NCBI GenBank assembly: GCA_021802555.1 | Contig: JAJZRU010000001.1 | Coordinates: 1-64,000 of the forward strand | Length of the DNA: 64,000 nucleotides | Reading direction: 5' to 3' | Source: Pseudomonadota bacterium | GTDB taxonomy: Bacteria > Pseudomonadota > Gammaproteobacteria > Burkholderiales > Thiobacillaceae | Shown: positions 1-64,000 of the stretch, one piece after another | Layout: each line of letters opens with the position of its first letter | Numbering within the stretch: the first letter of the stretch is position 1 | Made by a program: the position numbers and the translations under genes | Notes under the pieces: model-generated | Told to the model about the DNA's origin: nothing | Database searches by the model: none | What the model saw: the letters and a program-made list of their open reading frames with translations, nothing else

Positions 1-2
1 AG

Positions 3-119
3 GTCAAAGTCACCATGAGAAAATCCTACGGCTTCCGAACCTTCCGCGTCACAGAACTCGCCTTGTATCATGCACTTGGCAAACTTCCCGAGCCACAACT
101 CGCCCACAGATTTTACTGA
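3..119 (+). mobile_element. C-terminal end of an IS transposase, cut by the window edge
   Basis: An open frame enters from the left edge and stops with TGA at 117-119. Its last residues read MRKSYGFRTF, then LALYHALGKLPEP, then HRFY. This resembles the C-terminal tail of ISL3-type (IS204/IS1001-like) DDE transposases, which end in a similar KSYGFR...LPEP..HRF pattern. The family assignment is from memory of that pattern and is moderately sure. A short inverted pair, TTTTGTG at 127-133 and CACAAAA at 149-155, follows and could belong to the element's right end. Most of the element lies outside the window, so whether it is intact cannot be judged. Confidence 0.6.
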
Positions 120-186
120 CGAGGCTTTTGTGTAAGTAATAGTAGCCACAAAATCTGTTGCGTAAAGCAAAATGCGATGTTAGTTT

Positions 187-204
187 ACACAAATTCCTTT
201 GTGT
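187..204. promoter_or_regulatory. Palindromic operator-like site upstream of the fic gene
   Basis: Positions 187-204 read ACACAAA-TTCC-TTTGTGT, a perfect 7-bp inverted repeat around a self-complementary-like 4-nt centre, ending 20 bp before the ATG at 224. The adjacent Fic protein ends in a winged-helix-like segment, so autoregulation is a reasonable inference. No strong -35/-10 pair is visible; TTGCGT at 158-163 is the best -35 candidate. Confidence 0.4.
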
Positions 205-223
205 TTGCCGTGCATTACACATC

Positions 224-1339
224 ATGAAACCGTTGGTTCCACAGAAACTGCCGCTCTCGGATATTGCCTGGGAACGGTTGATCCCGCTCATCGGCAAGGC
301 AAACCGCGCCTTGGCACATTATGACGGGGTCCTTTACGGCGTGCCCAACCCCACTGTCCTGCTCTCGCCACTGACCACCCAGGAAGCCGTGCTCTCGTCG
401 AAAATCGAGGGCACGCAGGCAACGCTAGGCGAGGTCTTCCGTTTCGAAGCCGGTGAAGAACCCGAGTTGGAATCGAGGCGGCAGGACATTGGCGAAATCA
501 TGAATTACCGGCGAGCGTTGCGGCACGCCGAGACGGCGCTCGTCAAACGCCCGTTCAACCTCAACCTGCTGCTTGAACTGCACAGCATCCTGCTCGACAG
601 CGTCCGCGGCCGCAACAAGGCGCGTGGACACTTCCGCAAGACCCAGAACTGGATCGGCGCTTTTGGCACGCCCATGGAGCAGGCCGAGTTCATCCCGCCC
701 GACCCGCAGCGCCTGATGGAATACCTGGACAATTGGGAAAAGTACTACCACGCCGAGCGGCCGGACGCGCTGGTGCAGCTGGCCATCGTCCATGCCCAGT
801 TCGAGATCGTTCACCCTTTCCTCGACGGCAACGGGCGCCTGGGCCGCATCCTGGTTCCCCTGTTTCTGTTTGAAAAAGGTCTGCTGTCCCGACCGATGTT
901 CTATCTCTCGTCCTATCTGGAATCCCACCGCGACGAGTACATTACCCGCCTGCGCGCACTGGGGCAAGCACCCGACGCATGGAATCGGTGGATCGCATTC
1001 TTCCTCACTGCGCTCATTGAGCAGGCGCAGGAGAATGCCTCGAAAGCCCGCGCCATCCTCGACCTGTACGAAAACCTGAAAACCCGCGTGCTCGAACTCA
1101 CCCACTCGCAATACGCCATCCCATTGCTGGATCAACTCTTTCAGCGCCCAGTGTTCCAGAGCTCGCACATCCAGCTGCCCGTCGCGCCCCAGCCGAGCAG
1201 GCAAGCCATCGCCAATCTGCTGCGCACCCTGCGCGATGCGGGGATACTCAAAGTCATCCGCGAAGGACGCGGGCGGCGGGCACAGGGCCTGGCCCTGACC
1301 GAACTGATCAATCTGTGCGAAGGCAAAGAAGTCATCTAA
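224..1339 (+). CDS. Fic family protein (predicted AMP-transferase with C-terminal winged helix)
   Basis: A 371-residue protein when started at the ATG at 224. An upstream in-frame start at 158 would add 22 residues that look unlike the family and run through the palindrome at 187-204. The N-terminal Fic_N-type region includes SSKIEGTQAT, the segment that carries the inhibitory alpha-helix motif in such proteins. The core holds the Fic motif HPFLDGNGRLGR at about residues 200-211, with the catalytic His and the nucleotide-binding GNGR. The C-terminal 70 residues look like a winged-helix DNA-binding segment, as in Fic-wHTH regulators. Members usually transfer AMP to protein targets; the target here is unknown. 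The gene lies between an IS end and a damaged RM locus, as is common for toxin-like Fic proteins. Confidence 0.9.
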   Translation: MKPLVPQKLPLSDIAWERLIPLIGKANRALAHYDGVLYGVPNPTVLLSPLTTQEAVLSSKIEGTQATLGEVFRFEAGEEPELESRRQDIGEIMNYRRALRHAETALVKRPFNLNLLLELHSILLDSVRGRNKARGHFRKTQNWIGAFGTPMEQAEFIPPDPQRLMEYLDNWEKYYHAERPDALVQLAIVHAQFEIVHPFLDGNGRLGRILVPLFLFEKGLLSRPMFYLSSYLESHRDEYITRLRALGQAPDAWNRWIAFFLTALIEQAQENASKARAILDLYENLKTRVLELTHSQYAIPLLDQLFQRPVFQSSHIQLPVAPQPSRQAIANLLRTLRDAGILKVIREGRGRRAQGLALTELINLCEGKEVI

Positions 1340-1403
1340 GCGGTACAGGGAAACCGGCTGATTGAAACCCTTGCGGCCGGCTAATTGAAAGGGCATTCAT
1401 CCA

Positions 1404-1862
1404 TCACAGCGCCGCCACCGCCTCCCGCATCGCCTTGTCCGGCCATATCCACTTGCCGTAAACCGTCGCCGGCCGCTCGTTCAGCCAGCACGAGACTTTG
1501 AGCGGGTCCAGCTCCATCACATTGCTTGCCTGATACACCCCGACCTCCAGATCCTGCCGCGCCACCCGCAGCGAGCCCTGCACCGAGCGGTCCACCGCCG
1601 TGTCGAAGCGCACCGGACCCAGCGCCAGCTCCGCCTTTTTGATCTGCGTGTCCGGGCAGCCGGCCATAGCCAGTGTCGCCGTGTACAGCAATCGAAACCA
1701 CTTGCTGCCCAATTCGGCGAACTGTTGCTTGCGCAGGCCGGGCATGAAAAGCGCATAGCGCGTCGCATCGTGACAGAACATCACGCACTGGCGGCGGTCC
1801 AGCGTAAACAGATGGCCATGCCAACTGCCGAGCGGGCTGGCTTCTTCCAGCAGCGTCGATGA
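1404..1862 (-). pseudogene. 3' part of a DUF6933-type gene, fused to an hsdM stub
   Basis: The minus-strand frame from about 1860 to the stop at 1404 encodes GSWHGHLFTLDRRQCVMFCH, then a region with FAELGSKW and VDRSVQGSL, and ends near ERPATVYGKWIWPDKAM. This pattern matches the body of small DUF6933 proteins (about 170 residues, function unknown), but the normal first 30 or so residues are missing. Upstream of TCG-ACG-CTG-CTG (about 1860) the sequence changes to a different frame carrying HsdM-like residues. The frame can be extended to an ATG at 1913, but that start lies in HsdM-derived DNA read out of frame. I therefore call it a truncated remnant rather than a gene. Confidence 0.7.
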
Positions 1863-2172
1863 AACAGCAGATCGAACAGCTCGTCGCCGTCTTTCTTGAT
1901 CAGGCTCGGCCAACTGTACTGCCCCGGCACCGGGCTCTGCTGATTATATGGCGCCTTGGTGCGCTCGTCGGCCATCTTGAGACAACCGCCCGCCTGCGGG
2001 CGCGTTGCGGTGAAGGCTAACGTGAGCATTGCGAACGTTAAGGCGCGCAGCGCCGGCCGGAACCAAACAGCAGATAGGTGAGCTGCTCGACGTAGTCGCC
2101 ATACGACATGCCGTCGTCGCGCAGGACGTTGCAGTAGTTCCAGAGTTTTTGGACGATGGTGGCGGGGCTCAT
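1863..2172 (-). pseudogene. hsdM: Truncated, interrupted hsdM (type I DNA methyltransferase) 5' remnant
   Basis: The ATG at 2172 overlaps the TGA of the upstream ATP-binding gene (ATGA at 2172-2169). It opens a frame reading MSPATIVQKLWNYCNVLRDD and then GDYVEQLTYLLF, the typical N terminus of HsdM. An 83-bp insert (2064-1982) follows and brings a stop (TAA ending at 2038). Directly after it the HsdM sequence resumes in another frame as LKMADERTKAPYNQ...YSWPSLIKKDGDELF. By about 1877 similarity ends and the DUF6933 remnant begins. Roughly the first 65 codons survive; the N-terminal helical domain is incomplete and the whole SAM-binding domain (NPPF motif) is gone. No other hsdM is present in the window. 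Confidence 0.85.
1982..2064. repeat. 83-bp insert interrupting hsdM, with two inverted-repeat segments
   Basis: The insert lies exactly between the TTT codon of ...TYLLF and the CTC codon of LKMADE. It contains CGCCCGC-CT-GCGGGCG at 1987-2002 and a near-palindrome at 2018-2040 (TAACGT...ACGTTA arms around GAGCATTGCGA). It also has a GC-rich stem-like segment, GCGCGCAGCGCCGGCCGG, near 2042-2059. It looks like a small non-coding repetitive element, but no second copy is recognisable in the window. At 83 bp it is not a multiple of three, unlike the inserts in hsdR and hsdS. Confidence 0.6.
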
Positions 2173-4019
2173 TCGGGTTTCTTCTTGTAGGCTTGGTTCG
2201 GATGGTTCGGCTTGCCCGGCACGCGGGCAACCAGACGCCCATCACGCAGCATGGGGTTGATGTAATGGTTGCGCAGGGAATCGGCGTCCCTGCCCAACAG
2301 GCCTGCCAATGTTCGAAGTGTCCGCCAGTCCTCCGAACATAGCGCCAGGATGGTTTCTTCCACTAACTCTTTGGCGACTCTCGCCTTTTCTCTCACCGGC
2401 GAAGCCAAGGCCAACAGTTGTTCTGTTTGTTCGGACTCGAAATGTTCGGGGCTTGGACCGTAATGTTCGGAGCTGGCGGGCAAATGTTCGGAGCCTCCAC
2501 CTTCATCCAGTCCCCCTTCGAACAAATCGCCAATACCCTCCTTAGGCCATCGGTAGCGGGTACCCCGGCCATGTCCGCCGGCTTTCTCAAGCCAACCCTG
2601 CTCGACGAAGCGCTTGAGTCGGACGCCAATATCCCTTGGGTGCTCATGTCGGTACGGCTGCACATCGGCATTGCAAATCTCGCCGAAGCGATGCGCCAGC
2701 ATCAAAATGACCCGATCCAGCTCGTCCAGGGAAGCATAAGCTTCGCCCACCACGCCGCGCAGCTCCCGTTCCACGTCCTCTGGGATCATGCTGGAAACCG
2801 GCAGCCACACTCGGGTCATTTCCATCACCGGATGCTCCGCCACCAACGGAATCATCCAATGCTGTTCCCGCCAAGCGCGCAATATCTTCTGGAAACCTGA
2901 TCCTGCCTTCTCGCCCAGGCCAAGCAATTGGAACATCTTCTGCAGATTCGGATTGCGTGGGTCGCTGACCCCGCCCTGATACAGTTGCTCGCGCGGTATG
3001 CGCAAACGCCCCGGATTCATGAAGATGAAGGCGTCGCGCCGTTTGATCACATTGATCGGCCGCGAGGATTGGTGGTCGGCGTGGATCAGCGTGTTGACCA
3101 GCGCCTCCCGCAAGGCCTCGTGCACATGGGTCTCCTCCAGCCGCGTGCCCGCATGATCCAGCTTGAACGGCACTTGCACGCCCTCAACCAGCCGCGGATA
3201 GACCCGGTAGTAGAAATTGAACAGGTTGGGTTCCCATTTGCCGTCCAGGGTCAGCCGGTAAGTCCAGCGGGCCTCGGGGTCTTCCGAGAGCTGTTCCTGA
3301 TAATCCACGTGGTAATGCGGCAAGGCATCCAACAGACTACGTTCACGTCCGAACATCAGTAGGCCTGCCAGCGTGAGTCCCTCCGTTCCCGAGCGGCGGT
3401 CACGGCGCAGGCCGCCCAGCCGTTCCAGAAAATCCGCCTCGTTCAGGGCCAGAAACGGATGGTCCGGATCACGTGAGGCAAAGCGGTTCCGATAGGCCGT
3501 CATCGTTTCCTCATCCAGGTCTTCGAGATCGAAGCCGTCCAGGATCAGACCATCCAGCGGCTCGTCCCCAGCATCCCGCAACATCTGGCGGACCTCCGCC
3601 TCCAGGCAGCGGTAGTCGCCCTCGAAGTTGCGCTTGTAGGTGCCGGTCAGAGGGTTGCCGTTGATGAACACCGGCCGCTGCTGCCGGGGCATGCGGGGCA
3701 CATGGATGCAGATCAGCTTGTGGCTGTCGATGCTTTGCACCTGGACGTCCGATTCCGAACAGACCGGCACGCTCAGCTTCTGGGTATTGTTGTGGGTATC
3801 CCAGAATGCCTTGAGCTGCGCATCCGCCTTGCGCACCCCGGACACCACGAAACGCCCGTCATGCTCGGACACCCCGAGGACGATAAAGCCGCCTTCCGTG
3901 TTGGCGAAAGCGGAAATCGTCTCCCACAGAGACCGTGGCAAGCCGCCTTCGGCGGCCTTGAACTCCACATCCTGGTCCTCGCCCAGATTGAGGGCTTCGA
4001 GAATCTGGTCGACGTTCAT
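2169..4019 (-). CDS. AlbA_2/Schlafen-type ATP-binding protein of the type I RM locus
   Basis: A 616-residue protein. The N-terminal 130 residues (EDQDVEFKAAEGGLP...FANTEGGFIVLGVSE) form an AlbA_2/Schlafen-type domain. A GHKL-like ATPase segment follows (HEALREALVNTLIHADHQ, then GSGFQKILRAW), and the C-terminal third carries winged-helix-like stretches. Such proteins often accompany type I RM genes and are annotated as ATP-binding or putative transcriptional regulators; their role is not settled. Start and stop are coupled to the neighbours: its ATG overlaps the stop of the 94-residue stub (ATGA, 4019-4016), and its own TGA overlaps the hsdM start. A low-complexity stretch near residues 500-530 repeats SEH-type triplets, encoded by AATGTTCGG-like repeats on the plus strand. 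Confidence 0.85.
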   Translation of the reverse strand: MNVDQILEALNLGEDQDVEFKAAEGGLPRSLWETISAFANTEGGFIVLGVSEHDGRFVVSGVRKADAQLKAFWDTHNNTQKLSVPVCSESDVQVQSIDSHKLICIHVPRMPRQQRPVFINGNPLTGTYKRNFEGDYRCLEAEVRQMLRDAGDEPLDGLILDGFDLEDLDEETMTAYRNRFASRDPDHPFLALNEADFLERLGGLRRDRRSGTEGLTLAGLLMFGRERSLLDALPHYHVDYQEQLSEDPEARWTYRLTLDGKWEPNLFNFYYRVYPRLVEGVQVPFKLDHAGTRLEETHVHEALREALVNTLIHADHQSSRPINVIKRRDAFIFMNPGRLRIPREQLYQGGVSDPRNPNLQKMFQLLGLGEKAGSGFQKILRAWREQHWMIPLVAEHPVMEMTRVWLPVSSMIPEDVERELRGVVGEAYASLDELDRVILMLAHRFGEICNADVQPYRHEHPRDIGVRLKRFVEQGWLEKAGGHGRGTRYRWPKEGIGDLFEGGLDEGGGSEHLPASSEHYGPSPEHFESEQTEQLLALASPVREKARVAKELVEETILALCSEDWRTLRTLAGLLGRDADSLRNHYINPMLRDGRLVARVPGKPNHPNQAYKKKPE

Positions 4020-4300
4020 TTTGTAGCACTAGAGAAGGCGCAGCTCAGGGACGGCAGACACAGCCATTCAGTGCAACGCAGCGCTGGATCCTGGGCGCCA
4101 GCCGGGATCTTGTCGTCAGCTATAGGACTGGCCTTCCTCCCTTTCGGATCAGGGATGCCGTGCTCCGCCTTCATGAGCGCATAAAGGTCGTCCAAGTCAT
4201 CTGGCGTAAGCGTTTCCTTTGTAAACAGTCGGCTAACGGCGTCGCTTTGCCAAGGTGCCAAACCTTTCGCCCAACCGAGTATCTCCTGAAGTATGGACAT
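4016..4300 (-). pseudogene. 5' stub of a probable AAA-type ATPase gene
   Basis: The 94-residue frame opens MSILQEILGWAKGLAPWQSD...LTPDDLDDLYALMKAEHGIPDP. This is the characteristic N terminus of large (about 700-900 residue) ATP-binding proteins found in defence and RM neighbourhoods. After about residue 70 (DDKIPAGAQD) the sequence turns into PALRCTEWLCLPSLSCAFSS, which does not continue the family and runs to a stop at 4016. The simplest reading is an internal deletion that removed the ATPase body. It starts 12 bp after the hsdS stop and ends overlapping the start of the next gene. It could also be a short expressed peptide. The family assignment is from recall of the N-terminal pattern. 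Confidence 0.55.
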
Positions 4301-4312
4301 CGCTACCCCCCT

Positions 4313-5938
4313 TTAGCCACTAATCGCACTTTCGGCGCACTCTTTTACGCCATACTGTTGCAGCAGTAGACCGGAAAACGCCTTAGCCAAGATTGACTGG
4401 CGGAGGCGCTCTGCCCGCTGGAAGTTGGCGTCGACTTGCGTCTCTATTTCACGAATGAGTGAGAGGCGCCGGTCGATTTCGACGACGATATGGAGTTGTT
4501 CTGCGAAGGGAGGCAATGGTAACGGCATTTGCTTTATCTCACCGCCCGCAATCCCTTGTTGCCCCGCTGTCGTCTTAATCAACTCGTCAATGTGCTGCCG
4601 CGACCTGCCCACATTGGCGGCAATTGCAAGGTAACTTGGTGAGACCTGCTGTTCATTGACAACACGACCTCGGATCAATTTGTCTGGATATAAAAGCGCG
4701 CCTGTCACCACGTTCACTAAAGCGCACACGCCGACAAGTTCTTTTGTGCCGTTGTACCTGACAAACAAAACGTCTCCCACTTCGAGTTTGTAGTCGTCAA
4801 CGCACTCATTCGTTTGCAGTCTGTAGAAACGACTGTCCTTGGTATCTAGCTCAAGAGGGCGAACCGAAGAAATACGAAGGATTGGAATGCCCGGCTCGGA
4901 ATCTTCCGGTTTCTTTGACAAGCCATTCCGCAACGACATGAGTAGCTGATCAACAGTCGCCCATACCCATCCCTCCGGCAATTCGGGCAGGTCGGTGGTG
5001 TCGGGCGCGGCGGGTTCTTTGTATTTGCCCTTGCCTTGCCACTGGCTGCGGCGGGTTTCGAGGATGCGTTGCAGGAGTTGTTCGCCGGTTTCGTATGTGG
5101 TAGCGGCATCTTGCCGCTGATCTAAGCGGCGGGACGCCGCTTCTACGAGTTCGGCTTCGGTTTCGACGAGGCGGCCTTCGACGGCGGCTTTGAGGACGGC
5201 GGCTTTGTAGCGCTTGAGGTTGGTCTTGACGCGCTTAAGGTTGGCGACGGCTTCGTCGAGGCGGGAGAATTGTTTTTCGATTTCCGCGACGATGCGTTTT
5301 TGTTGGTCGAGGGGCCGATGCGGAATCTCGAAAGCTCGGATGTCTTTCGGACGGACTGCTGGATACAAAGCGCCCTGGACGAGTTCTGACATTGCCGAGA
5401 CGAAGTCTTGAGTTTGCACTGCGTAGTACAACCAGCGGGGCTCGGTGCCTTCGTTAGCCCGCAAGACGTAAAACCCTGTTGAACCCACAGCCCCATCAAG
5501 CTCAGGCGGCACGATAGCGACCGCATTCAAATTGGGCCGCGTCATTGATACCAACACATCGCCCGACTTCAGACGTTGTTTGGCACGGCTGGGCGCAGCT
5601 TCGGCTGCGAGAGCCTTGGGCTCGGTGATGCGTTTTAGCTTGTTATCAACACTGCTGATATCGACGTAGGCAAAGTCATCCGTACCAACGGGGCCGCCTT
5701 GGTCGATTTTCGGGGCCGTGAGCTCGCCGAGCGGGGCCATTCGAACGGTTTCTGTTTGGCGGCTTGCGGTCTCCCCCACGGCGCGCCCTACGGCATTTCT
5801 CTCATCCTCCAGGTGCTCCATGAGCGCCTGCACATTCTGGTGCCGTGTCAGCCAGCCTGCCTCGGCATCCGCCAAGGAAATCTCGATACGTGCCTCCAGC
5901 GAATCATCATTTTTTTTTGCGCGTGCTCGCTTGCTCAC
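4313..5938 (-). CDS. hsdS: Type I restriction-modification specificity subunit HsdS, with in-frame REP insert
   Basis: A 541-residue protein started by GTG at 5938, which overlaps the relE stop (GTGA). It has two target-recognition domains (about residues 65-215 and 315-475). Each is followed by a conserved helical spacer: LDQQKRIVAEIEKQFSRLDE for the first and PPFAEQLHIVVEIDRRLSLI for the second. The central spacer normally runs from LKAAVEGRL into the LLERIL...RR.W helix; here the peptide VEAASRRLDQRQDAAT, encoded by a 48-bp REP pair at 5100-5147, is inserted between them. HsdS sets the DNA site recognised by the HsdM2S methylase and the HsdR complex. With hsdM destroyed it has no obvious partner in this window. 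Confidence 0.93.
   Translation of the reverse strand: MSKRARAKKNDDSLEARIEISLADAEAGWLTRHQNVQALMEHLEDERNAVGRAVGETASRQTETVRMAPLGELTAPKIDQGGPVGTDDFAYVDISSVDNKLKRITEPKALAAEAAPSRAKQRLKSGDVLVSMTRPNLNAVAIVPPELDGAVGSTGFYVLRANEGTEPRWLYYAVQTQDFVSAMSELVQGALYPAVRPKDIRAFEIPHRPLDQQKRIVAEIEKQFSRLDEAVANLKRVKTNLKRYKAAVLKAAVEGRLVETEAELVEAASRRLDQRQDAATTYETGEQLLQRILETRRSQWQGKGKYKEPAAPDTTDLPELPEGWVWATVDQLLMSLRNGLSKKPEDSEPGIPILRISSVRPLELDTKDSRFYRLQTNECVDDYKLEVGDVLFVRYNGTKELVGVCALVNVVTGALLYPDKLIRGRVVNEQQVSPSYLAIAANVGRSRQHIDELIKTTAGQQGIAGGEIKQMPLPLPPFAEQLHIVVEIDRRLSLIREIETQVDANFQRAERLRQSILAKAFSGLLLQQYGVKECAESAISG
5100..5147. repeat. REP pair inserted in frame in hsdS
   Basis: Two adjacent hairpins on the plus strand: AGCGGCATCTTGCCGCT (5102-5118) and AAGCGGCGGGACGCCGCTT (5124-5142), the second ending in CTAC, which is GTAG on the minus strand. 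The unit is 48 bp, 16 codons, so the hsdS frame is kept. It has the same two hairpin types as the copies in hsdR. A GTAG tetranucleotide next to an imperfect palindrome is the classic signature of REP sequences mobilised by RAYT transposases. Confidence 0.85.
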
Positions 5939-6222
5939 TTCATCCGCCCCCTGGCCTTGCGGTACACCGCGCTGTTCTCCCGCTTGCCCACGGCCACCAC
6001 GACGACTACGACCCGCTTGTCAAACACCTGATAAACCAGCCTATAGCCGGCGGCGCGCAGCTTGATCTTGTAGCAGTCTGGCATGCCCGAGAGCCGGGCG
6101 GTTTCGACGCGGGGGTTTTCCAGCCGTTCCAGCAGCTTGGTTTTGAATTGCTCGCGCAGCGTCCGGTCGAGCTTCTGCCACTCCTTCCAGGCACTGTCCC
6201 GGAATTCGAGGCTATAGGTCAC
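5935..6222 (-). CDS. RelE/ParE-type toxin
   Basis: A 95-residue basic protein: MTYSLEFRDSAWKEWQKLD, then LREQFKTKLLERLENPRV, then YKIKLRAAGYRLVYQV and VVAVGKREN..VY.KA. This is the full RelE fold pattern, including the conserved R.L..Y stretch and the C-terminal GKR..VY segment of mRNA-cleaving RelE toxins. It overlaps the antitoxin gene by 11 bp upstream and hsdS by 4 bp downstream (GTGA), so antitoxin, toxin and HsdS are probably translated from one message. The likely activity is ribosome-dependent mRNA cleavage. Confidence 0.9.
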   Translation of the reverse strand: MTYSLEFRDSAWKEWQKLDRTLREQFKTKLLERLENPRVETARLSGMPDCYKIKLRAAGYRLVYQVFDKRVVVVVVAVGKRENSAVYRKARGRMK

Positions 6223-6457
6223 TGGGTTTGACCTTGACGGTGGGCTCGTTCTCGCGTGCCTTCACCAGTTTGGCCAGTTCGATGTCGTCCAGCTTTTCCA
6301 TCATGGCTTCGAAGGCGGCGGCGGGCACCAGGTAGGCGGCGGGCTTGTTGTGGTTGAGCACGGCGACGGGGAAGCCGTCCGCTTCGTCGATGACGGCGGT
6401 GGGGTTCTTTTTCAGCTCGCTAATGCTGACCGAGGCGTTGGTGTAGAGCAGTTCCAT
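6212..6457 (-). CDS. Phd/YefM-type antitoxin of the RelE toxin
   Basis: An 81-residue protein from the ATG at 6457 (a start at 6469 would add MGPA). It carries ASVSISELKKNPTAVIDEAD and then FPVAVLNHNKPAAYLVPAAA, the N-terminal DNA-binding fold of Phd/YefM antitoxins, followed by a charged, probably disordered tail that would wrap the toxin. The short AT-rich gap between it and hsdR (6470-6509, with TAATATGACCTGTATTTTAG at 6479-6498) is the only spacer in the locus and is a candidate autoregulated promoter. The pair sits inside the RM operon, where it may stabilise the locus. Confidence 0.9.
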   Translation of the reverse strand: MELLYTNASVSISELKKNPTAVIDEADGFPVAVLNHNKPAAYLVPAAAFEAMMEKLDDIELAKLVKARENEPTVKVKPSDL

Positions 6458-6509
6458 GGCAGGCCCCATTAGAGCGTTAATATGACCTGTATTTTAGTCT
6501 TTATTTGTC

Positions 6510-9500
6510 TCACGCCGCAAGGTGCTGATTCAGCTCCTCGATGATCGTGGCCAGCTTGTCGCCGAACAGTTGGTGCACCTTGCCCAGGCCGCCGGCCTGC
6601 ACGAAGGGGGCGTAGTTGAAGTCGTCCGGCTCGATGCCCAGGTTGGCGGCGATGTGGTCGCGGATCATTTCCAGCCATTTGAGTTGTTCGGGCGAGAACT
6701 TTCCCTCTCCCCCGGCCCCTCTCCCGCTTGCGGGCGAGGGGAGTTGCTGTTGGCTCGCCAGCCATGCCTTGAAGTTGGCGTTGACGCGCTCTGGAAACGG
6801 GATGAGTTCGTTGTCCTGGTGGATGGCGAAACGCACGAGAGACACGAGGTCGGTGAGGATGCGGCGGCCAGAGGCGCCTTTGACCTTGGATTTTTCCAGC
6901 GCGGCGTAGGCGTTCCAGAGCTGGGATTCGTTCCACAGGTAGGGCGGTTTTTCGATGGCGTCGGCGAGTTCTTTCACGGCCTCGAAGGTGAGGCGGTGCT
7001 TGTAGGGTTTGCTGTAGAGCACTTGCAGGGCGGTGATTTCGTCTTTGTGCTCGGCAATGAACTGTTCGAAGGACTGGACCATGCCTTTGGCGCGGTCGAG
7101 GGCTTCGGGGGAGAAGGTGGCTTCGAGGATTTCGTCGGCGCTGACGGTGTCGATGGTGATTTCGTTGTTGCGTTTGATCTCGGCGATGAGATCGCGGAGC
7201 TTGGGGTCGTGCAGGGGGCGGACGGCATCCCGGATGATTTTCTCGCGGACAGACGTAGAAGCGGCGTCTCGCCGCTTTTGCAGGTCGCGGACGTATTCGG
7301 TGTGTCTCTCGATGTATTGTTCGATGTTGTATAGCTCTTCCGGACTTCGCACGATGCGGTCGTAGTATTCTTTTTGCCAGACGGCAGAAGCGGCATCTTG
7401 CCGCTTTGTATCAGACAAGCGGCGGGCCGCCGCTTCCACGTTCTGAGCCTTGTTTAAGCGGCGGGACGCCGCTTCTACTTTGAGAATCTGCTTGGAGGTG
7501 TAGCTTTTCCAGGAATGCAGGATATCGGGGAGCTTGTGTTGTACCAGTGGTGTCAGCAGCACGTGGACGTGGTTTGAGGCTACAACAAATTTTCCGAGCC
7601 GGTAGCGCTCGCCGTCAAAGTGCCACAGAGCTTCGCCGACAATGGCGGAAATTTCTGGGATTTCAAGCACGCAACTACCCGCTCCCTGGTCGAGCCAACG
7701 TTCGATGTATTGCGAAAACCGCTCGTGGTATTCGCGTTCTTGCCCGACTGTCCACGGCTGGGGATTGCGCGCCAGCCAACGCTCCTTTTCATCACGCCAT
7801 GCCGTCAATTTCTCCGTGGGCAGGGCATCGGCAAGCCTGAACGTCACGAAGTAAGTCACGCCGTCCTGGCGCCAATGCGGTAAGTTGGCGCATGCGATTT
7901 CGATTGGGGCGTAGGGGTTGAGGAAGCCTTGTGACGACTCGTCTTGAAATTCCAAGCGGCGGGACGCCGCTTCTACGTTATCGGGGTCGAGGGATTGGAC
8001 GATGCGATGGGCCAAATCCTTCAGCCCGTAGCCGCCACTGGCGGCGCGGATTTTGGCGTCGTCCTCGGCGCTGATGCGGTGTTCCATTCTTGCCAGCCGG
8101 CCGGCGAGCGAGCTGAGCACGTCGTCTTCGGTGTTGCCGAAGGCGACGGCTTGCAGGAGCTTTTCGAAGCTGACGGTGGGCTTTTGTTCCATCGGGCGGG
8201 AGTCGGTCTTGTCCTGCTCGCAGACGCCGACGGCATCGATGATGACGAAGTGGTCCTTGGCCTTGGCGTCGGGGGTGACGCTTTGCAGGTCGTCGGGCGC
8301 AATCACGCGCACGCCGCGGCCTTTCATCTGCTCGAAGAAGGCGCGGGATTTGACGGCGCGCATGAACATGACGACCTCCACCGCCTTGATGTCGGTGCCG
8401 GTGGCGATCATGTCCACGGTGACGGCGATGCGCGGCATGGGGCTGGTGCGGAATTCGTTGATGAGGTCTTTGGGTTTTGCGCCAGTGGTGCGGTAGGTGA
8501 TCTTCTGGGCGAAGTCGTTGCCCTTGCCGAATTCCTCGCGCACGATCTCGACGATGTTCTCGGCGTGGGCGTCGTCCTTGGCGAAGATGAGGGTCTTGGG
8601 CACCCACTCGCGGCCGGGGAAGATTTCGGTGAACAGCTTGTCGCGGAAGGTCTGGATGATTTTTCTGATTTGATCGGGAGCGACCACGTCGCGGTCGAGC
8701 TGGTTGGGGTCGTAGCTGAAATCGTCGTCGAGCTGTTCCCACCTTTTTTTTCGTGTATCGCGTTCCTGAATCTGCACCGAGTAGCCGGCCTCCACCTTGG
8801 AGCCTTGTTCGCTGATGGCGGTGCGGATGCGGTAGACGTCGTAGTTGACGTTGACGCCGTCGGCCACGGCCATTTCGTGGTTGTATTCCATCACCAGGTT
8901 CTGATGGAAGAAGCCGAAGGTCTGCTTGCTGGGCGTGGCGGTGAGGCCGATGAGGGTGGCGTCGAAGTACTCCAGCACCTGCGCCCAGAGGTTGTAGATG
9001 GAGCGGTGGCATTCGTCGGTGACGATGATGTCGAAGGTCTCGATGGGTATCTTCGCGTTGTACTCAATTGGCTCCGGTTGCTTGAATAGCGAACCAACCT
9101 CGTCGAGCGATTGTTCTTCGAGATCGTCGGGCATTTCGCCCTGATTCTTCAGCATGCAATACATGCGCTGGATGGTGCAGATGCAGACCCGCGCGGTGGT
9201 GTCGAGGGTGTTGCTCTGCAGGCGCTGGACGATGTATTCCTCGGTGAACTTGTAGTTGTTGTAGGGCGAGGCGTATTGCTGGAATTCCTTGAGCGTCTGG
9301 TCGCCGAGGTTGCCGCGGTCGACCAGGAACAGCACGCGCCGGGCGCCGGCGAATTTGATCAGGCGGTAGATGAAGGAGATGGCGGTGAAGGTCTTGCCCG
9401 AGCCGGTGGCCATCTGGATGAGGGCGCGCGGGCGGTTCTCCCTGAGCGACTGTTCGAGGTTGTGGATGGCCTTGATTTGGGCGGGCCAGAGGCCTTCTGT

Positions 9501-10025
9501 CTTCAGGGCCGGCATGGATTGGAGCTGGCTCAGGAAAGTGCCGGTGCTTGCGTCAGCCGCCAGTTGGCCCTCTCCCCCGGCCCCTCTCCCGCTTGCAGGC
9601 GAGGGGAGAAAAGCGAGCCAGTCGGCCAGGAGCTTGGGCTGGTGGAAGGCGAACACCGGCCGCGAGCGCGGCTGCGGGTCCAGCCCGTTGGTGAAGCGGG
9701 TCTCCACGCCGGTGGACTGGTAGGCAAAGGGCAACGGGTTGTGCCAGCGCGGCAGGCCTGCCGGTAATCCTTGGGTGTATTTGTCGGCCTGGGTTTCGAC
9801 GCCGGTAAGGGTGACGCCTTCTTTCTTGGCCTCGATCACGCCGGCCGCTTTGCCGTCCACGTACAAGAGATAATCGGCAAAACCATAACCGGGCAGCGGG
9901 AATTCGCGGATGGCTACGCCGCGCGCGGCATGGATGTTGGCAGCCGCAGCGTCGCAGACGTGCCAGCCCGCCGCCTCCAGCAGCCGATCGATGGTCTCCC
10001 GAGCTTGTTGTTCTGGCTGTGACAT
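6510..10025 (-). CDS. hsdR: Type I restriction endonuclease subunit HsdR carrying an in-frame RAYT insertion
   Basis: A 1171-residue protein from the ATG at 10025 (MSQPEQQARETIDRLLEAAG); the open frame runs 48 codons further upstream without family resemblance. In order: nuclease core (FADYLLYVDGKAAGVIEAKK, the D...ExK motif) near residues 60-80; Walker A (MATGSGKT) and DECH box (VTDECHRS) of an SF2 helicase/translocase; helicase motif VI-like QMKGRGVR; and the C-terminal domain from REKIIRDAVRPL to the end. Between helicase and C-terminal domain, about residues 683-923, lies a REP-flanked RAYT transposase in the same frame. Two 39-bp dispersed repeats add the peptide LPSPASGRGAGGEG near residues 140 and 1100. 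Without the insertions the length would be about 900, normal for this HsdR type. HsdR needs HsdM2S to act, and hsdM is lost. Confidence 0.93.
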   Translation of the reverse strand: MSQPEQQARETIDRLLEAAGWHVCDAAAANIHAARGVAIREFPLPGYGFADYLLYVDGKAAGVIEAKKEGVTLTGVETQADKYTQGLPAGLPRWHNPLPFAYQSTGVETRFTNGLDPQPRSRPVFAFHQPKLLADWLAFLPSPASGRGAGGEGQLAADASTGTFLSQLQSMPALKTEGLWPAQIKAIHNLEQSLRENRPRALIQMATGSGKTFTAISFIYRLIKFAGARRVLFLVDRGNLGDQTLKEFQQYASPYNNYKFTEEYIVQRLQSNTLDTTARVCICTIQRMYCMLKNQGEMPDDLEEQSLDEVGSLFKQPEPIEYNAKIPIETFDIIVTDECHRSIYNLWAQVLEYFDATLIGLTATPSKQTFGFFHQNLVMEYNHEMAVADGVNVNYDVYRIRTAISEQGSKVEAGYSVQIQERDTRKKRWEQLDDDFSYDPNQLDRDVVAPDQIRKIIQTFRDKLFTEIFPGREWVPKTLIFAKDDAHAENIVEIVREEFGKGNDFAQKITYRTTGAKPKDLINEFRTSPMPRIAVTVDMIATGTDIKAVEVVMFMRAVKSRAFFEQMKGRGVRVIAPDDLQSVTPDAKAKDHFVIIDAVGVCEQDKTDSRPMEQKPTVSFEKLLQAVAFGNTEDDVLSSLAGRLARMEHRISAEDDAKIRAASGGYGLKDLAHRIVQSLDPDNVEAASRRLEFQDESSQGFLNPYAPIEIACANLPHWRQDGVTYFVTFRLADALPTEKLTAWRDEKERWLARNPQPWTVGQEREYHERFSQYIERWLDQGAGSCVLEIPEISAIVGEALWHFDGERYRLGKFVVASNHVHVLLTPLVQHKLPDILHSWKSYTSKQILKVEAASRRLNKAQNVEAAARRLSDTKRQDAASAVWQKEYYDRIVRSPEELYNIEQYIERHTEYVRDLQKRRDAASTSVREKIIRDAVRPLHDPKLRDLIAEIKRNNEITIDTVSADEILEATFSPEALDRAKGMVQSFEQFIAEHKDEITALQVLYSKPYKHRLTFEAVKELADAIEKPPYLWNESQLWNAYAALEKSKVKGASGRRILTDLVSLVRFAIHQDNELIPFPERVNANFKAWLASQQQLPSPASGRGAGGEGKFSPEQLKWLEMIRDHIAANLGIEPDDFNYAPFVQAGGLGKVHQLFGDKLATIIEELNQHLAA
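6703..6741. repeat. Dispersed CCCTCTCCCC-type repeat, in frame in hsdR (copy a)
   Basis: A 39-bp unit starting CCCTCTCCCCCGGCCCCTCT and ending in a CCCGC-TTG-CGGGCGAGGGG-like hairpin. On the minus strand it encodes LPSPASGRGAGGEG inside HsdR. It is nearly identical to the copy at 9568-9606 (one base differs, CGGGC versus CAGGC), in the same orientation and frame. Related copies lie between genes at 32316-32351 and 60898-60931. Confidence 0.8.
7255..7977 (-). mobile_element. RAYT (REP-associated tyrosine transposase) with flanking inverted REPs, embedded in hsdR
   Basis: The 723-bp element is bounded by two REPs whose GTAG tetranucleotides face outwards: GTAGAAGCGGCGTCTCGCCG from 7255 on the plus strand, and GTAG plus AAGCGGCGTCCCGCCGCTT from 7977 on the minus strand. 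Between them the hsdR frame encodes a Y1 (HUH) transposase of the TnpA-REP family. It reads NLPHWRQDGVTYFVTFRLAD, then FVVASNHVHVLLTPL with the HUH pair at HsdR residues 819 and 821, LHSWKSYTSKQIL, and WQKEYYDRIVRSPEELYNI with the likely catalytic Tyr near residues 886-887. A further 96-bp REP cluster (7383-7478) interrupts the transposase in frame. There is no ATG at its N terminus, so it would be made as part of HsdR or from a non-ATG internal start. Confidence 0.88.
7383..7478. repeat. REP cluster inside the RAYT segment of hsdR
   Basis: Three hairpins in 96 bp: AGAAGCGGCATCTTGCCGCTT (from 7386, written here without its outer bases), AAGCGGCGGGCCGCCGCTT (7418-7436) and AAGCGGCGGGACGCCGCTT (7456-7474) followed by CTAC. 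In HsdR it encodes VEAASRRLNKAQNVEAAARR and then LSDTKRQDAASAV, separating KQILK from WQKEYYDR, which are close neighbours in ordinary RAYT proteins. The length is 32 codons, so the frame is kept. Confidence 0.8.
9568..9606. repeat. Dispersed CCCTCTCCCC-type repeat, in frame in hsdR (copy b)
   Basis: The second 39-bp copy, encoding LPSPASGRGAGGEG between LLADWLAF and QLAADASTG in HsdR. Same orientation and frame as copy a. Confidence 0.8.
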
Positions 10026-10155
10026 GTCTCCGGCAATGATCCCACAAAGATCAAGGCTGCGCAGGGGCGGAGCTTTCCGGGGGATCGCCGATGCGGCCCG
10101 TGGCCAAGCCCCTGCTGGATCAAGGTCAACGGGTATCAAATGGCTGCCGGGCAAC

Positions 10156-10180
10156 AAAAAGCCCCGCACGCGGCGGGGCT
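10156..10180 (-). terminator. Rho-independent terminator after rpsI
   Basis: Read on the minus strand: AGCCCCGC, a CGCGT loop region, GCGGGGCT, then TTTTTG. It lies 20 bp beyond the rpsI stop and closes the rplM-rpsI operon. Confidence 0.85.
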
Positions 10181-10199
10181 CTTTGGGGCGCAGCGCCGG

Positions 10200-10592
10200 T
10201 CAGCGCTTGGAGAACTGCTTGCGGCGGCGCGCCTTGTGCAGGCCGACTTTCTTGCGCTCGACCGCGCGGGCGTCGCGCGTCACCAGGCCGGCGGCCTTGA
10301 GCGCGGGCTTGAGGTTGGCGTCATAGTCGATCAGCGCGCGCGTGATGCCGTGGCGCACGGCGCCGGCCTGGCCGGTCTCGCCGCCGCCGGACACGTTCAC
10401 CAGGATGTCGAAGCGGCCGGTCAATTCCGTGACCACCAGGGGTTGGCGCGCCACCATGCGGCCGGTTTCGCGCGAGAAATATTCGTCGATGGGCTTGCCG
10501 TTGACGACGATGGCGCCCGAGCCGGATTTGATGAATACGCGCGCCACCGATTCCTTGCGCCGGCCGGTGCCGTAGTTGTAGTTGCCGATCAT
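10200..10592 (-). CDS. rpsI: 30S ribosomal protein S9
   Basis: A 130-residue protein beginning [20 protein letters not shown] and ending in the basic tail [17 protein letters not shown], whose terminal Lys-Arg reaches the P-site tRNA in the ribosome. The [15 protein letters not shown] core is fully conserved. It follows rplM by 4 bp, the usual two-gene operon, and is followed by a strong terminator. Confidence 0.99.
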
Positions 10593-10596
10593 GGTA

Positions 10597-11031
10597 TCAA
10601 GCCTTGAATTCTAGGGTTTGCGGTTGCTGGGCGCTGTGCGGGTGTTCGGCCCCGGCATAGACTTTCATCTTCTTGATCATGGCGTAGCCCAGCGGACCCT
10701 TGGGCAGCATGCCTTTGACGGCCTTTTCCAGGGCGCGGCCGGGAAAGCGCTCCTGCATCTTGCCGAAGGTGGTTTCGTATATCCCGCCGGGGTAGCCCGA
10801 GTGGCGGTAGTATTTCTTGTCCAGCGCCTTGTTGCCGGTGACGCGGATTTTCTCGGCGTTCACCACCACGATGTAGTCGCCGGTATCTACGTGGGGCGTG
10901 TATTCCGGCTTGTGCTTGCCACGCAGGCGGCGCGCGATTTCAGCGGCCAGGCGGCCCAGCACGAGGTTGCTGGCGTCCACCACGAACCAGTCGCGCTTGA
11001 CCTCGTGGGGTTTGGCGGAAAAGGTTTTCAT
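10597..11031 (-). CDS. rplM: 50S ribosomal protein L13
   Basis: A 144-residue protein ([20 protein letters not shown]) with the conserved [20 protein letters not shown] and [16 protein letters not shown] segments and the typical C terminus [14 protein letters not shown]. It is the first gene of the rplM-rpsI operon. A sigma-70 promoter lies just upstream, shared back to back with the DUF218 gene on the other strand. Confidence 0.99.
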
Positions 11032-11067
11032 GCAGAGCCTCGGGTCGGATATCTCGGAAAACCGCGA

Positions 11068-11097
11068 ATTCTAAGCGGCTTGCCGGGGCCGTGTCAA
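11068..11097 (-). promoter_or_regulatory. Sigma-70 promoter of rplM-rpsI
   Basis: Read on the minus strand: TTGACA (11097-11092), 18-bp spacer, TAGAAT (11073-11068). The expected start is about 30 bp before the rplM ATG at 11031. A near-consensus site as expected for a ribosomal-protein operon. Confidence 0.8.
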
Positions 11098-11106
11098 ACC
11101 GCCACA

Positions 11107-11874
11107 ATGCCGGCCATGCTCGGCTTCACCCTCGGCAATGTCCTGGCTGCCTTTCTCCTTCCTCCGGGGATATTCATCGCCTTGCTGGCCGTCACGGCCT
11201 GGCGCTGCCCGCGCTGCCGCATGGGCCTGAGCGCGCTGCTTGCCGCCTTTTATGCGCTGTCCACGCCGTGGGTGGGCGGGCAGCTGCTCGCCAGCCTGCA
11301 GATCGCCCCGGCGCTGGATCTGCGCCATCCGCCGGCGGCCGATGCGATTGTCGTGCTGGGCGCCGGCCGCCGTCTGGACGCTCCGGAGTACGGCGGCGAC
11401 ACGGTCAACAACCTCACCCTGGAGCGTCTGCGCTACGCGGCGCGTCTGGAGGCGGCCACGCATCTGCCCATCCTGGTCACCGGCGGCGAGCCGGGCGGCG
11501 GGCAAGAGCCCGAAGGGCGCCTCATGGCCCGGGTGCTGACGCGCGAATACCATGTGCCGGTGCGCTGGCAGGAAGACCGCGCCCTCACCACCTGGGACAA
11601 CGCGCGCAATTCCGCGCCCCTGCTGCATGCCGCCGGGGTGCGGCGCATTTTTCTCGTCACCCATGCCTGGCACATGCGCCGCGCCGTGCCGCTGTTCCGG
11701 AAGGCCGGCTTCGCGGTGATACCGGCCGGCACCGGCTTCGCCCATACGCAACTCGATTCGTTCATGGACTTGCTGCCCGACGCCCGCGGCTTGCGCGACA
11801 GCTATTTTGGCCTGCACGAATGGCTGGGCATCCTGTGGTATAAGCTGCGGGGATTATTTCAGGCAACGCCATGA
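11107..11874 (+). CDS. YdcF/ElyC-type DUF218 inner-membrane protein
   Basis: A 255-residue protein (ATG at 11107; an ATG at 11116 is an alternative). Two N-terminal membrane segments (about residues 8-28 and 36-53) precede a DUF218 domain. The domain includes ADAIVVLGAGRRLDAPEYGG, PILVTGGEPGG, EDRALTTWDNARNSAPLL and FLVTHAWHMRRAVPLF. This is the ElyC/SanA/YdcF pattern; ElyC acts in envelope biogenesis at the level of the lipid carrier in E. coli, but the precise activity of this homologue is unknown. It ends overlapping the next gene by 4 bp (ATGA). Confidence 0.85.
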   Translation: MPAMLGFTLGNVLAAFLLPPGIFIALLAVTAWRCPRCRMGLSALLAAFYALSTPWVGGQLLASLQIAPALDLRHPPAADAIVVLGAGRRLDAPEYGGDTVNNLTLERLRYAARLEAATHLPILVTGGEPGGGQEPEGRLMARVLTREYHVPVRWQEDRALTTWDNARNSAPLLHAAGVRRIFLVTHAWHMRRAVPLFRKAGFAVIPAGTGFAHTQLDSFMDLLPDARGLRDSYFGLHEWLGILWYKLRGLFQATP

Positions 11875-12287
11875 AAGCGCGCATCAAGCTCATCGAAGGG
11901 GTCTGTTTTGCCGGCGAGACGGGCAGCGGCCACGCCGTGGTCATGGACGGGCCGCCCGACTCGGGCGGCCGCAACCTCGGCCCGCGACCCATGGAGATGC
12001 TGCTGCTGGGCCTGGGCGGTTGCACGTCCTTCGACGTGGTGCACATTCTGCGCAAGGCCCGGCAGGACATCCGCGACTGCGTGGCCGAAGTCGAAGCCCA
12101 GCGCGCGGAAACCGATCCCAAGGTGTTCACGCGCATCCACGTGCATTTCGCAGTGACCGGCAAAAACCTCGACCCCAAGCGGGTGGAGCAGGCTGTCCGC
12201 CTGTCCGCGGAGAAATACTGCTCGGCCTCGATCATGCTGGCGAAAACCGCCCAGGTCACGCACGACTTTGAAATCCGCGACGCCTGA
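11871..12287 (+). CDS. OsmC family protein
   Basis: A 138-residue protein with the OsmC fold signatures MEMLLLGLGGCTSFDVVHIL (first redox Cys) and LSAEKYCSASIMLAKTA (second Cys, helix alpha-5). It is closer to the short YhfA-like branch than to true organic hydroperoxide reductases. The two cysteines would form the peroxidatic and resolving pair if it reduces hydroperoxides. Translationally coupled to the DUF218 gene through ATGA. Confidence 0.88.
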   Translation: MKARIKLIEGVCFAGETGSGHAVVMDGPPDSGGRNLGPRPMEMLLLGLGGCTSFDVVHILRKARQDIRDCVAEVEAQRAETDPKVFTRIHVHFAVTGKNLDPKRVEQAVRLSAEKYCSASIMLAKTAQVTHDFEIRDA

Positions 12288-12308
12288 GGCAAGGGTCTTT
12301 GGCGGGGG

Positions 12309-12335
12309 TTGCGGCGGTTTCGCGCTCGCTATAAT
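12309..12335 (+). promoter_or_regulatory. Promoter with TATAAT -10 upstream of the glycine-zipper lipoprotein gene
   Basis: TATAAT at 12330-12335, with TTGCGG at 12309-12314 as the nearest -35-like hexamer (15-bp spacer, short). An AAGGAGG ribosome-binding site at 12384-12390 precedes the ATG at 12399. Confidence 0.55.
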
Positions 12336-12398
12336 GAATTTACTGTCAGCGCATGGGGCGCCGGTTCGGGGGCACCCGATTCCAAGGAGGTTTGGCCA

Positions 12399-12863
12399 AT
12401 GAAACGAACAATGACATTGATTTTTGCCGGCCTGATGGCGGCGGGGCTGGGGGGCTGCGCCAGCGGCCTGGGGCCGCAGGATTATTCGCGCAGCCAGGCC
12501 AGGCAGGCCATGGAAGTGCGGGACGGCCGGGTGGTTTCGGTGAGCGATGTGCAGATCGAAGGCACCAACAGCGGCATCGGCACCATCGGCGGCGCGGTGG
12601 TGGGCGGCGTGGCCGGCAGCGAGCTGGGCGGCGGCAGGGGCAGCATCGTAGGCGGGGCGCTGGGCGCGGTGCTGGGCGGTGTGGGCGGCCATGCCCTGGA
12701 GCAGAACGTCACCAAGCAGGCGGGTTGGCAGATCATCGTGCGCTTGAATCGCGGCGGCCAGATCGCCGTGACCCAGGCGGCCAAGGGGCGCCCCTTCTAC
12801 CCCGGCGAGCGGGTGCAGGTGTTGTCCGGCGGCGGAGCAACGCGCGTCGAACACGTCAATTAG
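12399..12863 (+). CDS. Glycine-zipper 2TM outer-membrane lipoprotein (SlyB/Pcp-like)
   Basis: A 154-residue protein. The signal peptide MKRTMTLIFAGLMAAGLGGC ends in the lipobox LGGC, so Cys20 would be lipidated. Residues 58-105 hold the glycine zipper: GTIGGAVVGGVAGSELGGG and then VGGALGAVLGGVGGHALEQ. The C-terminal part resembles SlyB (IIVRLNRGGQIAVTQ, GRPFYPGERVQVL). SlyB-type lipoproteins help outer-membrane integrity. The start is supported by a strong AAGGAGG site 8 bp upstream. Confidence 0.9.
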   Translation: MKRTMTLIFAGLMAAGLGGCASGLGPQDYSRSQARQAMEVRDGRVVSVSDVQIEGTNSGIGTIGGAVVGGVAGSELGGGRGSIVGGALGAVLGGVGGHALEQNVTKQAGWQIIVRLNRGGQIAVTQAAKGRPFYPGERVQVLSGGGATRVEHVN

Positions 12864-12939
12864 AACCCACCCGGGCATCGGCGGCCAGTCTGCGTTTGAT
12901 CGGCGGGGCCAGCGCCGGCCGGGAAGCCTTTGCGGAACT

Positions 12940-12979
12940 TTGTCACGGGTTTTTCATTCCCTTGTCATGGCTGCGTCAG
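12940..12979 (+). promoter_or_regulatory. Putative four-unit Pho box upstream of olsB
   Basis: Four 7-bp units repeat every 11 bp: TTGTCAC (12940), TTTTCAT (12951), TTGTCAT (12962) and a weaker GCGTCAG (12973), each separated by 4 bp. This matches the CTGTCAT-N4-CTGTCAT architecture bound by PhoB dimers. The site lies 45-80 bp before the olsB start, where a PhoB-activated promoter would place it. Ornithine lipids replace phospholipids under phosphate starvation, so the biology fits. Confidence 0.7.
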
Positions 12980-13022
12980 CGGCCGTGACAAAAATCACGG
13001 GAACAAAACTCTGGAGATGGAC

Positions 13023-13769
13023 ATGCTGCAAACCGCGTTGCGCTCGGATGCCACGCCTTCGCGCTATGCCGTTGCCTTGGCGCGGCATCAGGACGAGGTG
13101 CGCGAAGCGCAACAGCTGCGCTATCGGGTGTTCGCCCAGGAAATGGGAGCGCGCCTGGGAAATCCCCGCAGCGGCCTGGACGAGGATTTGTACGACGCAT
13201 TCTGCGACCATCTTCTGGTGCGCGAACGCGAGACCGGAGAGGTGGTGGGTACTTATCGGATCCTGTCGCCCGAGGCGGCGCGCCGCGCCGGCAGCTATTA
13301 CTCGGAGCAGGAATTCGATCTCACGCGCCTGCATTTCCTGCGCCCCGCCATGGCCGAACTGGGACGCTCCTGCGTCCATCGCGAGCACCGCAGCGGCGCG
13401 GTGATCAATCTGCTGTGGCTTGGGCTTACGCAATATCTCAAGCAGCATGGGCACCGCTACGTCATCGGCTGCGCCAGCATAGGCATGGCCGACGGCGGCC
13501 ATGTCGCGGCCAGCGTCTATCGCCGCCTGGCGCAGGTGCGCAGCGGGCCGGTGGAGTGGCGTGTCACGCCGCGCAACCCTCTGCCGGTGGAGGCCCTGGA
13601 TCAGGGCGTGCAGCCTCTGGTGCCGCCCCTCATCAAGGGGTACGTGCGCCTGGGCGCCTATGTGTGCGGCGAGCCGGCGTGGGATCCGGATTTCAACACC
13701 GCCGACCTGTTTCTGCTGCTGCCCATGAAGGAGCTGAACGCCGCCTATGCGCGGCGGCTCATGCGCTAA
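13023..13769 (+). CDS. olsB: L-ornithine N(alpha)-acyltransferase OlsB
   Basis: A 248-residue GNAT-fold protein when started at the ATG at 13023, which has GGAG 6 bp upstream; the ATG at 13017 is too close to that site. Conserved OlsB segments include QQLRYRVFAQEMGARL, YDAFCDHLLVRE, GRSCVHREHRSGAVINLLWL and PPLIKGYVRLGAYVCGEPAWD. OlsB transfers a 3-hydroxyacyl group from ACP to ornithine to give lyso-ornithine lipid. The next gene supplies the second acylation, so the pair forms a complete olsBA ornithine-lipid pathway at the inner membrane. Confidence 0.93.
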   Translation: MLQTALRSDATPSRYAVALARHQDEVREAQQLRYRVFAQEMGARLGNPRSGLDEDLYDAFCDHLLVRERETGEVVGTYRILSPEAARRAGSYYSEQEFDLTRLHFLRPAMAELGRSCVHREHRSGAVINLLWLGLTQYLKQHGHRYVIGCASIGMADGGHVAASVYRRLAQVRSGPVEWRVTPRNPLPVEALDQGVQPLVPPLIKGYVRLGAYVCGEPAWDPDFNTADLFLLLPMKELNAAYARRLMR

Positions 13770-13801
13770 GGAGCTTTGCCGGCGCGCTACAATGCCGCCC
13801 C

Positions 13802-14605
13802 ATGGCCGCAACCCTACGTTTGCCCCTGCGCTTGTGGCGCCTTGGGCGCCTGGTGCTGCACCTGATCTGGGGTGTGATCCTGACCTTGCGCTACGCCGCC
13901 GCGCCCGCGCCGCGCTGGGATGGGGTGATTTCCCGCTGGTCGGCGGGGCTTCTCGCCTGTCTGGGCGTGCGCCTGGCCGCCGATCCGCCCCCGCCCGTTG
14001 CCGCGGGGGCTTTGCTGGTGTCCAACCATATCTCCTGGCTGGACATCTACGTGATCCTGGCGACCCGCCGCGTGCGCTTCGTCTCCAAGGCCGAGGTGCG
14101 CGCCTGGCCTTTGGTGGGCTGGTTCGCGGCGCGCACGGGCACCTTGTTTCTGGAGCGCGAAAGGAAATCGGCCGCGCTGCGCATAGGCCGGGAAATCGGC
14201 GCGCACCTTGCCGCGGGCGAGTGGGTCGCGGTGTTTCCCGAAGGCACCACGACCGACGGGCGCGACATGCTGCCGTTTCGCCCCTTTCTCCTGCAGGCGG
14301 CGCTGGATCAGGGTGCCGCGGTGCTGCCCGCGGCCATCTGCTACCAAGGCCCGTCCGGCGAGTACAGCGACACACCGGCCTATTATGGCGACATGAGCCT
14401 GGGGCAAAGCCTGTGGCGCATCGCCGGGGCGCGCGGCCTGGCGGCGCGGCTCAAATTCTCCGCGCCCTTGGCGGCTGCAGGTGCGGATCGGCGCGTCCTG
14501 GCCGCGCAGGCCGAAGCGGCGGTGCGGGCGCTGGCGGGCTACGCCCCCGCGCGGCCTGCTCAGACCTCTTCGCTGCCGGCGGCGTTCACGAAGGAATCGG
14601 CGTAG
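13802..14605 (+). CDS. olsA: 1-acylglycerol-3-phosphate O-acyltransferase family protein, likely OlsA
   Basis: A 267-residue PlsC-fold acyltransferase. The catalytic H(X4)D motif is NHISWLD at about residues 77-83, and the acceptor-binding FPEGTTTDG lies at about 147-155. An N-terminal hydrophobic segment anchors it. It sits 32 bp after olsB. In this context it most likely O-acylates lyso-ornithine lipid, although PlsC-like activity cannot be excluded. Its last 46 bp overlap the convergent ferredoxin-reductase gene. Confidence 0.88.
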   Translation: MAATLRLPLRLWRLGRLVLHLIWGVILTLRYAAAPAPRWDGVISRWSAGLLACLGVRLAADPPPPVAAGALLVSNHISWLDIYVILATRRVRFVSKAEVRAWPLVGWFAARTGTLFLERERKSAALRIGREIGAHLAAGEWVAVFPEGTTTDGRDMLPFRPFLLQAALDQGAAVLPAAICYQGPSGEYSDTPAYYGDMSLGQSLWRIAGARGLAARLKFSAPLAAAGADRRVLAAQAEAAVRALAGYAPARPAQTSSLPAAFTKESA

Positions 14606-15588
14606 AACTCTTCTTCGGGCAGCCCGCGGGTGCGGGTGAAGCTTTGCCGCGCCGCCTCCACCATGGCGGGGGCGCCGCAGGCGTAGACCTGGCAGCCTGA
14701 CAAATCCTTGAAATCCGCCAGCACGGCCTCGTGCACATAACCGGTGCGGCCGATCCAGGCGTCTTCCGGGCGCGGCGCCGAGAGCACGGGAATGAAGCTG
14801 AAGTTCGCGTGTTCCTGCTGCCAGGCGACGGGCAAATCCCCCAGGTACAAATCCTTGCGGCTGCGCACTCCCCAATACAACGCCATGGGGCGCGGCGTGG
14901 CGCTGGCGAAGGCGTGCAGGAGCATGGCCTTGATGGGGGCGAAGCCGGTGCCCCCGGCGAGGAAGATCATGGGCTTGTCGGAATCCTCGCGGATGAAGAA
15001 GCTGCCCAGCGGGCCTTCCAGGCGCAGGATGTCCTTTTCCTTCATTTCCGTGAACACGCGGTCGCTGAAATGCCCGCCCGGCAGATGACGGATGTGCAGT
15101 TCGATGAGGTTGTCGTCGTGCGGCGGATTGGCGATGGAATAGCTGCGCCGCCGGCCGTCCTTGAGGAGGAAGTCGAGGTACTGGCCGGCGAGGAATTGCA
15201 GGCGCTCGTTGGCAGGCAGCTTGAGCTGCAGCACCATGACGTCGTCGGCGAGCTTTTCCATTTTTTGCACGCGGCACGGCAGGGTGCGGATATGGATGTC
15301 CTTGGCCGCGCCGATTTCGCGCACTTCCAGCACCACATCGGTCAGAGGGCGGGCGCGGCAGAAAAGCGCCTTGCCTTGCGCTTTCTCTTCGTCTTTGAAG
15401 GCGCCGGCCTGATAGTGCCCGTAATCGACTTCGCCTTTGAGTATCTTGCCCTTGCAGGAGCCGCAGGCGCCGTTGCGGCAGCCATAGGGCAGGGCGAATC
15501 CTTCGCGCAGCGCCGCATTGAGGATGGTTTCGCCGTCTTCCGCGGTGAAAGCGTGTCCGCTGGGTTCGAGGGTGATTTGATGGGGCAT
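14560..15588 (-). CDS. 2Fe-2S ferredoxin-NAD(P)H reductase (annotated elsewhere as CDP-6-deoxy-glucoseen reductase)
   Basis: A 342-residue fusion. An N-terminal plant-type ferredoxin domain binds 2Fe-2S through YGCRNGACGSCKGK and the later ALFC. An FAD-binding domain follows (RRSYSIANPP), then an NAD-binding domain (MIFLAGGTGFAPIKAML, YWGVRSRKDLYL, VYACGAPAMVEAA). The architecture matches phenol hydroxylase or benzoate dioxygenase reductases and AscD. Betaproteobacteria usually carry one chromosomal copy of unknown substrate. It probably passes electrons from NADH to an oxygenase or other acceptor. Confidence 0.9.
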   Translation of the reverse strand: MPHQITLEPSGHAFTAEDGETILNAALREGFALPYGCRNGACGSCKGKILKGEVDYGHYQAGAFKDEEKAQGKALFCRARPLTDVVLEVREIGAAKDIHIRTLPCRVQKMEKLADDVMVLQLKLPANERLQFLAGQYLDFLLKDGRRRSYSIANPPHDDNLIELHIRHLPGGHFSDRVFTEMKEKDILRLEGPLGSFFIREDSDKPMIFLAGGTGFAPIKAMLLHAFASATPRPMALYWGVRSRKDLYLGDLPVAWQQEHANFSFIPVLSAPRPEDAWIGRTGYVHEAVLADFKDLSGCQVYACGAPAMVEAARQSFTRTRGLPEEEFYADSFVNAAGSEEV

Positions 15589-15635
15589 AATGGTTTCTAC
15601 GAACGAGAGGGCGGCGTCCCGCCAAGAATTTAACG

Positions 15636-16529
15636 ATGAACCGTATCCTGATCGTCGGCTGTGGGCAGGTGGGGCAGCTCCTGCTCAAGCAACGGGCTCA
15701 CAGGGCGCGTTTCCGCGCCAGCGCCCGGCGCGCGGAAAGCGCTGCCGCGGCGCGCGCCCTGGGCGCCTGCCCGCTGCCGGCCGACCTTGACGATCGCGCC
15801 AGCCTGGCGCGGCTGGCCGGCGCGGCGGACTGGGTGGTGCACCTGGCGCCGCCGCCCGGCGCGGGCCCGGAGGATATGCGCACCAGGCGCCTCATCGCCG
15901 CCTTGGCCAAGGGCGGCAGTCTACCACGCCGCCTGGTGTACGTGAGCACCAGCGGCGTCTATGGCGATTGCGGCGGGGAGCGCATCGACGAGACCCGCGC
16001 CCGCGCCCCGGAGACCGCGCGGGCGCGCCGCCGCGTCGATGCAGAGCGGGCGCTGCGCCGCTTCGCCGCGCACTGCGGCGTGCGCTTGAGCATATTGCGC
16101 GTGCCGGGCGTTTACGGGCCGGGGCGCATGCCGCTGGAGCGGCTCGCCAAGGGCACGCCGGCGGTAGCCGATGCCGAGGACAGCTATACCAACCACATCC
16201 ATATCGAGGATTTGGCAAAGGCCGTCTGGCTGGCCCTTTATCGCGCTCGGCCCGGCCGGGTCTATCACGTAGTCGACGACAGCGAGATGAAGATGGGTCA
16301 GTATTTCGACGCCGTGGCGGCGCGCGCAGGACTGCCCAGGCCGCCGCGCATTTCGCGCGCCGAGGCGCAGACGCGCCTGTCCCCTGCCCTGCTTTCCTTT
16401 CTCAACGAGTCGCGGCGCTTGAGCAATGCCCGCCTCAAGCGGGAACTCCGCGTGCGCCTCAGCTATCCCAGGGTGGCCGATGGTCTGGCAGCCTGGAATC
16501 TTCGACGCGGCGAAACTCGGCTTCGATGA
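15636..16529 (+). CDS. NAD-dependent epimerase/dehydratase family protein (extended SDR)
   Basis: A 297-residue protein with a Rossmann N terminus, MNRILIVGCGQVGQLLLKQR (GxGxxG). The catalytic-like segment is YVSTSGVYGDCGGERIDE, with Ser and Tyr in the region, and conserved RVPGVYGPGRMP and NHIHIEDLAKAVWLALY follow. It resembles the YeeZ-type branch of atypical SDRs; the substrate is unknown. It is divergent from the ferredoxin-reductase gene and overlaps the convergent fxsA by 71 bp. Confidence 0.85.
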   Translation: MNRILIVGCGQVGQLLLKQRAHRARFRASARRAESAAAARALGACPLPADLDDRASLARLAGAADWVVHLAPPPGAGPEDMRTRRLIAALAKGGSLPRRLVYVSTSGVYGDCGGERIDETRARAPETARARRRVDAERALRRFAAHCGVRLSILRVPGVYGPGRMPLERLAKGTPAVADAEDSYTNHIHIEDLAKAVWLALYRARPGRVYHVVDDSEMKMGQYFDAVAARAGLPRPPRISRAEAQTRLSPALLSFLNESRRLSNARLKRELRVRLSYPRVADGLAAWNLRRGETRLR

Positions 16530-16890
16530 CATCGTCCCGCGGAGCGGGCGGACGCGGCGGCCGGCGCCAAGTGCCCGGCATGAGCAGGAGCAGCACGGCC
16601 GCGAGGTCGGAAATCACGCCGGGAAGGATGAACAGCAGGCCGGCCAGCATCATGCGGCCGCTGGCGAAGAGCGCCGCGAGCGGGTTGCCGCCGGACTGCA
16701 GGGTGGCCAGAAGCCTTATCCCCCAGAGCCTTCGCTCCAGACTCAGCAAGGCCGCGCCCAGCAGGATGGAAAGCGCCAGATAAAGGAACAGCCAGCCCCA
16801 GCCGTAGCGCTCGCCCAGCCAGATCAGCAAGCCGGCCTCCAGCACGGGCAGCCCCAGGGCCAGGAGCAGGAAGGGCCACAGAATCCTCAT
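16459..16890 (-). CDS. fxsA: FxsA family membrane protein
   Basis: A 143-residue protein from the ATG at 16890 (MRILWPFLLLALGLPVLEAG). It has two N-terminal membrane spans (about 4-24 and 27-48) and a third hydrophobic region with RMMLAGLLFILPGVISDLAA, the FxsA hallmark. The charged C-terminal tail overlaps the end of the SDR gene on the other strand. FxsA is best known for relieving F-plasmid exclusion of phage T7; its cellular role is otherwise unclear. An upstream ATG at 16926 would add 12 unlikely residues. Confidence 0.9.
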   Translation of the reverse strand: MRILWPFLLLALGLPVLEAGLLIWLGERYGWGWLFLYLALSILLGAALLSLERRLWGIRLLATLQSGGNPLAALFASGRMMLAGLLFILPGVISDLAAVLLLLMPGTWRRPPRPPAPRDDVIEAEFRRVEDSRLPDHRPPWDS

Positions 16891-16970
16891 CGGAGCATTG
16901 TAATGAAACACGCTTGTTCGCGACACAAAACAACCAAGGCAGTTTGGCCGGTCTGCCCGTAAAATGGCGT

Positions 16971-17291
16971 ATGGCGCATGTCCTGGTCATCACTACCCTG
17001 CCGGATGAGGCCTCTGCCCGTGTTCTCGCGCAGGCGCTGGTGGAATCCGGGCTGGCGGCCTGCGTGAACGTGCTGGGCGCGTGCCGCTCGATTTATCGCT
17101 GGCAGGGCGCGGTGGAGGAGGCGGACGAAGTGCCGGTGCTGATCAAGACGCGCAGCGAGCGTTACGCCGAGCTGGAGGCCAAGATCTTGAGCGGGCATCC
17201 CTACCAGGTGCCGGAAATCATCGTCCTGCCCGTGGAGCGCGGCCTGCCGGCCTACCTGGCATGGCTGGATGAGGCGACGGCCGGGCCCTGA
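16971..17291 (+). CDS. cutA: Divalent-cation tolerance protein CutA
   Basis: A 106-residue protein with the trimeric CutA1 fold: MAHVLVITTLPDEASARVLA, LAACVNVLGACRSIYRWQG, EVPVLIKTRSERY and the family signature HPYQVPEIIVLPVERGLPAYLAWL. It lies directly upstream of dsbD, as in E. coli, where the two are neighbours. The role in copper tolerance is debated for the family. Confidence 0.97.
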   Translation: MAHVLVITTLPDEASARVLAQALVESGLAACVNVLGACRSIYRWQGAVEEADEVPVLIKTRSERYAELEAKILSGHPYQVPEIIVLPVERGLPAYLAWLDEATAGP

Positions 17292-17332
17292 GCCCGCGGG
17301 CGCCCCATAACAAAATCTCGGAATGAGGCTGT

Positions 17333-19639
17333 ATGAAGTCACTGCGTCAACTGTGGTTGCTTTTCTTTGTGTTGCTCGGGGTTGCCGGCGCCAGCCGCGG
17401 CGCGGATTTTCTCGACCCCGACGTCGCCTTCCGCTTCAGCGCCCAGGCAGCTGGCCCGGATGCCATCGAGGCGGCATGGAAGATTGCGCCGGGCTATTAT
17501 CTCTACCGCGGCAAATTCAAATTCCAGTTGAGCGGGGCGACACTCGGCGATGCCCAATTCCCCAAAGGGCAGACCAAGAATGACGCCAATTTCGGCACCG
17601 TCGAGGTCTATCACAATGAGGTCAAGGTGCTGCTGCCGGTGGAACGCTCCGGCCAGGCCGCGCAGACGGTCAAGCTGACCGCCACCTACCAGGGCTGTGC
17701 CGAGGCGGGCCTGTGCTACAGCCCCATGACGCAAAGCCGGGAGATTCAGTTGCCCGCCCGGCCGGCCGCCGCCGCCGCGGCGACGCCGGCCGCGCCCGCT
17801 TCCGTGGCGGGCCTGCGCGCCATGGCGGGCAGCGCGGACTTGGGCGGATTTCTGCCGCCCGACCAGGCGTTCCGGGCCCAGGCGCGATTGCAGGGCGACC
17901 GGCGCGTGGAAGTGGACTACAAGGTGGCGCCGAGCTACTACCTCTACCGCGACAAGCTCAAGTTCCGCATCCGGGCGCCGGCCGGCGTGACGGTGATGCG
18001 CGTTCAGACGCCCAAGCCAGACATCAAGGACGACCCCAATTTCGGCAAGAGCGAGGTCTATCACCAGGATTTCGCCGCGCAACTCGCGCTGTCGCGCGCG
18101 CTCAAGCCCGGCGAAGTCCTGGCGCTGCAGGCGACCTATCAGGGCTGCAGCGAAAAGGGTGTGTGCTATCCGCCCCAGACCGGGCAGTTCCGCTTGGCGA
18201 CGGCGCAAGGTCCGGCGCCCCAGCCGCCCGCTGCCGTTGTTGAGCCGGGCGTCCAGGCGACACCGGAACCGGCGACCCCTGCGGCGACTACTCCGGCGCT
18301 GACCGAGGCGCCGCCCCCGGCGCAGGAATCCCCCGCCGGGGCGACCGGCCGCATCGACACGCTGCTCAAGGGCGGAAGCTTCTGGGCGGTGGTGGCCTTC
18401 TTCTTCGGCGCAGGTCTTTTGTTGGCGCTCACGCCCTGCGTTTTCCCCATGATTCCGATTCTCGCCGGCATCATCGCCGGCCAGAAGGAACTCACCAAGA
18501 CGCGCGGTTTCCTGCTCGCTCTGGGCTATGTGCTGGGCATGGCGATCACCTACGCCGTGGCCGGCGTGATCGCCGGCCTCTCCGGCAGCCTGCTGTCCAC
18601 CGCACTGCAAAATCCCTGGGTGATCGGCGCATTTGCCTTCATTTTCGTGCTGCTCGCCTTCTCCATGTTCGGCTTCTACGAGCTGCAGCTGCCCAGCTTC
18701 CTGCAAAGCAAGTTCAACGATGCCAGCAACCGCGTGCAGGGCGGGCATCTGCTGGGCGTGTTCGTCATGGGCGCGCTCTCGGCCGTGATCGTGGGGCCCT
18801 GCGTGGCCGCGCCCCTGGCCGGCGCCCTGCTATACATCGGCCAGACCGGCAACGTGTGGCTGGGCGGCACCGCACTGTTCTTCATGGCTTTGGGCATGGG
18901 CGTGCCGCTCCTGCTGGTGGGCGTGTCGGCCGGCGCCCTGCTGCCCAAGACCGGCGACTGGATGGATTACGTGAAGCATTTCTTCGGCGTGCTGCTCCTG
19001 GCGGTCGCGCTCTGGCTCGTCGGCCCCTTCCTGCCGGCCTGGCTCAACATGCTGGCCTGGGGCTTGCTGCTCATTACGCTGGGGGTGTATTTGCGCGCGC
19101 TGGACTCCATTCCCCTGGGCAGCTCGCACTGGCGCTATTTGTGGAAGGCGCAGGGGGTGGTCGCCTTGTTGGCGGGCATCGCGCTGCTGCTGGGGTTGAT
19201 GGCCGGCGGACGGGACATCCTCGAACCCTTGTCCGTCTACACGGCCAAGGGCCAGGTCGCCGCGGCGGCGCCGCACCTCAAGTTCGAGCGCGTGAAATCG
19301 CTTGCCGAGCTGAATGCCCGGCTGGCCCGGGCCAAAGCCGAGCAGCGTCCGGTGATGCTGGATTTTTATGCGGACTGGTGCGTTTCCTGCAAGGAAATGG
19401 AGCGCTTTACTTTCAGCGACCCGAAAGTCGTGGCGCGACTCCATGACGTCTTGTTGCTGCAGGCGGACGTCACCGCCAACAATGATGCCGACAAGGCTTT
19501 GCTCAAGGCCTTCGGCTTGTTCGGCCCTCCCGGCATGATCTTCTGGCGCGCCGACGGTAGCCAATCGCCCCACCGCGTGATCGGCTACGAGCCCCCCGCC
19601 CAGTTCCTGAAAAGCGTCGACGCCGCCCTGGGGTCATGA
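17333..19639 (+). CDS. dsbD: Thiol:disulfide interchange protein DsbD with a duplicated N-terminal domain
   Basis: A 768-residue inner-membrane reductant conduit. A signal peptide (about 1-22) leads into two successive nDsbD-type domains (about 25-140 and 163-300). Each has its own Cys pair (YQGCAEAGLCYSP and YQGCSEKGVCYPP). Then come a Pro/Ala-rich linker, the eight-span membrane domain with its redox cysteines in LALTPCVFPMIPI and IVGPCVAAPLAGA, and a C-terminal thioredoxin domain with DWCVSCKEME. DsbD moves electrons from cytoplasmic thioredoxin to periplasmic proteins such as DsbC and cytochrome c maturation factors. E. coli DsbD has a single N-terminal domain and about 565 residues. Confidence 0.96.
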   Translation: MKSLRQLWLLFFVLLGVAGASRGADFLDPDVAFRFSAQAAGPDAIEAAWKIAPGYYLYRGKFKFQLSGATLGDAQFPKGQTKNDANFGTVEVYHNEVKVLLPVERSGQAAQTVKLTATYQGCAEAGLCYSPMTQSREIQLPARPAAAAAATPAAPASVAGLRAMAGSADLGGFLPPDQAFRAQARLQGDRRVEVDYKVAPSYYLYRDKLKFRIRAPAGVTVMRVQTPKPDIKDDPNFGKSEVYHQDFAAQLALSRALKPGEVLALQATYQGCSEKGVCYPPQTGQFRLATAQGPAPQPPAAVVEPGVQATPEPATPAATTPALTEAPPPAQESPAGATGRIDTLLKGGSFWAVVAFFFGAGLLLALTPCVFPMIPILAGIIAGQKELTKTRGFLLALGYVLGMAITYAVAGVIAGLSGSLLSTALQNPWVIGAFAFIFVLLAFSMFGFYELQLPSFLQSKFNDASNRVQGGHLLGVFVMGALSAVIVGPCVAAPLAGALLYIGQTGNVWLGGTALFFMALGMGVPLLLVGVSAGALLPKTGDWMDYVKHFFGVLLLAVALWLVGPFLPAWLNMLAWGLLLITLGVYLRALDSIPLGSSHWRYLWKAQGVVALLAGIALLLGLMAGGRDILEPLSVYTAKGQVAAAAPHLKFERVKSLAELNARLARAKAEQRPVMLDFYADWCVSCKEMERFTFSDPKVVARLHDVLLLQADVTANNDADKALLKAFGLFGPPGMIFWRADGSQSPHRVIGYEPPAQFLKSVDAALGS

Positions 19640-19721
19640 AGGGCATGAGGCATATGCGCAACTTCCGTCAAATCTACGCAACATCTGGACAATTTCCTGA
19701 AATTTGCCGACACTTGCGCCC

Positions 19722-20252
19722 ATGCCAGCCAGCAAACCCGGCCGCGCGGGCGGCAAGCCCGTCTCTCTGGTCAAGTCCATCCTCGTTCTCCACGGCCCCA
19801 ACCTCAACTTGTTGGGCGGCCGCGAGCCGCGCCATTACGGCATCGCCACGCTCGATGACATCAACGCCGGCCTGAAAGCGCGTGGCGAGGCGGCCGGTAT
19901 CCAACTGGAGGCTTTCCAGAGCAATCATGAGGGGGCGTTGGTGGATCGCGTTCAGCAGGCGGGGCGGGAGGGTGTGGATTTCATCCTCATCAATCCGGCC
20001 GGTTATACGCATACCAGCATCGCCCTGCGCGACGCCCTCGCGGCAGTCGCCATTCCTTATGTGGAAGTCCATCTCTCCAATGTGCACGCGCGCGAGCCGT
20101 TTCGCCGCCATTCCTATTTTTCCGAGCTCGCGGTAGGCGTCATCGCCGGCCTCGGGGCACAGGGCTACGAACTGGCGCTGGAATTCGCCCTGCGCTATCT
20201 GCATACGAAAGTCAGCCAACATGGATCTCAGAAAACTGAAAAAACTCATTGA
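19722..20252 (+). CDS. aroQ: Type II 3-dehydroquinate dehydratase
   Basis: A 176-residue protein, started at the ATG at 19722. Family similarity begins only at about residue 18 ([20 protein letters not shown]), so the first 17 residues may be an extension or the true start may be non-ATG downstream. Active-site features are RHYG (Tyr), [25 protein letters not shown] and [17 protein letters not shown]. It catalyses the third step of the shikimate pathway. The last 32 bases overlap accB in another frame. The order aroQ-accB-accC-prmA is the common proteobacterial one. Confidence 0.96.
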
Positions 20253-20682
20253 CCTCGTGGAAACCTCCGGCATTGCCGAGCTCGAGGTGACCGAGGGTGA
20301 GGAAAGGGTGCGCATCGCCAAGCAGGTGGCGGGCGCCGCGCCGGTCTACTTGAATTCCCCGGCCCCCACTATCAGCCTGCCGGCCGCCGCTGCTGCGGCA
20401 GCCGCGCCGGCACCGGCTGCCGATGCCTCCACCGATGGCCTGCCTGCCGGCCACGTGGTGCGCTCGCCCATGGTCGGCACGTTTTATCGGGCGCCCAGCC
20501 CCGGCGCCAAAGTCTTCGTCGAGGTGGGCCAGAGCGTGGCCGTCGGCGACACGCTTTGCATCATCGAGGCCATGAAGCTGCTCAACGAGATCGAGTCCGA
20601 CCAGAACGGCGTGGTCAAGGCCATCCTGGTGGAGAACGGCCAGCCGGTCGAATATGGCGAGCCCCTGTTCGTGATCGCGTGA
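20221..20682 (+). CDS. accB: Acetyl-CoA carboxylase biotin carboxyl carrier protein
   Basis: A 153-residue protein beginning [20 protein letters not shown]. An Ala/Pro-rich mobile linker (about 45-70) precedes the biotinyl domain, with the biotin-accepting lysine in [12 protein letters not shown] near residue 119. The [19 protein letters not shown] thumb region is conserved. It carries the biotin between AccC and the carboxyltransferase in the first step of fatty-acid synthesis. Confidence 0.99.
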
Positions 20683-20783
20683 GCGCGCGGACATGAAATC
20701 CGATCGGGCGGGCCGGTTGCCGACCCGGGGCGGGGTGTGCGGCGCTTGTCTTGCACCGACGCTGTTTTGCTGCGGAGTTTTCC

Positions 20784-22133
20784 ATGTTTGAAAAAATCCT
20801 GATCGCCAACCGCGGGGAGATTGCCTTGCGCGTCCTGCGCGCCTGCCGCGAACTGGGCATCAAGACCGTTGCGGTGCATTCCGAGGCCGACCGCGACGCG
20901 AAATACGTCAAGCTGGCGGACGAATCGGTCTGCATCGGCCCGGCGCCCTCGGCGCAGTCCTATTTGCATATCCCGGCCATCATCGCCGCGGCCGAAGTGA
21001 CGGACGCCGAGGCCATCCATCCCGGGTACGGTTTTTTGTCGGAAAACGCGGACTTTGCCGAGCGGGTGGAGAATTCCGGCTTTGTCTTCATCGGCCCGCG
21101 CCCCGACAACATCCGCCTCATGGGCGACAAGGTGGCGGCCAAGCAGGCCATGATCGACGCGGGCGTGCCCTGCGTGCCCGGTTCCGACGGCGCCCTGCCG
21201 GAAGATCCGGAGGAGATCACCAAAATCGCCGCAGGCATCGGCTATCCGGTCATCATCAAGGCCGCCGGCGGCGGCGGCGGGCGGGGCATGCGTGTCGTGC
21301 ACACCGAGGCGGCCCTGCTCAATGCCGTATCCCTCACCCGTGCCGAGGCGCAGAGCGCCTTCGGCAACCCCGTGGTTTACATGGAAAAATTTCTGCAGAC
21401 GCCGCGCCATATCGAAATCCAGGTGATGGCCGACGAGCATGGCAACGCGGTGCATCTGGGGGAGCGCGACTGCTCCATGCAGCGCCGGCACCAGAAAATC
21501 CTCGAAGAGGCGCCGGCCCCCGGGCTGGATCCCAAGCTGCGCGACAAAGTCGGCGAGCGCTGCGCCAAGGCCTGCGTCAAGATGAGCTATCGCGGCGCGG
21601 GCACCTTCGAGTTTCTGTATGAAGACGGCGAGTTCTATTTCATCGAAATGAACACGCGCGTGCAGGTCGAGCACCCGGTCACGGAAATGGTCACGGGCAT
21701 AGACATCGTGCAGACCCAGATACGCGTGGCCGCGGGCGAGCAGCTGCCTTTCAAGCAAAAAGACATACGCCTCAAGGGCCACGCTCTGGAATGCCGCATC
21801 AATGCCGAGCATCCCTATACTTTTCTGCCCAGCCCCGGCCGGCTTACCACCTACCACGCGCCGGGCGGGCCGGGCATCCGCGTGGACTCGCACGTCTACC
21901 AAGGCTACCTGGTGCCGCCCAATTACGACTCCATGATCGGCAAGCTGATCGCCTACGGGGACACGCGCGCCCAGGCGATCGCGCGCATGAAAGGGGCGCT
22001 CATGGAGATGGTGGTGGAGGGCATCCAGACCAATATCCTGCTGCACCAGGATCTCATGAACGATCCCCAGTTCGTTGCCGGGGGCGCCAGCATCCATTAT
22101 CTGGAGCAAAGGCTGGAGTCCCTCAAAACCTGA
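20784..22133 (+). CDS. accC: Acetyl-CoA carboxylase biotin carboxylase subunit
   Basis: A 449-residue ATP-grasp enzyme ([20 protein letters not shown]). The glycine-rich nucleotide loop is [13 protein letters not shown], with the metal and bicarbonate-binding segment [16 protein letters not shown] and the C-terminal biotin-carboxylase domain. It carboxylates the biotin on AccB using ATP and bicarbonate. It lies 101 bp after accB and 15 bp before prmA. Confidence 0.99.
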
Positions 22134-22148
22134 CAGGATGTTGACCCT

Positions 22149-23039
22149 ATGGCCTGGCTCAACCTGCGCGCCATCCTGCAGGCCGACCGCGCGGAAGCGT
22201 TCTCGGACGCCCTCCTCGAAGCCGGCGCCCTGGCCGTTTCGCTGGAAGACGCGGCTGCGGGAGCGCGCGACGAAACCCCCATATTCGGCGAACCGAGCGG
22301 GCCCGACGCGGGCCTGTGGGCACGCTGCGCGCTCAGCGCGCTGCTGGACGGGGGCGCCGATGCAGCCGCCGTGCTCAATGCCGCGGCGCGCGCGGCGGGG
22401 GTTGCCGACCTGCCCGCCTACACCGTCGAAGCCGTTGCCGATGCCGACTGGGTGCGCCTGACCCAGGCCCAGTATTCCCCCATACAAATCAGCCCGCGTT
22501 TGTGGATCGTGCCGACCTGGCACGACGCCCCCGGCGGCGATGTCCTGGCCCTGCGCCTGGATCCAGGGCTTGCTTTCGGCACCGGCTCGCATCCCACCAC
22601 GCGGCTGTGCCTGCGCTGGCTGGACGAGCACCTGCGCGGGGGAGAAACGCTGCTGGATTACGGCTGCGGCTCCGGGATACTCGCCATCGCGGGAAAAATG
22701 CTCGGCGCGGGCAGGGTGTGGGGCGTGGACATCGACCCTAACGCGGTAGAGGCCGCGCGCGCCAATGCGCGGCAAAACAGCGTCGAAGCCGCCTTCTATC
22801 TGCCGGACGCCGCGCCGGCGGAACCCGCCCGGATAGTGCTCGCCAACATCCTCACCAACCCTTTGAAAGCCCTGGCGCCCTTGCTGGCGCGCCTGACTTG
22901 CCCGGGCGGCCGCCTGGTGCTGTCGGGTATCCTGGACAGCCAGGCCGAAGAAGTCACGGCCGTCTATGCGCCCTGGTTCGCCTTCGAGGCGCCGGCATTC
23001 GACGAGGGCTGGGTGCGCCTTTGGGGGCGCCGCGCGTGA
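22149..23039 (+). CDS. prmA: Ribosomal protein L11 methyltransferase
   Basis: A 296-residue protein with the N-terminal L11-binding domain (MAWLNLRAILQADRAEAFSD) and a C-terminal class I methyltransferase. The SAM loop is LDYGCGSGILAIAG and motif IV is VLANILTNPL. The conserved DPGLAFGTGSHPTT segment is typical of PrmA. It trimethylates lysines and the N terminus of L11. The stop overlaps the next start as GTGA. Confidence 0.97.
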   Translation: MAWLNLRAILQADRAEAFSDALLEAGALAVSLEDAAAGARDETPIFGEPSGPDAGLWARCALSALLDGGADAAAVLNAAARAAGVADLPAYTVEAVADADWVRLTQAQYSPIQISPRLWIVPTWHDAPGGDVLALRLDPGLAFGTGSHPTTRLCLRWLDEHLRGGETLLDYGCGSGILAIAGKMLGAGRVWGVDIDPNAVEAARANARQNSVEAAFYLPDAAPAEPARIVLANILTNPLKALAPLLARLTCPGGRLVLSGILDSQAEEVTAVYAPWFAFEAPAFDEGWVRLWGRRA

Positions 23040-23998
23040 GTCTGCTCACGACCTGTCCGCGTTGCGCCAGCCAGTTCCGCATAAAGCCGGAGCAGCTGGC
23101 CGCCGGAGGCGGCTGGGCGCAGTGCGGGGTGTGCGGCGCGAGGTTCGATGCGCGCGCCACCCTGATTCCCGAGGAAGCGCCGGAGGCCCCGGCGCCGGTC
23201 GAGGAAGTTCCGCCGCCGGCCCCTTTGGCGCCCGCACCGGAGCTTGCGGCCGAACCGCAGCCCCTATCGTCGCCGGAAAACGTGGAAGCTGCGATGCCGG
23301 TGGGCATAGTCAGCCGTCAGGCGGACGGCGCCGAGGAGCTCAACTCCATCATTGTGGTGGACCCGGATGCGGCGCTGCCCGAGGAGCCCGAAAGCCTGCC
23401 GGTCATCCTGCCGCCGCCCGAGCCGGTTTCAGTTGCCGCGGCGGCCGCCCCCCCGCCGCAGGCCGCAACTGCGCCGATGCCGCAGGCGCCTCCCCTCGAA
23501 CCGCGCCAGGCTGCGCCGCGGCGCGCGTTCTGGACCCTGCTGGCCTTGCTGCTGCTGATCGCGCTGGCGGGCCAGGGCGCCTATTTCCAGCGCGACGCGC
23601 TCGTGGCCGCGGCCCCTGCCCTGCGCCCGGCGCTGCAGCGGCTCTGTTCCTGGGCGGGCTGCCGGCTTGCCCTGCCGCACGATTTGAGCAGCGTCGCCAT
23701 CATCGGCTCGGAGCTGCAGGTTTCCACGCGCGACGTCCATGCCGCCACGTTGCGCGTGACGCTGGCCAATCAGTCGGATGAGGCCCAAGCCTGGCCGAAT
23801 CTGAGATTGAGGCTGCAGAGCCTGGATGGCCGCACGCGCGCCAGCATCGTGCTGACGCCCGCGCAATATCTGCACGGCACGGCAGAGGTGGGCGAAGGAA
23901 TACCCGCGCAAAGTCAACAGAGCGCGCGGATGGAGGTGAAGGCGGAAGGTGCTCCGTTGCTGCCTTCGCAGCCCTACGATCTGGACATTTTTTACTGA
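23036..23998 (+). CDS. Zinc-ribbon and DUF3426 membrane protein
   Basis: A 320-residue protein started by GTG at 23036, overlapping the prmA stop. An N-terminal zinc ribbon, [16 protein letters not shown]...[13 protein letters not shown] (two CxxC knuckles), resembles MJ0042-type fingers. A long Pro/Ala-rich linker (about 45-160), a single membrane span ([20 protein letters not shown], about 163-182) and a periplasmic DUF3426 domain follow. Genes of this type commonly follow prmA in Betaproteobacteria; the function is unknown. Confidence 0.85.
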
Positions 23999-24012
23999 CC
24001 GGCGCAGAGAAT

Positions 24013-24041
24013 TTGCCCGTCGGCGCGGTTTTGGGTATAGT
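24013..24041 (+). promoter_or_regulatory. Sigma-70 promoter of rpmE
   Basis: TTGCCC (24013-24018), 17-bp spacer, TATAGT (24036-24041); the start would lie about 40 bp before the rpmE ATG at 24088. Confidence 0.8.
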
Positions 24042-24087
24042 GCTCGGCTTCGCGTACACGCCGCGAAGTTTTTGCCGAGGAAACCCC

Positions 24088-24291
24088 ATGAAAGCCGACA
24101 TCCACCCCAACTATGCCGAGATCGACGTCACCTGCTCCTGCGGCAACACTTTCAAGACGCGCTCGACCATAAGCCGGCCTCTGCACATCGAAGTCTGTTC
24201 CGAGTGCCATCCCTTCTATACCGGCAAGCAGAAGATCGTCGACACCGCGGGCCGGGTGGAAAAGTTCCGCCAGCGCTACGGCATGAAGTGA
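24088..24291 (+). CDS. rpmE: 50S ribosomal protein L31 (zinc-binding type)
   Basis: A 67-residue protein, [20 protein letters not shown], then [20 protein letters not shown]. Four cysteines (CSC and CSEC) identify the zinc-binding C+ form, so no zinc-independent paralogue is implied by this copy. It has its own promoter and a strong terminator. Confidence 0.98.
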
Positions 24292-24304
24292 GCGGGCGGA
24301 TGCA

Positions 24305-24336
24305 TAAAAAAAGGCAGCTCAGGCTGCCTTTTTTTA
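24305..24336. terminator. Bidirectional rho-independent terminator after rpmE
   Basis: AAAAAAAGGCAGC, loop TCAG, GCTGCCTTTTTTT. A perfect stem with A and T tracts on either side, so it can stop transcription on both strands. Confidence 0.92.
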
Positions 24337-24510
24337 TGGTGCGTGGCGGCAACGCCGGGGCGCATTTGACCTCTTGCGAGCCCGCCCGGTATGGAAGCCC
24401 TGGTGCTGGGCTCTTATCATAGGCGTCGTCCATGAACATCCGATTTTCCTATCGTTTCGCGCCGGGACGCTGCCGCGTGAAGCGGGCTGCGGGAGCGGGC
24501 CTTTGAGCCG

Positions 24511-26118
24511 ATGAAGCGTCCGCTCGTCAACGCTGCGCTGACCCTGCTGTGCCTGTTCTGGTTGCTGGTTGGGGTCGTCGGCCATCAGCCCTGGAAAGGC
24601 TCCGACGAAGACGCCTTCAGTCTGCTGGTATCGGCGCGCGCCGCGCACGATTGGATCGTGCCGCAAATGGCGGGCTACCGCGAGATGCAGTTTCCGCCCG
24701 TGTACACCTGGGCGGCCCAGGGTTTCGCCGCGGCTTTCGAGCCCTGGCTGGGCCTGTCCAATGGCGCGCGGCTGGCCTCGTCTTTTTTCGTCGGGTTGGC
24801 CCTGCTCGCCACCGGCCTGGCGGCGCGCCGTCTTTACGGCCCCGACCACGGCTGGCTGGGCGCGCTGGCGCTCATGGGCACCGTAGGCCTGCTGCTGCCG
24901 GCGCATTACATGGACGCCCGCCTGGTGCCCATGGCGGGGGTCGCCCTGGCGCTTTGGGGCGCCGCCCTGCTGGAAAACGCTCCGGGGCGCGGTGGGGCGG
25001 TCCTGGGCAGCGGCCTGGGCTTGATCTTCCTGGGCGGCGCGGCGCTGGAAGCCGCGTTTTTGCTGCTGCTGCTGCCTTTGCTGGCCGCGGCCTGCGCCGC
25101 CTGCCGGCGGCGTGCGCTGTTCCTGGGTCTGCTGGCGGCCCTGCTCTTTGCGCTTCCCTGGTTTGTCTTGTGGCCTTGGGCGCTGGCACAGCGCCAGGCG
25201 GTGGCCTTTGCGCTGTGGTGGCGCGAAAACGCCGATGCCTTGTTCTGGCTGGCGCCGGCGCAGGCCACCTACCAGCCGAGCTATTATCCGCTCCTGATCC
25301 TGTGGTTTGCCTGGCCGTTGACGCCCCTTGCCCTGTGGGCACTTTACCGCGCCCGGCGCGCAGCGTGGCTGACGCCCGGCATCGCGTTGCCCGTCGCCTT
25401 TTTCCTCATCCCCTTCGTGCTGTTGAGCTTGAGCGCAGCGCCCGACGAGCGCAAGGCGCTCGTCCTGTTGCCGCCGCTCGCGCTTCTGGCAGCCCACGCC
25501 ATGCCGCAACTCAAGCGCGGCGCCGCTTATGCCTTCCTCTGGTTCGGCGTGATGACCTTCACCCTCATCGGCTTGGTCACCTGGGTTTATTTCATGGCCC
25601 ACGACATCGGCTTTCCCGCGCTCCTGGCCGAACGTTTGCGGCATCTGCAAGTGGCCGGCGTGGGCGATTTCCGCATCTGGCCGGCGTTGGCCGGGCTGAC
25701 TCTCACGCTCGTCTGGGTGTTGGGCCTGCCGCGCCTGAAGCGTTCGGTGATGCGCCCGCTGCTCATCTGGAACCTGGGTGTCACCTTCGCCTGGGCCCTG
25801 GTGGTGGTGCAGTTCATGGGGGTGCTCGAGCACAATCTTTCCTACCGCGGCATGACCCGGGCGATCGCCCAGGCCAGCCTTCACGCCCGCTGCTACGGCA
25901 CTTCCGGCGTGGGCAGCGCCCATCGCGCCTTGTTCGGCTATTACCTGGGTGCGCCCTTCACTCCGGGAGCGGAGCAGCGCTGCGGCTGGTATCTGGTGCA
26001 GAGAAACCGCAATGCCGGCCCGCCGCCCCACCCCGGACGGGGCTGGATCGAGCGTTGGCAGGGCGCCCGTCCCGGCGACAACAACGAGCGCTTCTGGCTT
26101 TATGAACGGCGCCCCTGA
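24511..26118 (+). CDS. ArnT/PMT-like membrane glycosyltransferase
   Basis: A 535-residue polytopic protein with about 11-12 predicted spans. After the first span the segment WKGSDEDAFSLLVSARAA carries the acidic DE pair typical of GT-C enzymes of the ArnT/GT83 group, and FPPVYTWAAQGFAAAF follows. The C-terminal soluble part (GVGSAHRALFGYY, ERFWLYERR) is small. Such enzymes move a sugar from a polyprenyl-phosphate donor to lipid A or a protein in the periplasm; donor and acceptor are unknown here. It overlaps mobA by 17 bp. Confidence 0.8.
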   Translation: MKRPLVNAALTLLCLFWLLVGVVGHQPWKGSDEDAFSLLVSARAAHDWIVPQMAGYREMQFPPVYTWAAQGFAAAFEPWLGLSNGARLASSFFVGLALLATGLAARRLYGPDHGWLGALALMGTVGLLLPAHYMDARLVPMAGVALALWGAALLENAPGRGGAVLGSGLGLIFLGGAALEAAFLLLLLPLLAAACAACRRRALFLGLLAALLFALPWFVLWPWALAQRQAVAFALWWRENADALFWLAPAQATYQPSYYPLLILWFAWPLTPLALWALYRARRAAWLTPGIALPVAFFLIPFVLLSLSAAPDERKALVLLPPLALLAAHAMPQLKRGAAYAFLWFGVMTFTLIGLVTWVYFMAHDIGFPALLAERLRHLQVAGVGDFRIWPALAGLTLTLVWVLGLPRLKRSVMRPLLIWNLGVTFAWALVVVQFMGVLEHNLSYRGMTRAIAQASLHARCYGTSGVGSAHRALFGYYLGAPFTPGAEQRCGWYLVQRNRNAGPPPHPGRGWIERWQGARPGDNNERFWLYERRP

Positions 26119-26701
26119 AAACTTGCCCATAAACAGGCCCGCGGGGCTGATCCTGGCGGGCGGGCGCGGCCGCCGCGTGGGGGGGCAGGACAAGGGGCTC
26201 ATGCCTTACCGCGGCCGCCCCTTGGTGGAATGGGTGCTGGAGCGGCTGGCGCCCCAGGTGGAAGAGATCTGCATCAGCGCCAATCGCAATCTCGACGCCT
26301 ATCGCCGCTACGGCTGCCCGGTATTGCCCGACACCCTGCCGGAATATCCCGGCCCGCTGGCGGGCCTGCGCGAGGGGCTGGCGGCGGTGGCCGCCGACTG
26401 GCTGCTGGCCGTGCCCTGCGATGTGCCCCACCTGCCTTTGGATTGTGCGCAGCGGCTGCTCGCGGCGGCCATGGCGCAGCAGCGCTGCGCCGCCTATCCG
26501 CGTGCGGGCGGTGCGGATCATTATGCGGTGCTGCTGCTGCACAAGCGATGCGCGGGTGCACTGGAGGCTTATTTGCGCGACGGGGGGTGCTCGGTGCACG
26601 GGTTCCTGGGCACGGTGGGTGCCGCCGCAGTCGAATTCGAGGCGGCCGAGAATTTCGCCAATCTCAACACGATCGGGGATTTCAAGGCGCCCTCGCCATG
26701 A
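26102..26701 (+). CDS. mobA: Molybdenum cofactor guanylyltransferase
   Basis: A 199-residue protein from the ATG at 26102. The nucleotidyltransferase signature is GLILAGGRGRRVGGQDKGLM, then RPLVEWVLERLAPQ, LPEYPGPLAGLREGL and the metal-binding VPCDVPHLP. It joins GMP to molybdopterin to make the MGD cofactor of DMSO-reductase-family enzymes. The SerA-like reductase in this window is such an enzyme, although mobA is chromosomal housekeeping and not part of that island. Confidence 0.95.
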   Translation: MNGAPENLPINRPAGLILAGGRGRRVGGQDKGLMPYRGRPLVEWVLERLAPQVEEICISANRNLDAYRRYGCPVLPDTLPEYPGPLAGLREGLAAVAADWLLAVPCDVPHLPLDCAQRLLAAAMAQQRCAAYPRAGGADHYAVLLLHKRCAGALEAYLRDGGCSVHGFLGTVGAAAVEFEAAENFANLNTIGDFKAPSP

Positions 26702-26714
26702 TGCCTGCCGTGCC

Positions 26715-28133
26715 ATGCTGATCGGCTCCGTGCTCGTCTATCTGCTCCTGTCCATCCTCGTGGGCGTGTACGCCGCCACCCGCGTCAAGTCCGCGCGCGA
26801 TTACGTGGTGGCGGGGCGCCACCTGCCGCTGTATATCGTCACGGCCACCGTGTTCGCCACCTGGTTCGGCTCCGAAACCGTGCTGGGCATCTCCGCGACT
26901 TTTCTGCAGGACGGCCTCAAGGGCATTGTCTCAGACCCTTTCGGCTCGTCGCTGTGCCTGATCCTGGTCGGCCTGTTCTTTGCGCGGCCGCTATACCGCA
27001 TGAAGCTGCTGACCATCGGCGATTACTACAAGCAGCGCTACGGCCGCAAAGTAGAGCTCGTCACCGGCCTGGCCATCGTGATTTCCTACCTGGGCTGGGT
27101 ATCGGCGCAGATGACTGCTCTGGGCCTGGTGTTCTCGCTGTTGAGCCACGGCGCCATCAGCCAGGGCCAGGGCACCCTCATCGGCGCCGCCATCGTGCTG
27201 CTCTATACGCTCTACGGCGGTATGTGGTCGGTGGCGCTGACGGATTTTTTGCAGATGACCATCATCGTCGTCGGTCTGCTCTACATCGGCTGGCTCGCCA
27301 CCGACATGGCGGGCGGTGTGGGCCATGTGGTGAGCCATGCGCAGGCCGCGGGCAAGCTCGAATTCTGGCCCGCGTTGGACGCGCGCGACGTCATCGCCTT
27401 CGTTGCCGCCTGGATCACCATGATGTTCGGCTCCATTCCGCAGCAGGACGTGTTCCAGCGCGTGATGTCGGGCAAGAGCGAGAACGTGGCGGTCTCGGGT
27501 TCGATTCTGGGCGGCAGCCTCTATTTCCTGTTCGCTTTCGTGCCGCTCACCATCGCCTACTCCGCCACGCTCATCGATCCCGTGATGGTAAGCCGGCTGC
27601 TGGCGCAGGACTCGCAGATGATCCTGCCCGACCTCATCATGAACCACATGCCGGTGTTTGCGCAGATCATGTTCTTCGGCGCGCTGCTGTCGGCCATCAT
27701 GAGCACCGCCTCGGGCACCTTGCTGGCGCCATCCGTGACCTTCACCGAAAACGTCATCAAGCCCTGGCTGGGCCATCAGAGCGACAAGCGTTTTCTGCTC
27801 ACCATGCGTCTGGTGGTGGTGGGGTTTGCCTGCGTGGTCACCGGCTTTGCGCTCTATTCCAGCGCCGGCATCTACCAGATGGTGGAGAACGCCTACAAGG
27901 TCACGCTGGTGGTGGCCTTCGTGCCCCTGGCCGCCGGCCTGTATTGGAGACGCGCCAACCGCGCCGGAGCCTATGCGTCCATCGGCCTGGGGTTGCTGGT
28001 CTGGCTGCCCATGGAAGCCTGGCTGCCGGAGGGTACGACCCTGCTGCCGCCGCAGTTCGCCGGGTTTCTGGCCAGCCTCACCGGCATGATTGCCGGCTCG
28101 CTGTTGTCGGTGCGGCCGCGCGCCGCACGCTGA
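26715..28133 (+). CDS. Sodium:solute symporter family protein
   Basis: A 472-residue transporter with about 13 spans. SSS-family signatures are RHLPLYIVTATVFATWFGSE, GDYYKQRYGRKVELVTGL, YTLYGGMWSVALTDFLQM and FFGALLSAIMSTASGTLLAPS. The sequence resembles the proline/pantothenate branch in length, but the substrate cannot be inferred. It starts 13 bp after mobA, so it may be cotranscribed. Confidence 0.9.
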   Translation: MLIGSVLVYLLLSILVGVYAATRVKSARDYVVAGRHLPLYIVTATVFATWFGSETVLGISATFLQDGLKGIVSDPFGSSLCLILVGLFFARPLYRMKLLTIGDYYKQRYGRKVELVTGLAIVISYLGWVSAQMTALGLVFSLLSHGAISQGQGTLIGAAIVLLYTLYGGMWSVALTDFLQMTIIVVGLLYIGWLATDMAGGVGHVVSHAQAAGKLEFWPALDARDVIAFVAAWITMMFGSIPQQDVFQRVMSGKSENVAVSGSILGGSLYFLFAFVPLTIAYSATLIDPVMVSRLLAQDSQMILPDLIMNHMPVFAQIMFFGALLSAIMSTASGTLLAPSVTFTENVIKPWLGHQSDKRFLLTMRLVVVGFACVVTGFALYSSAGIYQMVENAYKVTLVVAFVPLAAGLYWRRANRAGAYASIGLGLLVWLPMEAWLPEGTTLLPPQFAGFLASLTGMIAGSLLSVRPRAAR

Positions 28134-28148
28134 GGGAGCGCCCGGCCC

Positions 28149-28943
28149 CTAGGGGCCCAGGCTTTTGACTACGCCCTGACCGTCGAAATCGTATTTCACC
28201 TTGACGATGATCCTGCTGCGTACCGGCTCGCCGTGGCGGATGGCGGCTGAAAAGCGCGCGTGCTTGAAGGCCGTCAAGGCGGATTGCTCGAAATATCCCG
28301 GCGGGTCGGCGGAGACGATATTCACCTTGCTGACGGCCCCATCGGCTTCCAAATGCAACTCCACCAGGACGGTGCCCGACAGCCCGCGATCCAGCGCGCC
28401 GGTCGGGTAGATGGGCTGGATGGGCTCCAGCGCATGCGGCTGCACGTCGAGTTCGCGGGCGGCATAGTAGACCGGGTTGGCCAGCAGGGGAACGGCCACG
28501 CTGGGGCCGGGTTGGGCTTCTGCGTCAGGGTTGTTGGGCAGCTCGGCCACCTGCGCCGATGGTGTCGCGGGCGTCGGGCTGAACATGGGTGCCGGTTGCG
28601 GCGCGGCGGCAGGCGCGGGCGGCGGCTGGATTACGGGTTTGTTGGCCGGCGTTGTTTCGGCGGGGGGGGCCTTGGGGGCGGCAGGCGCAACGGGCGGGGA
28701 AGGCGGGCTCGCCGGCTTGGGCACAACCGCCAGGCGCGGCTCCAGGCGGGCGAGCAGCACGGGCGCGGGCGCCGCCGGCAGGCGGGCGGGGCGTATCTGC
28801 ACCAGGCCGATGAGCGCCAGATGCAGAGCCGCGGAAATCCACAAGGCGACAAGCGGCAGGCGCCAGTGCGCCGGTATGCTGGGCTCTTCCACGCTCACAC
28901 TATCCAGGAAGACAAATGGGTCGCGGGCGCGCGCTCTTGGCAT
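28149..28943 (-). CDS. TonB family energy-transducing protein
   Basis: A 264-residue protein: a cytoplasmic N terminus, one membrane span at about 28-48 (LPLVALWISAALHLALIGLV) and a Pro/Ala-rich periplasmic stretch (55-165). The C-terminal TonB domain follows (PIYPTGALDRGLSGTVLVEL, EADGAVSKVNIV, FKHARFSAAI). No exbBD lies nearby. The stop codon lies within the palindrome GGCCCCTAGGGGCC (28144-28157). Confidence 0.88.
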   Translation of the reverse strand: MPRARARDPFVFLDSVSVEEPSIPAHWRLPLVALWISAALHLALIGLVQIRPARLPAAPAPVLLARLEPRLAVVPKPASPPSPPVAPAAPKAPPAETTPANKPVIQPPPAPAAAPQPAPMFSPTPATPSAQVAELPNNPDAEAQPGPSVAVPLLANPVYYAARELDVQPHALEPIQPIYPTGALDRGLSGTVLVELHLEADGAVSKVNIVSADPPGYFEQSALTAFKHARFSAAIRHGEPVRSRIIVKVKYDFDGQGVVKSLGP

Positions 28944-28983
28944 CGCGGCGGTGTAGCATGGCGGCGTCCCGTTTCATGTTTTG

Positions 28984-29466
28984 ATGATGCCACGCCTCTG
29001 CCAACCCTGCACTGCCTGCTGCGACGGCTGGCTGCAGATCACCGTCGACGATCAGCCGGTGTATCCCGGCCGGCCCTGTCCGCACAGCACAGGCCATTCC
29101 TGCCGCATTTTCGAGCGCCGGCCGGAAGATCCCTGCCGCCAATTCGTCTGCGCCTGGCTGTCGCCGCACAGCCACCTGCCGGAGGATTTCCGCCCCGATC
29201 TCGCGCGCGCCATCGTGCTGGCCGATGTGCGGCGCTGGCAGGGGCAGGCCGTGGACGTGGCCGTGCCGGTGGGGCGGCGCATTCCCGGCAAGACCCTGGC
29301 CTGGCTCAAGGACTATTCGCGCCTGCACGGCCGCCCTCTCATCTATCTCGAACAGGCGGACAAGCAGATGAAATACAGCCGGGAACAGGGGGTGCAGGCA
29401 TTCGGGCCGCCGGCTTTCCAGGCCGAAATGCTGGCGCGCCTCAAGTCGGGGACTAAACTGTGGTGA
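28984..29466 (+). CDS. YkgJ-type cysteine cluster protein
   Basis: A 160-residue protein from the ATG at 28984. It has eight or more cysteines arranged as LCQPCTACCDGW, then RPCPHSTGHSCRIFERRPED and PCRQFVCAWL. This matches the CxxCxxCC-type zinc or iron cluster of the YkgJ family (UPF0153). Function unknown. Upstream of the archease/rtcB scar on the same strand. Confidence 0.85.
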   Translation: MMPRLCQPCTACCDGWLQITVDDQPVYPGRPCPHSTGHSCRIFERRPEDPCRQFVCAWLSPHSHLPEDFRPDLARAIVLADVRRWQGQAVDVAVPVGRRIPGKTLAWLKDYSRLHGRPLIYLEQADKQMKYSREQGVQAFGPPAFQAEMLARLKSGTKLW

Positions 29467-29485
29467 ACGGTCCCCGGAAACCGGA

Positions 29486-29578
29486 ATGGCTGACGACGCG
29501 AACCCTGATCGGGGCTATTTCGAGCACGACGCCGATATCGGCGTGATCGGCCGCGGCCCCACGCTGGCCGCGCCATGA
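29486..29578 (+). pseudogene. 5' remnant of an archease gene
   Basis: The ATG at 29486 opens a 30-residue frame: MADDANPDRGYFEHDADIGV, then IGRGPTLAAP and a stop. YFEHDADIGV is the invariant start of archease, the RtcB activator; the phrase DADIGIIGRG-x-TL continues the match. After PTLAA the archease gene is gone and rtcB 3' sequence follows. Only about 30 of the normal 140 codons survive. Confidence 0.85.
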
Positions 29579-29791
29579 GCCGCAATGCTGCCCTCAAGCG
29601 CTGGCAGGGCCGCCATCTCATCGACGAGCTGCGCGCGCGGCATCCTCATCCGCACCCGCTCTATGCGCGGGGCGGCGGAGGAAGCTCCGGGCGCCTACAA
29701 AGATGTCGAACGCGTGGCCCCGGCCACCGAGCAGGCGGGCCTTGCCAAGCGGGTCGCGTTCTTGCGGCCGGTGGTGTGCATCAAGGGCTGA
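29575..29791 (+). pseudogene. rtcB: 3' remnant of rtcB (RNA ligase)
   Basis: From 29575 one frame reads MSRNAALKRWQGRHLIDELR; a second frame continues ARGILIRTRSMRGAAEEAPG, AYKDVERV and AGLAKRVAFLRPVVCIKG to the stop at 29791. Together these are the last 70 or so residues of RtcB, including the terminal CIKG. The two frames are offset as if one CG were lost from the run GCGCGCGCGG near 29632-29641. The catalytic core with the guanylylated His is missing. The junction with the archease stub falls in GGCCGCG, present in both genes. Confidence 0.88.
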
Positions 29792-29804
29792 CGCTGCTTC
29801 GGCG

Positions 29805-30902
29805 TCACGCCTGCGCCGCCTCCACCTGCAAGCGCACGGGGATGCGGCGCGCCCCGAAATTATCAGCTTTGTCCGCATAGCGCCCGGCGACCGCGCTGCC
29901 GCAATGCGGGCAGGTTCCCTCGCGGGTCAGCTCATAGCGCTCGATCCGGTGCCAATCGCGCCGAATGAGCGGCTTGCTGCACGTCGGGCAATAGGTCGTC
30001 CCGCCCTCCGGGTCATGCACATTGCCCGTGTACACGTAGTGCATGCCCTCGGCCTGCGCGATGCGGCGCGCCCGCTGCAAGGTGGCGGCCGGCGTGGGCG
30101 GGATGTCGCGCATTTTCCAGTCCGGATGGAACGCGGTGAAATGCAGGGGCACGTCCTGTCCCAGTTCCTTGACGATCCAGCGGCTCATGGCCTCGATCTC
30201 CGCGTCGTTGTCGTTGTGGCCGGGGATAAGCAGCGTGGTGATCTCGAACCATACGTCCGTATCGTGCTTGAGATAGGCGAGCGTATCCAGCACGGGATTG
30301 AGATGCGCGCTGCTGAGCTTGAAATAAAATTCGTCGGTGAAAGCCTTGAGGTCTACGTTGGCGGCATCCATCTTGGCGTAGAACTCGCGGCGCGGCGTTT
30401 CGTGCATGTAGCCTGCGGTCACCGCCACCGTCTTGATGCCGGCCTCGCGGCAGGCGTCCGCCACATCCATGGCATATTCCGCGAACACCACCGGATCGTT
30501 GTAGGTGAAGGCGACGCTGCGGCTGCCCGTCTCGCGCGCCGCGCGGGCGATGTCTTCGGGGCCGGCGGCATCCATGAGCCGGTCCATTTCCCTGGACTTG
30601 CTGATGTCCCAGTTCTGGCAGAACTTGCAAGCCAGGTTGCAGCCGGCGGTGCCGAAAGACAACACCGATGAACCGGGGTAGAAATGGTTCAGCGGTTTCT
30701 TCTCGATGGGGTCGATGCAAAAACCGGAAGAACGTCCGTAGGTGGTGAGCACCATGCGGCCGTTTTCCATCTTGCGCACGAAGCAGGCACCGCGCTGTCC
30801 TTCGTGCAGGCGGCAATCGCGCGGGCAGAGGCCGCACTGGATGCGGCCTTCCTCCAGAGGGTGCCACCAGCGCCCGGGATAGGTCGAATCGCTTACGCTC
30901 AT
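29805..30902 (-). CDS. amrS: AmmeMemoRadiSam system radical SAM enzyme
   Basis: A 365-residue protein from the ATG at 30902 (MSVSDSTYPGRWWHPLEEGR). An N-terminal Cys-rich part (IQCGLCPRDCRL) is followed by the radical-SAM motif GTAGCNLACKFCQNWD (CxxxCxxC). The C terminus carries two zinc-ribbon-like CxxC pairs (YCPTCSKP and CPHCGSAV). It is coupled by ATGA to the Memo-AMMECR1 gene, the defining pair of the system. The biochemical role is unknown; radical chemistry on a protein or RNA modification is plausible. Confidence 0.93.
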   Translation of the reverse strand: MSVSDSTYPGRWWHPLEEGRIQCGLCPRDCRLHEGQRGACFVRKMENGRMVLTTYGRSSGFCIDPIEKKPLNHFYPGSSVLSFGTAGCNLACKFCQNWDISKSREMDRLMDAAGPEDIARAARETGSRSVAFTYNDPVVFAEYAMDVADACREAGIKTVAVTAGYMHETPRREFYAKMDAANVDLKAFTDEFYFKLSSAHLNPVLDTLAYLKHDTDVWFEITTLLIPGHNDNDAEIEAMSRWIVKELGQDVPLHFTAFHPDWKMRDIPPTPAATLQRARRIAQAEGMHYVYTGNVHDPEGGTTYCPTCSKPLIRRDWHRIERYELTREGTCPHCGSAVAGRYADKADNFGARRIPVRLQVEAAQA

Positions 30903-32251
30903 GCTTCGCTCCATTTGCGCACGGTGTAACGGGACAGTTGCATCTCGTCCGCCCAGAACTCGGGGGGCAATCCGGCTTTGCGCTTGAGCTGGGCGAGAAA
31001 CTCCCCGGGGCGGGGCAGCATTTCCCACACCTGGGGCAAGAAAGTGGCGCGGTGCTGGCGATATTGCACGACGATGCCGTCGATGCCCGGACGCAGCTGC
31101 CGGATTGCATCGTCCTCGTCGCGGCAACGCATCGCCTGCGGCGCACTCAAGAGCGAAACCTCGATGCGCAGGACACCCAATTCCTCGGCCGCGAGAGGCG
31201 CAAAGCGCGGATCGCGCAGGGCCGCCGCGAGGGCGTTGCCGAGCAGATCTTCCTGCAACGTGCGATAGGCCTCCAGCGTGCCGATGCAGCCGCGCAGCTC
31301 GCCCTGCTTCTTCAGGGTGACGAAGCTCGCGCCGGGCTTATTCATCCATTCCGGCGCAACGGGCGGCTTGCCTGCCGCGCCGAAGTGCTCACCGATGGCA
31401 TGGCGGGCATGCGCGAGCATCAGCCTGCCCTCGGCGTCGCCAAGGCCGTCCGCGGCCTGCTCGAACAGGGCGAAGGCGCCATAACCCACCACGCGACTTG
31501 GATCGCCTGCCGTGTCGGCCGAATTGCGCAAGTCGAGCAGTTGCGGGGCCAGCCCCCGGCGCTTGGCGGCCAGCAGCAGGCCGTTGAGAGGTACGCTGCC
31601 GCAGGCCTGCTCGGGATGCAGCTCGGCGCTCAATTCCAGGATGGTTCGCGCGGTGGCGCGGTCGATGCGTCGCGCCTCGTCATAACCCAGATAATGGGAC
31701 AGGTCGCTGCTGACGACGATGAGCGTCTCCTTGCCGCCCCAAAGCAGTTCCAACACTTCCGCCACTTCTTGCGGCCGCGCCTCGCCGACCACCAGCGGAA
31801 CGAGCGCAAACTCCCCCAGCACGGCCTGCAGGAAGGGCAGTTGAACTTCCAGCGCATGCTCCAGCGCATGCGCCGCCGGCAAGGTGCTCACCTGGGGCAG
31901 CGCAGCGAGCCGGGCAAGCGCTTGCCGGTCGAGGGCGATGTCGCCCAGGGGCGTTGCGAAGGCGTCGGCGCCGGGCAAGGCCAGCCCCCGCACATAGACG
32001 CGGTGGGCGGGGCCCAGCAGCACTACACGGCGGACCTTGCCCCGCGCGGGCGCCAGGCGTGCGTAGGCGCTGGCGGCGACGGGGCCGGAATAGACATAAC
32101 CCGCGTGCGGGACGATCAGCGCCTTGGGCCAGTCCGCCATACCGGGTGCGTCCGCCGCGCGCAGCAAGTCCTGGATGGTGTTTTCCAGGGTCGCGGCATC
32201 GGCGGGGTAGAAGCTCCCGGCCACGGCGGGGGAGCGCAGGGATAAAGCCAT
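30899..32251 (-). CDS. Memo-AMMECR1 fusion protein of the AmmeMemoRadiSam system
   Basis: A 450-residue two-domain protein (ATG at 32251; a TTG at 32266 is possible). Residues 1-265 are a MEMO-like dioxygenase fold: SPAVAGSFYPAD, VPHAGYVYSGPVAASAYARL, LLGPAHRVYV and SSDLSHYLGYDEAR with the metal-binding histidines. Residues 275-450 are AMMECR1 (PGASFVTLKKQGELRGCIGT, and LRPGIDGIVVQYRQHRATFLPQVW). Both parts keep their conserved residues. The remnants of archease and rtcB lie just downstream on the opposite strand. Confidence 0.93.
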   Translation of the reverse strand: MALSLRSPAVAGSFYPADAATLENTIQDLLRAADAPGMADWPKALIVPHAGYVYSGPVAASAYARLAPARGKVRRVVLLGPAHRVYVRGLALPGADAFATPLGDIALDRQALARLAALPQVSTLPAAHALEHALEVQLPFLQAVLGEFALVPLVVGEARPQEVAEVLELLWGGKETLIVVSSDLSHYLGYDEARRIDRATARTILELSAELHPEQACGSVPLNGLLLAAKRRGLAPQLLDLRNSADTAGDPSRVVGYGAFALFEQAADGLGDAEGRLMLAHARHAIGEHFGAAGKPPVAPEWMNKPGASFVTLKKQGELRGCIGTLEAYRTLQEDLLGNALAAALRDPRFAPLAAEELGVLRIEVSLLSAPQAMRCRDEDDAIRQLRPGIDGIVVQYRQHRATFLPQVWEMLPRPGEFLAQLKRKAGLPPEFWADEMQLSRYTVRKWSEA

Positions 32252-32315
32252 CGGAGTCGTTTCCAAGAATTGGAAAACTAAGCCTTAGCGTGAAACAACG
32301 CGCAGCGTTGCCGCG

Positions 32316-32351
32316 TCCCCCTCGCCCTCTGGGAGAGGGCTGGGGTGAGGG
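32316..32351. repeat. Dispersed CCCTCTCCCC-type repeat (intergenic copy)
   Basis: TCCCCCTCGCCCTCTGGGAG, then AGGGCTGGGGTGAGGG. An inverted-repeat core (CCCTCTGGGAGAGGG) related to the two copies in hsdR and to the copy at 60898-60931. Confidence 0.7.
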
Positions 32352-32469
32352 AAACGGACAGGGCGATAAGAGCGTTTCATGATTTGGGGCGGCGATTCGC
32401 CATGTCCGTTAGATAAGGTCTGCCGCGAACAATTCCAATAGTGCGTGCCTCCGATGTCGGATTTTCCCT

Positions 32470-32497
32470 CGCCTGCGGCGAAATTTCGCCGCAGGCG
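32470..32497. repeat. 28-bp perfect palindrome
   Basis: CGCCTGCGGCGAAA followed directly by its reverse complement TTTCGCCGCAGGCG, with no spacer. It has no T-tract, so it is not a standard terminator; it could be a REP-like unit or a protein-binding site. Confidence 0.8.
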
Positions 32498-32634
32498 CCC
32501 CTCGGTGCGCCCCCCCCGGATTCCACAAGGCTGCAATAACTTTATGATTGACTGTGGGTTTTTCAAACGGCGCCGAACCGGGCCGCGGCGGCACGAAGAC
32601 TGCTCGACGAAAAGCGGGGCGACGAGGAACGAAC

Positions 32635-32892
32635 ATGGAACTGGACAACGAATTGAAGCTTTCCGTAAACCTGGAAGACTGGGTGGGCGGCGAAGAGAAG
32701 CTGGTGCTGCGCATTGCGGACGATTCCTGCGAACTGCGTCTGACGCCGCACCAGGCGCGCAAGCTGGCCACCGAGCTGATCCTCACGGTCAACCGCGCGG
32801 AAGTGCGCAGCAATCTGCGCAAGAGCCAGAACTACACGCGCCAGGCGGCCGTGCCGGGCAGCGGGCGCATGCGCGAGGTATTCGTCAAATAG
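32635..32892 (+). CDS. Small conserved hypothetical protein
   Basis: An 85-residue acidic-then-basic protein: MELDNELKLSVNLEDWVGGE, EKLVLRIADDSCELRLTPHQ, then ARKLATELILTVNRAE and a basic tail. No signal peptide or membrane span. It has no recognisable family. Composition and frame use look real, and a purine-rich stretch (GAGGAACGAAC) precedes the ATG. It lies 185 bp before the thioredoxin gene. Confidence 0.65.
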   Translation: MELDNELKLSVNLEDWVGGEEKLVLRIADDSCELRLTPHQARKLATELILTVNRAEVRSNLRKSQNYTRQAAVPGSGRMREVFVK

Positions 32893-33077
32893 GTTTGCGG
32901 CCGGGCCGGCTTCGGTCCGGGCAGGGGGGAGAAACCGCGGTCGGGCTCACCGGGAAAACTCCTCGATACCAAGAACCGCGCCCCTTGGCGCGGCAGCGTC
33001 CCCGTGATAGGGTGACGATTGAGCGGCGCGAAATCGCTTTCGCGCCGTTTTTGTTTCCGGATCCCCGCGGAGTAGCC

Positions 33078-33461
33078 ATGGCCACCGTCGAACTCAAACA
33101 AGACAATTTTGAAGCCGCCATCACCGGCAATGACGTCGTCATCGTCGATTTTTGGGCGCCTTGGTGCGGCCCCTGCCGCGCCTTTGCGCCGATATACGAA
33201 ACCGCCTCGGAAAAGCACCCGGGCATCGTCTTCGCCAAGGTGAACACCGAGGAGGAACAGGGGCTGGCCGCCGCCTTCAACATCCGCTCCATCCCCACCC
33301 TCATGGTGTTCCGCGAACAGGTCATTCTCTTCTCCCAGGCGGGCTCGCTGCCGGCCTCGGCGCTGGATCAGCTTATCGAGCAGGTGATGAGCCTGGACAT
33401 GACCCAGGTGCACAAGGAAATCGCCGAGGAGCAGGTCAAGAAGCAGGCCGGTCAGGCCTGA
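33078..33461 (+). CDS. Thioredoxin family protein
   Basis: A 127-residue protein from the ATG at 33078: MATVELKQDNFEAAITGNDV, VDFWAPWCGPCRAFAPIYE (WCGPC active site), FNIRSIPTLMVFREQ with the cis-Pro. It is about 18 residues longer than TrxA, with a charged C-terminal helix (VHKEIAEEQVKKQ). A cytoplasmic disulfide reductase distinct from the main TrxA. It ends overlapping the convergent hda by 10 bp. Confidence 0.95.
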   Translation: MATVELKQDNFEAAITGNDVVIVDFWAPWCGPCRAFAPIYETASEKHPGIVFAKVNTEEEQGLAAAFNIRSIPTLMVFREQVILFSQAGSLPASALDQLIEQVMSLDMTQVHKEIAEEQVKKQAGQA

Positions 33462-34093
33462 TCCGGCAGCAGCGTTTTCAGCAGCGGCACGGTGACGGGC
33501 CGCTTTTGTTCGAGGCTCAGGCGGTCCAGCGCGTCGACCAAGGCCAGCATCTGCCCCAGGTCGCGGCTGCGGCGCGTGATGACGTAGTCGGCGACTGCGG
33601 GGTCGAGGCGGAACCCCAGGCGCTCTGCGCGCGCCAAGAGCGCCACGCGCTTGTCGGCGTCGCTCAGGGGCCGCAGGCGCAGCACCAATCCCCACGCCAG
33701 GCGGCTTTGCAGGTCGGCGCGTAGCGGCAAGGCCATGGGGGCGTTGCTGCCGCTCGCCACCCAGGTCAGACGCTGCGCGCAGCAGCGGTTGAAGAGGTCG
33801 AAGGCCTCGATCTGAGGCGCGGCGGCGAGCGTGTCGACATCGTCGAGCGCCAAGCCGGCCGGCTCGGGTGACGCCACGGCGCCGCAGGCGTAGGCCAGCC
33901 GCAGCTCGGCGGCCAGCGCCTTGAGCAGATGGGTTTTTCCGCAGTCCGCCGGGCCCCAGAGATAAAGCGGCGGGCGTTCGTTCTGGCGCGCCCAGTGCCG
34001 CAACTGCGCGAGCACCTCGCCATTGGGACCGGCCACGTAATCGGCCAGCGTCGGAGCGCCTTGCGGGCGGATGTCCAGGATCAGTTGCTGCAT
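33452..34093 (-). CDS. hda: DnaA regulatory inactivator Hda
   Basis: A 213-residue protein from the ATG at 34093 (MQQLILDIRPQGAPTLADYV), matching the clamp-binding QLxLxx pattern at the start. The AAA+ domain has LYLWGPADCGKTHLLKALAA (Walker A), ALDDVD (Walker B) and DLQSRLAWGLVLRLRPLSD (sensor and arginine region). Hda with the sliding clamp stimulates ATP hydrolysis by DnaA. The open frame extends 15 codons upstream, but those residues are not family-like. Confidence 0.93.
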   Translation of the reverse strand: MQQLILDIRPQGAPTLADYVAGPNGEVLAQLRHWARQNERPPLYLWGPADCGKTHLLKALAAELRLAYACGAVASPEPAGLALDDVDTLAAAPQIEAFDLFNRCCAQRLTWVASGSNAPMALPLRADLQSRLAWGLVLRLRPLSDADKRVALLARAERLGFRLDPAVADYVITRRSRDLGQMLALVDALDRLSLEQKRPVTVPLLKTLLPDQA

Positions 34094-34123
34094 GTTTTCA
34101 AGCTTACGGCAAATTTCCCGCGC

Positions 34124-34170
34124 TTGACATGGTGTCATTCATACACTCAAATACGGTGTATGAATGACAC
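34124..34170 (+). promoter_or_regulatory. nrtR promoter with a 15-bp inverted-repeat operator
   Basis: A perfect inverted repeat, GTGTCATTCATACAC (34132-34146) and GTGTATGAATGACAC (34156-34170), separated by 9 bp. It overlaps a promoter with TTGACA (34124-34129), 17-bp spacer and TCAAAT (34147-34152), and runs over the ATG at 34160. The start of transcription would fall at or next to the ATG, so the message may be leaderless. The downstream gene encodes an NrtR-like regulator beside nadA, and NrtR sites are inverted repeats upstream of NAD genes. Confidence 0.78.
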
Positions 34171-34849
34171 TTCAAAGGGCCGTCATTGTTACGCGCACCC
34201 CCATCCGGCGGTGACGACGGATATTGCCCTGTTCACCATTCGGGACGGCCGGATCGAGATTCTGCTGGTGCGCCGCGCCGCGCCGCCCCATGCGGGCGCC
34301 TGGGCCCTGCCCGGGGGCTTCGTCGAGCCCGGCGAATGCCTGGAGGACTGCGCGCTGCGCGAACTGGCGGAGGAAACCGGCATCAAAGGCGTGTATCTGG
34401 AGCAGCTCTATACCTTCGGCGATCCCAGGCGCGACCCGCGCGAACGCGTGATCAGCGTGGCCTACTATGCGCTCGCGCCGCTGCAGCGGGTGGCCGGGGC
34501 GGCTGCCGGCTCGGAAGCTGCGGCCCTGGCCTGGTTTGCCGTCGACGCCCTCCCCGAGCTGGCGTTCGATCACGGCGCCATCATTGAGCGCGCCCTGGAG
34601 CGCCTGCGCGCCAAGCTTGACTATTCCACCATCGCGTTCCAATTCATGCCGCGCAAATTCACCCTGGGCGAGCTGCAGGAAGTGTACGAAACCATCCTGG
34701 GCGAGCCGCTGGACAAGCGCAACTTCCGCAAGCGCGTGCAGGCCTTCGGCCTGGTGCATCCCCTGGGGGAAATGCGCCGCGCCGCGGGCCGCCGCCCCGC
34801 TGCCCTGTATCGCGCCGCCCACCCCGAGCGGGTGGACATCATCAAATGA
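34160..34849 (+). CDS. nrtR: NrtR-like Nudix transcriptional regulator
   Basis: A 229-residue protein. The N-terminal Nudix domain has an intact box ([22 protein letters not shown], given here as GFVEPGE, seven residues, then RELAEETG). The C-terminal winged-helix domain ([26 protein letters not shown]) is the NrtR hallmark. NrtR senses ADP-ribose-type ligands and represses NAD synthesis genes. The next gene is nadA and a perfect palindrome covers its own start, so autoregulation with nadA is likely. The intact catalytic box means hydrolase activity may also be retained. The stop forms ATGA with a possible upstream nadA start. Confidence 0.9.
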
Positions 34850-34860
34850 AGGAGGCGCTC

Positions 34861-35916
34861 ATGGGCACGAGCTATCCTCTCATGCGCATCCCGGCGGTGC
34901 AGGCGCCGCCCATGGTCGAAGAACACTTGGACGCCGCCGAGCGGGATGCCCTCAAGGCCCGCATCAAGGCCTTGATGCAGGCGCAGGACGCCGTGCTCGT
35001 GGCGCACTACTACACCAGCGCCGAGCTGCAGGACCTGGCCGAGGAGACCGGCGGCTGCGTGTCCGATTCGCTGGAAATGGCGCGCTTCGGCCACGCCCAC
35101 GCGGCCAGGACCATCGTGGTCGCGGGCGTGCGCTTCATGGGCGAAACCGCCAAGATACTCAATCCGGAAAAGCGCGTGCTGATGATAGATCCGGCGGCGG
35201 AATGCTCGCTCGACCTGAACTGCCCGGCAGAGGCCTTCATCCCTTTCTGCGACGCCCATCCGGAGCGCACCGTCGTGGTGTATTCCAACACCAGCGCGGC
35301 GGTGAAGGCGCGCGCCGACTGGGTGGTGACCTCGGGCATCGCCGCCAGGATCGTGCGCTACTTGCACGAGCGCGGCGAGAAGATACTCTGGGCGCCGGAT
35401 CGTCATCTCGGGCGCTATGTGCAGCGCGTGACCGGGGCCGACATGCTGCTCTGGGAAGGTTCCTGCGTGGTGCATGAGGCCTTTCGCGCGGACGCGCTGA
35501 AGCAGCTCATGGCCAAGCATCCGGAAGCCGCCGTGCTGGTGCACCCGGAATCTCCCGAAGCGGTGATTGCCCTGGCCGACGTGGTCGGCTCGACCACGCA
35601 GCTCATCGATGCGGTGCGCGATCTTCCCCAGCGCGTTTTCATCGTCGCCACCGACAACGGCATCTTTCACAAGATGAAGGCAGCGGCGCCTGGCAAGCTC
35701 ATCCTGGAAGCGCCTACTGCGGGCGAAGGCGCGACCTGCACCTCCTGCGCGCATTGCCCCTGGATGGCCATGAACGGCCTGCGCAAGCTGGCGGCGGTGC
35801 TGGAAACGGGCGCCGCCGGCGAGGTACGCATCGACGAAGCGGTGCGAGCACGGGCGGTGCGCTCCATCACCCGCATGCTCGATTTCGCCGCCGCCGAGCG
35901 CCGCCGGGCCGCCTGA
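34861..35916 (+). CDS. nadA: Quinolinate synthase A
   Basis: A 351-residue protein. The ATG at 34861 has AAGGAGG at 34849-34855; the ATG at 34846 would start inside the previous gene. NadA segments are [33 protein letters not shown] and the 4Fe-4S ligands in [23 protein letters not shown] and [13 protein letters not shown]. It condenses iminoaspartate with dihydroxyacetone phosphate to quinolinate, the first committed product of NAD synthesis. Probably cotranscribed with nrtR. Confidence 0.98.
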
Positions 35917-35919
35917 TCC

Positions 35920-37401
35920 GTGGCGCGGGTGCCGGGGCGGCGGCTGCCTGAAATCGTCCGTGCGGCCCTGGCCGCGGCGGCGGGCACCCTGGCGGTGGGA
36001 GGCTACGCGCCTTTCTATTGGTATCCCCTGAGCCTGTTTGGGCTCGCTGCCCTGTTCGCCTTGTGGCGCGGCGTTGCGCCCGGGTGTGCGGCCCTGCTCG
36101 GCTTCGCCTGGGGCCTGGGATTTTTCGGCTTCGGCGTGAGTTGGGTGTACGTGAGCCTGACCGAGTTCGGCGGCATGCCGGTGTGGATGGGCGCCGTCGG
36201 CGTCACGCTGTTCTGCGCGCTGCTGGCAGCTTACCCGGCGCTGGTGGGCTGGTTCTACGCCCGCTTTTGCGCGCGCGCGCCGGCGTGGCTCGCGTTGCCG
36301 GCCTTGTGGGCGCTGGCGGAGTGGCTGCGCGGCTGGCTGTTTACCGGCTTTCCCTGGCTGCAGTCGGGTTACTCGCAAATCCCGGACAGCCCGCTGGCGG
36401 CCTACGCGCCCGTGCTGGGTGTGCTGGGCGTGGGTCTGGCGGCGTCTTTGAGCGCGGCCTGGCTGGTGGCGCTGGCGGCCGGGCCGCACCGGCTGCGCGC
36501 CGCGCTCGGTTTGGGGCTCGTCTGGGTGCTCGCCGCCGCGCTTGGCCAGGTGCAATGGACGCATCCCGTGGGCGCGCCGGTGCGCGTGGCCTTGCTGCAA
36601 GGGGACGTGGCGCAGACCATGAAGTGGCAGCCGGGGCAGGTGCGCGCCAGCCTGGAGCGCTATCTGGATCTCGCCCGGAGCAGCTCGGCGCCGCTCGTCA
36701 TCCTGCCGGAAACCGCCCTGCCCGTGTTCTGGCGCGACCTTCCCGACGAGTACCGGGAGGCTTACGCCGCACTGGCCAGGGCACGCGGCGGCGAGGTCGT
36801 CGCCGGCGTGGTGACGGGGACGCCCGGCGGCGCCTATTACAACAGTGTGGTGAGCCTGGGCGCGGGCCCCGTGCAGGTGTACAGCAAGCATCACCTGGTG
36901 CCTTTCGGCGAATACATTCCGCCGGGCTTCGCCTGGATCGTGCGCTGGCTGCACATCCCCCTGTCCGATTTCACGCCAGGCCCGGCGCGCCAGGCGCCCA
37001 TTGCCGCGGCGGGGCAGAAGCTGGCCATGAACATCTGCTACGAAGATGCCTTCGGCCGCGAAGTGGTGCGCCAGCTGCCGGCCGCCACCGCGCTGGTGAA
37101 CGTCAGCAACGATGCCTGGTTCGGCCATTCCCTGGCCCCCTGGCAGCATGCCCAGATGTCCCAGGCGCGGGCCCTGGAAACCGGGCGCATGGCCTTGCGC
37201 GCCACCAATACCGGCGTGACCGCCGTGATCGGGCGCCATGGCGAAATCCTCGCGCATCTGCCGGAATTCACCCAGGGCGTGCTGGAGGCGCAGCTGCAAG
37301 GGTATGGTGGAGCGACCCCCTACGTGCGCTGGGGCGACGGCGCGGCGCTCGCGCTTGCCGTGCTCATGCTGGGGCTCGCCTGCCTCAGGCGGCGGCCTTG
37401 A
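35920..37401 (+). CDS. lnt: Apolipoprotein N-acyltransferase
   Basis: A 493-residue protein started by GTG at 35920, 3 bp after nadA. Six or so N-terminal spans lead to a periplasmic carbon-nitrogen-hydrolase domain. The catalytic triad is visible as Glu in ILPETALPVFW, Lys in YSKHHLVPFGEYIPPG and Cys in MNICYEDAFGREV, with a final span near the C terminus. Lnt adds the third acyl chain to lipoproteins such as the SlyB-like one here. The last 17 bp overlap the convergent GGDEF gene. Confidence 0.97.
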   Translation: MARVPGRRLPEIVRAALAAAAGTLAVGGYAPFYWYPLSLFGLAALFALWRGVAPGCAALLGFAWGLGFFGFGVSWVYVSLTEFGGMPVWMGAVGVTLFCALLAAYPALVGWFYARFCARAPAWLALPALWALAEWLRGWLFTGFPWLQSGYSQIPDSPLAAYAPVLGVLGVGLAASLSAAWLVALAAGPHRLRAALGLGLVWVLAAALGQVQWTHPVGAPVRVALLQGDVAQTMKWQPGQVRASLERYLDLARSSSAPLVILPETALPVFWRDLPDEYREAYAALARARGGEVVAGVVTGTPGGAYYNSVVSLGAGPVQVYSKHHLVPFGEYIPPGFAWIVRWLHIPLSDFTPGPARQAPIAAAGQKLAMNICYEDAFGREVVRQLPAATALVNVSNDAWFGHSLAPWQHAQMSQARALETGRMALRATNTGVTAVIGRHGEILAHLPEFTQGVLEAQLQGYGGATPYVRWGDGAALALAVLMLGLACLRRRP

Positions 37402-38848
37402 TGCGGGTGGTGTTGCGCCCCGAACGCTTGGCTTCCAGGAGGGCGGCATCGGCGCGGATCAGCGCGGCGTTCTCCTGACGGTCGGCCTTGTGGTATTCGG
37501 ACAGGCCGCCGCTCCACGACAGCTTGTGGGTCACACCCGGCAGCAATTCCACGGTGGCGGGCATGGCGGCGCGCAGGCGGTCGGCCAGTTCCTGAGCCTT
37601 GTCCAGCGGCGTGAAAGGAAACACCACGCAGAATTCGTCGCCCCCCAGGCGGGCGATGAAATCGCTGGAACGCAGGTTGTCGCGCAAGGCCCGGGCGAAC
37701 GCCACGATCATCTGGTCGCCGGCTTCATGGCCGAAGGTGTCGTTGATCTGTTTGAAATTGTCGATGTCCATGATGAGCAGGCTGTGGCTCCAGCCCTCGT
37801 TCAGGGTCTTGATCAATTCCTTCTGCTTTTCCTCGAAGCTGCGCCGGTTGTAGACCTGGGAGAGGTGATCCACGCGCGCCTGGGCGTTGACCTCCTGCTG
37901 CTTGCCCACCAGCACCTGGGCCAGCTTGATCATGGCGCGCAGGGGAGCGTCGAATTCTTCCAGGCTGGCGCGATAATCGGGGCGCAGGCGATGCTGGCGC
38001 AGATCTGCGGTGAGCGCCACCATGACCTTGAGGTTTTCGCGCATGCGGCGCTTGAGACTCAGCATGATGGCGACCACCGTGACCGCCATGGTGAGTGCGA
38101 TGACCAGCCAGGCCAGGATGTAAGGCGCCGTCTCGCTGAAGCTCGAGGCCGCGCGCCGCCAGACGGCGATCTTCCAAGGCGTGCCGGCCAGGGTGAGGAG
38201 GGTCTCGGGCGGGCCTTCCTTGAGGGCCTGGTTGCCGCGCCGCATGAGCACGCTGGCGCCGCCGGGCTGGCTTTGCTGCAGTTCCACATAGCCGCCCTGG
38301 TCCGGCACCGGCAGGGTATCGAACAGGGTCAGCAATTGCGGCACGGCTTCTTCGACGACCACGAAGCCCAGGCGCTGGCCCTGGCCGTCCACCACCGGCC
38401 GGCTGACCGACAGACTGAAGCTGGCGCTGGTGGAAGTCATGCCGGCACGGGCGCTCTGATCGACCAGTTGGCGCGTGTCGCCGGACAGGAATCCCGGCAG
38501 CAACTGGCGCGCCCCCTGGGGGCCATTGGTGACGAACAGCACCGTGGCCTGCGGGCTCAGGGCGTGCAGGTTGGCTGCCTGAGCGCTGCAGATGTCAGCA
38601 TTGGCCGTCTGGAAGCAGGCCAGGGTCTGGGGATGGGCGGCGATGTGATCCGCCAGGCGCCCCATGGATTGAGCCAGAAATTCGATCTGGCTGGCCATCA
38701 CCGGCCGTCCGGCCGCTTCCCGCTCCAGCCCCGTGGGGCGCGGCGCCAGGGCGTAAAAGCCCGCCACGGCGGCGGCCGCGATGGCGGCCAGCAGCAGGAC
38801 GAGCAGCGCGCTGTAGCGTTGCAGGGAAAGGCGGGTGTTCAGGCTCAC
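37385..38848 (-). CDS. Membrane-bound diguanylate cyclase (GGDEF)
   Basis: A 487-residue protein. N-terminal span (about 12-32), a periplasmic sensor region of about 210 residues that looks like a CACHE-type domain, and a second span (about 240-262). A coiled linker and a GGDEF domain follow, with FIARLGGDEFCVVFPF intact and DIDNFKQINDTFGHEAGDQ. The inhibitory I-site RSSD lies five residues before GGDEF, so product feedback is probably kept. There is no EAL domain. It makes c-di-GMP in response to an unknown periplasmic signal. Confidence 0.92.
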   Translation of the reverse strand: MSLNTRLSLQRYSALLVLLLAAIAAAAVAGFYALAPRPTGLEREAAGRPVMASQIEFLAQSMGRLADHIAAHPQTLACFQTANADICSAQAANLHALSPQATVLFVTNGPQGARQLLPGFLSGDTRQLVDQSARAGMTSTSASFSLSVSRPVVDGQGQRLGFVVVEEAVPQLLTLFDTLPVPDQGGYVELQQSQPGGASVLMRRGNQALKEGPPETLLTLAGTPWKIAVWRRAASSFSETAPYILAWLVIALTMAVTVVAIMLSLKRRMRENLKVMVALTADLRQHRLRPDYRASLEEFDAPLRAMIKLAQVLVGKQQEVNAQARVDHLSQVYNRRSFEEKQKELIKTLNEGWSHSLLIMDIDNFKQINDTFGHEAGDQMIVAFARALRDNLRSSDFIARLGGDEFCVVFPFTPLDKAQELADRLRAAMPATVELLPGVTHKLSWSGGLSEYHKADRQENAALIRADAALLEAKRSGRNTTRIKAAA

Positions 38849-38995
38849 GGCGGTGCGTCTTGGGCGTTATCGCTTGCGGAAAAGGCAATGTCGCTCATTC
38901 CCCCTGCAAACTCTGTGCCGCGTTGGCCGGCCTGGTACGAACGGCGCATCAGGGCGAACGAGTGGATCACCCATCGCCGCCCCGCGCCGGATCGC

Positions 38996-39442
38996 TCACT
39001 GCCGCCCGGTGCTGCCGAATCCGCCATCGCCGCGCGCGCTGGCGGCGAAATCCTGCACCACCTCGAAGGCTGCCTGCACGATGGGCACGATGACGAATTG
39101 CGCCAGCCGCTCCAGAGGTTCCAGGCGGAAAGGCTGCGCGCCGCGGTTCCAGCACGACACCATGAGCGGCCCCTGGTAGTCCGAATCGATCAGGCCTACG
39201 AGGTTGCCCAGCACGATGCCGTGCTTGTGGCCCAGCCCGGAGCGCGGCAGGATCAGTCCGGCATAGCCCGGATCGGCCAGATGCACGGCCAGGCCGGTGG
39301 GGATCAAATGCGTCGCGCCGGGCGCTATCGTCAACGGCGCATCCAGGCAGGCGCGCAGATCGAGCCCCGCCGAGCCGGGGGTGGCGTAAGCGGGGAGTTG
39401 GCCGCTCAGGCGCGGGTCGAGTATCTTGACTTGCAGCTTCAT
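38996..39442 (-). CDS. dut: Deoxyuridine 5'-triphosphate nucleotidohydrolase
   Basis: A 148-residue trimeric dUTPase with all five motifs: [49 protein letters not shown] and the C-terminal GGFGSTGRQ arm. It removes dUTP and feeds dTMP synthesis. Coupled to coaBC by a 4-bp overlap, as in most Proteobacteria. Confidence 0.98.
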
Positions 39443-40632
39443 GGTTGACGGGTTTTCATCGCAGTCATCAATTCTTGGATATGTTCGACTAGGCGGCGGG
39501 CCTGGGTCGGCTTATCGGCGCGCGCCTGGGGGTGCATGCCGCGGTCATCGAAAAACACCAGTTCCGCGTCCTCGCGGCCCAGCGTGTCCTGGGCCAGGTT
39601 GCCTACCAACAGGGGTAGGTGTTTGCTGCGGCGCTTGGCCTCGGCCGCCTGCGCGAGATGGTCCGTCTCGGCTGCGAAGCCCACGCAGAAAGGCGCGTCG
39701 GGCAGCGCCGCCACTTCCGCCAGGATGTCGGGGTTGGGCACCAGCTCCAGATGCAGGGGGGCGCCGGTTTTTTTCAGCTTGACGGGCGAGACCTGCGCCG
39801 GGCGGTAGTCGGCGACGGCCGCCACGGCGATGAAGATGTCGGTTTGCGGCACTCGTGCCAGCACGGCCTCGCGCATCTGGGCGGCGCTCAGCACGGCGAC
39901 ATGCTCGGCCACCGGCGGGCTGGCCAGGCAGGTGGGTCCGGACACCAGAGTCACCGCGGCGCCGGCCTCCAGAGCCGCTTGCGCCACGGCGTAGCCCATT
40001 TTGCCGGAACTCAGGTTGGTAAGCCCTCGCACCGGGTCGAGTGCTTCGAAGGTCGGCCCCGCCGTGATCAGCACATGACGATGAGCCCAGGGCCCGGGCT
40101 GCAGCCGGGCCAGCACGGCGCGCCGCAACTCGTCTGGCTCCAGCATGCGGCCCTCGCCCCATTCGCCGCAGGCTTGCGCACCCGTACCCGGTCCCAGGAT
40201 GGCGACGCCGTCTTGTTTCAGTCGGGCGACATTGCGCTGGGTTGCCGGGTGGGCCCACATCTCCCGGTTCATGGCGGGTGCCACGGCCAAGGGGACATTG
40301 CCGCGCGCCAGGCACGATGCGGAGAGCAGGTCGTCGGCCAAGCCCTGCGCGAGCTTGGCGAGAAAGTCCGCCGATGCCGGTGCGACGAGGATGAGGTTGG
40401 CCGTCCGCGCGGCGTCGATGTGTGCCATGCCCGCGCCGGTGTCGTCGGCCCATCCGGCCAGCACGGGCCGTCCGGACAGCGCCTGGAAAGTCAGGGGGCC
40501 GACGAAGCGGGTGGCGGCTTCGGTCATGGCCACCTGCACGCGCAGGCCTTCTTTCACCAGCAGGCGGGTCAATTCCGCGGCCTTGTAGGCGGCGATGCCG
40601 CCGGTGATGCCGAGAAGGATGCTTGGGTTCAT
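39439..40632 (-). CDS. coaBC: Bifunctional phosphopantothenoylcysteine decarboxylase/synthase
   Basis: A 397-residue fusion. The CoaC half is a flavodoxin-like decarboxylase ([30 protein letters not shown], and the flap Cys in SASCLARGN). The CoaB half is the CTP-dependent synthase ([32 protein letters not shown]). Together they turn phosphopantothenate plus cysteine into 4'-phosphopantetheine for CoA. Upstream of dut in a two-gene operon, divergent from radC. Confidence 0.98.
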
Positions 40633-40735
40633 TTGTTAAGTAGCGATTAAAATATCGCGGCAGCCCGAGTGTTGCCGGCCGGAAAGCAGCGCGACGGCGG
40701 CGAAACAAATGATTCTAAAGGAGGAAAGCGCGCCC

Positions 40736-41410
40736 ATGGGCATCAAGGACTGGCCGGCCGACGCACGGCCACGGGAAAAGCTTTTGCAAAGAGGTGGGCA
40801 AGCGCTTACTGATGCCGAATTGCTGGCCATCTTTTTGCGCACCGGCTTGCCGGGGAAGAGCGCGGTCGATCTGGCGCGCGAGCTTCTGGGGGCGTTCGGC
40901 GGCCTGGCCGCCATCTGTCAGGCGGATATGGACGGGTTTTGCGCCGCCCCCGGACTGGGGCGTGCCAAATATGCGCAATTGCAGGCGGTGCTGGAAATGG
41001 CGCGGCGCGTGCTGGCCGAGGACATCCAGCGCGGCGACGCACTGACCTCCCCCGCCCAGGTGACGGATTATTTGCGCCTGCTGCTGAAGCACAAAAGCCA
41101 CGAAGTGTTCGGCGCGGTGTTCCTGGACGCGCAAAACCGCGTGATCGCCTGGGAGGAATTGTTTCGCGGCACGCTCACGCAAACCTCTGTTTATCCGCGT
41201 GAGATCGTGAAAGGGGCGCTGGGATGCAATGCCGCGGCGGTCATTTTTGCCCACAACCACCCTTCGGGCGTGGCCGAGCCCAGCCGCGCGGACGAAATGC
41301 TGACCCGGCAGTTGAAAGAGGCGCTGGCGCTGGTGGACGTGCGCGTGCTGGATCATTTCATCGTCGCCGGCAGCCGCGTGCTGTCATTCGCCGAGCGCGG
41401 ATTGCTTTAG
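40736..41410 (+). CDS. radC: RadC family JAMM-domain protein
   Basis: A 224-residue protein from the ATG at 40736, preceded by AAAGGAGG (40717-40724). An N-terminal helix-hairpin-helix region precedes the JAMM/MPN+ domain with [14 protein letters not shown] and the upstream glutamate in [11 protein letters not shown]. The metal-binding residues are intact. The historic link of RadC to DNA repair is doubtful; the biochemical role is unknown. It lies divergent to coaBC and ahead of rpmB-rpmG, the usual order. Confidence 0.95.
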
Positions 41411-41431
41411 GTTCTGGCTTCATGGTATAAA
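41403..41431 (+). promoter_or_regulatory. Sigma-70 promoter of rpmB-rpmG
   Basis: TTGCTT (41403-41408), 17-bp spacer, TATAAA (41426-41431). The -35 overlaps the end of radC; the rpmB ATG is at 41463. Confidence 0.75.
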
Positions 41432-41462
41432 GCGCGTTTTCGTTTTAGCCTTGGAACCCGCG

Positions 41463-41699
41463 ATGGCCCGCGTCTGCAAAATCACCGGCAAGAAGCCCAT
41501 GGTCGGGAACAATGTTTCCCACGCCAACAACAAGACCAAGCGCCGCTTTCTCCCCAATCTGCAAATGCGCCGCCTCTGGGTGGAAAGCGAACGGCGCTGG
41601 GTGCGCCTGCGCCTGACCAATGCGGCGCTGCGCACCATAGACAAGAAGGGGCTGGACGTGGTGCTGGCCGAGTTGCGCGCCCAAGGCGAGAAAATCTGA
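41463..41699 (+). CDS. rpmB: 50S ribosomal protein L28
   Basis: A 78-residue protein: [54 protein letters not shown]. Complete and typical. It forms an operon with rpmG, 9 bp downstream. Confidence 0.99.
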
Positions 41700-41708
41700 G
41701 GTTGAATC

Positions 41709-41876
41709 ATGGCGAGCAAAGTCCGCGAAAAAATCAAACTGGAATCCACGGCCGGCACCGGCCATTTCTATACGACCACCAAGAACAAACGCACCATGCC
41801 GGAGAAGATGGGGATCAAGAAATACGATCCCGTCGTCCGCAAGCATGTGGCCTACAAGGAAACCAAGCTCAAGTGA
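41709..41876 (+). CDS. rpmG: 50S ribosomal protein L33
   Basis: A 55-residue protein: [40 protein letters not shown] and [14 protein letters not shown]. It has no cysteines, so it is the zinc-independent C- form. Short, but unmistakable by sequence and position after rpmB. A terminator follows 32 bp downstream. Confidence 0.98.
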
Positions 41877-41908
41877 GCAGCCGCTGACTCAGGCAGGCCC
41901 CACCGAAA

Positions 41909-41932
41909 ACCCGCCGACAGGCGGGTTTTTTA
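41909..41932 (+). terminator. Rho-independent terminator after rpmG
   Basis: AACCCGCC, loop GACA, GGCGGGTTTTTT. Ends the rpmB-rpmG message. Confidence 0.92.
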
Positions 41933-41958
41933 TTGCCTACCGTCCGGGCTGCAGGCGT

Positions 41959-41986
41959 AAAAAAGCCCGCCGCACGGCGGGCTTCG
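41959..41986 (-). terminator. Rho-independent terminator after the desaturase gene
   Basis: Read on the minus strand: AAGCCCGCCGTGCGGCGGGC, then TTTTTTA. It lies 17-44 bp beyond the desaturase stop at 42003 and faces the rpmG terminator. Confidence 0.92.
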
Positions 41987-42002
41987 CAACGCGTTTTTCG
42001 CC

Positions 42003-43175
42003 TCAGGCGTAGCGGCGCAGGCGCAGGGAGAACTCGCGCAAGGCCTCGATGCCGCTGGCATCCGCCCGCTGGCACCAGTCCTGCAGTTGCTTGACCAGTT
42101 GCTCCTTGCTGGCGGTGGAACGGGACCACAGCGCAGCCAGTTCCTGGCGCATGCGGTACACCGTGTCCAGCCGGGCGTTGGCGTTGAGCACCTGATCCAG
42201 CGCGGCCTTCTCGGTGTGGGGCAACGCGGCGGGTTCCGAACGCAGCGAGCGGCGCAGGGTGCGGATATTCCAGCCCTGGGGCAGATGCACCTTGGCCTGG
42301 ATGTCGGCAAATTCGACCGCGCAGACTTTCTTCATGCTGCGGGCATAGCGCGTCATGACGTCGTAGCGGTGGGTGATGACCGCCTGCAGAGTCTGAAGGT
42401 CCACCAAGGTTTTTCCGGGCTGCCACCGGATCTTGGGTGCCAGCTTGCGCACCTGCGCCACGCGCAGGAAAGACAAGGCGCGGATGTAGGCCCAGCCGAT
42501 GTCGAACTCGAACCACTTGCTGGAGAGCTTGGCCGAAGAGCCATAGGCATGGTGGTTGTTGTGCAGCTCCTCGCCGCCGATGAGTATCCCCCAGGGGAAG
42601 ATGTTGGTCGAGGCGTCCTCGCTGGCGAAATTGCGGTAGCCCCAGTAATGCCCCAGACCGTTGATGACGCCGGCCGCCAGGAAAGGGATCCACAACATCT
42701 GTACGGCCCAGATGGTCAGGCCGATGGGCCCGAACAGCACGATGTTGAGCAGCAGCATGAGGGTCACGCCGCCGGCGGAATACTTGCTGTACAAATGGCG
42801 CTCGATCCAGTCGTCGGGCGTGCCATGGCCATACTTCTCCAGCGTCTCGGCATTTTTGGCTTCGGCGCGATAGAGTTCGGCGCCTTGCAGCAAGACTGTG
42901 CGGATGCCGCGCGTTTGCGGGCTATGCGGGTCTTCCTCCGTTTCGCATTTGGCGTGGTGTTTGCGATGGATGGATACCCAGGCCTTGGTGACCATGCCGG
43001 TCGTCATCCAAAGCCAGAAGCGGAAAAAATGGCTCACCGCGGGATGCAGGTCCACCGCGCGATGGGCCTGGGAGCGGTGCAGGAAAATGGTGACGCCGGC
43101 GATGGTGATGTGGGTCAGGACCAGAGTGACCGCCACATAGCCCCACCAGGGCAGATCGAATACAGCCAATTGCAT
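42003..43175 (-). CDS. Acyl-CoA (delta-9 type) fatty acid desaturase
   Basis: A 390-residue integral-membrane desaturase with the three histidine boxes HRSQAHR, HRKHHA and HNNHHA that bind the di-iron centre. It has four membrane spans and a C-terminal cytoplasmic helical extension of about 130 residues. The length and extension match a group common in Betaproteobacteria. It would introduce cis double bonds in membrane acyl chains aerobically. Confidence 0.92.
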   Translation of the reverse strand: MQLAVFDLPWWGYVAVTLVLTHITIAGVTIFLHRSQAHRAVDLHPAVSHFFRFWLWMTTGMVTKAWVSIHRKHHAKCETEEDPHSPQTRGIRTVLLQGAELYRAEAKNAETLEKYGHGTPDDWIERHLYSKYSAGGVTLMLLLNIVLFGPIGLTIWAVQMLWIPFLAAGVINGLGHYWGYRNFASEDASTNIFPWGILIGGEELHNNHHAYGSSAKLSSKWFEFDIGWAYIRALSFLRVAQVRKLAPKIRWQPGKTLVDLQTLQAVITHRYDVMTRYARSMKKVCAVEFADIQAKVHLPQGWNIRTLRRSLRSEPAALPHTEKAALDQVLNANARLDTVYRMRQELAALWSRSTASKEQLVKQLQDWCQRADASGIEALREFSLRLRRYA

Positions 43176-43335
43176 GATTACCCATTCAAAGATAAGGGAA
43201 AATCAATGTTAGGCCGTGCGCCGGGGGGAGTCAATCGATTCAAGCGGATTTAAGCGGGTGCGGGCGGTGGAGGGGCGATGCTATAGTCAACCCAGACCTT
43301 TTTCGGCCATGCGCGCCCCCCATCGACTGCAGGCC

Positions 43336-43700
43336 ATGTCCGTTCCCGCATTTCTTCCCCGGCCGCAGCTGCAGCGGCTTTTCGAGGCCCTGACGGGGCT
43401 GGGCTATCGCATCGTGGGGCCCTCCGTGCGCGATGGCGCCTTGATTTACGAGGAAATCACGTCGGCGTCCGAGCTGCCCTGGGGAGTGGTCGCCCGGCGG
43501 GATGCCGGCAGCTTTCGCCTGGAGGCGGGGGCCGGGGAGCGCTGCTTCGCCTGGGCCAACGGCCCGCAGGCCCTCGATCCGCTGGTGTTCGCCCCCGTCG
43601 AGCCGCTTTGGCGCATGGAGCGCAGGGGGGCGGGCTTGCGCCGCTCGCTCACCCGCGCCGGTCTGGATCGGCCGCAAGCCGAGCTTAGGCAGCGGGCGGA
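43336..43700 (+). pseudogene. 5' remnant of a hydrogenase-associated 4Fe-4S dicluster protein
   Basis: From the ATG at 43336: MSVPAFLPRPQLQRLFEALT, GLGYRIVGPSVRDGALIYEE and ITSASELPWGV. This matches the N-terminal segment of the iron-sulfur proteins encoded next to group 3 [NiFe]-hydrogenases (pattern GYRVVGP.VRDGAIVY.EI). The usual PLWR-type phrase (EPLWRMERR) follows at about residue 95. The ferredoxin-type cysteine clusters expected further on are absent. By 43710 the sequence has become the end of a hydrogenase large subunit. The exact junction lies between about 43630 and 43705. Confidence 0.7.
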
Positions 43701-43776
43701 GACGGTCTCCGCAATTACGAGCCCTGCATCTCCTGCGCCACCCATATTCCTTGATCTGCGCATCCACTGCCCATGA
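43701..43776 (+). pseudogene. 3' end of a [NiFe]-hydrogenase large subunit gene
   Basis: The frame starting at 43701 reads DGLRNYEPCISCATHIP and stops at 43754. PCISCATH is the C-terminal nickel-binding CxxC-x2-H motif of [NiFe]-hydrogenase large subunits, the site cut by the maturation protease. One extra base after the CAT codon shifts the frame; in the shifted frame the tail reads IFLDLRIHCP and stops at 43776. That stop overlaps the protease start as ATGA, as expected for the native 3' end. About 20 codons of the gene survive. Confidence 0.82.
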
Positions 43777-44228
43777 ATAATGCTTCCCCCTCTCCTGCCG
43801 TCCGCGTGCTGGGCATAGGCTCGCTCGCCGAAACCGACAACGTGGGCTTTCTCGTCGCCCATGCCCTGCAAGGCAGCTTCGATCCGGCCCTGGTCGAGAT
43901 CGCGGCCCTGGATCGCCCAGGGCCGCGCCTCATCGAGCACATGCGCGGCGCCGCCACCGTGATCCTGGTGGATGCGGTGCGCAGCGGTGCGGCGGCGGGC
44001 ATGCTGCACCGCCTGGAAGGCCGCGCGTTGAACGGCGCCCTGGTGCATCGCACGTCCACGCACGGTTTCGGCCTGGAAGAGGCTTTGCAGCTCGCCGAGC
44101 GCCTGGGCGAGCTGCCGCCGCATCTGCTGCTGATGGGCATCGAGGTGGGCGTGGCGCCTCCCGACCCGGAGCGCCTGACGGCGCTGGTGGAGGCGGTGCG
44201 CGGCGAAGTGCAGGCCGCGCTCGCCTGA
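43773..44228 (+). CDS. Hydrogenase maturation protease
   Basis: A 151-residue HycI/HupD-fold endopeptidase: VRVLGIGSLAETDNVGFLVA, IAALDRPGPRLIEHMRGAAT, VILVDAVRSGAAAGMLHRLE, STHGFGLEEALQLA and PPHLLLMGIEVG. The nickel-contacting residues (Glu in GSLAETDNVG, Asp in LVDAV, His in STHG) are present. Such proteases trim the large subunit after nickel insertion. The gene looks intact, but its presumed substrate gene has been reduced to a 3' fragment directly upstream, so it may be an orphan. Confidence 0.9.
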   Translation: MNNASPSPAVRVLGIGSLAETDNVGFLVAHALQGSFDPALVEIAALDRPGPRLIEHMRGAATVILVDAVRSGAAAGMLHRLEGRALNGALVHRTSTHGFGLEEALQLAERLGELPPHLLLMGIEVGVAPPDPERLTALVEAVRGEVQAALA

Positions 44229-44235
44229 GCCGACC

Positions 44236-45522
44236 TCAGGCGTCTCGCGCCTGCTGGAGATGGACGACGCGCTGCGGGTAAGGGATTTCGATGCCGTTTT
44301 CCTTGAACACGCGCCAGATTTCCCAGTTGAGATCGGACTTGAGATTTTGCTGGCCTTCGCTGGGGTCGCGCACCCACACCCCCAGTTCCAGATTGATGCC
44401 GCTGTCGGCGAAGGCGGTGAGGTACACGCGCGCCGGTTTGCCTTCGTCGTTCTGGATGACGCGCGGGTGGCCGAGGGCGATCTGCATAAGCAACTCGCGC
44501 ACGCGCTCCAGGTCGGCGTCGTAGGAAACCTGCACCGGCACGGCGATGCGCACGCTGGGCTGGGTGAAGGAGTGGTTCACCACCGTCTGGTTGATGAACA
44601 GTTCGTTCGGCACGATGGACTCGGTGCCATCGAGCGAGCGCAGGAGCGTGTAGCGCGTGTTGATGCCGGCCACCTGGCCGTACTTGTTGTCCACCGTGAC
44701 CAGATCGCCGATGCGGATGGAGCGGTCCAGCAGGATGATGAAGCCGGAGATGTAATTGCTCGCGATCTTCTGCAGCCCCAGGCCCACGCCCACCCCCAGG
44801 GCGCCGCCGAATACGGACAGCACGGTGAGGTCTATGCCCAGGGCGGGCAGGGCCATGAGTACGGCGACGATGAGCAGGACGGTGCGTGCGGCCTTCACCA
44901 GCGCCAAGCGCGTGGACAGATTCATCTGTTCCAGGCGCATGAGCCGGCTTTCCAGAAATTGCGCGAGCCACAGCGCGACGATGATGGCGAAGACGATGAC
45001 CAGGGCGGCCTGCAGCAAGAGCCAAAGGGAGAAGTGTCCCGTACCCACGTCGAAGGACACCGTTTCCAGGACATGGCGCGCCAGCGGCAACAGGCCGGTG
45101 ATGTGGAAGGCGATGACTATCCAGATCAGCGTCCCTCCCAGGCGTTCCCAGGATTTGAGCGCCGCGCTGGGCTTGAAGACGTAGCGCAGGGCCAGCGTCA
45201 GCAGCCGGATGAGGATCCAGGCCCATAGCAGCGGAAACACCACATCGAGCAGATGCACCTCGCCGATGGCGAGCTTGACCCCGGCGCGCGCGATTGCCGT
45301 GAGACCCAGCACCGCCAGCGGGAAACCCAGGCGCAGCAAGGGCTCGCGCGCCGATGCGTAGGAGCTGCCGGGACGCTCCAGAAAGCGGCGCAGCGCGTGC
45401 ATGGCCACCCACCCCAGCAGCAGGCAGGCGATGAGGGCGGCACCCTGCCAAAGCAGGGCCGCGTTGTGGGAATGTTCGAGCAGCCGCGTGAGCAGGCTGT
45501 CGAAAGGTGCCGCTTTCGCCAC
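44236..45522 (-). CDS. MscS-type mechanosensitive ion channel
   Basis: A 428-residue protein started by GTG at 45522. Five to six spans occur, the last pore-lining helix followed by LSVFGGALGVGVGLGLQKIA and NYISGFIILLDRSIRIGDLV, the MscS signature. The beta-domain (VPNELFINQTVVNHS) and a C-terminal alpha/beta domain (DLERVRELLMQIA) follow. The extra N-terminal spans place it among MscK/YbiO-like members of mid size. It protects against hypo-osmotic shock. Confidence 0.93.
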   Translation of the reverse strand: MAKAAPFDSLLTRLLEHSHNAALLWQGAALIACLLLGWVAMHALRRFLERPGSSYASAREPLLRLGFPLAVLGLTAIARAGVKLAIGEVHLLDVVFPLLWAWILIRLLTLALRYVFKPSAALKSWERLGGTLIWIVIAFHITGLLPLARHVLETVSFDVGTGHFSLWLLLQAALVIVFAIIVALWLAQFLESRLMRLEQMNLSTRLALVKAARTVLLIVAVLMALPALGIDLTVLSVFGGALGVGVGLGLQKIASNYISGFIILLDRSIRIGDLVTVDNKYGQVAGINTRYTLLRSLDGTESIVPNELFINQTVVNHSFTQPSVRIAVPVQVSYDADLERVRELLMQIALGHPRVIQNDEGKPARVYLTAFADSGINLELGVWVRDPSEGQQNLKSDLNWEIWRVFKENGIEIPYPQRVVHLQQARDA

Positions 45523-45592
45523 GCAATCGCCCGAGAGTGAGGAAGCGGCGGATTATAGCAACCGGCCGGTGCTGGCCGGCAGATCGCCGTGC

Positions 45593-46813
45593 CTAAAAAT
45601 TGTGCGTGTATTGCACGCTTAAAATATCCACGGCATTGCTGTAGCTGCCTGTGAGCAGCGTGCTCCCCGCCGTGTTGTTGATGGGGGTGTTTTTCACGAA
45701 CAGATGGGCGTAGCCCACATCCGCCGCGTTTGCGGGCGAGAAGCGGTATTGCAGCCCCGCCGCCGCCCAGACGCGGTCGTTGTCGGGGATGCGCGGGGTG
45801 CGATAGGCGTCGGACACCGGCGCCTGGTCGTAGGCAGTGCCGATCCGCAGCGTGAGCGCCTGGCTCCAGTGGTAATTGGCGCCCAGCGAGTAGCGCCAGG
45901 TGTCGCGCCAGTTCTCCGGGGTGCTGGATATCGGCGCGCCATTGGCATAAGTCACCGTGAGGGTTTTGAAGCTGCTCCAGCCGGTCCAGGTCACGTCGGC
46001 CAGCAGATCCCAGCGCGCGTTAAGGCGATGGAACAGGCTCAGCGAAGCGGTGTCGGGCAGGGTGATTTCGGCCTGAGCCGGACCGCTGGGCAGGAAGGCG
46101 AAGTTTTCCACGCTCAGCGTGCCCTTCAAGCGATGATGTATTTTGGAGCGGTAGGCCAGCCCCACGCGGGTCGCGGGAGTCAACTGCCACAGCAGGCCGA
46201 GGTTGTAGCCCAAGCCGGTGTCGGAGCCTTTGAGCGTGGCCAGCGAGTTTGGGGCCAACGGCAAAATGGCGTTGCTGAGCTGGGCATCTATCCACTCCAC
46301 GCTCAGGCCCGCGCCCAGGGACAGTTGATCGTTTACCTTCCATGCCAAAGCGGGGTTCAGCGCCACGGTGCGCAATTCGGACTTGATGGCCTGGTAGCGC
46401 CCCACCCAGTCGGGCGAGTAATCGGTCTTGAGGCCGAAAGGCGAACCCACGCCCACGCCCAGGCTCAGATTCTGGCTGACATGCCAGGCGTAGTAGACAT
46501 TCCCCGTCAGGTTCCAGCTTCCCGCGTCGCCGCCCTGGCTGCCCCCTACCGCCGGCGTGACGGTGCCGCTGAACTTGATGCTCGGACGGATGGCGTTGAC
46601 GCCCAATACCAGTTGGCGATCGGGCAGCAGCGTCATGCCGGCAGGATTGAAGAATATCGTGCTGGCGTCCTGGGCGGACGCGGCCTGGCCGGCATAGGCA
46701 TTGCCCAAGCCGTCGCCATTCTGCTCCGTGAGGGCGAAGCCGCTGGCGGCGGCGCTCAACGGGGCAGCGGCCAGAAGAAATAGCGGGAACAGTGTGCGGG
46801 TGATGGTTTTCAT
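45593..46813 (-). CDS. FadL/TodX-family outer-membrane transport protein
   Basis: A 406-residue protein with a signal peptide (MKTITRTLFPLFLLAAAPLS, cleavage near AAA/SG). The mature N terminus GFALTEQNGDGLGNAYAGQA and DASTIFFNPAGMTLLPD are the hatch-domain signature of FadL. The rest alternates short polar and aromatic beta strands and ends in Phe (YTHNF), as outer-membrane barrels do. It imports hydrophobic compounds, probably long-chain fatty acids. It starts 13 bp after the acyl-CoA ligase gene, with GGAGGAGATC upstream, so uptake and activation are coupled. Confidence 0.94.
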   Translation of the reverse strand: MKTITRTLFPLFLLAAAPLSAAASGFALTEQNGDGLGNAYAGQAASAQDASTIFFNPAGMTLLPDRQLVLGVNAIRPSIKFSGTVTPAVGGSQGGDAGSWNLTGNVYYAWHVSQNLSLGVGVGSPFGLKTDYSPDWVGRYQAIKSELRTVALNPALAWKVNDQLSLGAGLSVEWIDAQLSNAILPLAPNSLATLKGSDTGLGYNLGLLWQLTPATRVGLAYRSKIHHRLKGTLSVENFAFLPSGPAQAEITLPDTASLSLFHRLNARWDLLADVTWTGWSSFKTLTVTYANGAPISSTPENWRDTWRYSLGANYHWSQALTLRIGTAYDQAPVSDAYRTPRIPDNDRVWAAAGLQYRFSPANAADVGYAHLFVKNTPINNTAGSTLLTGSYSNAVDILSVQYTHNF

Positions 46814-46826
46814 GATCTCCTCCTGG

Positions 46827-48647
46827 TTATTGATCGGGCGCGAGGGAAAAATTGGCGTAGAGCGCCTCGATTTCTGCACGGTAACGCGCCAGCAAGGGGG
46901 CGCGCCGGATTTTCATCGTGGGGGTGAGCAAGCCGTTCTCCACCGTCCAGGGTAGGAGCGAGGCGTGAAGGCGGCGCACCTGGGCATAGCCGGGGAAATG
47001 CGCGAGGCGCTGACCGAGGTGCCGGAGCAGGGCTTTCCTGACGCGCGGCTCGTCCGGTGCGCCGGGGTTGGCCGGGTCAAGCCCGAGGCCGCGGGCGAAT
47101 TCCTCCCAGTGTTCGGCGTTGAGTACCACGACCGCGGCGAGAAAAGGGCGTCCTTCCCCGATCACCATGGCCTGCTCGAACAGAGGATCCAGGCAGATGG
47201 CCGACTCCATGTCGGCAGGGGCGATCTTCTCGCCGTTGTTGAGCACGATGATGTCCTTGATGCGCCCGACGATGTAGTAATGGCCCTTGCCGTCGACGCG
47301 CGCCTGATCCCCGGTGTGCAGCCAGCCGTCGGCGTCGATGGCCGCGGCCGTGGCCTGGGGGTCGTTCCAGTAGCCGCGCATGATGCAGCGGCTGCGGGTC
47401 AAAAGCTCATCCTGCGCGCCGATTTTCACTTCCACGCCGGGGATGGGTTTGCCTATGCTGGCCGGGAGGTTGGACTCCGGGCGGTTGACGCTGACGACCG
47501 GGCCCGCCTCGGTGAGTCCGTAGCCCTGGTGCACCGGTACGCCCAGGGCGAGGAACAATCGGGCGATGTCCGGATTCAGGGCGGCGCCGCCGCTGATGGC
47601 GAAGCGCAGGCGGCCGCCTAGTTTGGCCCGGATGGGCGCGGCGACCTTGCGCCTCAGCAAGGGCCAGGCGAGCAGCCTGGGCTGCCAGCGCGCGCGGCCC
47701 TGGGCTACTTCGAAAGCGAGCCAGCCGAGGTCGATTGCCAGCGCGAAGATTTTGCGCTCGAGCGCGGATTTTTTCGCCAGTTCGTCCTGGAGGCGCGCAT
47801 ACACCCGCTCGTAGATGCGCGGCACCGAGACCAGCACGGTCGGTTGCTGTTCCTGCATATCCTGGCCGAGTTGCGCGATGGAGCGCGCGAACACCACTTC
47901 GGCGCCCAGCAGCATGGGCATGTAGTAGCCGCCGGTGCGTTCGAAGGTGTGCGAGAGGGGGAGAAAGGACAGGAAGCGTTCGTCATCGCGGAAAGACGCG
48001 CACTGGCTGGCATACCAGGCATTCCACAATATGTTGTCGTGGCTCAGCATGACTCCCTTGGGGCGGCCCGTCGTGCCCGAGGTATAGACGATGCTGGCGA
48101 GCATGTCGCCGGATATATGCCGCGGCGTGGGTTCGATGCCTTCCCCGCGCGCGAGCCACTGGGCCACGGAAACGATGCGCGTGCTCCAATGCGTCAATTC
48201 GCTGGAGTCCTCCAGGCTCACCACTTGCTGCAAGCCCGGCGTGGTGGCGAGGATTTCGCCGATCTTGCGGTTCTGGAAGCGCCCTTCCACCAGCAGCAGG
48301 CGCGCGCCGCAATGCGCGAGGATGTAGGCGGCGTTGTCCGTGCGGTCGTCCAGGTAAAGCGGCACCACCACGAGTCCCAGGCTCAGCGCGGCCTGGTCGA
48401 AGACGACCCATTCGACGCAATTTCTCAGCATCAGCGCCACGCGATCGCCGGCGGCGAGGCCGGCGGCGACGAAGGCGGCGCGCCAGCGCGCCACTTCGCG
48501 GCCGATGTCGGCCCAGGAATGATCGCGCCAGGATTTTTGCTCGCTGTCGTATCGGCGGTAGGCAATCTTGTCGGGGGTGCGCCTGATGCGGGCCTCAAGC
48601 AGACCGCTTAGGTTTGTCGCCTCCTCGGGAGGAATGGACGCTGCCAC
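46827..48647 (-). CDS. Long-chain fatty acid-CoA ligase (FadD15-like AMP-dependent synthetase)
   Basis: A 606-residue ANL-superfamily enzyme. The P-loop is SIVYTSGTTGRPKGVMLSHD; later motifs are YGLTEAGPVVSVN, DGWLHTGDQARVDGKGHYYI and the C-terminal VGRIKDIIVLNNGEKIAPAD. The length and motifs fit the FadD15/long-chain group. It precedes a fadL-like gene in the same transcription unit, which supports fatty-acid activation after uptake. Confidence 0.93.
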   Translation of the reverse strand: MAASIPPEEATNLSGLLEARIRRTPDKIAYRRYDSEQKSWRDHSWADIGREVARWRAAFVAAGLAAGDRVALMLRNCVEWVVFDQAALSLGLVVVPLYLDDRTDNAAYILAHCGARLLLVEGRFQNRKIGEILATTPGLQQVVSLEDSSELTHWSTRIVSVAQWLARGEGIEPTPRHISGDMLASIVYTSGTTGRPKGVMLSHDNILWNAWYASQCASFRDDERFLSFLPLSHTFERTGGYYMPMLLGAEVVFARSIAQLGQDMQEQQPTVLVSVPRIYERVYARLQDELAKKSALERKIFALAIDLGWLAFEVAQGRARWQPRLLAWPLLRRKVAAPIRAKLGGRLRFAISGGAALNPDIARLFLALGVPVHQGYGLTEAGPVVSVNRPESNLPASIGKPIPGVEVKIGAQDELLTRSRCIMRGYWNDPQATAAAIDADGWLHTGDQARVDGKGHYYIVGRIKDIIVLNNGEKIAPADMESAICLDPLFEQAMVIGEGRPFLAAVVVLNAEHWEEFARGLGLDPANPGAPDEPRVRKALLRHLGQRLAHFPGYAQVRRLHASLLPWTVENGLLTPTMKIRRAPLLARYRAEIEALYANFSLAPDQ

Positions 48648-48712
48648 GATGTCGTCATGGTTGTCTGGCCGGGAGACATTGAAGCACCCCGCCCGCGGCT
48701 TGCCAAGGGAAA

Positions 48713-49963
48713 TCAGGGCGCGTGCAGGATGGCGGCATAAAAGCCGTCGCTGCCGTGGCGGGCCGGGTTGAGCAGCATGTCGCCGTCCTCATCCAATGCC
48801 GGGTCGGGCAGCAGGCTGGCCGCGGGGGTGCGCTTGAATTCAGGATGTTCGGCCAGAAAACCATCGACGATGGCGCGATTTTCCGCCGGCAGCAGGCTGC
48901 AGGTGGCATAGACCAAGCGCCCGCCCGGACGCAGCAGGCGCGCGGCCGCGCGTATCAGCGCTGCCTGCTTGCGGTTGAGCTCCGCAACCGAGGCGGGCGA
49001 CTGGCGGAATTTCAAATCGGGATTGCGGCGCAAGGTGCCCAGGCCGGAGCAGGGCGCGTCCACCAGCACGCGGTCGATCTTGCCGGCCAGGCGCTTGAGC
49101 CGTTGGTCGTTTTCCGGGGCGACGACCTGGGGCGTGACGTTGGCCAGCCCCGCCCGCGCCAGGCGCGGCCCCAGCTTGGCCAGCCGCTGGGCATTCGTGT
49201 CCAGGGCATAAATGCGCCCGCTGCCGGCCATCTGGGCGCCCAGGGCGAGCGTCTTGCCGCCGGCGCCGGCGCACAGATCGACGACCTTTTCGCCGCGCCG
49301 CGGCGCCAGCAGAAGAGCGATGAGTTGGCTGCCCTCGTCCTGCACTTCCAGGCTGCCGTCGAGGAACAGCGGATGGCGCTGCAATGCAAAGCCGTGCGGC
49401 AGGCGCACGCCCCAGGGGGAGTAAGGCGTGGCCCGTGCCGCGACGCCCTCGCCGGCCAGGCGCGCGAGTACATCTTCGCGCTTGGCTTTGAGGGTGTTCA
49501 CGCGCACGTCGAGCGGCGCCGGATTCTGCAGCGCGCGGCCCAGGGCCAGGATGCTGGCGTCGTCCATCTCGGGGCGCAACGCGTCGATCACCCATTCCGG
49601 CAGCTCCGCCGCGGCGGAAAGCGGCTGGCCTTCCGGGCCGGCGCCCTTGAGGGCGGCCAGGGTTGCGGCTTCCTCGCGCGTGAGCGCGGGCTCCAGTTCG
49701 CGCAGCGATGCGCCGCCGAACTTGAGCCAGGCGGCGGCGAGCAGCAGGCGCGGCGGCGCCTCGCTTCCAAGCAGCCATGTGAGGGTGTAAAAATGGCGCA
49801 GCACGGCATACACGCCATCGGCCATCCAGGCACGCTCCGCGCGCCCCAAGGCCGGATGGCGGCGGAAGAATGCCGACAACTGGGCATCGGCGGGGGCGGA
49901 AAACTGCATGATCTGAGCGAGCAATTCGCTGCCCAGTTCGAATGCGGCGGGTGTGGGCTTCAC
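48713..49963 (-). CDS. RsmB/NOP-type rRNA (cytosine-C5) methyltransferase
   Basis: A 416-residue protein. The N-terminal NusB-like RNA-binding region carries RHPALGRAERAWMADGVYAV. The methyltransferase domain has VVDLCAGAGGKTLALGAQ (SAM loop) and two catalytic cysteines, in VDAPCSGLGTLRRNPDLKFR and LVYATCSLLPAENRAIV. It resembles RsmB (16S C967), but its short N-terminal region leaves the exact target open. Confidence 0.9.
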   Translation of the reverse strand: MKPTPAAFELGSELLAQIMQFSAPADAQLSAFFRRHPALGRAERAWMADGVYAVLRHFYTLTWLLGSEAPPRLLLAAAWLKFGGASLRELEPALTREEAATLAALKGAGPEGQPLSAAAELPEWVIDALRPEMDDASILALGRALQNPAPLDVRVNTLKAKREDVLARLAGEGVAARATPYSPWGVRLPHGFALQRHPLFLDGSLEVQDEGSQLIALLLAPRRGEKVVDLCAGAGGKTLALGAQMAGSGRIYALDTNAQRLAKLGPRLARAGLANVTPQVVAPENDQRLKRLAGKIDRVLVDAPCSGLGTLRRNPDLKFRQSPASVAELNRKQAALIRAAARLLRPGGRLVYATCSLLPAENRAIVDGFLAEHPEFKRTPAASLLPDPALDEDGDMLLNPARHGSDGFYAAILHAP

Positions 49964-49978
49964 GGCAAGGAGGGGCGG

Positions 49979-50398
49979 GTGGAATTGAGTTTGTATCGCG
50001 GAGCGGAGATTTTACGGCAGGGCCGTACTTTGCCGGCGGCGCTCTACAATCTTCTTCACACGCTGCTGGCGCGCCAGAAAGACGGATGCCTGTTCGTGCC
50101 CATCCGCAGCATGCAATATCTGGCGGTGGTCGACCGCGAGGAGGTGGTTTTCGTGGATGGCCATGCCAAGCACCTGATCGACGTGGCCTGGTGCGCTTTC
50201 CGGCCGCGCGCGCGCACTGCTTTGGAAGACCCGGTGCCTTTCGATGTGGTGGTCTACACCGAGGCCGGGCAATCCGTGCTCGCGCGCCTGCAGGCGGAGT
50301 TTACCGGCGCCCTTGCGGCGCTGGAACGCAAACAGCCGGCCGCGCGCGGCGCCAAGGTGCTGGAGTTTGCATCCCGTCGCGGGCGACGCCCTGATTGA
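49979..50398 (+). CDS. Conserved hypothetical protein
   Basis: A 139-residue protein with GTG at 49979 as the likely start, AAGGAGG at 49968-49974 just before it. It reads GAEILRQGRTLPAALYNLLH, TLLARQKDGCLFVPIRSMQY and LAVVDREEVVFVDG. No signal peptide or span. I recognise no named domain. Divergent from the RsmB-like gene, with only 15 bp between, and convergent with the next gene: their stops are one base apart. Confidence 0.7.
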   Translation: MELSLYRGAEILRQGRTLPAALYNLLHTLLARQKDGCLFVPIRSMQYLAVVDREEVVFVDGHAKHLIDVAWCAFRPRARTALEDPVPFDVVVYTEAGQSVLARLQAEFTGALAALERKQPAARGAKVLEFASRRGRRPD

Positions 50399-50399
50399 G

Positions 50400-50702
50400 T
50401 CAGTCGTCCTCGTCCAGTTCCGGATCCCAGCCGCGTTGCCGGCCGCGCGCCATGGCTTCCCGGTAAATGCGCTCGTGGCGCGAGCGATAGGGCTCCGGCA
50501 GGCGGCTGGGCAACTGACCCAGCTTGTCCCAGGCGGCGCCGACCTGCTGGTGGAGGGTTTGCAACTGGCTGGGAGTCCAGCCGGCGCAGGTCTCCGTCTC
50601 GGGCAGCAGTTCGAATGCCCAGGCATCCATGATGAGGCGGCCGATATGGGTGAACCCGCCGTTCGCGTCCTGATCTATGCCGACATAGACTTCCTGATTC
50701 AT
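50400..50702 (-). CDS. Conserved hypothetical protein
   Basis: A 100-residue soluble protein: MNQEVYVGIDQDANGGFTHI, GRLIMDAWAFELLPETE, CAGWTPSQLQTLHQQV and a charged end. No recognised domain. The even frame use and a conserved-looking acidic C terminus (WDPELDEDD) support a real gene. Confidence 0.65.
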   Translation of the reverse strand: MNQEVYVGIDQDANGGFTHIGRLIMDAWAFELLPETETCAGWTPSQLQTLHQQVGAAWDKLGQLPSRLPEPYRSRHERIYREAMARGRQRGWDPELDEDD

Positions 50703-50907
50703 GACCGTCTCTGTGCAAAATATTTTCGTCGGTTTTTACCATATTCTTCGGCGCCTTGCGTCGGCGCGCGGGTGCATTTTGGCGCCGCAAAATGCGCCAC
50801 CAGGCAGTTAGCCCCGCGTTTTGGCCGGTTGGGCTTAAGGAGCGCCTCCGGCATGCCGTAAACCGGGTATGTACCCCTTGCCCGGGCCCCGCCTAGCCTG
50901 GAAAAAC

Positions 50908-51282
50908 ATGAAAACGGAACTGACCCGAGTCGAAATTTCCGGCCGGCCCGTGCAGGTGCAATGCACAGTGGCGGCGCTGTCTGCCCTGCAGAAGCGCAGC
51001 CAGCCGCTGTGGGTGGAAATGGAACTGTATTTTTCCTGCCTCATCCGCAAGCGCGTGTTGTTCCACGAGGGCGAGTCGTCGCCCACGGCGCATGAGGCCC
51101 GACCCGGCCTGAGCGTGAGCTTCCGGCCCGTCATGACCAAGCATTGCAACATCAGCGACCTGGACGGCAGGCCGCCGCTGGAAGATTTTCCCATCGTCAA
51201 CGCCGCCCCTTACGTTCCGCAATGGCTCACCATCGATTACAAAGGCGGCCGGTGGCACGGGGAGTTCGGCTATGCCCATTGA
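50908..51282 (+). CDS. Hypothetical protein
   Basis: A 124-residue protein from the ATG at 50908: MKTELTRVEISGRPVQVQCT, VAALSALQKRSQPLWVEMEL, YFSCLIRKRVLFHEGE and a C-terminal LTIDYKGGRWHGEFGYAH. No signal peptide or span; no recognised family. A GC-rich hairpin follows the stop (GGCGGCC at 51291 and GGCCGCC at 51302) without a T-tract. It is the last gene before the second island. Confidence 0.65.
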   Translation: MKTELTRVEISGRPVQVQCTVAALSALQKRSQPLWVEMELYFSCLIRKRVLFHEGESSPTAHEARPGLSVSFRPVMTKHCNISDLDGRPPLEDFPIVNAAPYVPQWLTIDYKGGRWHGEFGYAH

Positions 51283-51340
51283 GTCCGGACGGCGGCCCGA
51301 AGGCCGCCGGTGATGTGTTCCGCTTCGCTCCTGGAGTCCA

Positions 51341-51463
51341 GCGCCACCCCGTAAGTACGGAAGCGCGAGACCATCCGGCGCATACAAAAGGATGCGCACT
51401 TCCCGGAAGGGAATACCGGTCATCCGCATGGCCAGCCAGGGGCGTAACGACCAGGACGAGTAA
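51341..51463 (-). pseudogene. Collapsed copy of the glutathione S-transferase gene at 58134-58802
   Basis: 51341-51375 matches 58262-58296 (GCGCCACCCCGTAAGTACGG, then AAGCGC). 51376-51463 matches 58681-58768 (GATGCGCACTTCCCGGAAGG, CATGGCCAGCCAGGGGCG, ACCAGGACGAGTAAT). In the intact gene these blocks are about 385 bp apart. The junction lies at a CCGGCG-x-x-TAC sequence found at both places in the intact gene, so a deletion between short direct repeats explains it. Same orientation as the intact copy. Confidence 0.85.
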
Positions 51464-51505
51464 TCCTAAAAATCTGAGTTGCACGCATGCGAAGGGACCG
51501 GAAAT

Positions 51506-51590
51506 CAGGCAGGCTGCGGATTTTGAACGGATAGGAGAGGTCACCCGATGGGCGGCCTCTCTCAGTTTCTCGAAAACCGCAGCCTGCCTG
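51506..51590. repeat. 14-bp perfect inverted repeat
   Basis: CAGGCAGGCTGCGG at 51506-51519 and CCGCAGCCTGCCTG at 51577-51590, with 57 bp between them. A second, weaker hairpin lies inside (AGAGG near 51536, CCTCTCT near 51556). Could be the ends of a degenerate mobile element or a structured RNA; no family recognised. Confidence 0.7.
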
Positions 51591-52111
51591 TTTCCACGCC
51601 ATTTGGCTCCCGCCCAACTGCGGTTTTTAGGTTCAGTCGGCCCCGTCCCGTCGCAAGGGCGAGGCCGGCTTCGAATCGAATTCTATCACCTGAAAAAATC
51701 CGCGATGCCGCGCTTCTTCCTCTGGTCCCGCGCTCGCACACCGAGCTTGCAGACGAGCAGTATCACAAATTGATTTTGCACGGCGTGGCGGCAATTCATG
51801 CCACTGCGGCCCCCAACGGCAGTATGAACAAAACCTATGCCAGCCTGGGGCAGGCAAGAGCCGGGCAACGCTCGAGCGGCGCTGACCGATAAGGTAGGGC
51901 ATTGCATGCGGCTCTGGGGCTCAGCCGGCCCCGCGGCCGAAGTGCTGGTGCAGTGCCGGCCCTGGCGGCTTGTAGAGCAAGTGATCCTGTACAACGTCGA
52001 ACCTGCGAACGAAGCCGACACCCTGATCGCCCAGGGACAACGTGTGTTCATCAACACCCCCAGTGTGCGGCGCGTGTTCGCCGGGCGGGCCATCCACGAT
52101 CAGGGGCAAAC

Positions 52112-52243
52112 CGGTATTGTTGGCTCGTTCAGTTTGCCCACCCCAAGGCCATCGAAAGCTATGGGCGGCACCCGGACCATGTTGCTTTCGTCAAGCATTA
52201 TCTGCGGTCCGTCGCGCAAGACGCCTCAGCCTCGATTTCGCCG
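52112..52243 (+). pseudogene. Possible Dabb-domain (stress-responsive A/B barrel) gene fragment
   Basis: One frame reads CWLVQFAHPKAIESYGRHPD and then HVAFVKHYLRSVAQDASAS. This resembles the second half of Dabb proteins (pattern F......Y..HP.H..FV...). No start, and the upstream part is not in the same frame. Tentative. Confidence 0.35.
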
Positions 52244-52472
52244 CTGCCGCAGAAGCACTCGTTCCCGGGGTGCCGGACATACATTAAGCATACTCCTGCC
52301 GCGCAATTGCCCAGCTTGGCTCAGGAATAAGGCTAGCGCGGCACAGTGTCGCGCCCGGCATCCTGGGCATGACCAGGATCGTCGGCGACCAGAGCCTGGG
52401 CGGACGCCCAGGCCTCCGGCGCTGGATCGTGGGCCGGAGGCCGAGTGGCAAGAACGCGTTTTCAATCGCCCT

Positions 52473-52495
52473 CCCCCCCCCCCCCCCCCCCCCCC
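52473..52495. repeat. Run of 23 C
   Basis: An uninterrupted homopolymer of C, preceded by CCCT and followed by ACAGG. It lies outside any supported gene, about 70 bp before the promoter of the reductase operon. Confidence 0.95.
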
Positions 52496-52560
52496 ACAGG
52501 CGCCCAATTCTCCCCTCTCACGACTCCGGCAACCGAATAACCGGGGAATCAGGACTATCC

Positions 52561-52589
52561 TTGACAAAGGCTTATTTTAATTATAATAT
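52561..52589 (+). promoter_or_regulatory. AT-rich promoter of the serABDC-like operon
   Basis: TTGACA at 52561-52566, followed by TAATAT at 52584-52589 (17-bp spacer) or TATAAT at 52582-52587 (15-bp). The surrounding 50 bp are strikingly AT-rich (CTTATTTTAATTATAATATC) in an otherwise GC-rich window. Transcription would start about 120 bp before the TTG start codon. I see no clear FNR box (TTGAT-N4-ATCAA). Confidence 0.7.
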
Positions 52590-52717
52590 CTTTAATACTT
52601 AAATATATTATTTGGCTGGGTCGGTCTGGGTCTGACAAAGGGCGATGGACTGTCGTCAGGATTCACAACGCGGCCGAAGACGGGTTGGTTTTTTTGATGA
52701 CGTTCGGGAGGTGTACC

Positions 52718-55462
52718 TTGAAAGACTCGAAAAATGGCATGGGCCGCCGGGAATTTCTCCAACTCTCCGGAATGGCCATGGCGAGCCTGGCTGTTCCCCA
52801 GGGGGCCTGGGCCTTCACGAAAATTCAGGCGGTGGACAACCCGCTCAAGGAGTATCCATACCGAAGTTGGGAAGATCTTTACCGCAAGGAGTGGACCTGG
52901 GATTCCGTGGGCTTTACCACCCACTCCAACGGCTGCGTGGCAGGCTGCGCGTGGAACGTCTACGTGAAGAACGGCATCCCCATGCGCGACGAGCAGGTCA
53001 GCAAGTATCCGCAGCTGCCCGGCATCCCCGACATGAATCCGCGCGGCTGCCAGAAGGGGGCCGTGTATTGTTCCTGGTCGAAACAGCCGGACCATCTCAA
53101 GTGGCCGCTCAAGCGCGTCGGCGAGCGCGGCGAGCGCAAGTGGAAACGCATCTCCTGGGACGAGGCGCTCACCGAAATCGCCGACAAGATCATCGACACG
53201 ACGCTCACCCGCGGCCCGGGCAATACCACGATCATTCAGCGTCCCTTCGCCGTCCTCAGCAACAAGGGTTACTCCAGGCTTGCAAGCCTGCTGGGCGCGA
53301 TCAAGCCCGACGTGTCCTCGATGACCGGCGACCTGTATCCGGGCATCCAGACGGTGCGCGTGCCGGCACGGGCGGTGTCCACCTTTGACGACTGGTTCAC
53401 CTCCGACCTCATCATCATGTGGCACATGAATCCTATCGTCACGCGGATTCCCGACGCCCACTTCCTGACCGAAGCGCGCTACAACGGTGCGCGGTTGGTC
53501 AACATCTCGCCGGACTACAACCCGTCGTCGATCCATTCCGACCTGTACGTCCCCGTCGCCCCCGGCACCGACTCGCACCTAGCTGCGGCCCTCGTCAACG
53601 TACTAATCGCCGAGAAGAAGTACAAGGCCGATTACCTCAAGGAGCAGACCGACCTGCCATTTCTGGTACGCGTCGACAACGGCAAGTTCCTGCGTGAGAA
53701 GGATTTCAAGGCGGACGGCAGCGACGAGGTCTTCTACGTCTGGGACTTGAAGACCGGCAAAGCGGTGCCGGCGCCCGGCAGCATGGGATCGAAGGACAAG
53801 ACGCTGAAGCTCGGGGCGATCGATCCGGCGCTGGAAGGCACCTTCAATGCCGGCGGCATCCCCGTAACCACCGTTTTCGAACGCCTGAAGACAGAGATCG
53901 CGCCTTACACGCCCGAAGCCACACAGAAGACCACCGGCATACACCCCTCGGTGGTACGCCAGCTGGCCGGCTGGATCGGCGAGTCGAAAGCCCTGCGCAT
54001 CCTCGACGGCTACAACAACCAGAAACACTTCGACGGCTTCCAGTGCGGCCGCCTGAAGATTCTTACCCTTGTTCTCATGGGACAGCACGGCACCACCGGT
54101 TCCATCGATACCACTTACGAGGGCTGGAAGCTGGATGGCGAGAAGGAGATCGGCAGCGTCAAGGGCAAGCCCGGCCGCAGCGTCTCCATGGTGCTGGCCC
54201 AGTGGGTGTGGGGCGAGCAGTACCGGCGCTCCAAGGCCTATTACGACCAGGACCAGCTGAAGACGGAGCTCGGCTTCGACATCGACGACATGGAAACCCT
54301 GCGCAAGGAATCGGAAGCCAAGGGCTGGATGCCCAAGTGGCAGTCGATCAAGGAGCCGGTCGTCTACATCAACGCCGGCATCAACACCTTCGCCACCTCC
54401 AACGGCTACCAGCAACTGAGAGACAACTTCCTCAAGCGCTGCGAGTTGTTCGTGGTGGTGGACTTCCGCCTCAACTCGGCGGCCATGTACGCCGACATCG
54501 TGCTGCCGGCGGCAGAGAACACCGAGAAACTGGACATCCGCGAAACCTCGGTGACGCGTTTCATTCACGCCTTCGGCCAACCGGTCAAGCCCATGTACGA
54601 GCGCAAGACCGACTGGCAGATCGGCGTCGCCCTGGCGCGGAAGATCCAGGAGCGCGCCAAGGCGCGCGGCGTTGGCCGCGTGAATGACCCCGAGATCAAG
54701 AGCGCCATCGACTTCGACAAGATCTACGACGAGTTCACCATGAACGGCGCGATCGCCAAGGACGAGGACGCGTTGCGCTTCGTCATGGAGAAGTCCAAGG
54801 CACTCGGCCCAGGCACCTACGAGGAACTGCTGAAAAACGGCTTCGTCGCCGTCGGCCCCTCGGCCGGCAAGACGGCCCCCGTGCCCGAAGACAAGCCCTA
54901 CCGCCCCTTCACGGTCAATGTCACCGAGAAGAAGCCTTATGGGACTCTGACGGGGCGGCTGCAATTCTATGTGGATCACGACTGGTTCCAGCGCTTCGGC
55001 GCCACGGTGCCCAAGCCTCAGTTCGGCGGCGGCGTGGTGGGGCCCAAGAAGTACCCCTTCGTGCGCAATTCACCGCATACCCGCTGGGGCATTCACTCCT
55101 TCGCCCGCACCTCGGAGTGGCTGCTGCGCCAGCAGCGCGGCACGCCGGACGTGCGCATGAACCCGAAGGCCATGGCCGCCAAGGGCATCAAGGACGGCGA
55201 CACGGTGCGCATCTTCAATTCGTCGGGTGAGTTCTACGCCATGGCCAAGCCGTGGCCGGCGCTGCCCGAGAACATGCTGTTCACCGAGCACGGTTGGGAG
55301 CAGTACGAGTACAAGAACATGACCCACTACAACATGGTCAGCGCCGAGTTGATCAACCCACTGGAGCTGGTGGGCGGCTACGGTCACATCAAGTACGGCT
55401 CCGGCGGCTACAACCCGAACCGCATCTTTCACGAAACGACCGTCGACGTCGAGAAAGCCTGA
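52718..55462 (+). CDS. serA: Molybdopterin oxidoreductase, catalytic subunit of a SerA/ClrA-type (selenate/chlorate) reductase
   Basis: A 914-residue protein with a likely TTG start at 52718, preceded by GGGAGGTG (52706-52713); the ATG at 52739 is the alternative. A Tat signal ([22 protein letters not shown] motif) sends it to the periplasm folded. [18 protein letters not shown] and NPRGCQKG supply His/Cys ligands of the FS0 cluster, as in type II DMSO-reductase enzymes. The predicted Mo ligand is the Asp in [16 protein letters not shown]. The full length, [15 protein letters not shown] and the [10 protein letters not shown] end place it with SerA and ClrA. The substrate cannot be fixed from sequence. 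No chlorite dismutase gene is present nearby, which mildly favours selenate over chlorate. Confidence 0.88.
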
Positions 55463-55471
55463 GGAAAGACC

Positions 55472-56446
55472 ATGAGACAACTGGCCTACGTATTCGACCT
55501 GAACAAGTGCATCGGCTGCCACACCTGCACCATGGCCTGCAAGCACATGTGGACCAATCGCGACGGGCGCGAATACATGTACTGGAACAACGTCGAGACC
55601 CGCCCCGGCACCGGCTATCCCAAGAACTGGGAAAAGAAGGGCGGTGGCTTCGACAAAGACGGCAGACTCAAGACCGACGGCATCATCCCGATCCGCGCCG
55701 ACTATGGCCAGACCTGGAGCTACAACTTCGAGGAGACATTGCTCGAAGGCAAGGCCAACCAGGTCGTGCCCAACGAGAAGCCGGCCTGGGGTCCCAACTG
55801 GGACGAGGATCAGGGAACGGGAGAGTACCCGAACAACCACTACTTCTATCTGCCCCGCATCTGCAACCACTGCTCCAACCCGGCCTGCCTGGCCGCCTGC
55901 CCGCGCAAGGCAATCTACAAGCGGCCGGACGGGCTGGTGGTGATCGACCAGGAGCGCTGCCGCGGCTACCGCTACTGCGTCAAGGCCTGCCCCTACGGCA
56001 AGGTGTATTTCAATCTGCAGAAGGGCAGATCCGAGAAGTGCATCGGCTGCTACCCGCGGGTGGAGAAGGGCGAGCCGCCGGCCTGCGTCAAGCAGTGCTC
56101 GGGGCGCATCCGTTTCTGGGGCTATCGCGACGACCAGGACGGACCGGTCTACAAGCTGGTCGAGAAATGGAAGGTGGCGATCCCGCTGCATCCGGAGTTC
56201 GGCACCCAGCCCAACGTCTTCTACGTGCCGCCCATGAACACCACGCCGCCGCCCTTCGAGGAGGACGGGCGGCTCTCCGACAAGCCGCGCATCCCGCTCG
56301 CCGATCTGGAGGCGCTGTTCGGGCCGGACGTCAAGCGGGTGCTGGAGACGCTTGGACGCGAGATGCAGAAGCGCCGGCAGGCCCAGCCCTCGGAACTGAC
56401 CGACATCCTCATCGGCTACACCAACAAGGACAGGTACCGGATATGA
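55472..56446 (+). CDS. serB: Iron-sulfur beta subunit of the SerB/ClrB type
   Basis: A 324-residue protein with four Cys clusters: KCIGCHTCTMACK, CNHCSNPACLAACP, CRGYRYCVKACPYG and CIGCYPRVEKGEPPACVKQC. In the third cluster Tyr replaces the second Cys (C-RG-Y-RY-C), the substitution site that gives a [3Fe-4S] centre in type II beta subunits (Trp in NarH). It has no signal peptide, so it is exported with the alpha subunit by the Tat system. It relays electrons from the haem subunit to the molybdenum subunit. 9 bp after serA. Confidence 0.92.
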   Translation: MRQLAYVFDLNKCIGCHTCTMACKHMWTNRDGREYMYWNNVETRPGTGYPKNWEKKGGGFDKDGRLKTDGIIPIRADYGQTWSYNFEETLLEGKANQVVPNEKPAWGPNWDEDQGTGEYPNNHYFYLPRICNHCSNPACLAACPRKAIYKRPDGLVVIDQERCRGYRYCVKACPYGKVYFNLQKGRSEKCIGCYPRVEKGEPPACVKQCSGRIRFWGYRDDQDGPVYKLVEKWKVAIPLHPEFGTQPNVFYVPPMNTTPPPFEEDGRLSDKPRIPLADLEALFGPDVKRVLETLGREMQKRRQAQPSELTDILIGYTNKDRYRI

Positions 56447-57024
56447 ATGCACAAACGAACGATGCCGGCGTCCTGGCGGGCGCCTATCTGGCGATGGCAC
56501 AGGTCTTCTCCTATCCGAACCGGGAAGCCTGGCAGCGCCTGTGCGAGCGCGGTCTGGTCGATGCGGCGCTCAGCCAGGATGTCCTGGAATCCGAGTACCT
56601 GGCCGCCTTCGAGGTCGGGGGCAATGCGGCACCCGTGCCGCTATTCGAAGGCATGCACCGCAAGGATCTCGGACGTGACGGCATCCTTGAAGACCTGTTG
56701 CGCTTCTACGAGTTCTTCGACGTGAAGCTTTCCGAAACCGATCGGGAGTACCCCGATCACCTCGTCACGGAACTCGAGTTTCTCGCCTGGCTGTGCCTGC
56801 GGGAGCAGGCCGCGGAGCGGGAAGGACGCGATGCCGAACCTTTCCGCCGCGCGGCGCGGGACTTTCTCGACAGGCATCTGGCCGCTTGGGTGCCGGCCCT
56901 GCGCCGGCGGCTGGACGCAACGGATACCACTTATGCGCGATACGGCTCGGCGCTCGGCGAGCTGGTGGAGGCCCACCGCGGCCGGCTCGGCGAGCACTTT
57001 CAGGAATCGGGAGAAACGCAATGA
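56443..57024 (+). CDS. serD: TorD/NarJ-type chaperone of the reductase (SerD/ClrD)
   Basis: A 193-residue mostly helical cytoplasmic protein: [59 protein letters not shown] (as [14 protein letters not shown]), and [18 protein letters not shown]. The E-x2-FL and YP-x3-L patterns are typical of the TorD/DmsD/NarJ family. It would guide cofactor insertion into the alpha subunit before Tat export. Coupled by ATGA to serB and to serC. Confidence 0.9.
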
Positions 57025-57740
57025 ATACTCGCAATCTGATGCATCGGCTGGCGGTGATCGGGTTCGCCGTCGCGACCGGGTGTCTCTCCGTGCCCGCCTC
57101 GGCAGCGCCGCAGGATGCGGTTGGACCCAAGACCATCCGGGTGCTGTCCGCCGCCGCGATAGATGCCGCCTCACCGCAGGCCGCCATCTGGCAGAAGGCA
57201 CCGGCCACCGAAGTGCCTCTGCAGACAGCCTTCCCCGGTTACGTTTCCATCGTCGGCACGGCCGACACCAAGGAGGTAACCGCCCAAGCGGTGCGTGCCG
57301 ACGGCCGGCTGTATGTAAGATTGTCCTGGACGGATCCCACGGCCAACACGGCCATCAAAGACACGAACCAGTTCGTTGACGGTGTGGCGGTACAGTTTCC
57401 AATGAACGGCAAAGTGAGCACCACGCCTTTCATGGGTGACAGCAAAAATCCGGTCAACGTGTGGCACTGGACTGCCAATGGCCACGTCGAGAACCTGTTC
57501 GCCAAGGGTTTCGGCACACTCACTGCCGCACCGATCGCAGGCCTGCACGGCACGGCGGTACGGACGGAGAACGGCTGGGAAGTCGTCTTCTCACGCTCCC
57601 TGCTAGCCAAGCCCGGCCTGGGCGTAAGCCTGCAGGGGCGGCGCGCCATACCCATAGCTTTCGCCGTGTGGGATGGGAACAACCAGGAACGGGACGGCCT
57701 GAAGGCAGTCACGCTCCAATGGTGGCAGCTGAGTTTTTAG
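57021..57740 (+). CDS. serC: Haem b gamma subunit of the SerC/ClrC/EbdC type
   Basis: A 239-residue protein with a Sec signal peptide ([20 protein letters not shown], cleavage after ASA). The mature part has the ethylbenzene-dehydrogenase-type haem-binding fold ([77 protein letters not shown]). In EbdC, Met and Lys are the axial ligands; candidates here are the Met in FPMN and a Lys in the later part. It would take electrons from periplasmic cytochromes. The order A-B-D-C equals serABDC, clrABDC and ddhABDC. Confidence 0.9.
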
Positions 57741-57756
57741 GCGACACCACCCCGGC

Positions 57757-58060
57757 GCCTTAGCGTGGCCGATGTGGCGCGACACGCCCAGTGCTCGGGG
57801 CTGGTGGCGCGCATCAGCGACAGCACGGTGTGGCGCTGGCTGCACGAGGACGCGATCCGCCCTTGGCAGCGCCGCTGCTGGCAAGGGCCGGCTGCGCGAC
57901 GACGAGTTCGTCATCTCGACCGACGAGAAGACCAGCATCCAGGCGCGATTGCGCATCCATCCGAGCCTGCCCCGGGCCCGGCGAGCCGATGCGGGTGGAG
58001 CACGAGTACGCCCGCGGCAGCGCTTGGACTTACCTGGCCGCGCTGATCGCACACATGCGC
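57757..58060 (+). pseudogene. Decayed IS630-family transposase
   Basis: Three frames hold pieces of one transposase in order. VADVARHAQCSGLVARISDS and TVWRWLHEDAIRPWQRR lie from about 57760. DDEFVISTDEKTSIQARLRI and HPSLP lie from about 57898. PGEPMRVEHEYARGSAWTYL lies from about 57978. STDEKTSIQA is the IS630 region carrying the first catalytic Asp. The parts between (a segment after RPWQ, and all after TYLAAL) are deleted. No terminal inverted repeats are recognisable. It directly follows serC (17 bp). Confidence 0.82.
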
Positions 58061-58133
58061 TCACGAGTTTGGCAGAGCTGCACCTAGAGCTGGCAACCTG
58101 AACAATACGTGTGCGAATTTCTGAAATGGACTA

Positions 58134-58802
58134 CTAAGGCTGCTCGTCGTACATATCGAACTTGGGGATGCTTTCAGCTTCCTGTTCTGCGTCGGCCACC
58201 CATTCCTGCAACGCGGGCAAGGCCATGACGGCGTCGGCGTAATCCCTTGCCGCGCCGTCGAGCGCCACCCCGTAAGTACGGAAGCGCAAGACCACCGGCG
58301 CGTACATGGCGTCGGCGAAGGTGAACCGGCCGAACAGAAAATCGCCGCCCTCGCCGGACCGGGTGCGGCAGTCATGCCAGATGGCAAGCACTCGTTCAAT
58401 ATCCCGCAGGCATGCCGGAGTGCGCCCCGAGCCGGGGTAGCGTCGGCGGATATTCATGGACATGGCGCTGCGCAGGGCCGGGAAGCCCGAATGCATCTCC
58501 GCACTCACCGAGCGCGCCACCGCCCGGGCTTCCCGGCCCTGCGGCCATAGGCCGGCGTCCGGAAAGCGCTCCGCAAGGTATTCGCCGATGGCCAGCGACT
58601 CCCAGACCTTGAGCGCCCCCTCCTGCAGCAGCGGCACGCGCGCGGAAGGCGACCAGGCCGACAGCGCGGCCGATGAGTCCGGCGTATACAAAGGGATGCG
58701 CACTTCCCGGAAGGGAATGCCGGCCACCCGCATGGCCAGCCAGGGGCGCAGCGACCAGGACGAGTAATTCTTGTTGCCGATGACCAGGGTGAAATCGCTC
58801 AT
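58134..58802 (-). CDS. Glutathione S-transferase family protein
   Basis: A 222-residue protein from the ATG at 58802 (MSDFTLVIGNKNYSSWSLRP). The thioredoxin-like N-terminal domain has NKNYSSWSLRPWLAM, with the catalytic Ser/Tyr region, and the cis-Pro segment ARVPLLQEG followed by VWESLAIGEYLAERFPD. The C-terminal domain is helical (FTFADAMYAPVVLRF). The YfcF-like branch is likely. A collapsed second copy lies at 51341-51463 on the far side of the reductase operon. Confidence 0.92.
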   Translation of the reverse strand: MSDFTLVIGNKNYSSWSLRPWLAMRVAGIPFREVRIPLYTPDSSAALSAWSPSARVPLLQEGALKVWESLAIGEYLAERFPDAGLWPQGREARAVARSVSAEMHSGFPALRSAMSMNIRRRYPGSGRTPACLRDIERVLAIWHDCRTRSGEGGDFLFGRFTFADAMYAPVVLRFRTYGVALDGAARDYADAVMALPALQEWVADAEQEAESIPKFDMYDEQP

Positions 58803-58897
58803 GGTGTCTGGACTCAAGGCTTGCATGTGGAATCTTTGAAACTATACGCAAAGAGCACCGCGCAGAAGAGGGGGCGCCCAGTTGTCCTTGCGTCAAG

Positions 58898-60202
58898 TCA
58901 AGACGCCTTGGCACAGGCGGCGGCACGGGCCAGCAGCAAGGCGCGCTCGCGGGCGTTGCGGGCGAGCTTTGCGGCGCGCTCGAATTCGGCGCGCGCCTCG
59001 TCGATGCGGTCCAGGCGCGCGAGCAGATCGCCGCGCACACTGGGCAGCAGATGGTAGTTCGTGAGCAATGGCTCGGTCGCCAGTGCATCGATCAGCTCCA
59101 GCCCCGCTTCGGGGCCGTGCGCCATCGCCACCGCGACGGCGCGATTGAGCGCTACCACCGGCGAGGGCGCGACCTGCGCCAGTGCATCATAGAGCGCGGC
59201 GATGCGCGCCCAGTCGGTGTCCTGTGCGGCTGCGGCGCGCGCGTGGCAGGCGGCGATGGCTGCTTGCAGTGTGTAGGGGCCGAACGGGCCGGGCAGGGCT
59301 TCGGCGCGCGCGAGAGCCTCCAGGCCGTGGTGGATGAGGGTGCGGTCCCAGCGCGAACGATCCTGATCCGGCAGCAGGATGGGCGCGCCGTCGGCATCCA
59401 CGCGCGCGGCCAGGCGCGAAGCCTGGATTTCCATCAGCGCGGCCAGGCCGTGCACTTCGGACGCATCCGGCATCAGTTGCGCGAGCACGCGGCCCAGCCG
59501 CTGCGCTTCCTCGCACAGCGCCGGACGCATCCAGTGCTCGCCCTCGGTGGCGGCATAGCCCTCGTTGAAAATCAGGTACAGGATTTCGAGCACCGAAGCG
59601 AGCCGCGCGGCGAGTTCCGCTCCGTGCGGCGTCTCGAAGGGCACGCGGGCTGCGGCGAGCGTGCGCTTGGCGCGCACGATGCGCTGGGCGATGGTCGGCT
59701 CGGGCAGGAGATAGGCGCGAGCGATTTCGGCCACCGAGAGCCCGCCGACCACCTTCAACGTGAGCGCGGCGCGCGCTTCGGGCGAGAGCAAGGGGTGGCA
59801 GGCGGTGAAGATCAGCCGCAGCAGGTCGTCGCCGATGGCGTCGTCGAGCGCGTCGTCCACCATTTCGGCGAAGTCGGCCGATTTGATTTCATGCTGCGCG
59901 TCGAGCTCGGCGGCGAGTTCGGCATGCTTGGGCATGGCCTGCGCCTGATGGCGCAAATGATCGAGCGCGCGGTTCTTGGCCGCCCGCAGGAGCCAGGCGC
60001 CGGGGTTGTCCGGGATGCCCTCGGCCGGCCAGTGCTCCAGCGCGGCCACCAGCGCGTCCTGGGCGCATTCCTCGGCCAGACCCAGGTCGCGGGTGAGGCG
60101 TGCGACGCTTGCCACGACCCGGGCCGATTCGATGTGCCAGATGGCGCCAACCGCGGCATGCGCGGCGCGGGTATCGGCGGAAGGCGGGCTGGGCGGTTCC
60201 AT
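58898..60202 (-). CDS. ECF42-type RNA polymerase sigma factor with TPR-like C-terminal extension
   Basis: A 434-residue protein. Region 2 (VVASVARLTRDLGLAEECAQ, DNPGAWLLRAAKNRALDHLR) and region 4 (ALTLKVVGGLSVAEIARAYL, EPTIAQRIVRAKRTLAAARV) occupy the first 190 residues. The rest is the DUF6596/TPR-like extension (FNEGYAATEGEHWMRPALCE, LMEIQASRLAARVDADG, NRAVAVAMAHGPEAGL) that defines ECF42. These factors normally sit next to a DGPF/YCII gene; here the upstream gene is a GST-like protein instead. There is no anti-sigma gene, and the C-terminal domain probably replaces it. Confidence 0.92.
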   Translation of the reverse strand: MEPPSPPSADTRAAHAAVGAIWHIESARVVASVARLTRDLGLAEECAQDALVAALEHWPAEGIPDNPGAWLLRAAKNRALDHLRHQAQAMPKHAELAAELDAQHEIKSADFAEMVDDALDDAIGDDLLRLIFTACHPLLSPEARAALTLKVVGGLSVAEIARAYLLPEPTIAQRIVRAKRTLAAARVPFETPHGAELAARLASVLEILYLIFNEGYAATEGEHWMRPALCEEAQRLGRVLAQLMPDASEVHGLAALMEIQASRLAARVDADGAPILLPDQDRSRWDRTLIHHGLEALARAEALPGPFGPYTLQAAIAACHARAAAAQDTDWARIAALYDALAQVAPSPVVALNRAVAVAMAHGPEAGLELIDALATEPLLTNYHLLPSVRGDLLARLDRIDEARAEFERAAKLARNARERALLLARAAACAKAS

Positions 60203-60245
60203 GCGGGCAAGCGGAAACTGGGGGTGCGGCTATCCGCCGGCAAGG

Positions 60246-60881
60246 TCAACGCGGCGCGGCAGCGGCGAGCGCGTCGTCGATTTGCCGCGCCTGCCGGCGT
60301 GCCGGGCGCGCATCCAGGGCTTCGCAATAACTCACGAACGCCGGGCGCTTCTCGATCGTGCCGAACTGCATGCCAAACGCCAGATGCGAGCCGACGTACA
60401 CATCGGCCGCAGTGAACTGTTCGCCCAGCAAATAAGGGGCGGCCTGGCTCGTGACGCCGTCCAGCGCGTCGATGACCTCGGCATAGCTGCCGTAGCCCAT
60501 CATGCGCTCGCGCCCGGGCGGCACGACGAAGCCCAGGGCCCGATTGCTGGTTGCGGCTTCGAGCGGCCCGGCGACGAAGAACATCCAGCGGTAATAAGGC
60601 CCGCGCAACGGCGAGCCTGGCTCAGGGGCAAGCTCTGCGGCGGGAAAGGCGTCGGCAAGGTAGGCGCAAATCGCCGCTGCTTCGGTGATTACGACGTCGC
60701 CGTGACGGATCGTCGGAACCTTGCCCATGGGGTTGACCGCACGGTACCCCGGCGCCTTCATGCTCGTGCCGTATTCGAGCAGCACAGTTTCATAGGGCAC
60801 GCCGGTTTCTTCCAGCATCCAGCGCACGATACGTCCGCGCGATTGCGGGTGGGTGTAGAAGGTCAACGAGGGCGATGGCAT
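60246..60881 (-). CDS. Glutathione S-transferase family protein
   Basis: A 211-residue protein from the ATG at 60881 (MPSPSLTFYTHPQSRGRIVR). The N-terminal domain reads LEETGVPYETVLLEYG, then YRAVNPMGKVPTIRHGDVVI and TEAAAICAYLADAFP. The C-terminal domain is helical (FTAADVYVGSHLAFGMQF). Distinct from the other GST in the window. It lies 43 bp upstream of the sigma-factor gene on the same strand and may share its transcript. Confidence 0.92.
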   Translation of the reverse strand: MPSPSLTFYTHPQSRGRIVRWMLEETGVPYETVLLEYGTSMKAPGYRAVNPMGKVPTIRHGDVVITEAAAICAYLADAFPAAELAPEPGSPLRGPYYRWMFFVAGPLEAATSNRALGFVVPPGRERMMGYGSYAEVIDALDGVTSQAAPYLLGEQFTAADVYVGSHLAFGMQFGTIEKRPAFVSYCEALDARPARRQARQIDDALAAAAPR

Positions 60882-60897
60882 GATTGGGCTCCTTGTC

Positions 60898-60931
60898 TCC
60901 CTCTCCCCGGGGGAGAGGGTCGGGGTGAGGG
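60898..60931. repeat. Dispersed CCCTCTCCCC-type repeat (intergenic copy)
   Basis: TCCCTCTCCCCGGGGGAGAG, then GGTCGGGGTGAGGG. A strong hairpin (CCCTCTCCCC/GGGGGAGAGGG) 17 bp before the GST start. Same family as the copies at 6703, 9568 and 32316. Confidence 0.7.
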
Positions 60932-60991
60932 ATTCGGCAGTCCCCGGCCACGGGCCGGAGCACCCTATGCTATCGCGCGGCGGTGACACTA

Positions 60992-61025
60992 CAAAAAAAG
61001 CCTCGAACCGGAGTGGTTCGAGGCC
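60992..61025 (-). terminator. Rho-independent terminator after katG
   Basis: Read on the minus strand: GCCTCGAACC, loop ACTC, GGTTCGAGGC, TTTTTTT. Perfect 10-bp stem, about 36 bp beyond the katG stop. Confidence 0.92.
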
Positions 61026-61060
61026 CGCGAACCCGGCCCTTGGGGGCCGGCGCGATCGAC

Positions 61061-63469
<2,409 letters not shown>

Positions 63470-63487
63470 TTATTTAAGGAGGAAGGC

Positions 63488-64000
63488 ATGGCTTCCCATC
63501 CCACCGGCACGCGCGAGGAATGGCTGCGGGCGCGCATCGAACTGCTCGCAGCGGAAAAGGCGCACACGCGCCGCGGCGACGAACTGGCGCGGCAACGCCG
63601 CGACCTCCCCTGGGTGCGCGTCGACAAAGACTACTGCTTTGACACCGACGCGGGCGTCACGACGCTCGCCGATCTGTTCAAGGGTCGCTCGCAGCTGCTC
63701 GTCTATCACTTCATGTTCGGCCCCGACTACACCGCGGGCTGCCCGACCTGCTCGACCATCGCCGACGGTTTCGACGGCTTCTCCGTGCACCTGGCGCATC
63801 ACGACGTCACGCTGATGGCGGTGTCGCGCGCGCCGCTGGACAAGATCCAGGCGTACAAGCGGCGCATGGGCTGGACGTTTCCCTGGGCTTCGGCGTTCGG
63901 CACCGACTTCAACGCCGACTTTAGCGCCTCGTTCAGTGTCGAGCAGCAGCGCGACGGCATCAACTACAACTACCGGCGCGAGCCGCCGATGGCGCAGATT
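63488..64000 (+). CDS. DUF899 (thioredoxin-like) protein, truncated by the window edge
   Basis: 171 codons are visible before the window ends, starting MASHPTGTREEWLRARIELL. DUF899 features are EKAHTRRGDELARQRRDLPW, VRVDKDYCFDT, LADLFKGRSQLLVYHFMFGP, GCPTCSTIADGFD (CxxC-like) and WTFPWASAFGTDFN. These proteins are thioredoxin-fold and of unknown function, about 240 residues when complete. Divergent to katG. Confidence 0.9.
   Translation, partial: MASHPTGTREEWLRARIELLAAEKAHTRRGDELARQRRDLPWVRVDKDYCFDTDAGVTTLADLFKGRSQLLVYHFMFGPDYTAGCPTCSTIADGFDGFSVHLAHHDVTLMAVSRAPLDKIQAYKRRMGWTFPWASAFGTDFNADFSASFSVEQQRDGINYNYRREPPMAQI

Follow-up and report, generated by a model that had tools for sequence, protein, structure and literature searches.

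Group 3b [NiFe]-hydrogenases have been reported in four metagenome-assembled genomes of Thiobacillaceae, and group 1e enzymes in Burkholderiales, at times alongside 3b (PMC10945355). For the endopeptidases of the HybD/HycI family, Glu16, Asp62 and His93 are named as the metal-binding residues of HybD (PMC2670836). An operon resembling those of group 3b (sulfhydrogenase-type, HydBGDA) is found in a genome of the same genus as the DNA described here, hereafter called G001. On contig 197 of this genome an intact row of hydB, hydG, hydD, hydA and a protease gene lies beside the same desaturase gene as in the window (the whole stretch of 64,000 nucleotides that was analysed), and the order is as in other operons of this type, with iron-sulfur, NAD-binding, small and large subunits followed by the maturation protease. 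The four predicted subunits, all encoded in the one operon, matched the domains Fer4_22, NAD-binding/DHODB Fe-S, Oxidored_q6 and NiFeSe_Hases. A comparison with NCBIfam, which covered the three subunits other than the NAD-binding one, gave HydB (HydB/ShyB), HydD and ShyA as the best models. All three scores were below the curated equivalog cut-offs, which makes the subgroup label a best fit: by its gene content and its best NCBIfam models, the ancestral operon is best placed in group 3b. In a second genome of the genus, G002, the operon is split over two contigs, with the desaturase gene on one and the protease gene and an MscS gene on the other. From their appearance, both genomes are draft metagenome assemblies.

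In contrast to these operons, all that the window retains is codons 1-100 of hydB, the final 47 codons of hydA and the protease gene, and we regard it as almost certain that the segment 43336-44228 is a scar left by deletion in a group 3b-type [NiFe]-hydrogenase operon, in which an intact protease gene was spared. The hydB remnant (43336-43635, forward strand), corresponding to the start of a group 3b-type iron-sulfur subunit, has 88.7 % nucleotide identity with the intact G001 gene over 300 bp without gaps, and the hydA remnant (43636-43776, forward strand, stop codon included) has 86.9 % nucleotide identity with G001 hydA, with two one-base gaps. At the junction between them (43635/43636), 3,566 bp of G001-type sequence are gone, comprising the rest of hydB, the whole of hydG and hydD and most of hydA. 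The initial annotation, made from the letters alone, had described a deleted operon with a 5' fragment of a hydrogenase iron-sulfur protein, which is thus of the HydB type, and with the genes between the fragments removed; this description and the identity of the fragments held against both congeneric genomes. As the surviving gene ends and the intact copies in relatives suggest, a deletion of about 3.57 kb from the hydB-hydA operon would have taken place in the lineage of the window.

Read base by base, position 43635 is the last base derived from hydB and 43636 the first derived from hydA, and codon 100 of hydB is joined to the hydA tail without disturbing the register of either gene. The two sides have no more than two or three bases (TT or TTT) in common at the joint. 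The repeat GCGCATGGAG occurs near the junction in both hydB and hydA, and a direct-repeat deletion with this repeat as its exact site was considered and rejected: the hydB sequence in the window runs on beyond the repeat, so that the joint lies about 15 bases further on. The repeat could conceivably have had a role in aligning the ends. Because no longer repeat sits exactly at the junction, illegitimate recombination at the match of two or three bases would best account for the deletion.

The resulting fusion frame extends from an ATG at 43336 to a TGA at 43776, with 146 codons before the stop; a version of 186 codons is obtained with a start at a GTG further upstream. A protein search with the short frame gave a match of 76 % over residues 1-127, extending past the joint. 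The C-terminal nickel-ligand motif of the large subunit, RNYEPCISCATH, is encoded at 43710-43745 on the forward strand in a frame other than the fusion frame, as had been noticed earlier. One base has been lost before the motif (43707/43708, from alignment with G001 and G002) and one extra base (43746, from alignment with G001) follows the CAT codon and restores the register. The two opposite changes cancel, so that the tail is back in the hydB/hydA register and only a segment of about 13 codons, containing the nickel motif, is shifted. The initial annotation had recorded the inserted base and concluded that it shifted the tail; the extra base is present, but the tail is not left shifted, since the earlier loss compensates for it. 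With only its last 47 codons present and its nickel motif out of frame, the large subunit of the window is incomplete. Both indels lie in the 141 bp of the hydA remnant, whereas the hydB remnant and the protease gene have none. The fusion frame ends at the native TGA, which overlaps the ATG of the protease gene (ATGA, 43773-43776), and the same overlap is found in G001 and G002.

The protease gene (43773-44228, forward strand) is intact and its predicted product belongs to the HycI/HybD family of hydrogenase maturation proteases, with 40.8 bits for PF01750 (cut-off 23) and 85.3 bits for TIGR00072 (cut-off 47.45); the ATGA join to an intact protease, also pointed out earlier, is real. Its scores with the narrower models hupD, PRK10466 and PRK10264 were below cut-off. 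The protein has 88 % amino acid identity with the corresponding G001 protein, without an indel over 142 codons; the protease frame of G001 extends beyond the stop codon of the window protease. Matches to the protease were found in 31 of 61 genomes, its own included (E ≤ 0.001). Like the HybD/HycI endopeptidases, it has Asp and His at the positions of HybD Asp62 and His93, but it differs from them in having Asn where E. coli HybD has Glu16, judged by the residues named in PMC2670836. Asn was present at that position in all six operon-type proteases aligned (window, L053, L054, L056, L057 and L058), five of which come from genomes that keep the operon. A further difference from the described endopeptidases is that a substrate gene for the window protease was not found in the genome: with hydA reduced to its last 47 codons, the earlier statement that the protease is without its native substrate gene holds.

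The genome to which the window belongs (2.77 Mb in 48 contigs) is rated 99.99 % complete and 1.83 % contaminated. Family searches for PF00374, PF01750, HypA, HypC, HypD and HypF were accompanied by 14 control genomes, among which E. coli was positive in each. In a profile search, a full-length PF00374 large subunit was not found in the genome of the window, and its only protein with PF01750 is the protease at 43773-44228. HypD and HypC were not found in the family searches, HypF and HypA gave matches below cut-off only, HypE is present as a remnant with several indels, and the hypB-like gene of G001 is located in a 10,895-bp segment without a match in this genome; the Hyp maturation set is incomplete. 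The initial annotation had raised the possibility that another hydrogenase could use the protease. None was found with a full-length large subunit, and HypA, HypC, HypD and HypF were absent above cut-off; the candidate was rejected, the other PF00374 matches being two, a HupL tail (contig 14) and a NuoCD-like subunit (contig 18, L002:961-2445). The latter ends without the C-terminal nickel motif (DPCxxCxxH) and is, on that ground, probably not a hydrogenase; the complex to which it belongs looks Hyf-like. Given that neither full-length large subunits nor HypA, HypC, HypD and HypF were found, maturation of [NiFe]-hydrogenases looks impossible in this genome, and the protease is an orphan. With nothing left to cut, it would be a leftover in which decay has not yet set in.

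A second scar was found on contig 14 of the same genome (L089:10871-11740), where about 415 bp of a HupL tail, with one indel close to the end, directly adjoin the frameshifted end of hypE, which has several indels. Compared with contig 61 of G001, 10,895 bp are missing at this scar. In G001 they contain the greater part of hupL, the gene for the small subunit with those of its partners, genes for a HupH-like protein and a second HycI-family protease, and also hypC, hypA, the hypB-like gene, hypD, hypF and the beginning of hypE, and no match to the segment was found in the genome of the window (40 of 257 candidates scored). G001 therefore keeps a group 1 hydrogenase with a DsrK/HdrD-like partner together with a hyp cluster, which we take to be of the Isp type, group 1e, whereas the genome of the window keeps only the HupL tail and the frameshifted HypE end. 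From the gene-end remnants and the intact relatives, this 10.9-kb difference would likewise represent a deletion in the lineage of the window. The gene beside this scar in G001, which had no NCBIfam match and which we assume to be hupE-like, is also gone. With the losses of 3,566 and 10,895 bp, no [NiFe]-hydrogenase capacity seems to be left after the two deletions. Another difference from contig 61 of G001, of about 5.7 kb, was observed at L089:11723-11777; the genes at this place in G001 are, by reading, of signalling type.

The case is a clean and very legible example of a known process, the loss of hydrogenase by deletion, and no new system. In the open-licence literature, none of the titles listed on hydrogenase loss or orphan proteases named this scar or an orphan protease of this kind. 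The two separate deletions document the loss of hydrogen metabolism in a lineage that probably lies near the sulfur-oxidising Thiobacillaceae, and for each of them comparison with a congeneric genome that has the genes intact locates the loss to the base pair. The value of the scar lies mainly in how clearly it can be read and in the second scar, with which the hydrogenase loss is complete. It also cautions annotators against taking a lone maturation protease as evidence of a hydrogenase, and provides a natural setting in which to time how an accessory gene decays once its substrate has been lost.

The alternative that fares best, although it is improbable, is that selection has maintained the fusion frame or the protease, the former as a leader coupling translation to the protease, the latter because it has another substrate. 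That the orphan protease, specifically, was kept for a second, unknown job after the loss of both hydrogenases, with the fusion frame as a translation leader, is if anything slightly less probable. The fusion in register, the two indels that cancel and the preserved TGA/ATG overlap are in line with such selection. In a simulation, however, the fusion frame survived two random one-base indels in 26-35 % of runs, and the probability that a fusion keeps the register, one in three, enters as a further factor; no claim of selection on the fusion frame is therefore made.

Pairwise dN/dS against G001 was lowest for the desaturase (0.095), followed by the protease (0.169) and the hydB remnant (0.327). 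Changes were assigned to branches by polarisation with G002. Excluded as unpolarisable were 6 sites of the hydB remnant, 9 of the protease, 6 of the desaturase, 2 + 2 of the hydA pieces and 1 of the HupL tail. On the window branch, synonymous and nonsynonymous changes numbered 11 and 7 in the protease and 2 and 7 in the hydB remnant, against 19 and 8 and 11 and 7, respectively, on the G001 branch. The desaturase had 14 and 7 on the window branch and 19 and 7 on the other, and the HupL tail 6 and 6 on the window branch and 8 and 4 on the sister branch; the changes in the hydA pieces were too few to use. Over the whole window branch the protease was not neutral, with fewer nonsynonymous changes (7 of 18) than the 72 % expected (binomial P = 0.003). 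The hydB remnant, with 7 of its 9 changes nonsynonymous, looks neutral, and both observations favour selection on the protease. Part of this branch, however, predates the deletion, so the counts there, which do not show neutral drift, cover time with the operon intact as well. The protease did not differ significantly from the hydB remnant on the window branch (Fisher P = 0.10), nor the window branch from the G001 branch for the protease (P = 0.54), and the PF00374 matches of the genome include no candidate substrate. Such small numbers of changes cannot separate a recent loss from retained protease function.

The deletion scar with a leftover protease was also weighed against an assembly artefact, that is, an intact operon in which the contig wrongly joins hydB to hydA; this is very unlikely. 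The short GCGCATGGAG repeat in both genes near the junction would suit a false join, but the joint falls outside it, and the missing 3,566-bp segment is not found elsewhere in the assembly, where a search in which 40 of 298 first-look candidates were scored turned up nothing beyond matches of 37 and 35 bases. The lack of HypC and HypD in the assembly, of HypA and HypF above cut-off, and the second, independent scar likewise argue against it. Moreover, the contig is 257 kb in length and collinear with a relative on either side of the joint, to the left with G001 and to the right with G002. Window positions 36158-43637 align with G001 in two blocks with 92.1 and 94.1 % identity, the latter being 41416-43637; the match resumes 3.5 kb further along in G001 for 43617-44232 (84.9 % identity), and the block of G002 that matches on the right covers 43617-47285. 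The least credible alternative, suggested by the frame open over 146 codons, is a genuine small gene unrelated to decay. Against it stand the match of both halves to the ends of intact operon genes, the lack of any Pfam or NCBIfam match at E ≤ 1 and the fact that none of the other 60 genomes searched gave a match across the two halves.

The distribution of the fragments was recorded in the same set of 61 genomes, own genome included, of which 15 matched the short frame at E ≤ 0.001. In the 14 others among these, the first part lies within frames of 364-509 codons, and in three genomes (G001, G002 and G031) the tail matches a separate place. A conserved short protein corresponding to the 186-codon frame, which the initial annotation had named as evidence against a decayed operon, was not seen among the 61 genomes. 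Within the family (25 genomes, own included), PF00374 matches were found in 23 and HypD in 20. Neither was found in G019 (89 % complete) and G022 (92 % complete), and PF00374 matches without HypD occurred in the genome of the window, in G002 (80 % complete) and in G007. The last of these (99 % complete) has a full group 1 large subunit and matches to the group 3b operon; HypA, HypC and HypD were not found in it in the family searches, possibly owing to a gap at a contig end.

On the right of the scar lies an MscS-family channel gene (44236-45522, reverse strand; PF00924 and PF21082), which adjoins the end of the operon in G002 and was not seen in G001. The initial annotation had proposed to look in relatives for a group 3 operon with the same flanks, and these were found for the desaturase flank in both G001 and G002 and for the MscS flank in G002, but not in G001. 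There, the last 214 bases of contig 197 (L053:1-214), beyond the protease gene, are unlike the window, with only chance-level short matches to the window, L054, L089 and L090 (best E 0.22). The expectation of an MscS flank in G001 was given up, which leaves G002 as the only confirmation of the right flank; either G001 would truly differ just beyond the protease gene or its contig end may be unreliable. On the left, the intergenic region at 43176-43335 (forward strand), a putative promoter zone of the ancestral hydB, has nine differences from G001 within the alignment and one internal one-base indel. It is preceded by the divergent fatty acid desaturase gene (42003-43175, reverse strand; PF00487), which is common to G001 and G002, the G002 copy being truncated where its contig ends. 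In its final third (residues 264-389) the desaturase of the window also matches the ISL3 transposase domain PF01610 (E 2.5e-11). Since the C-terminal end of the G001 desaturase protein is very similar to that of the window, this match may reflect a fixed fusion or a misdrawn family.
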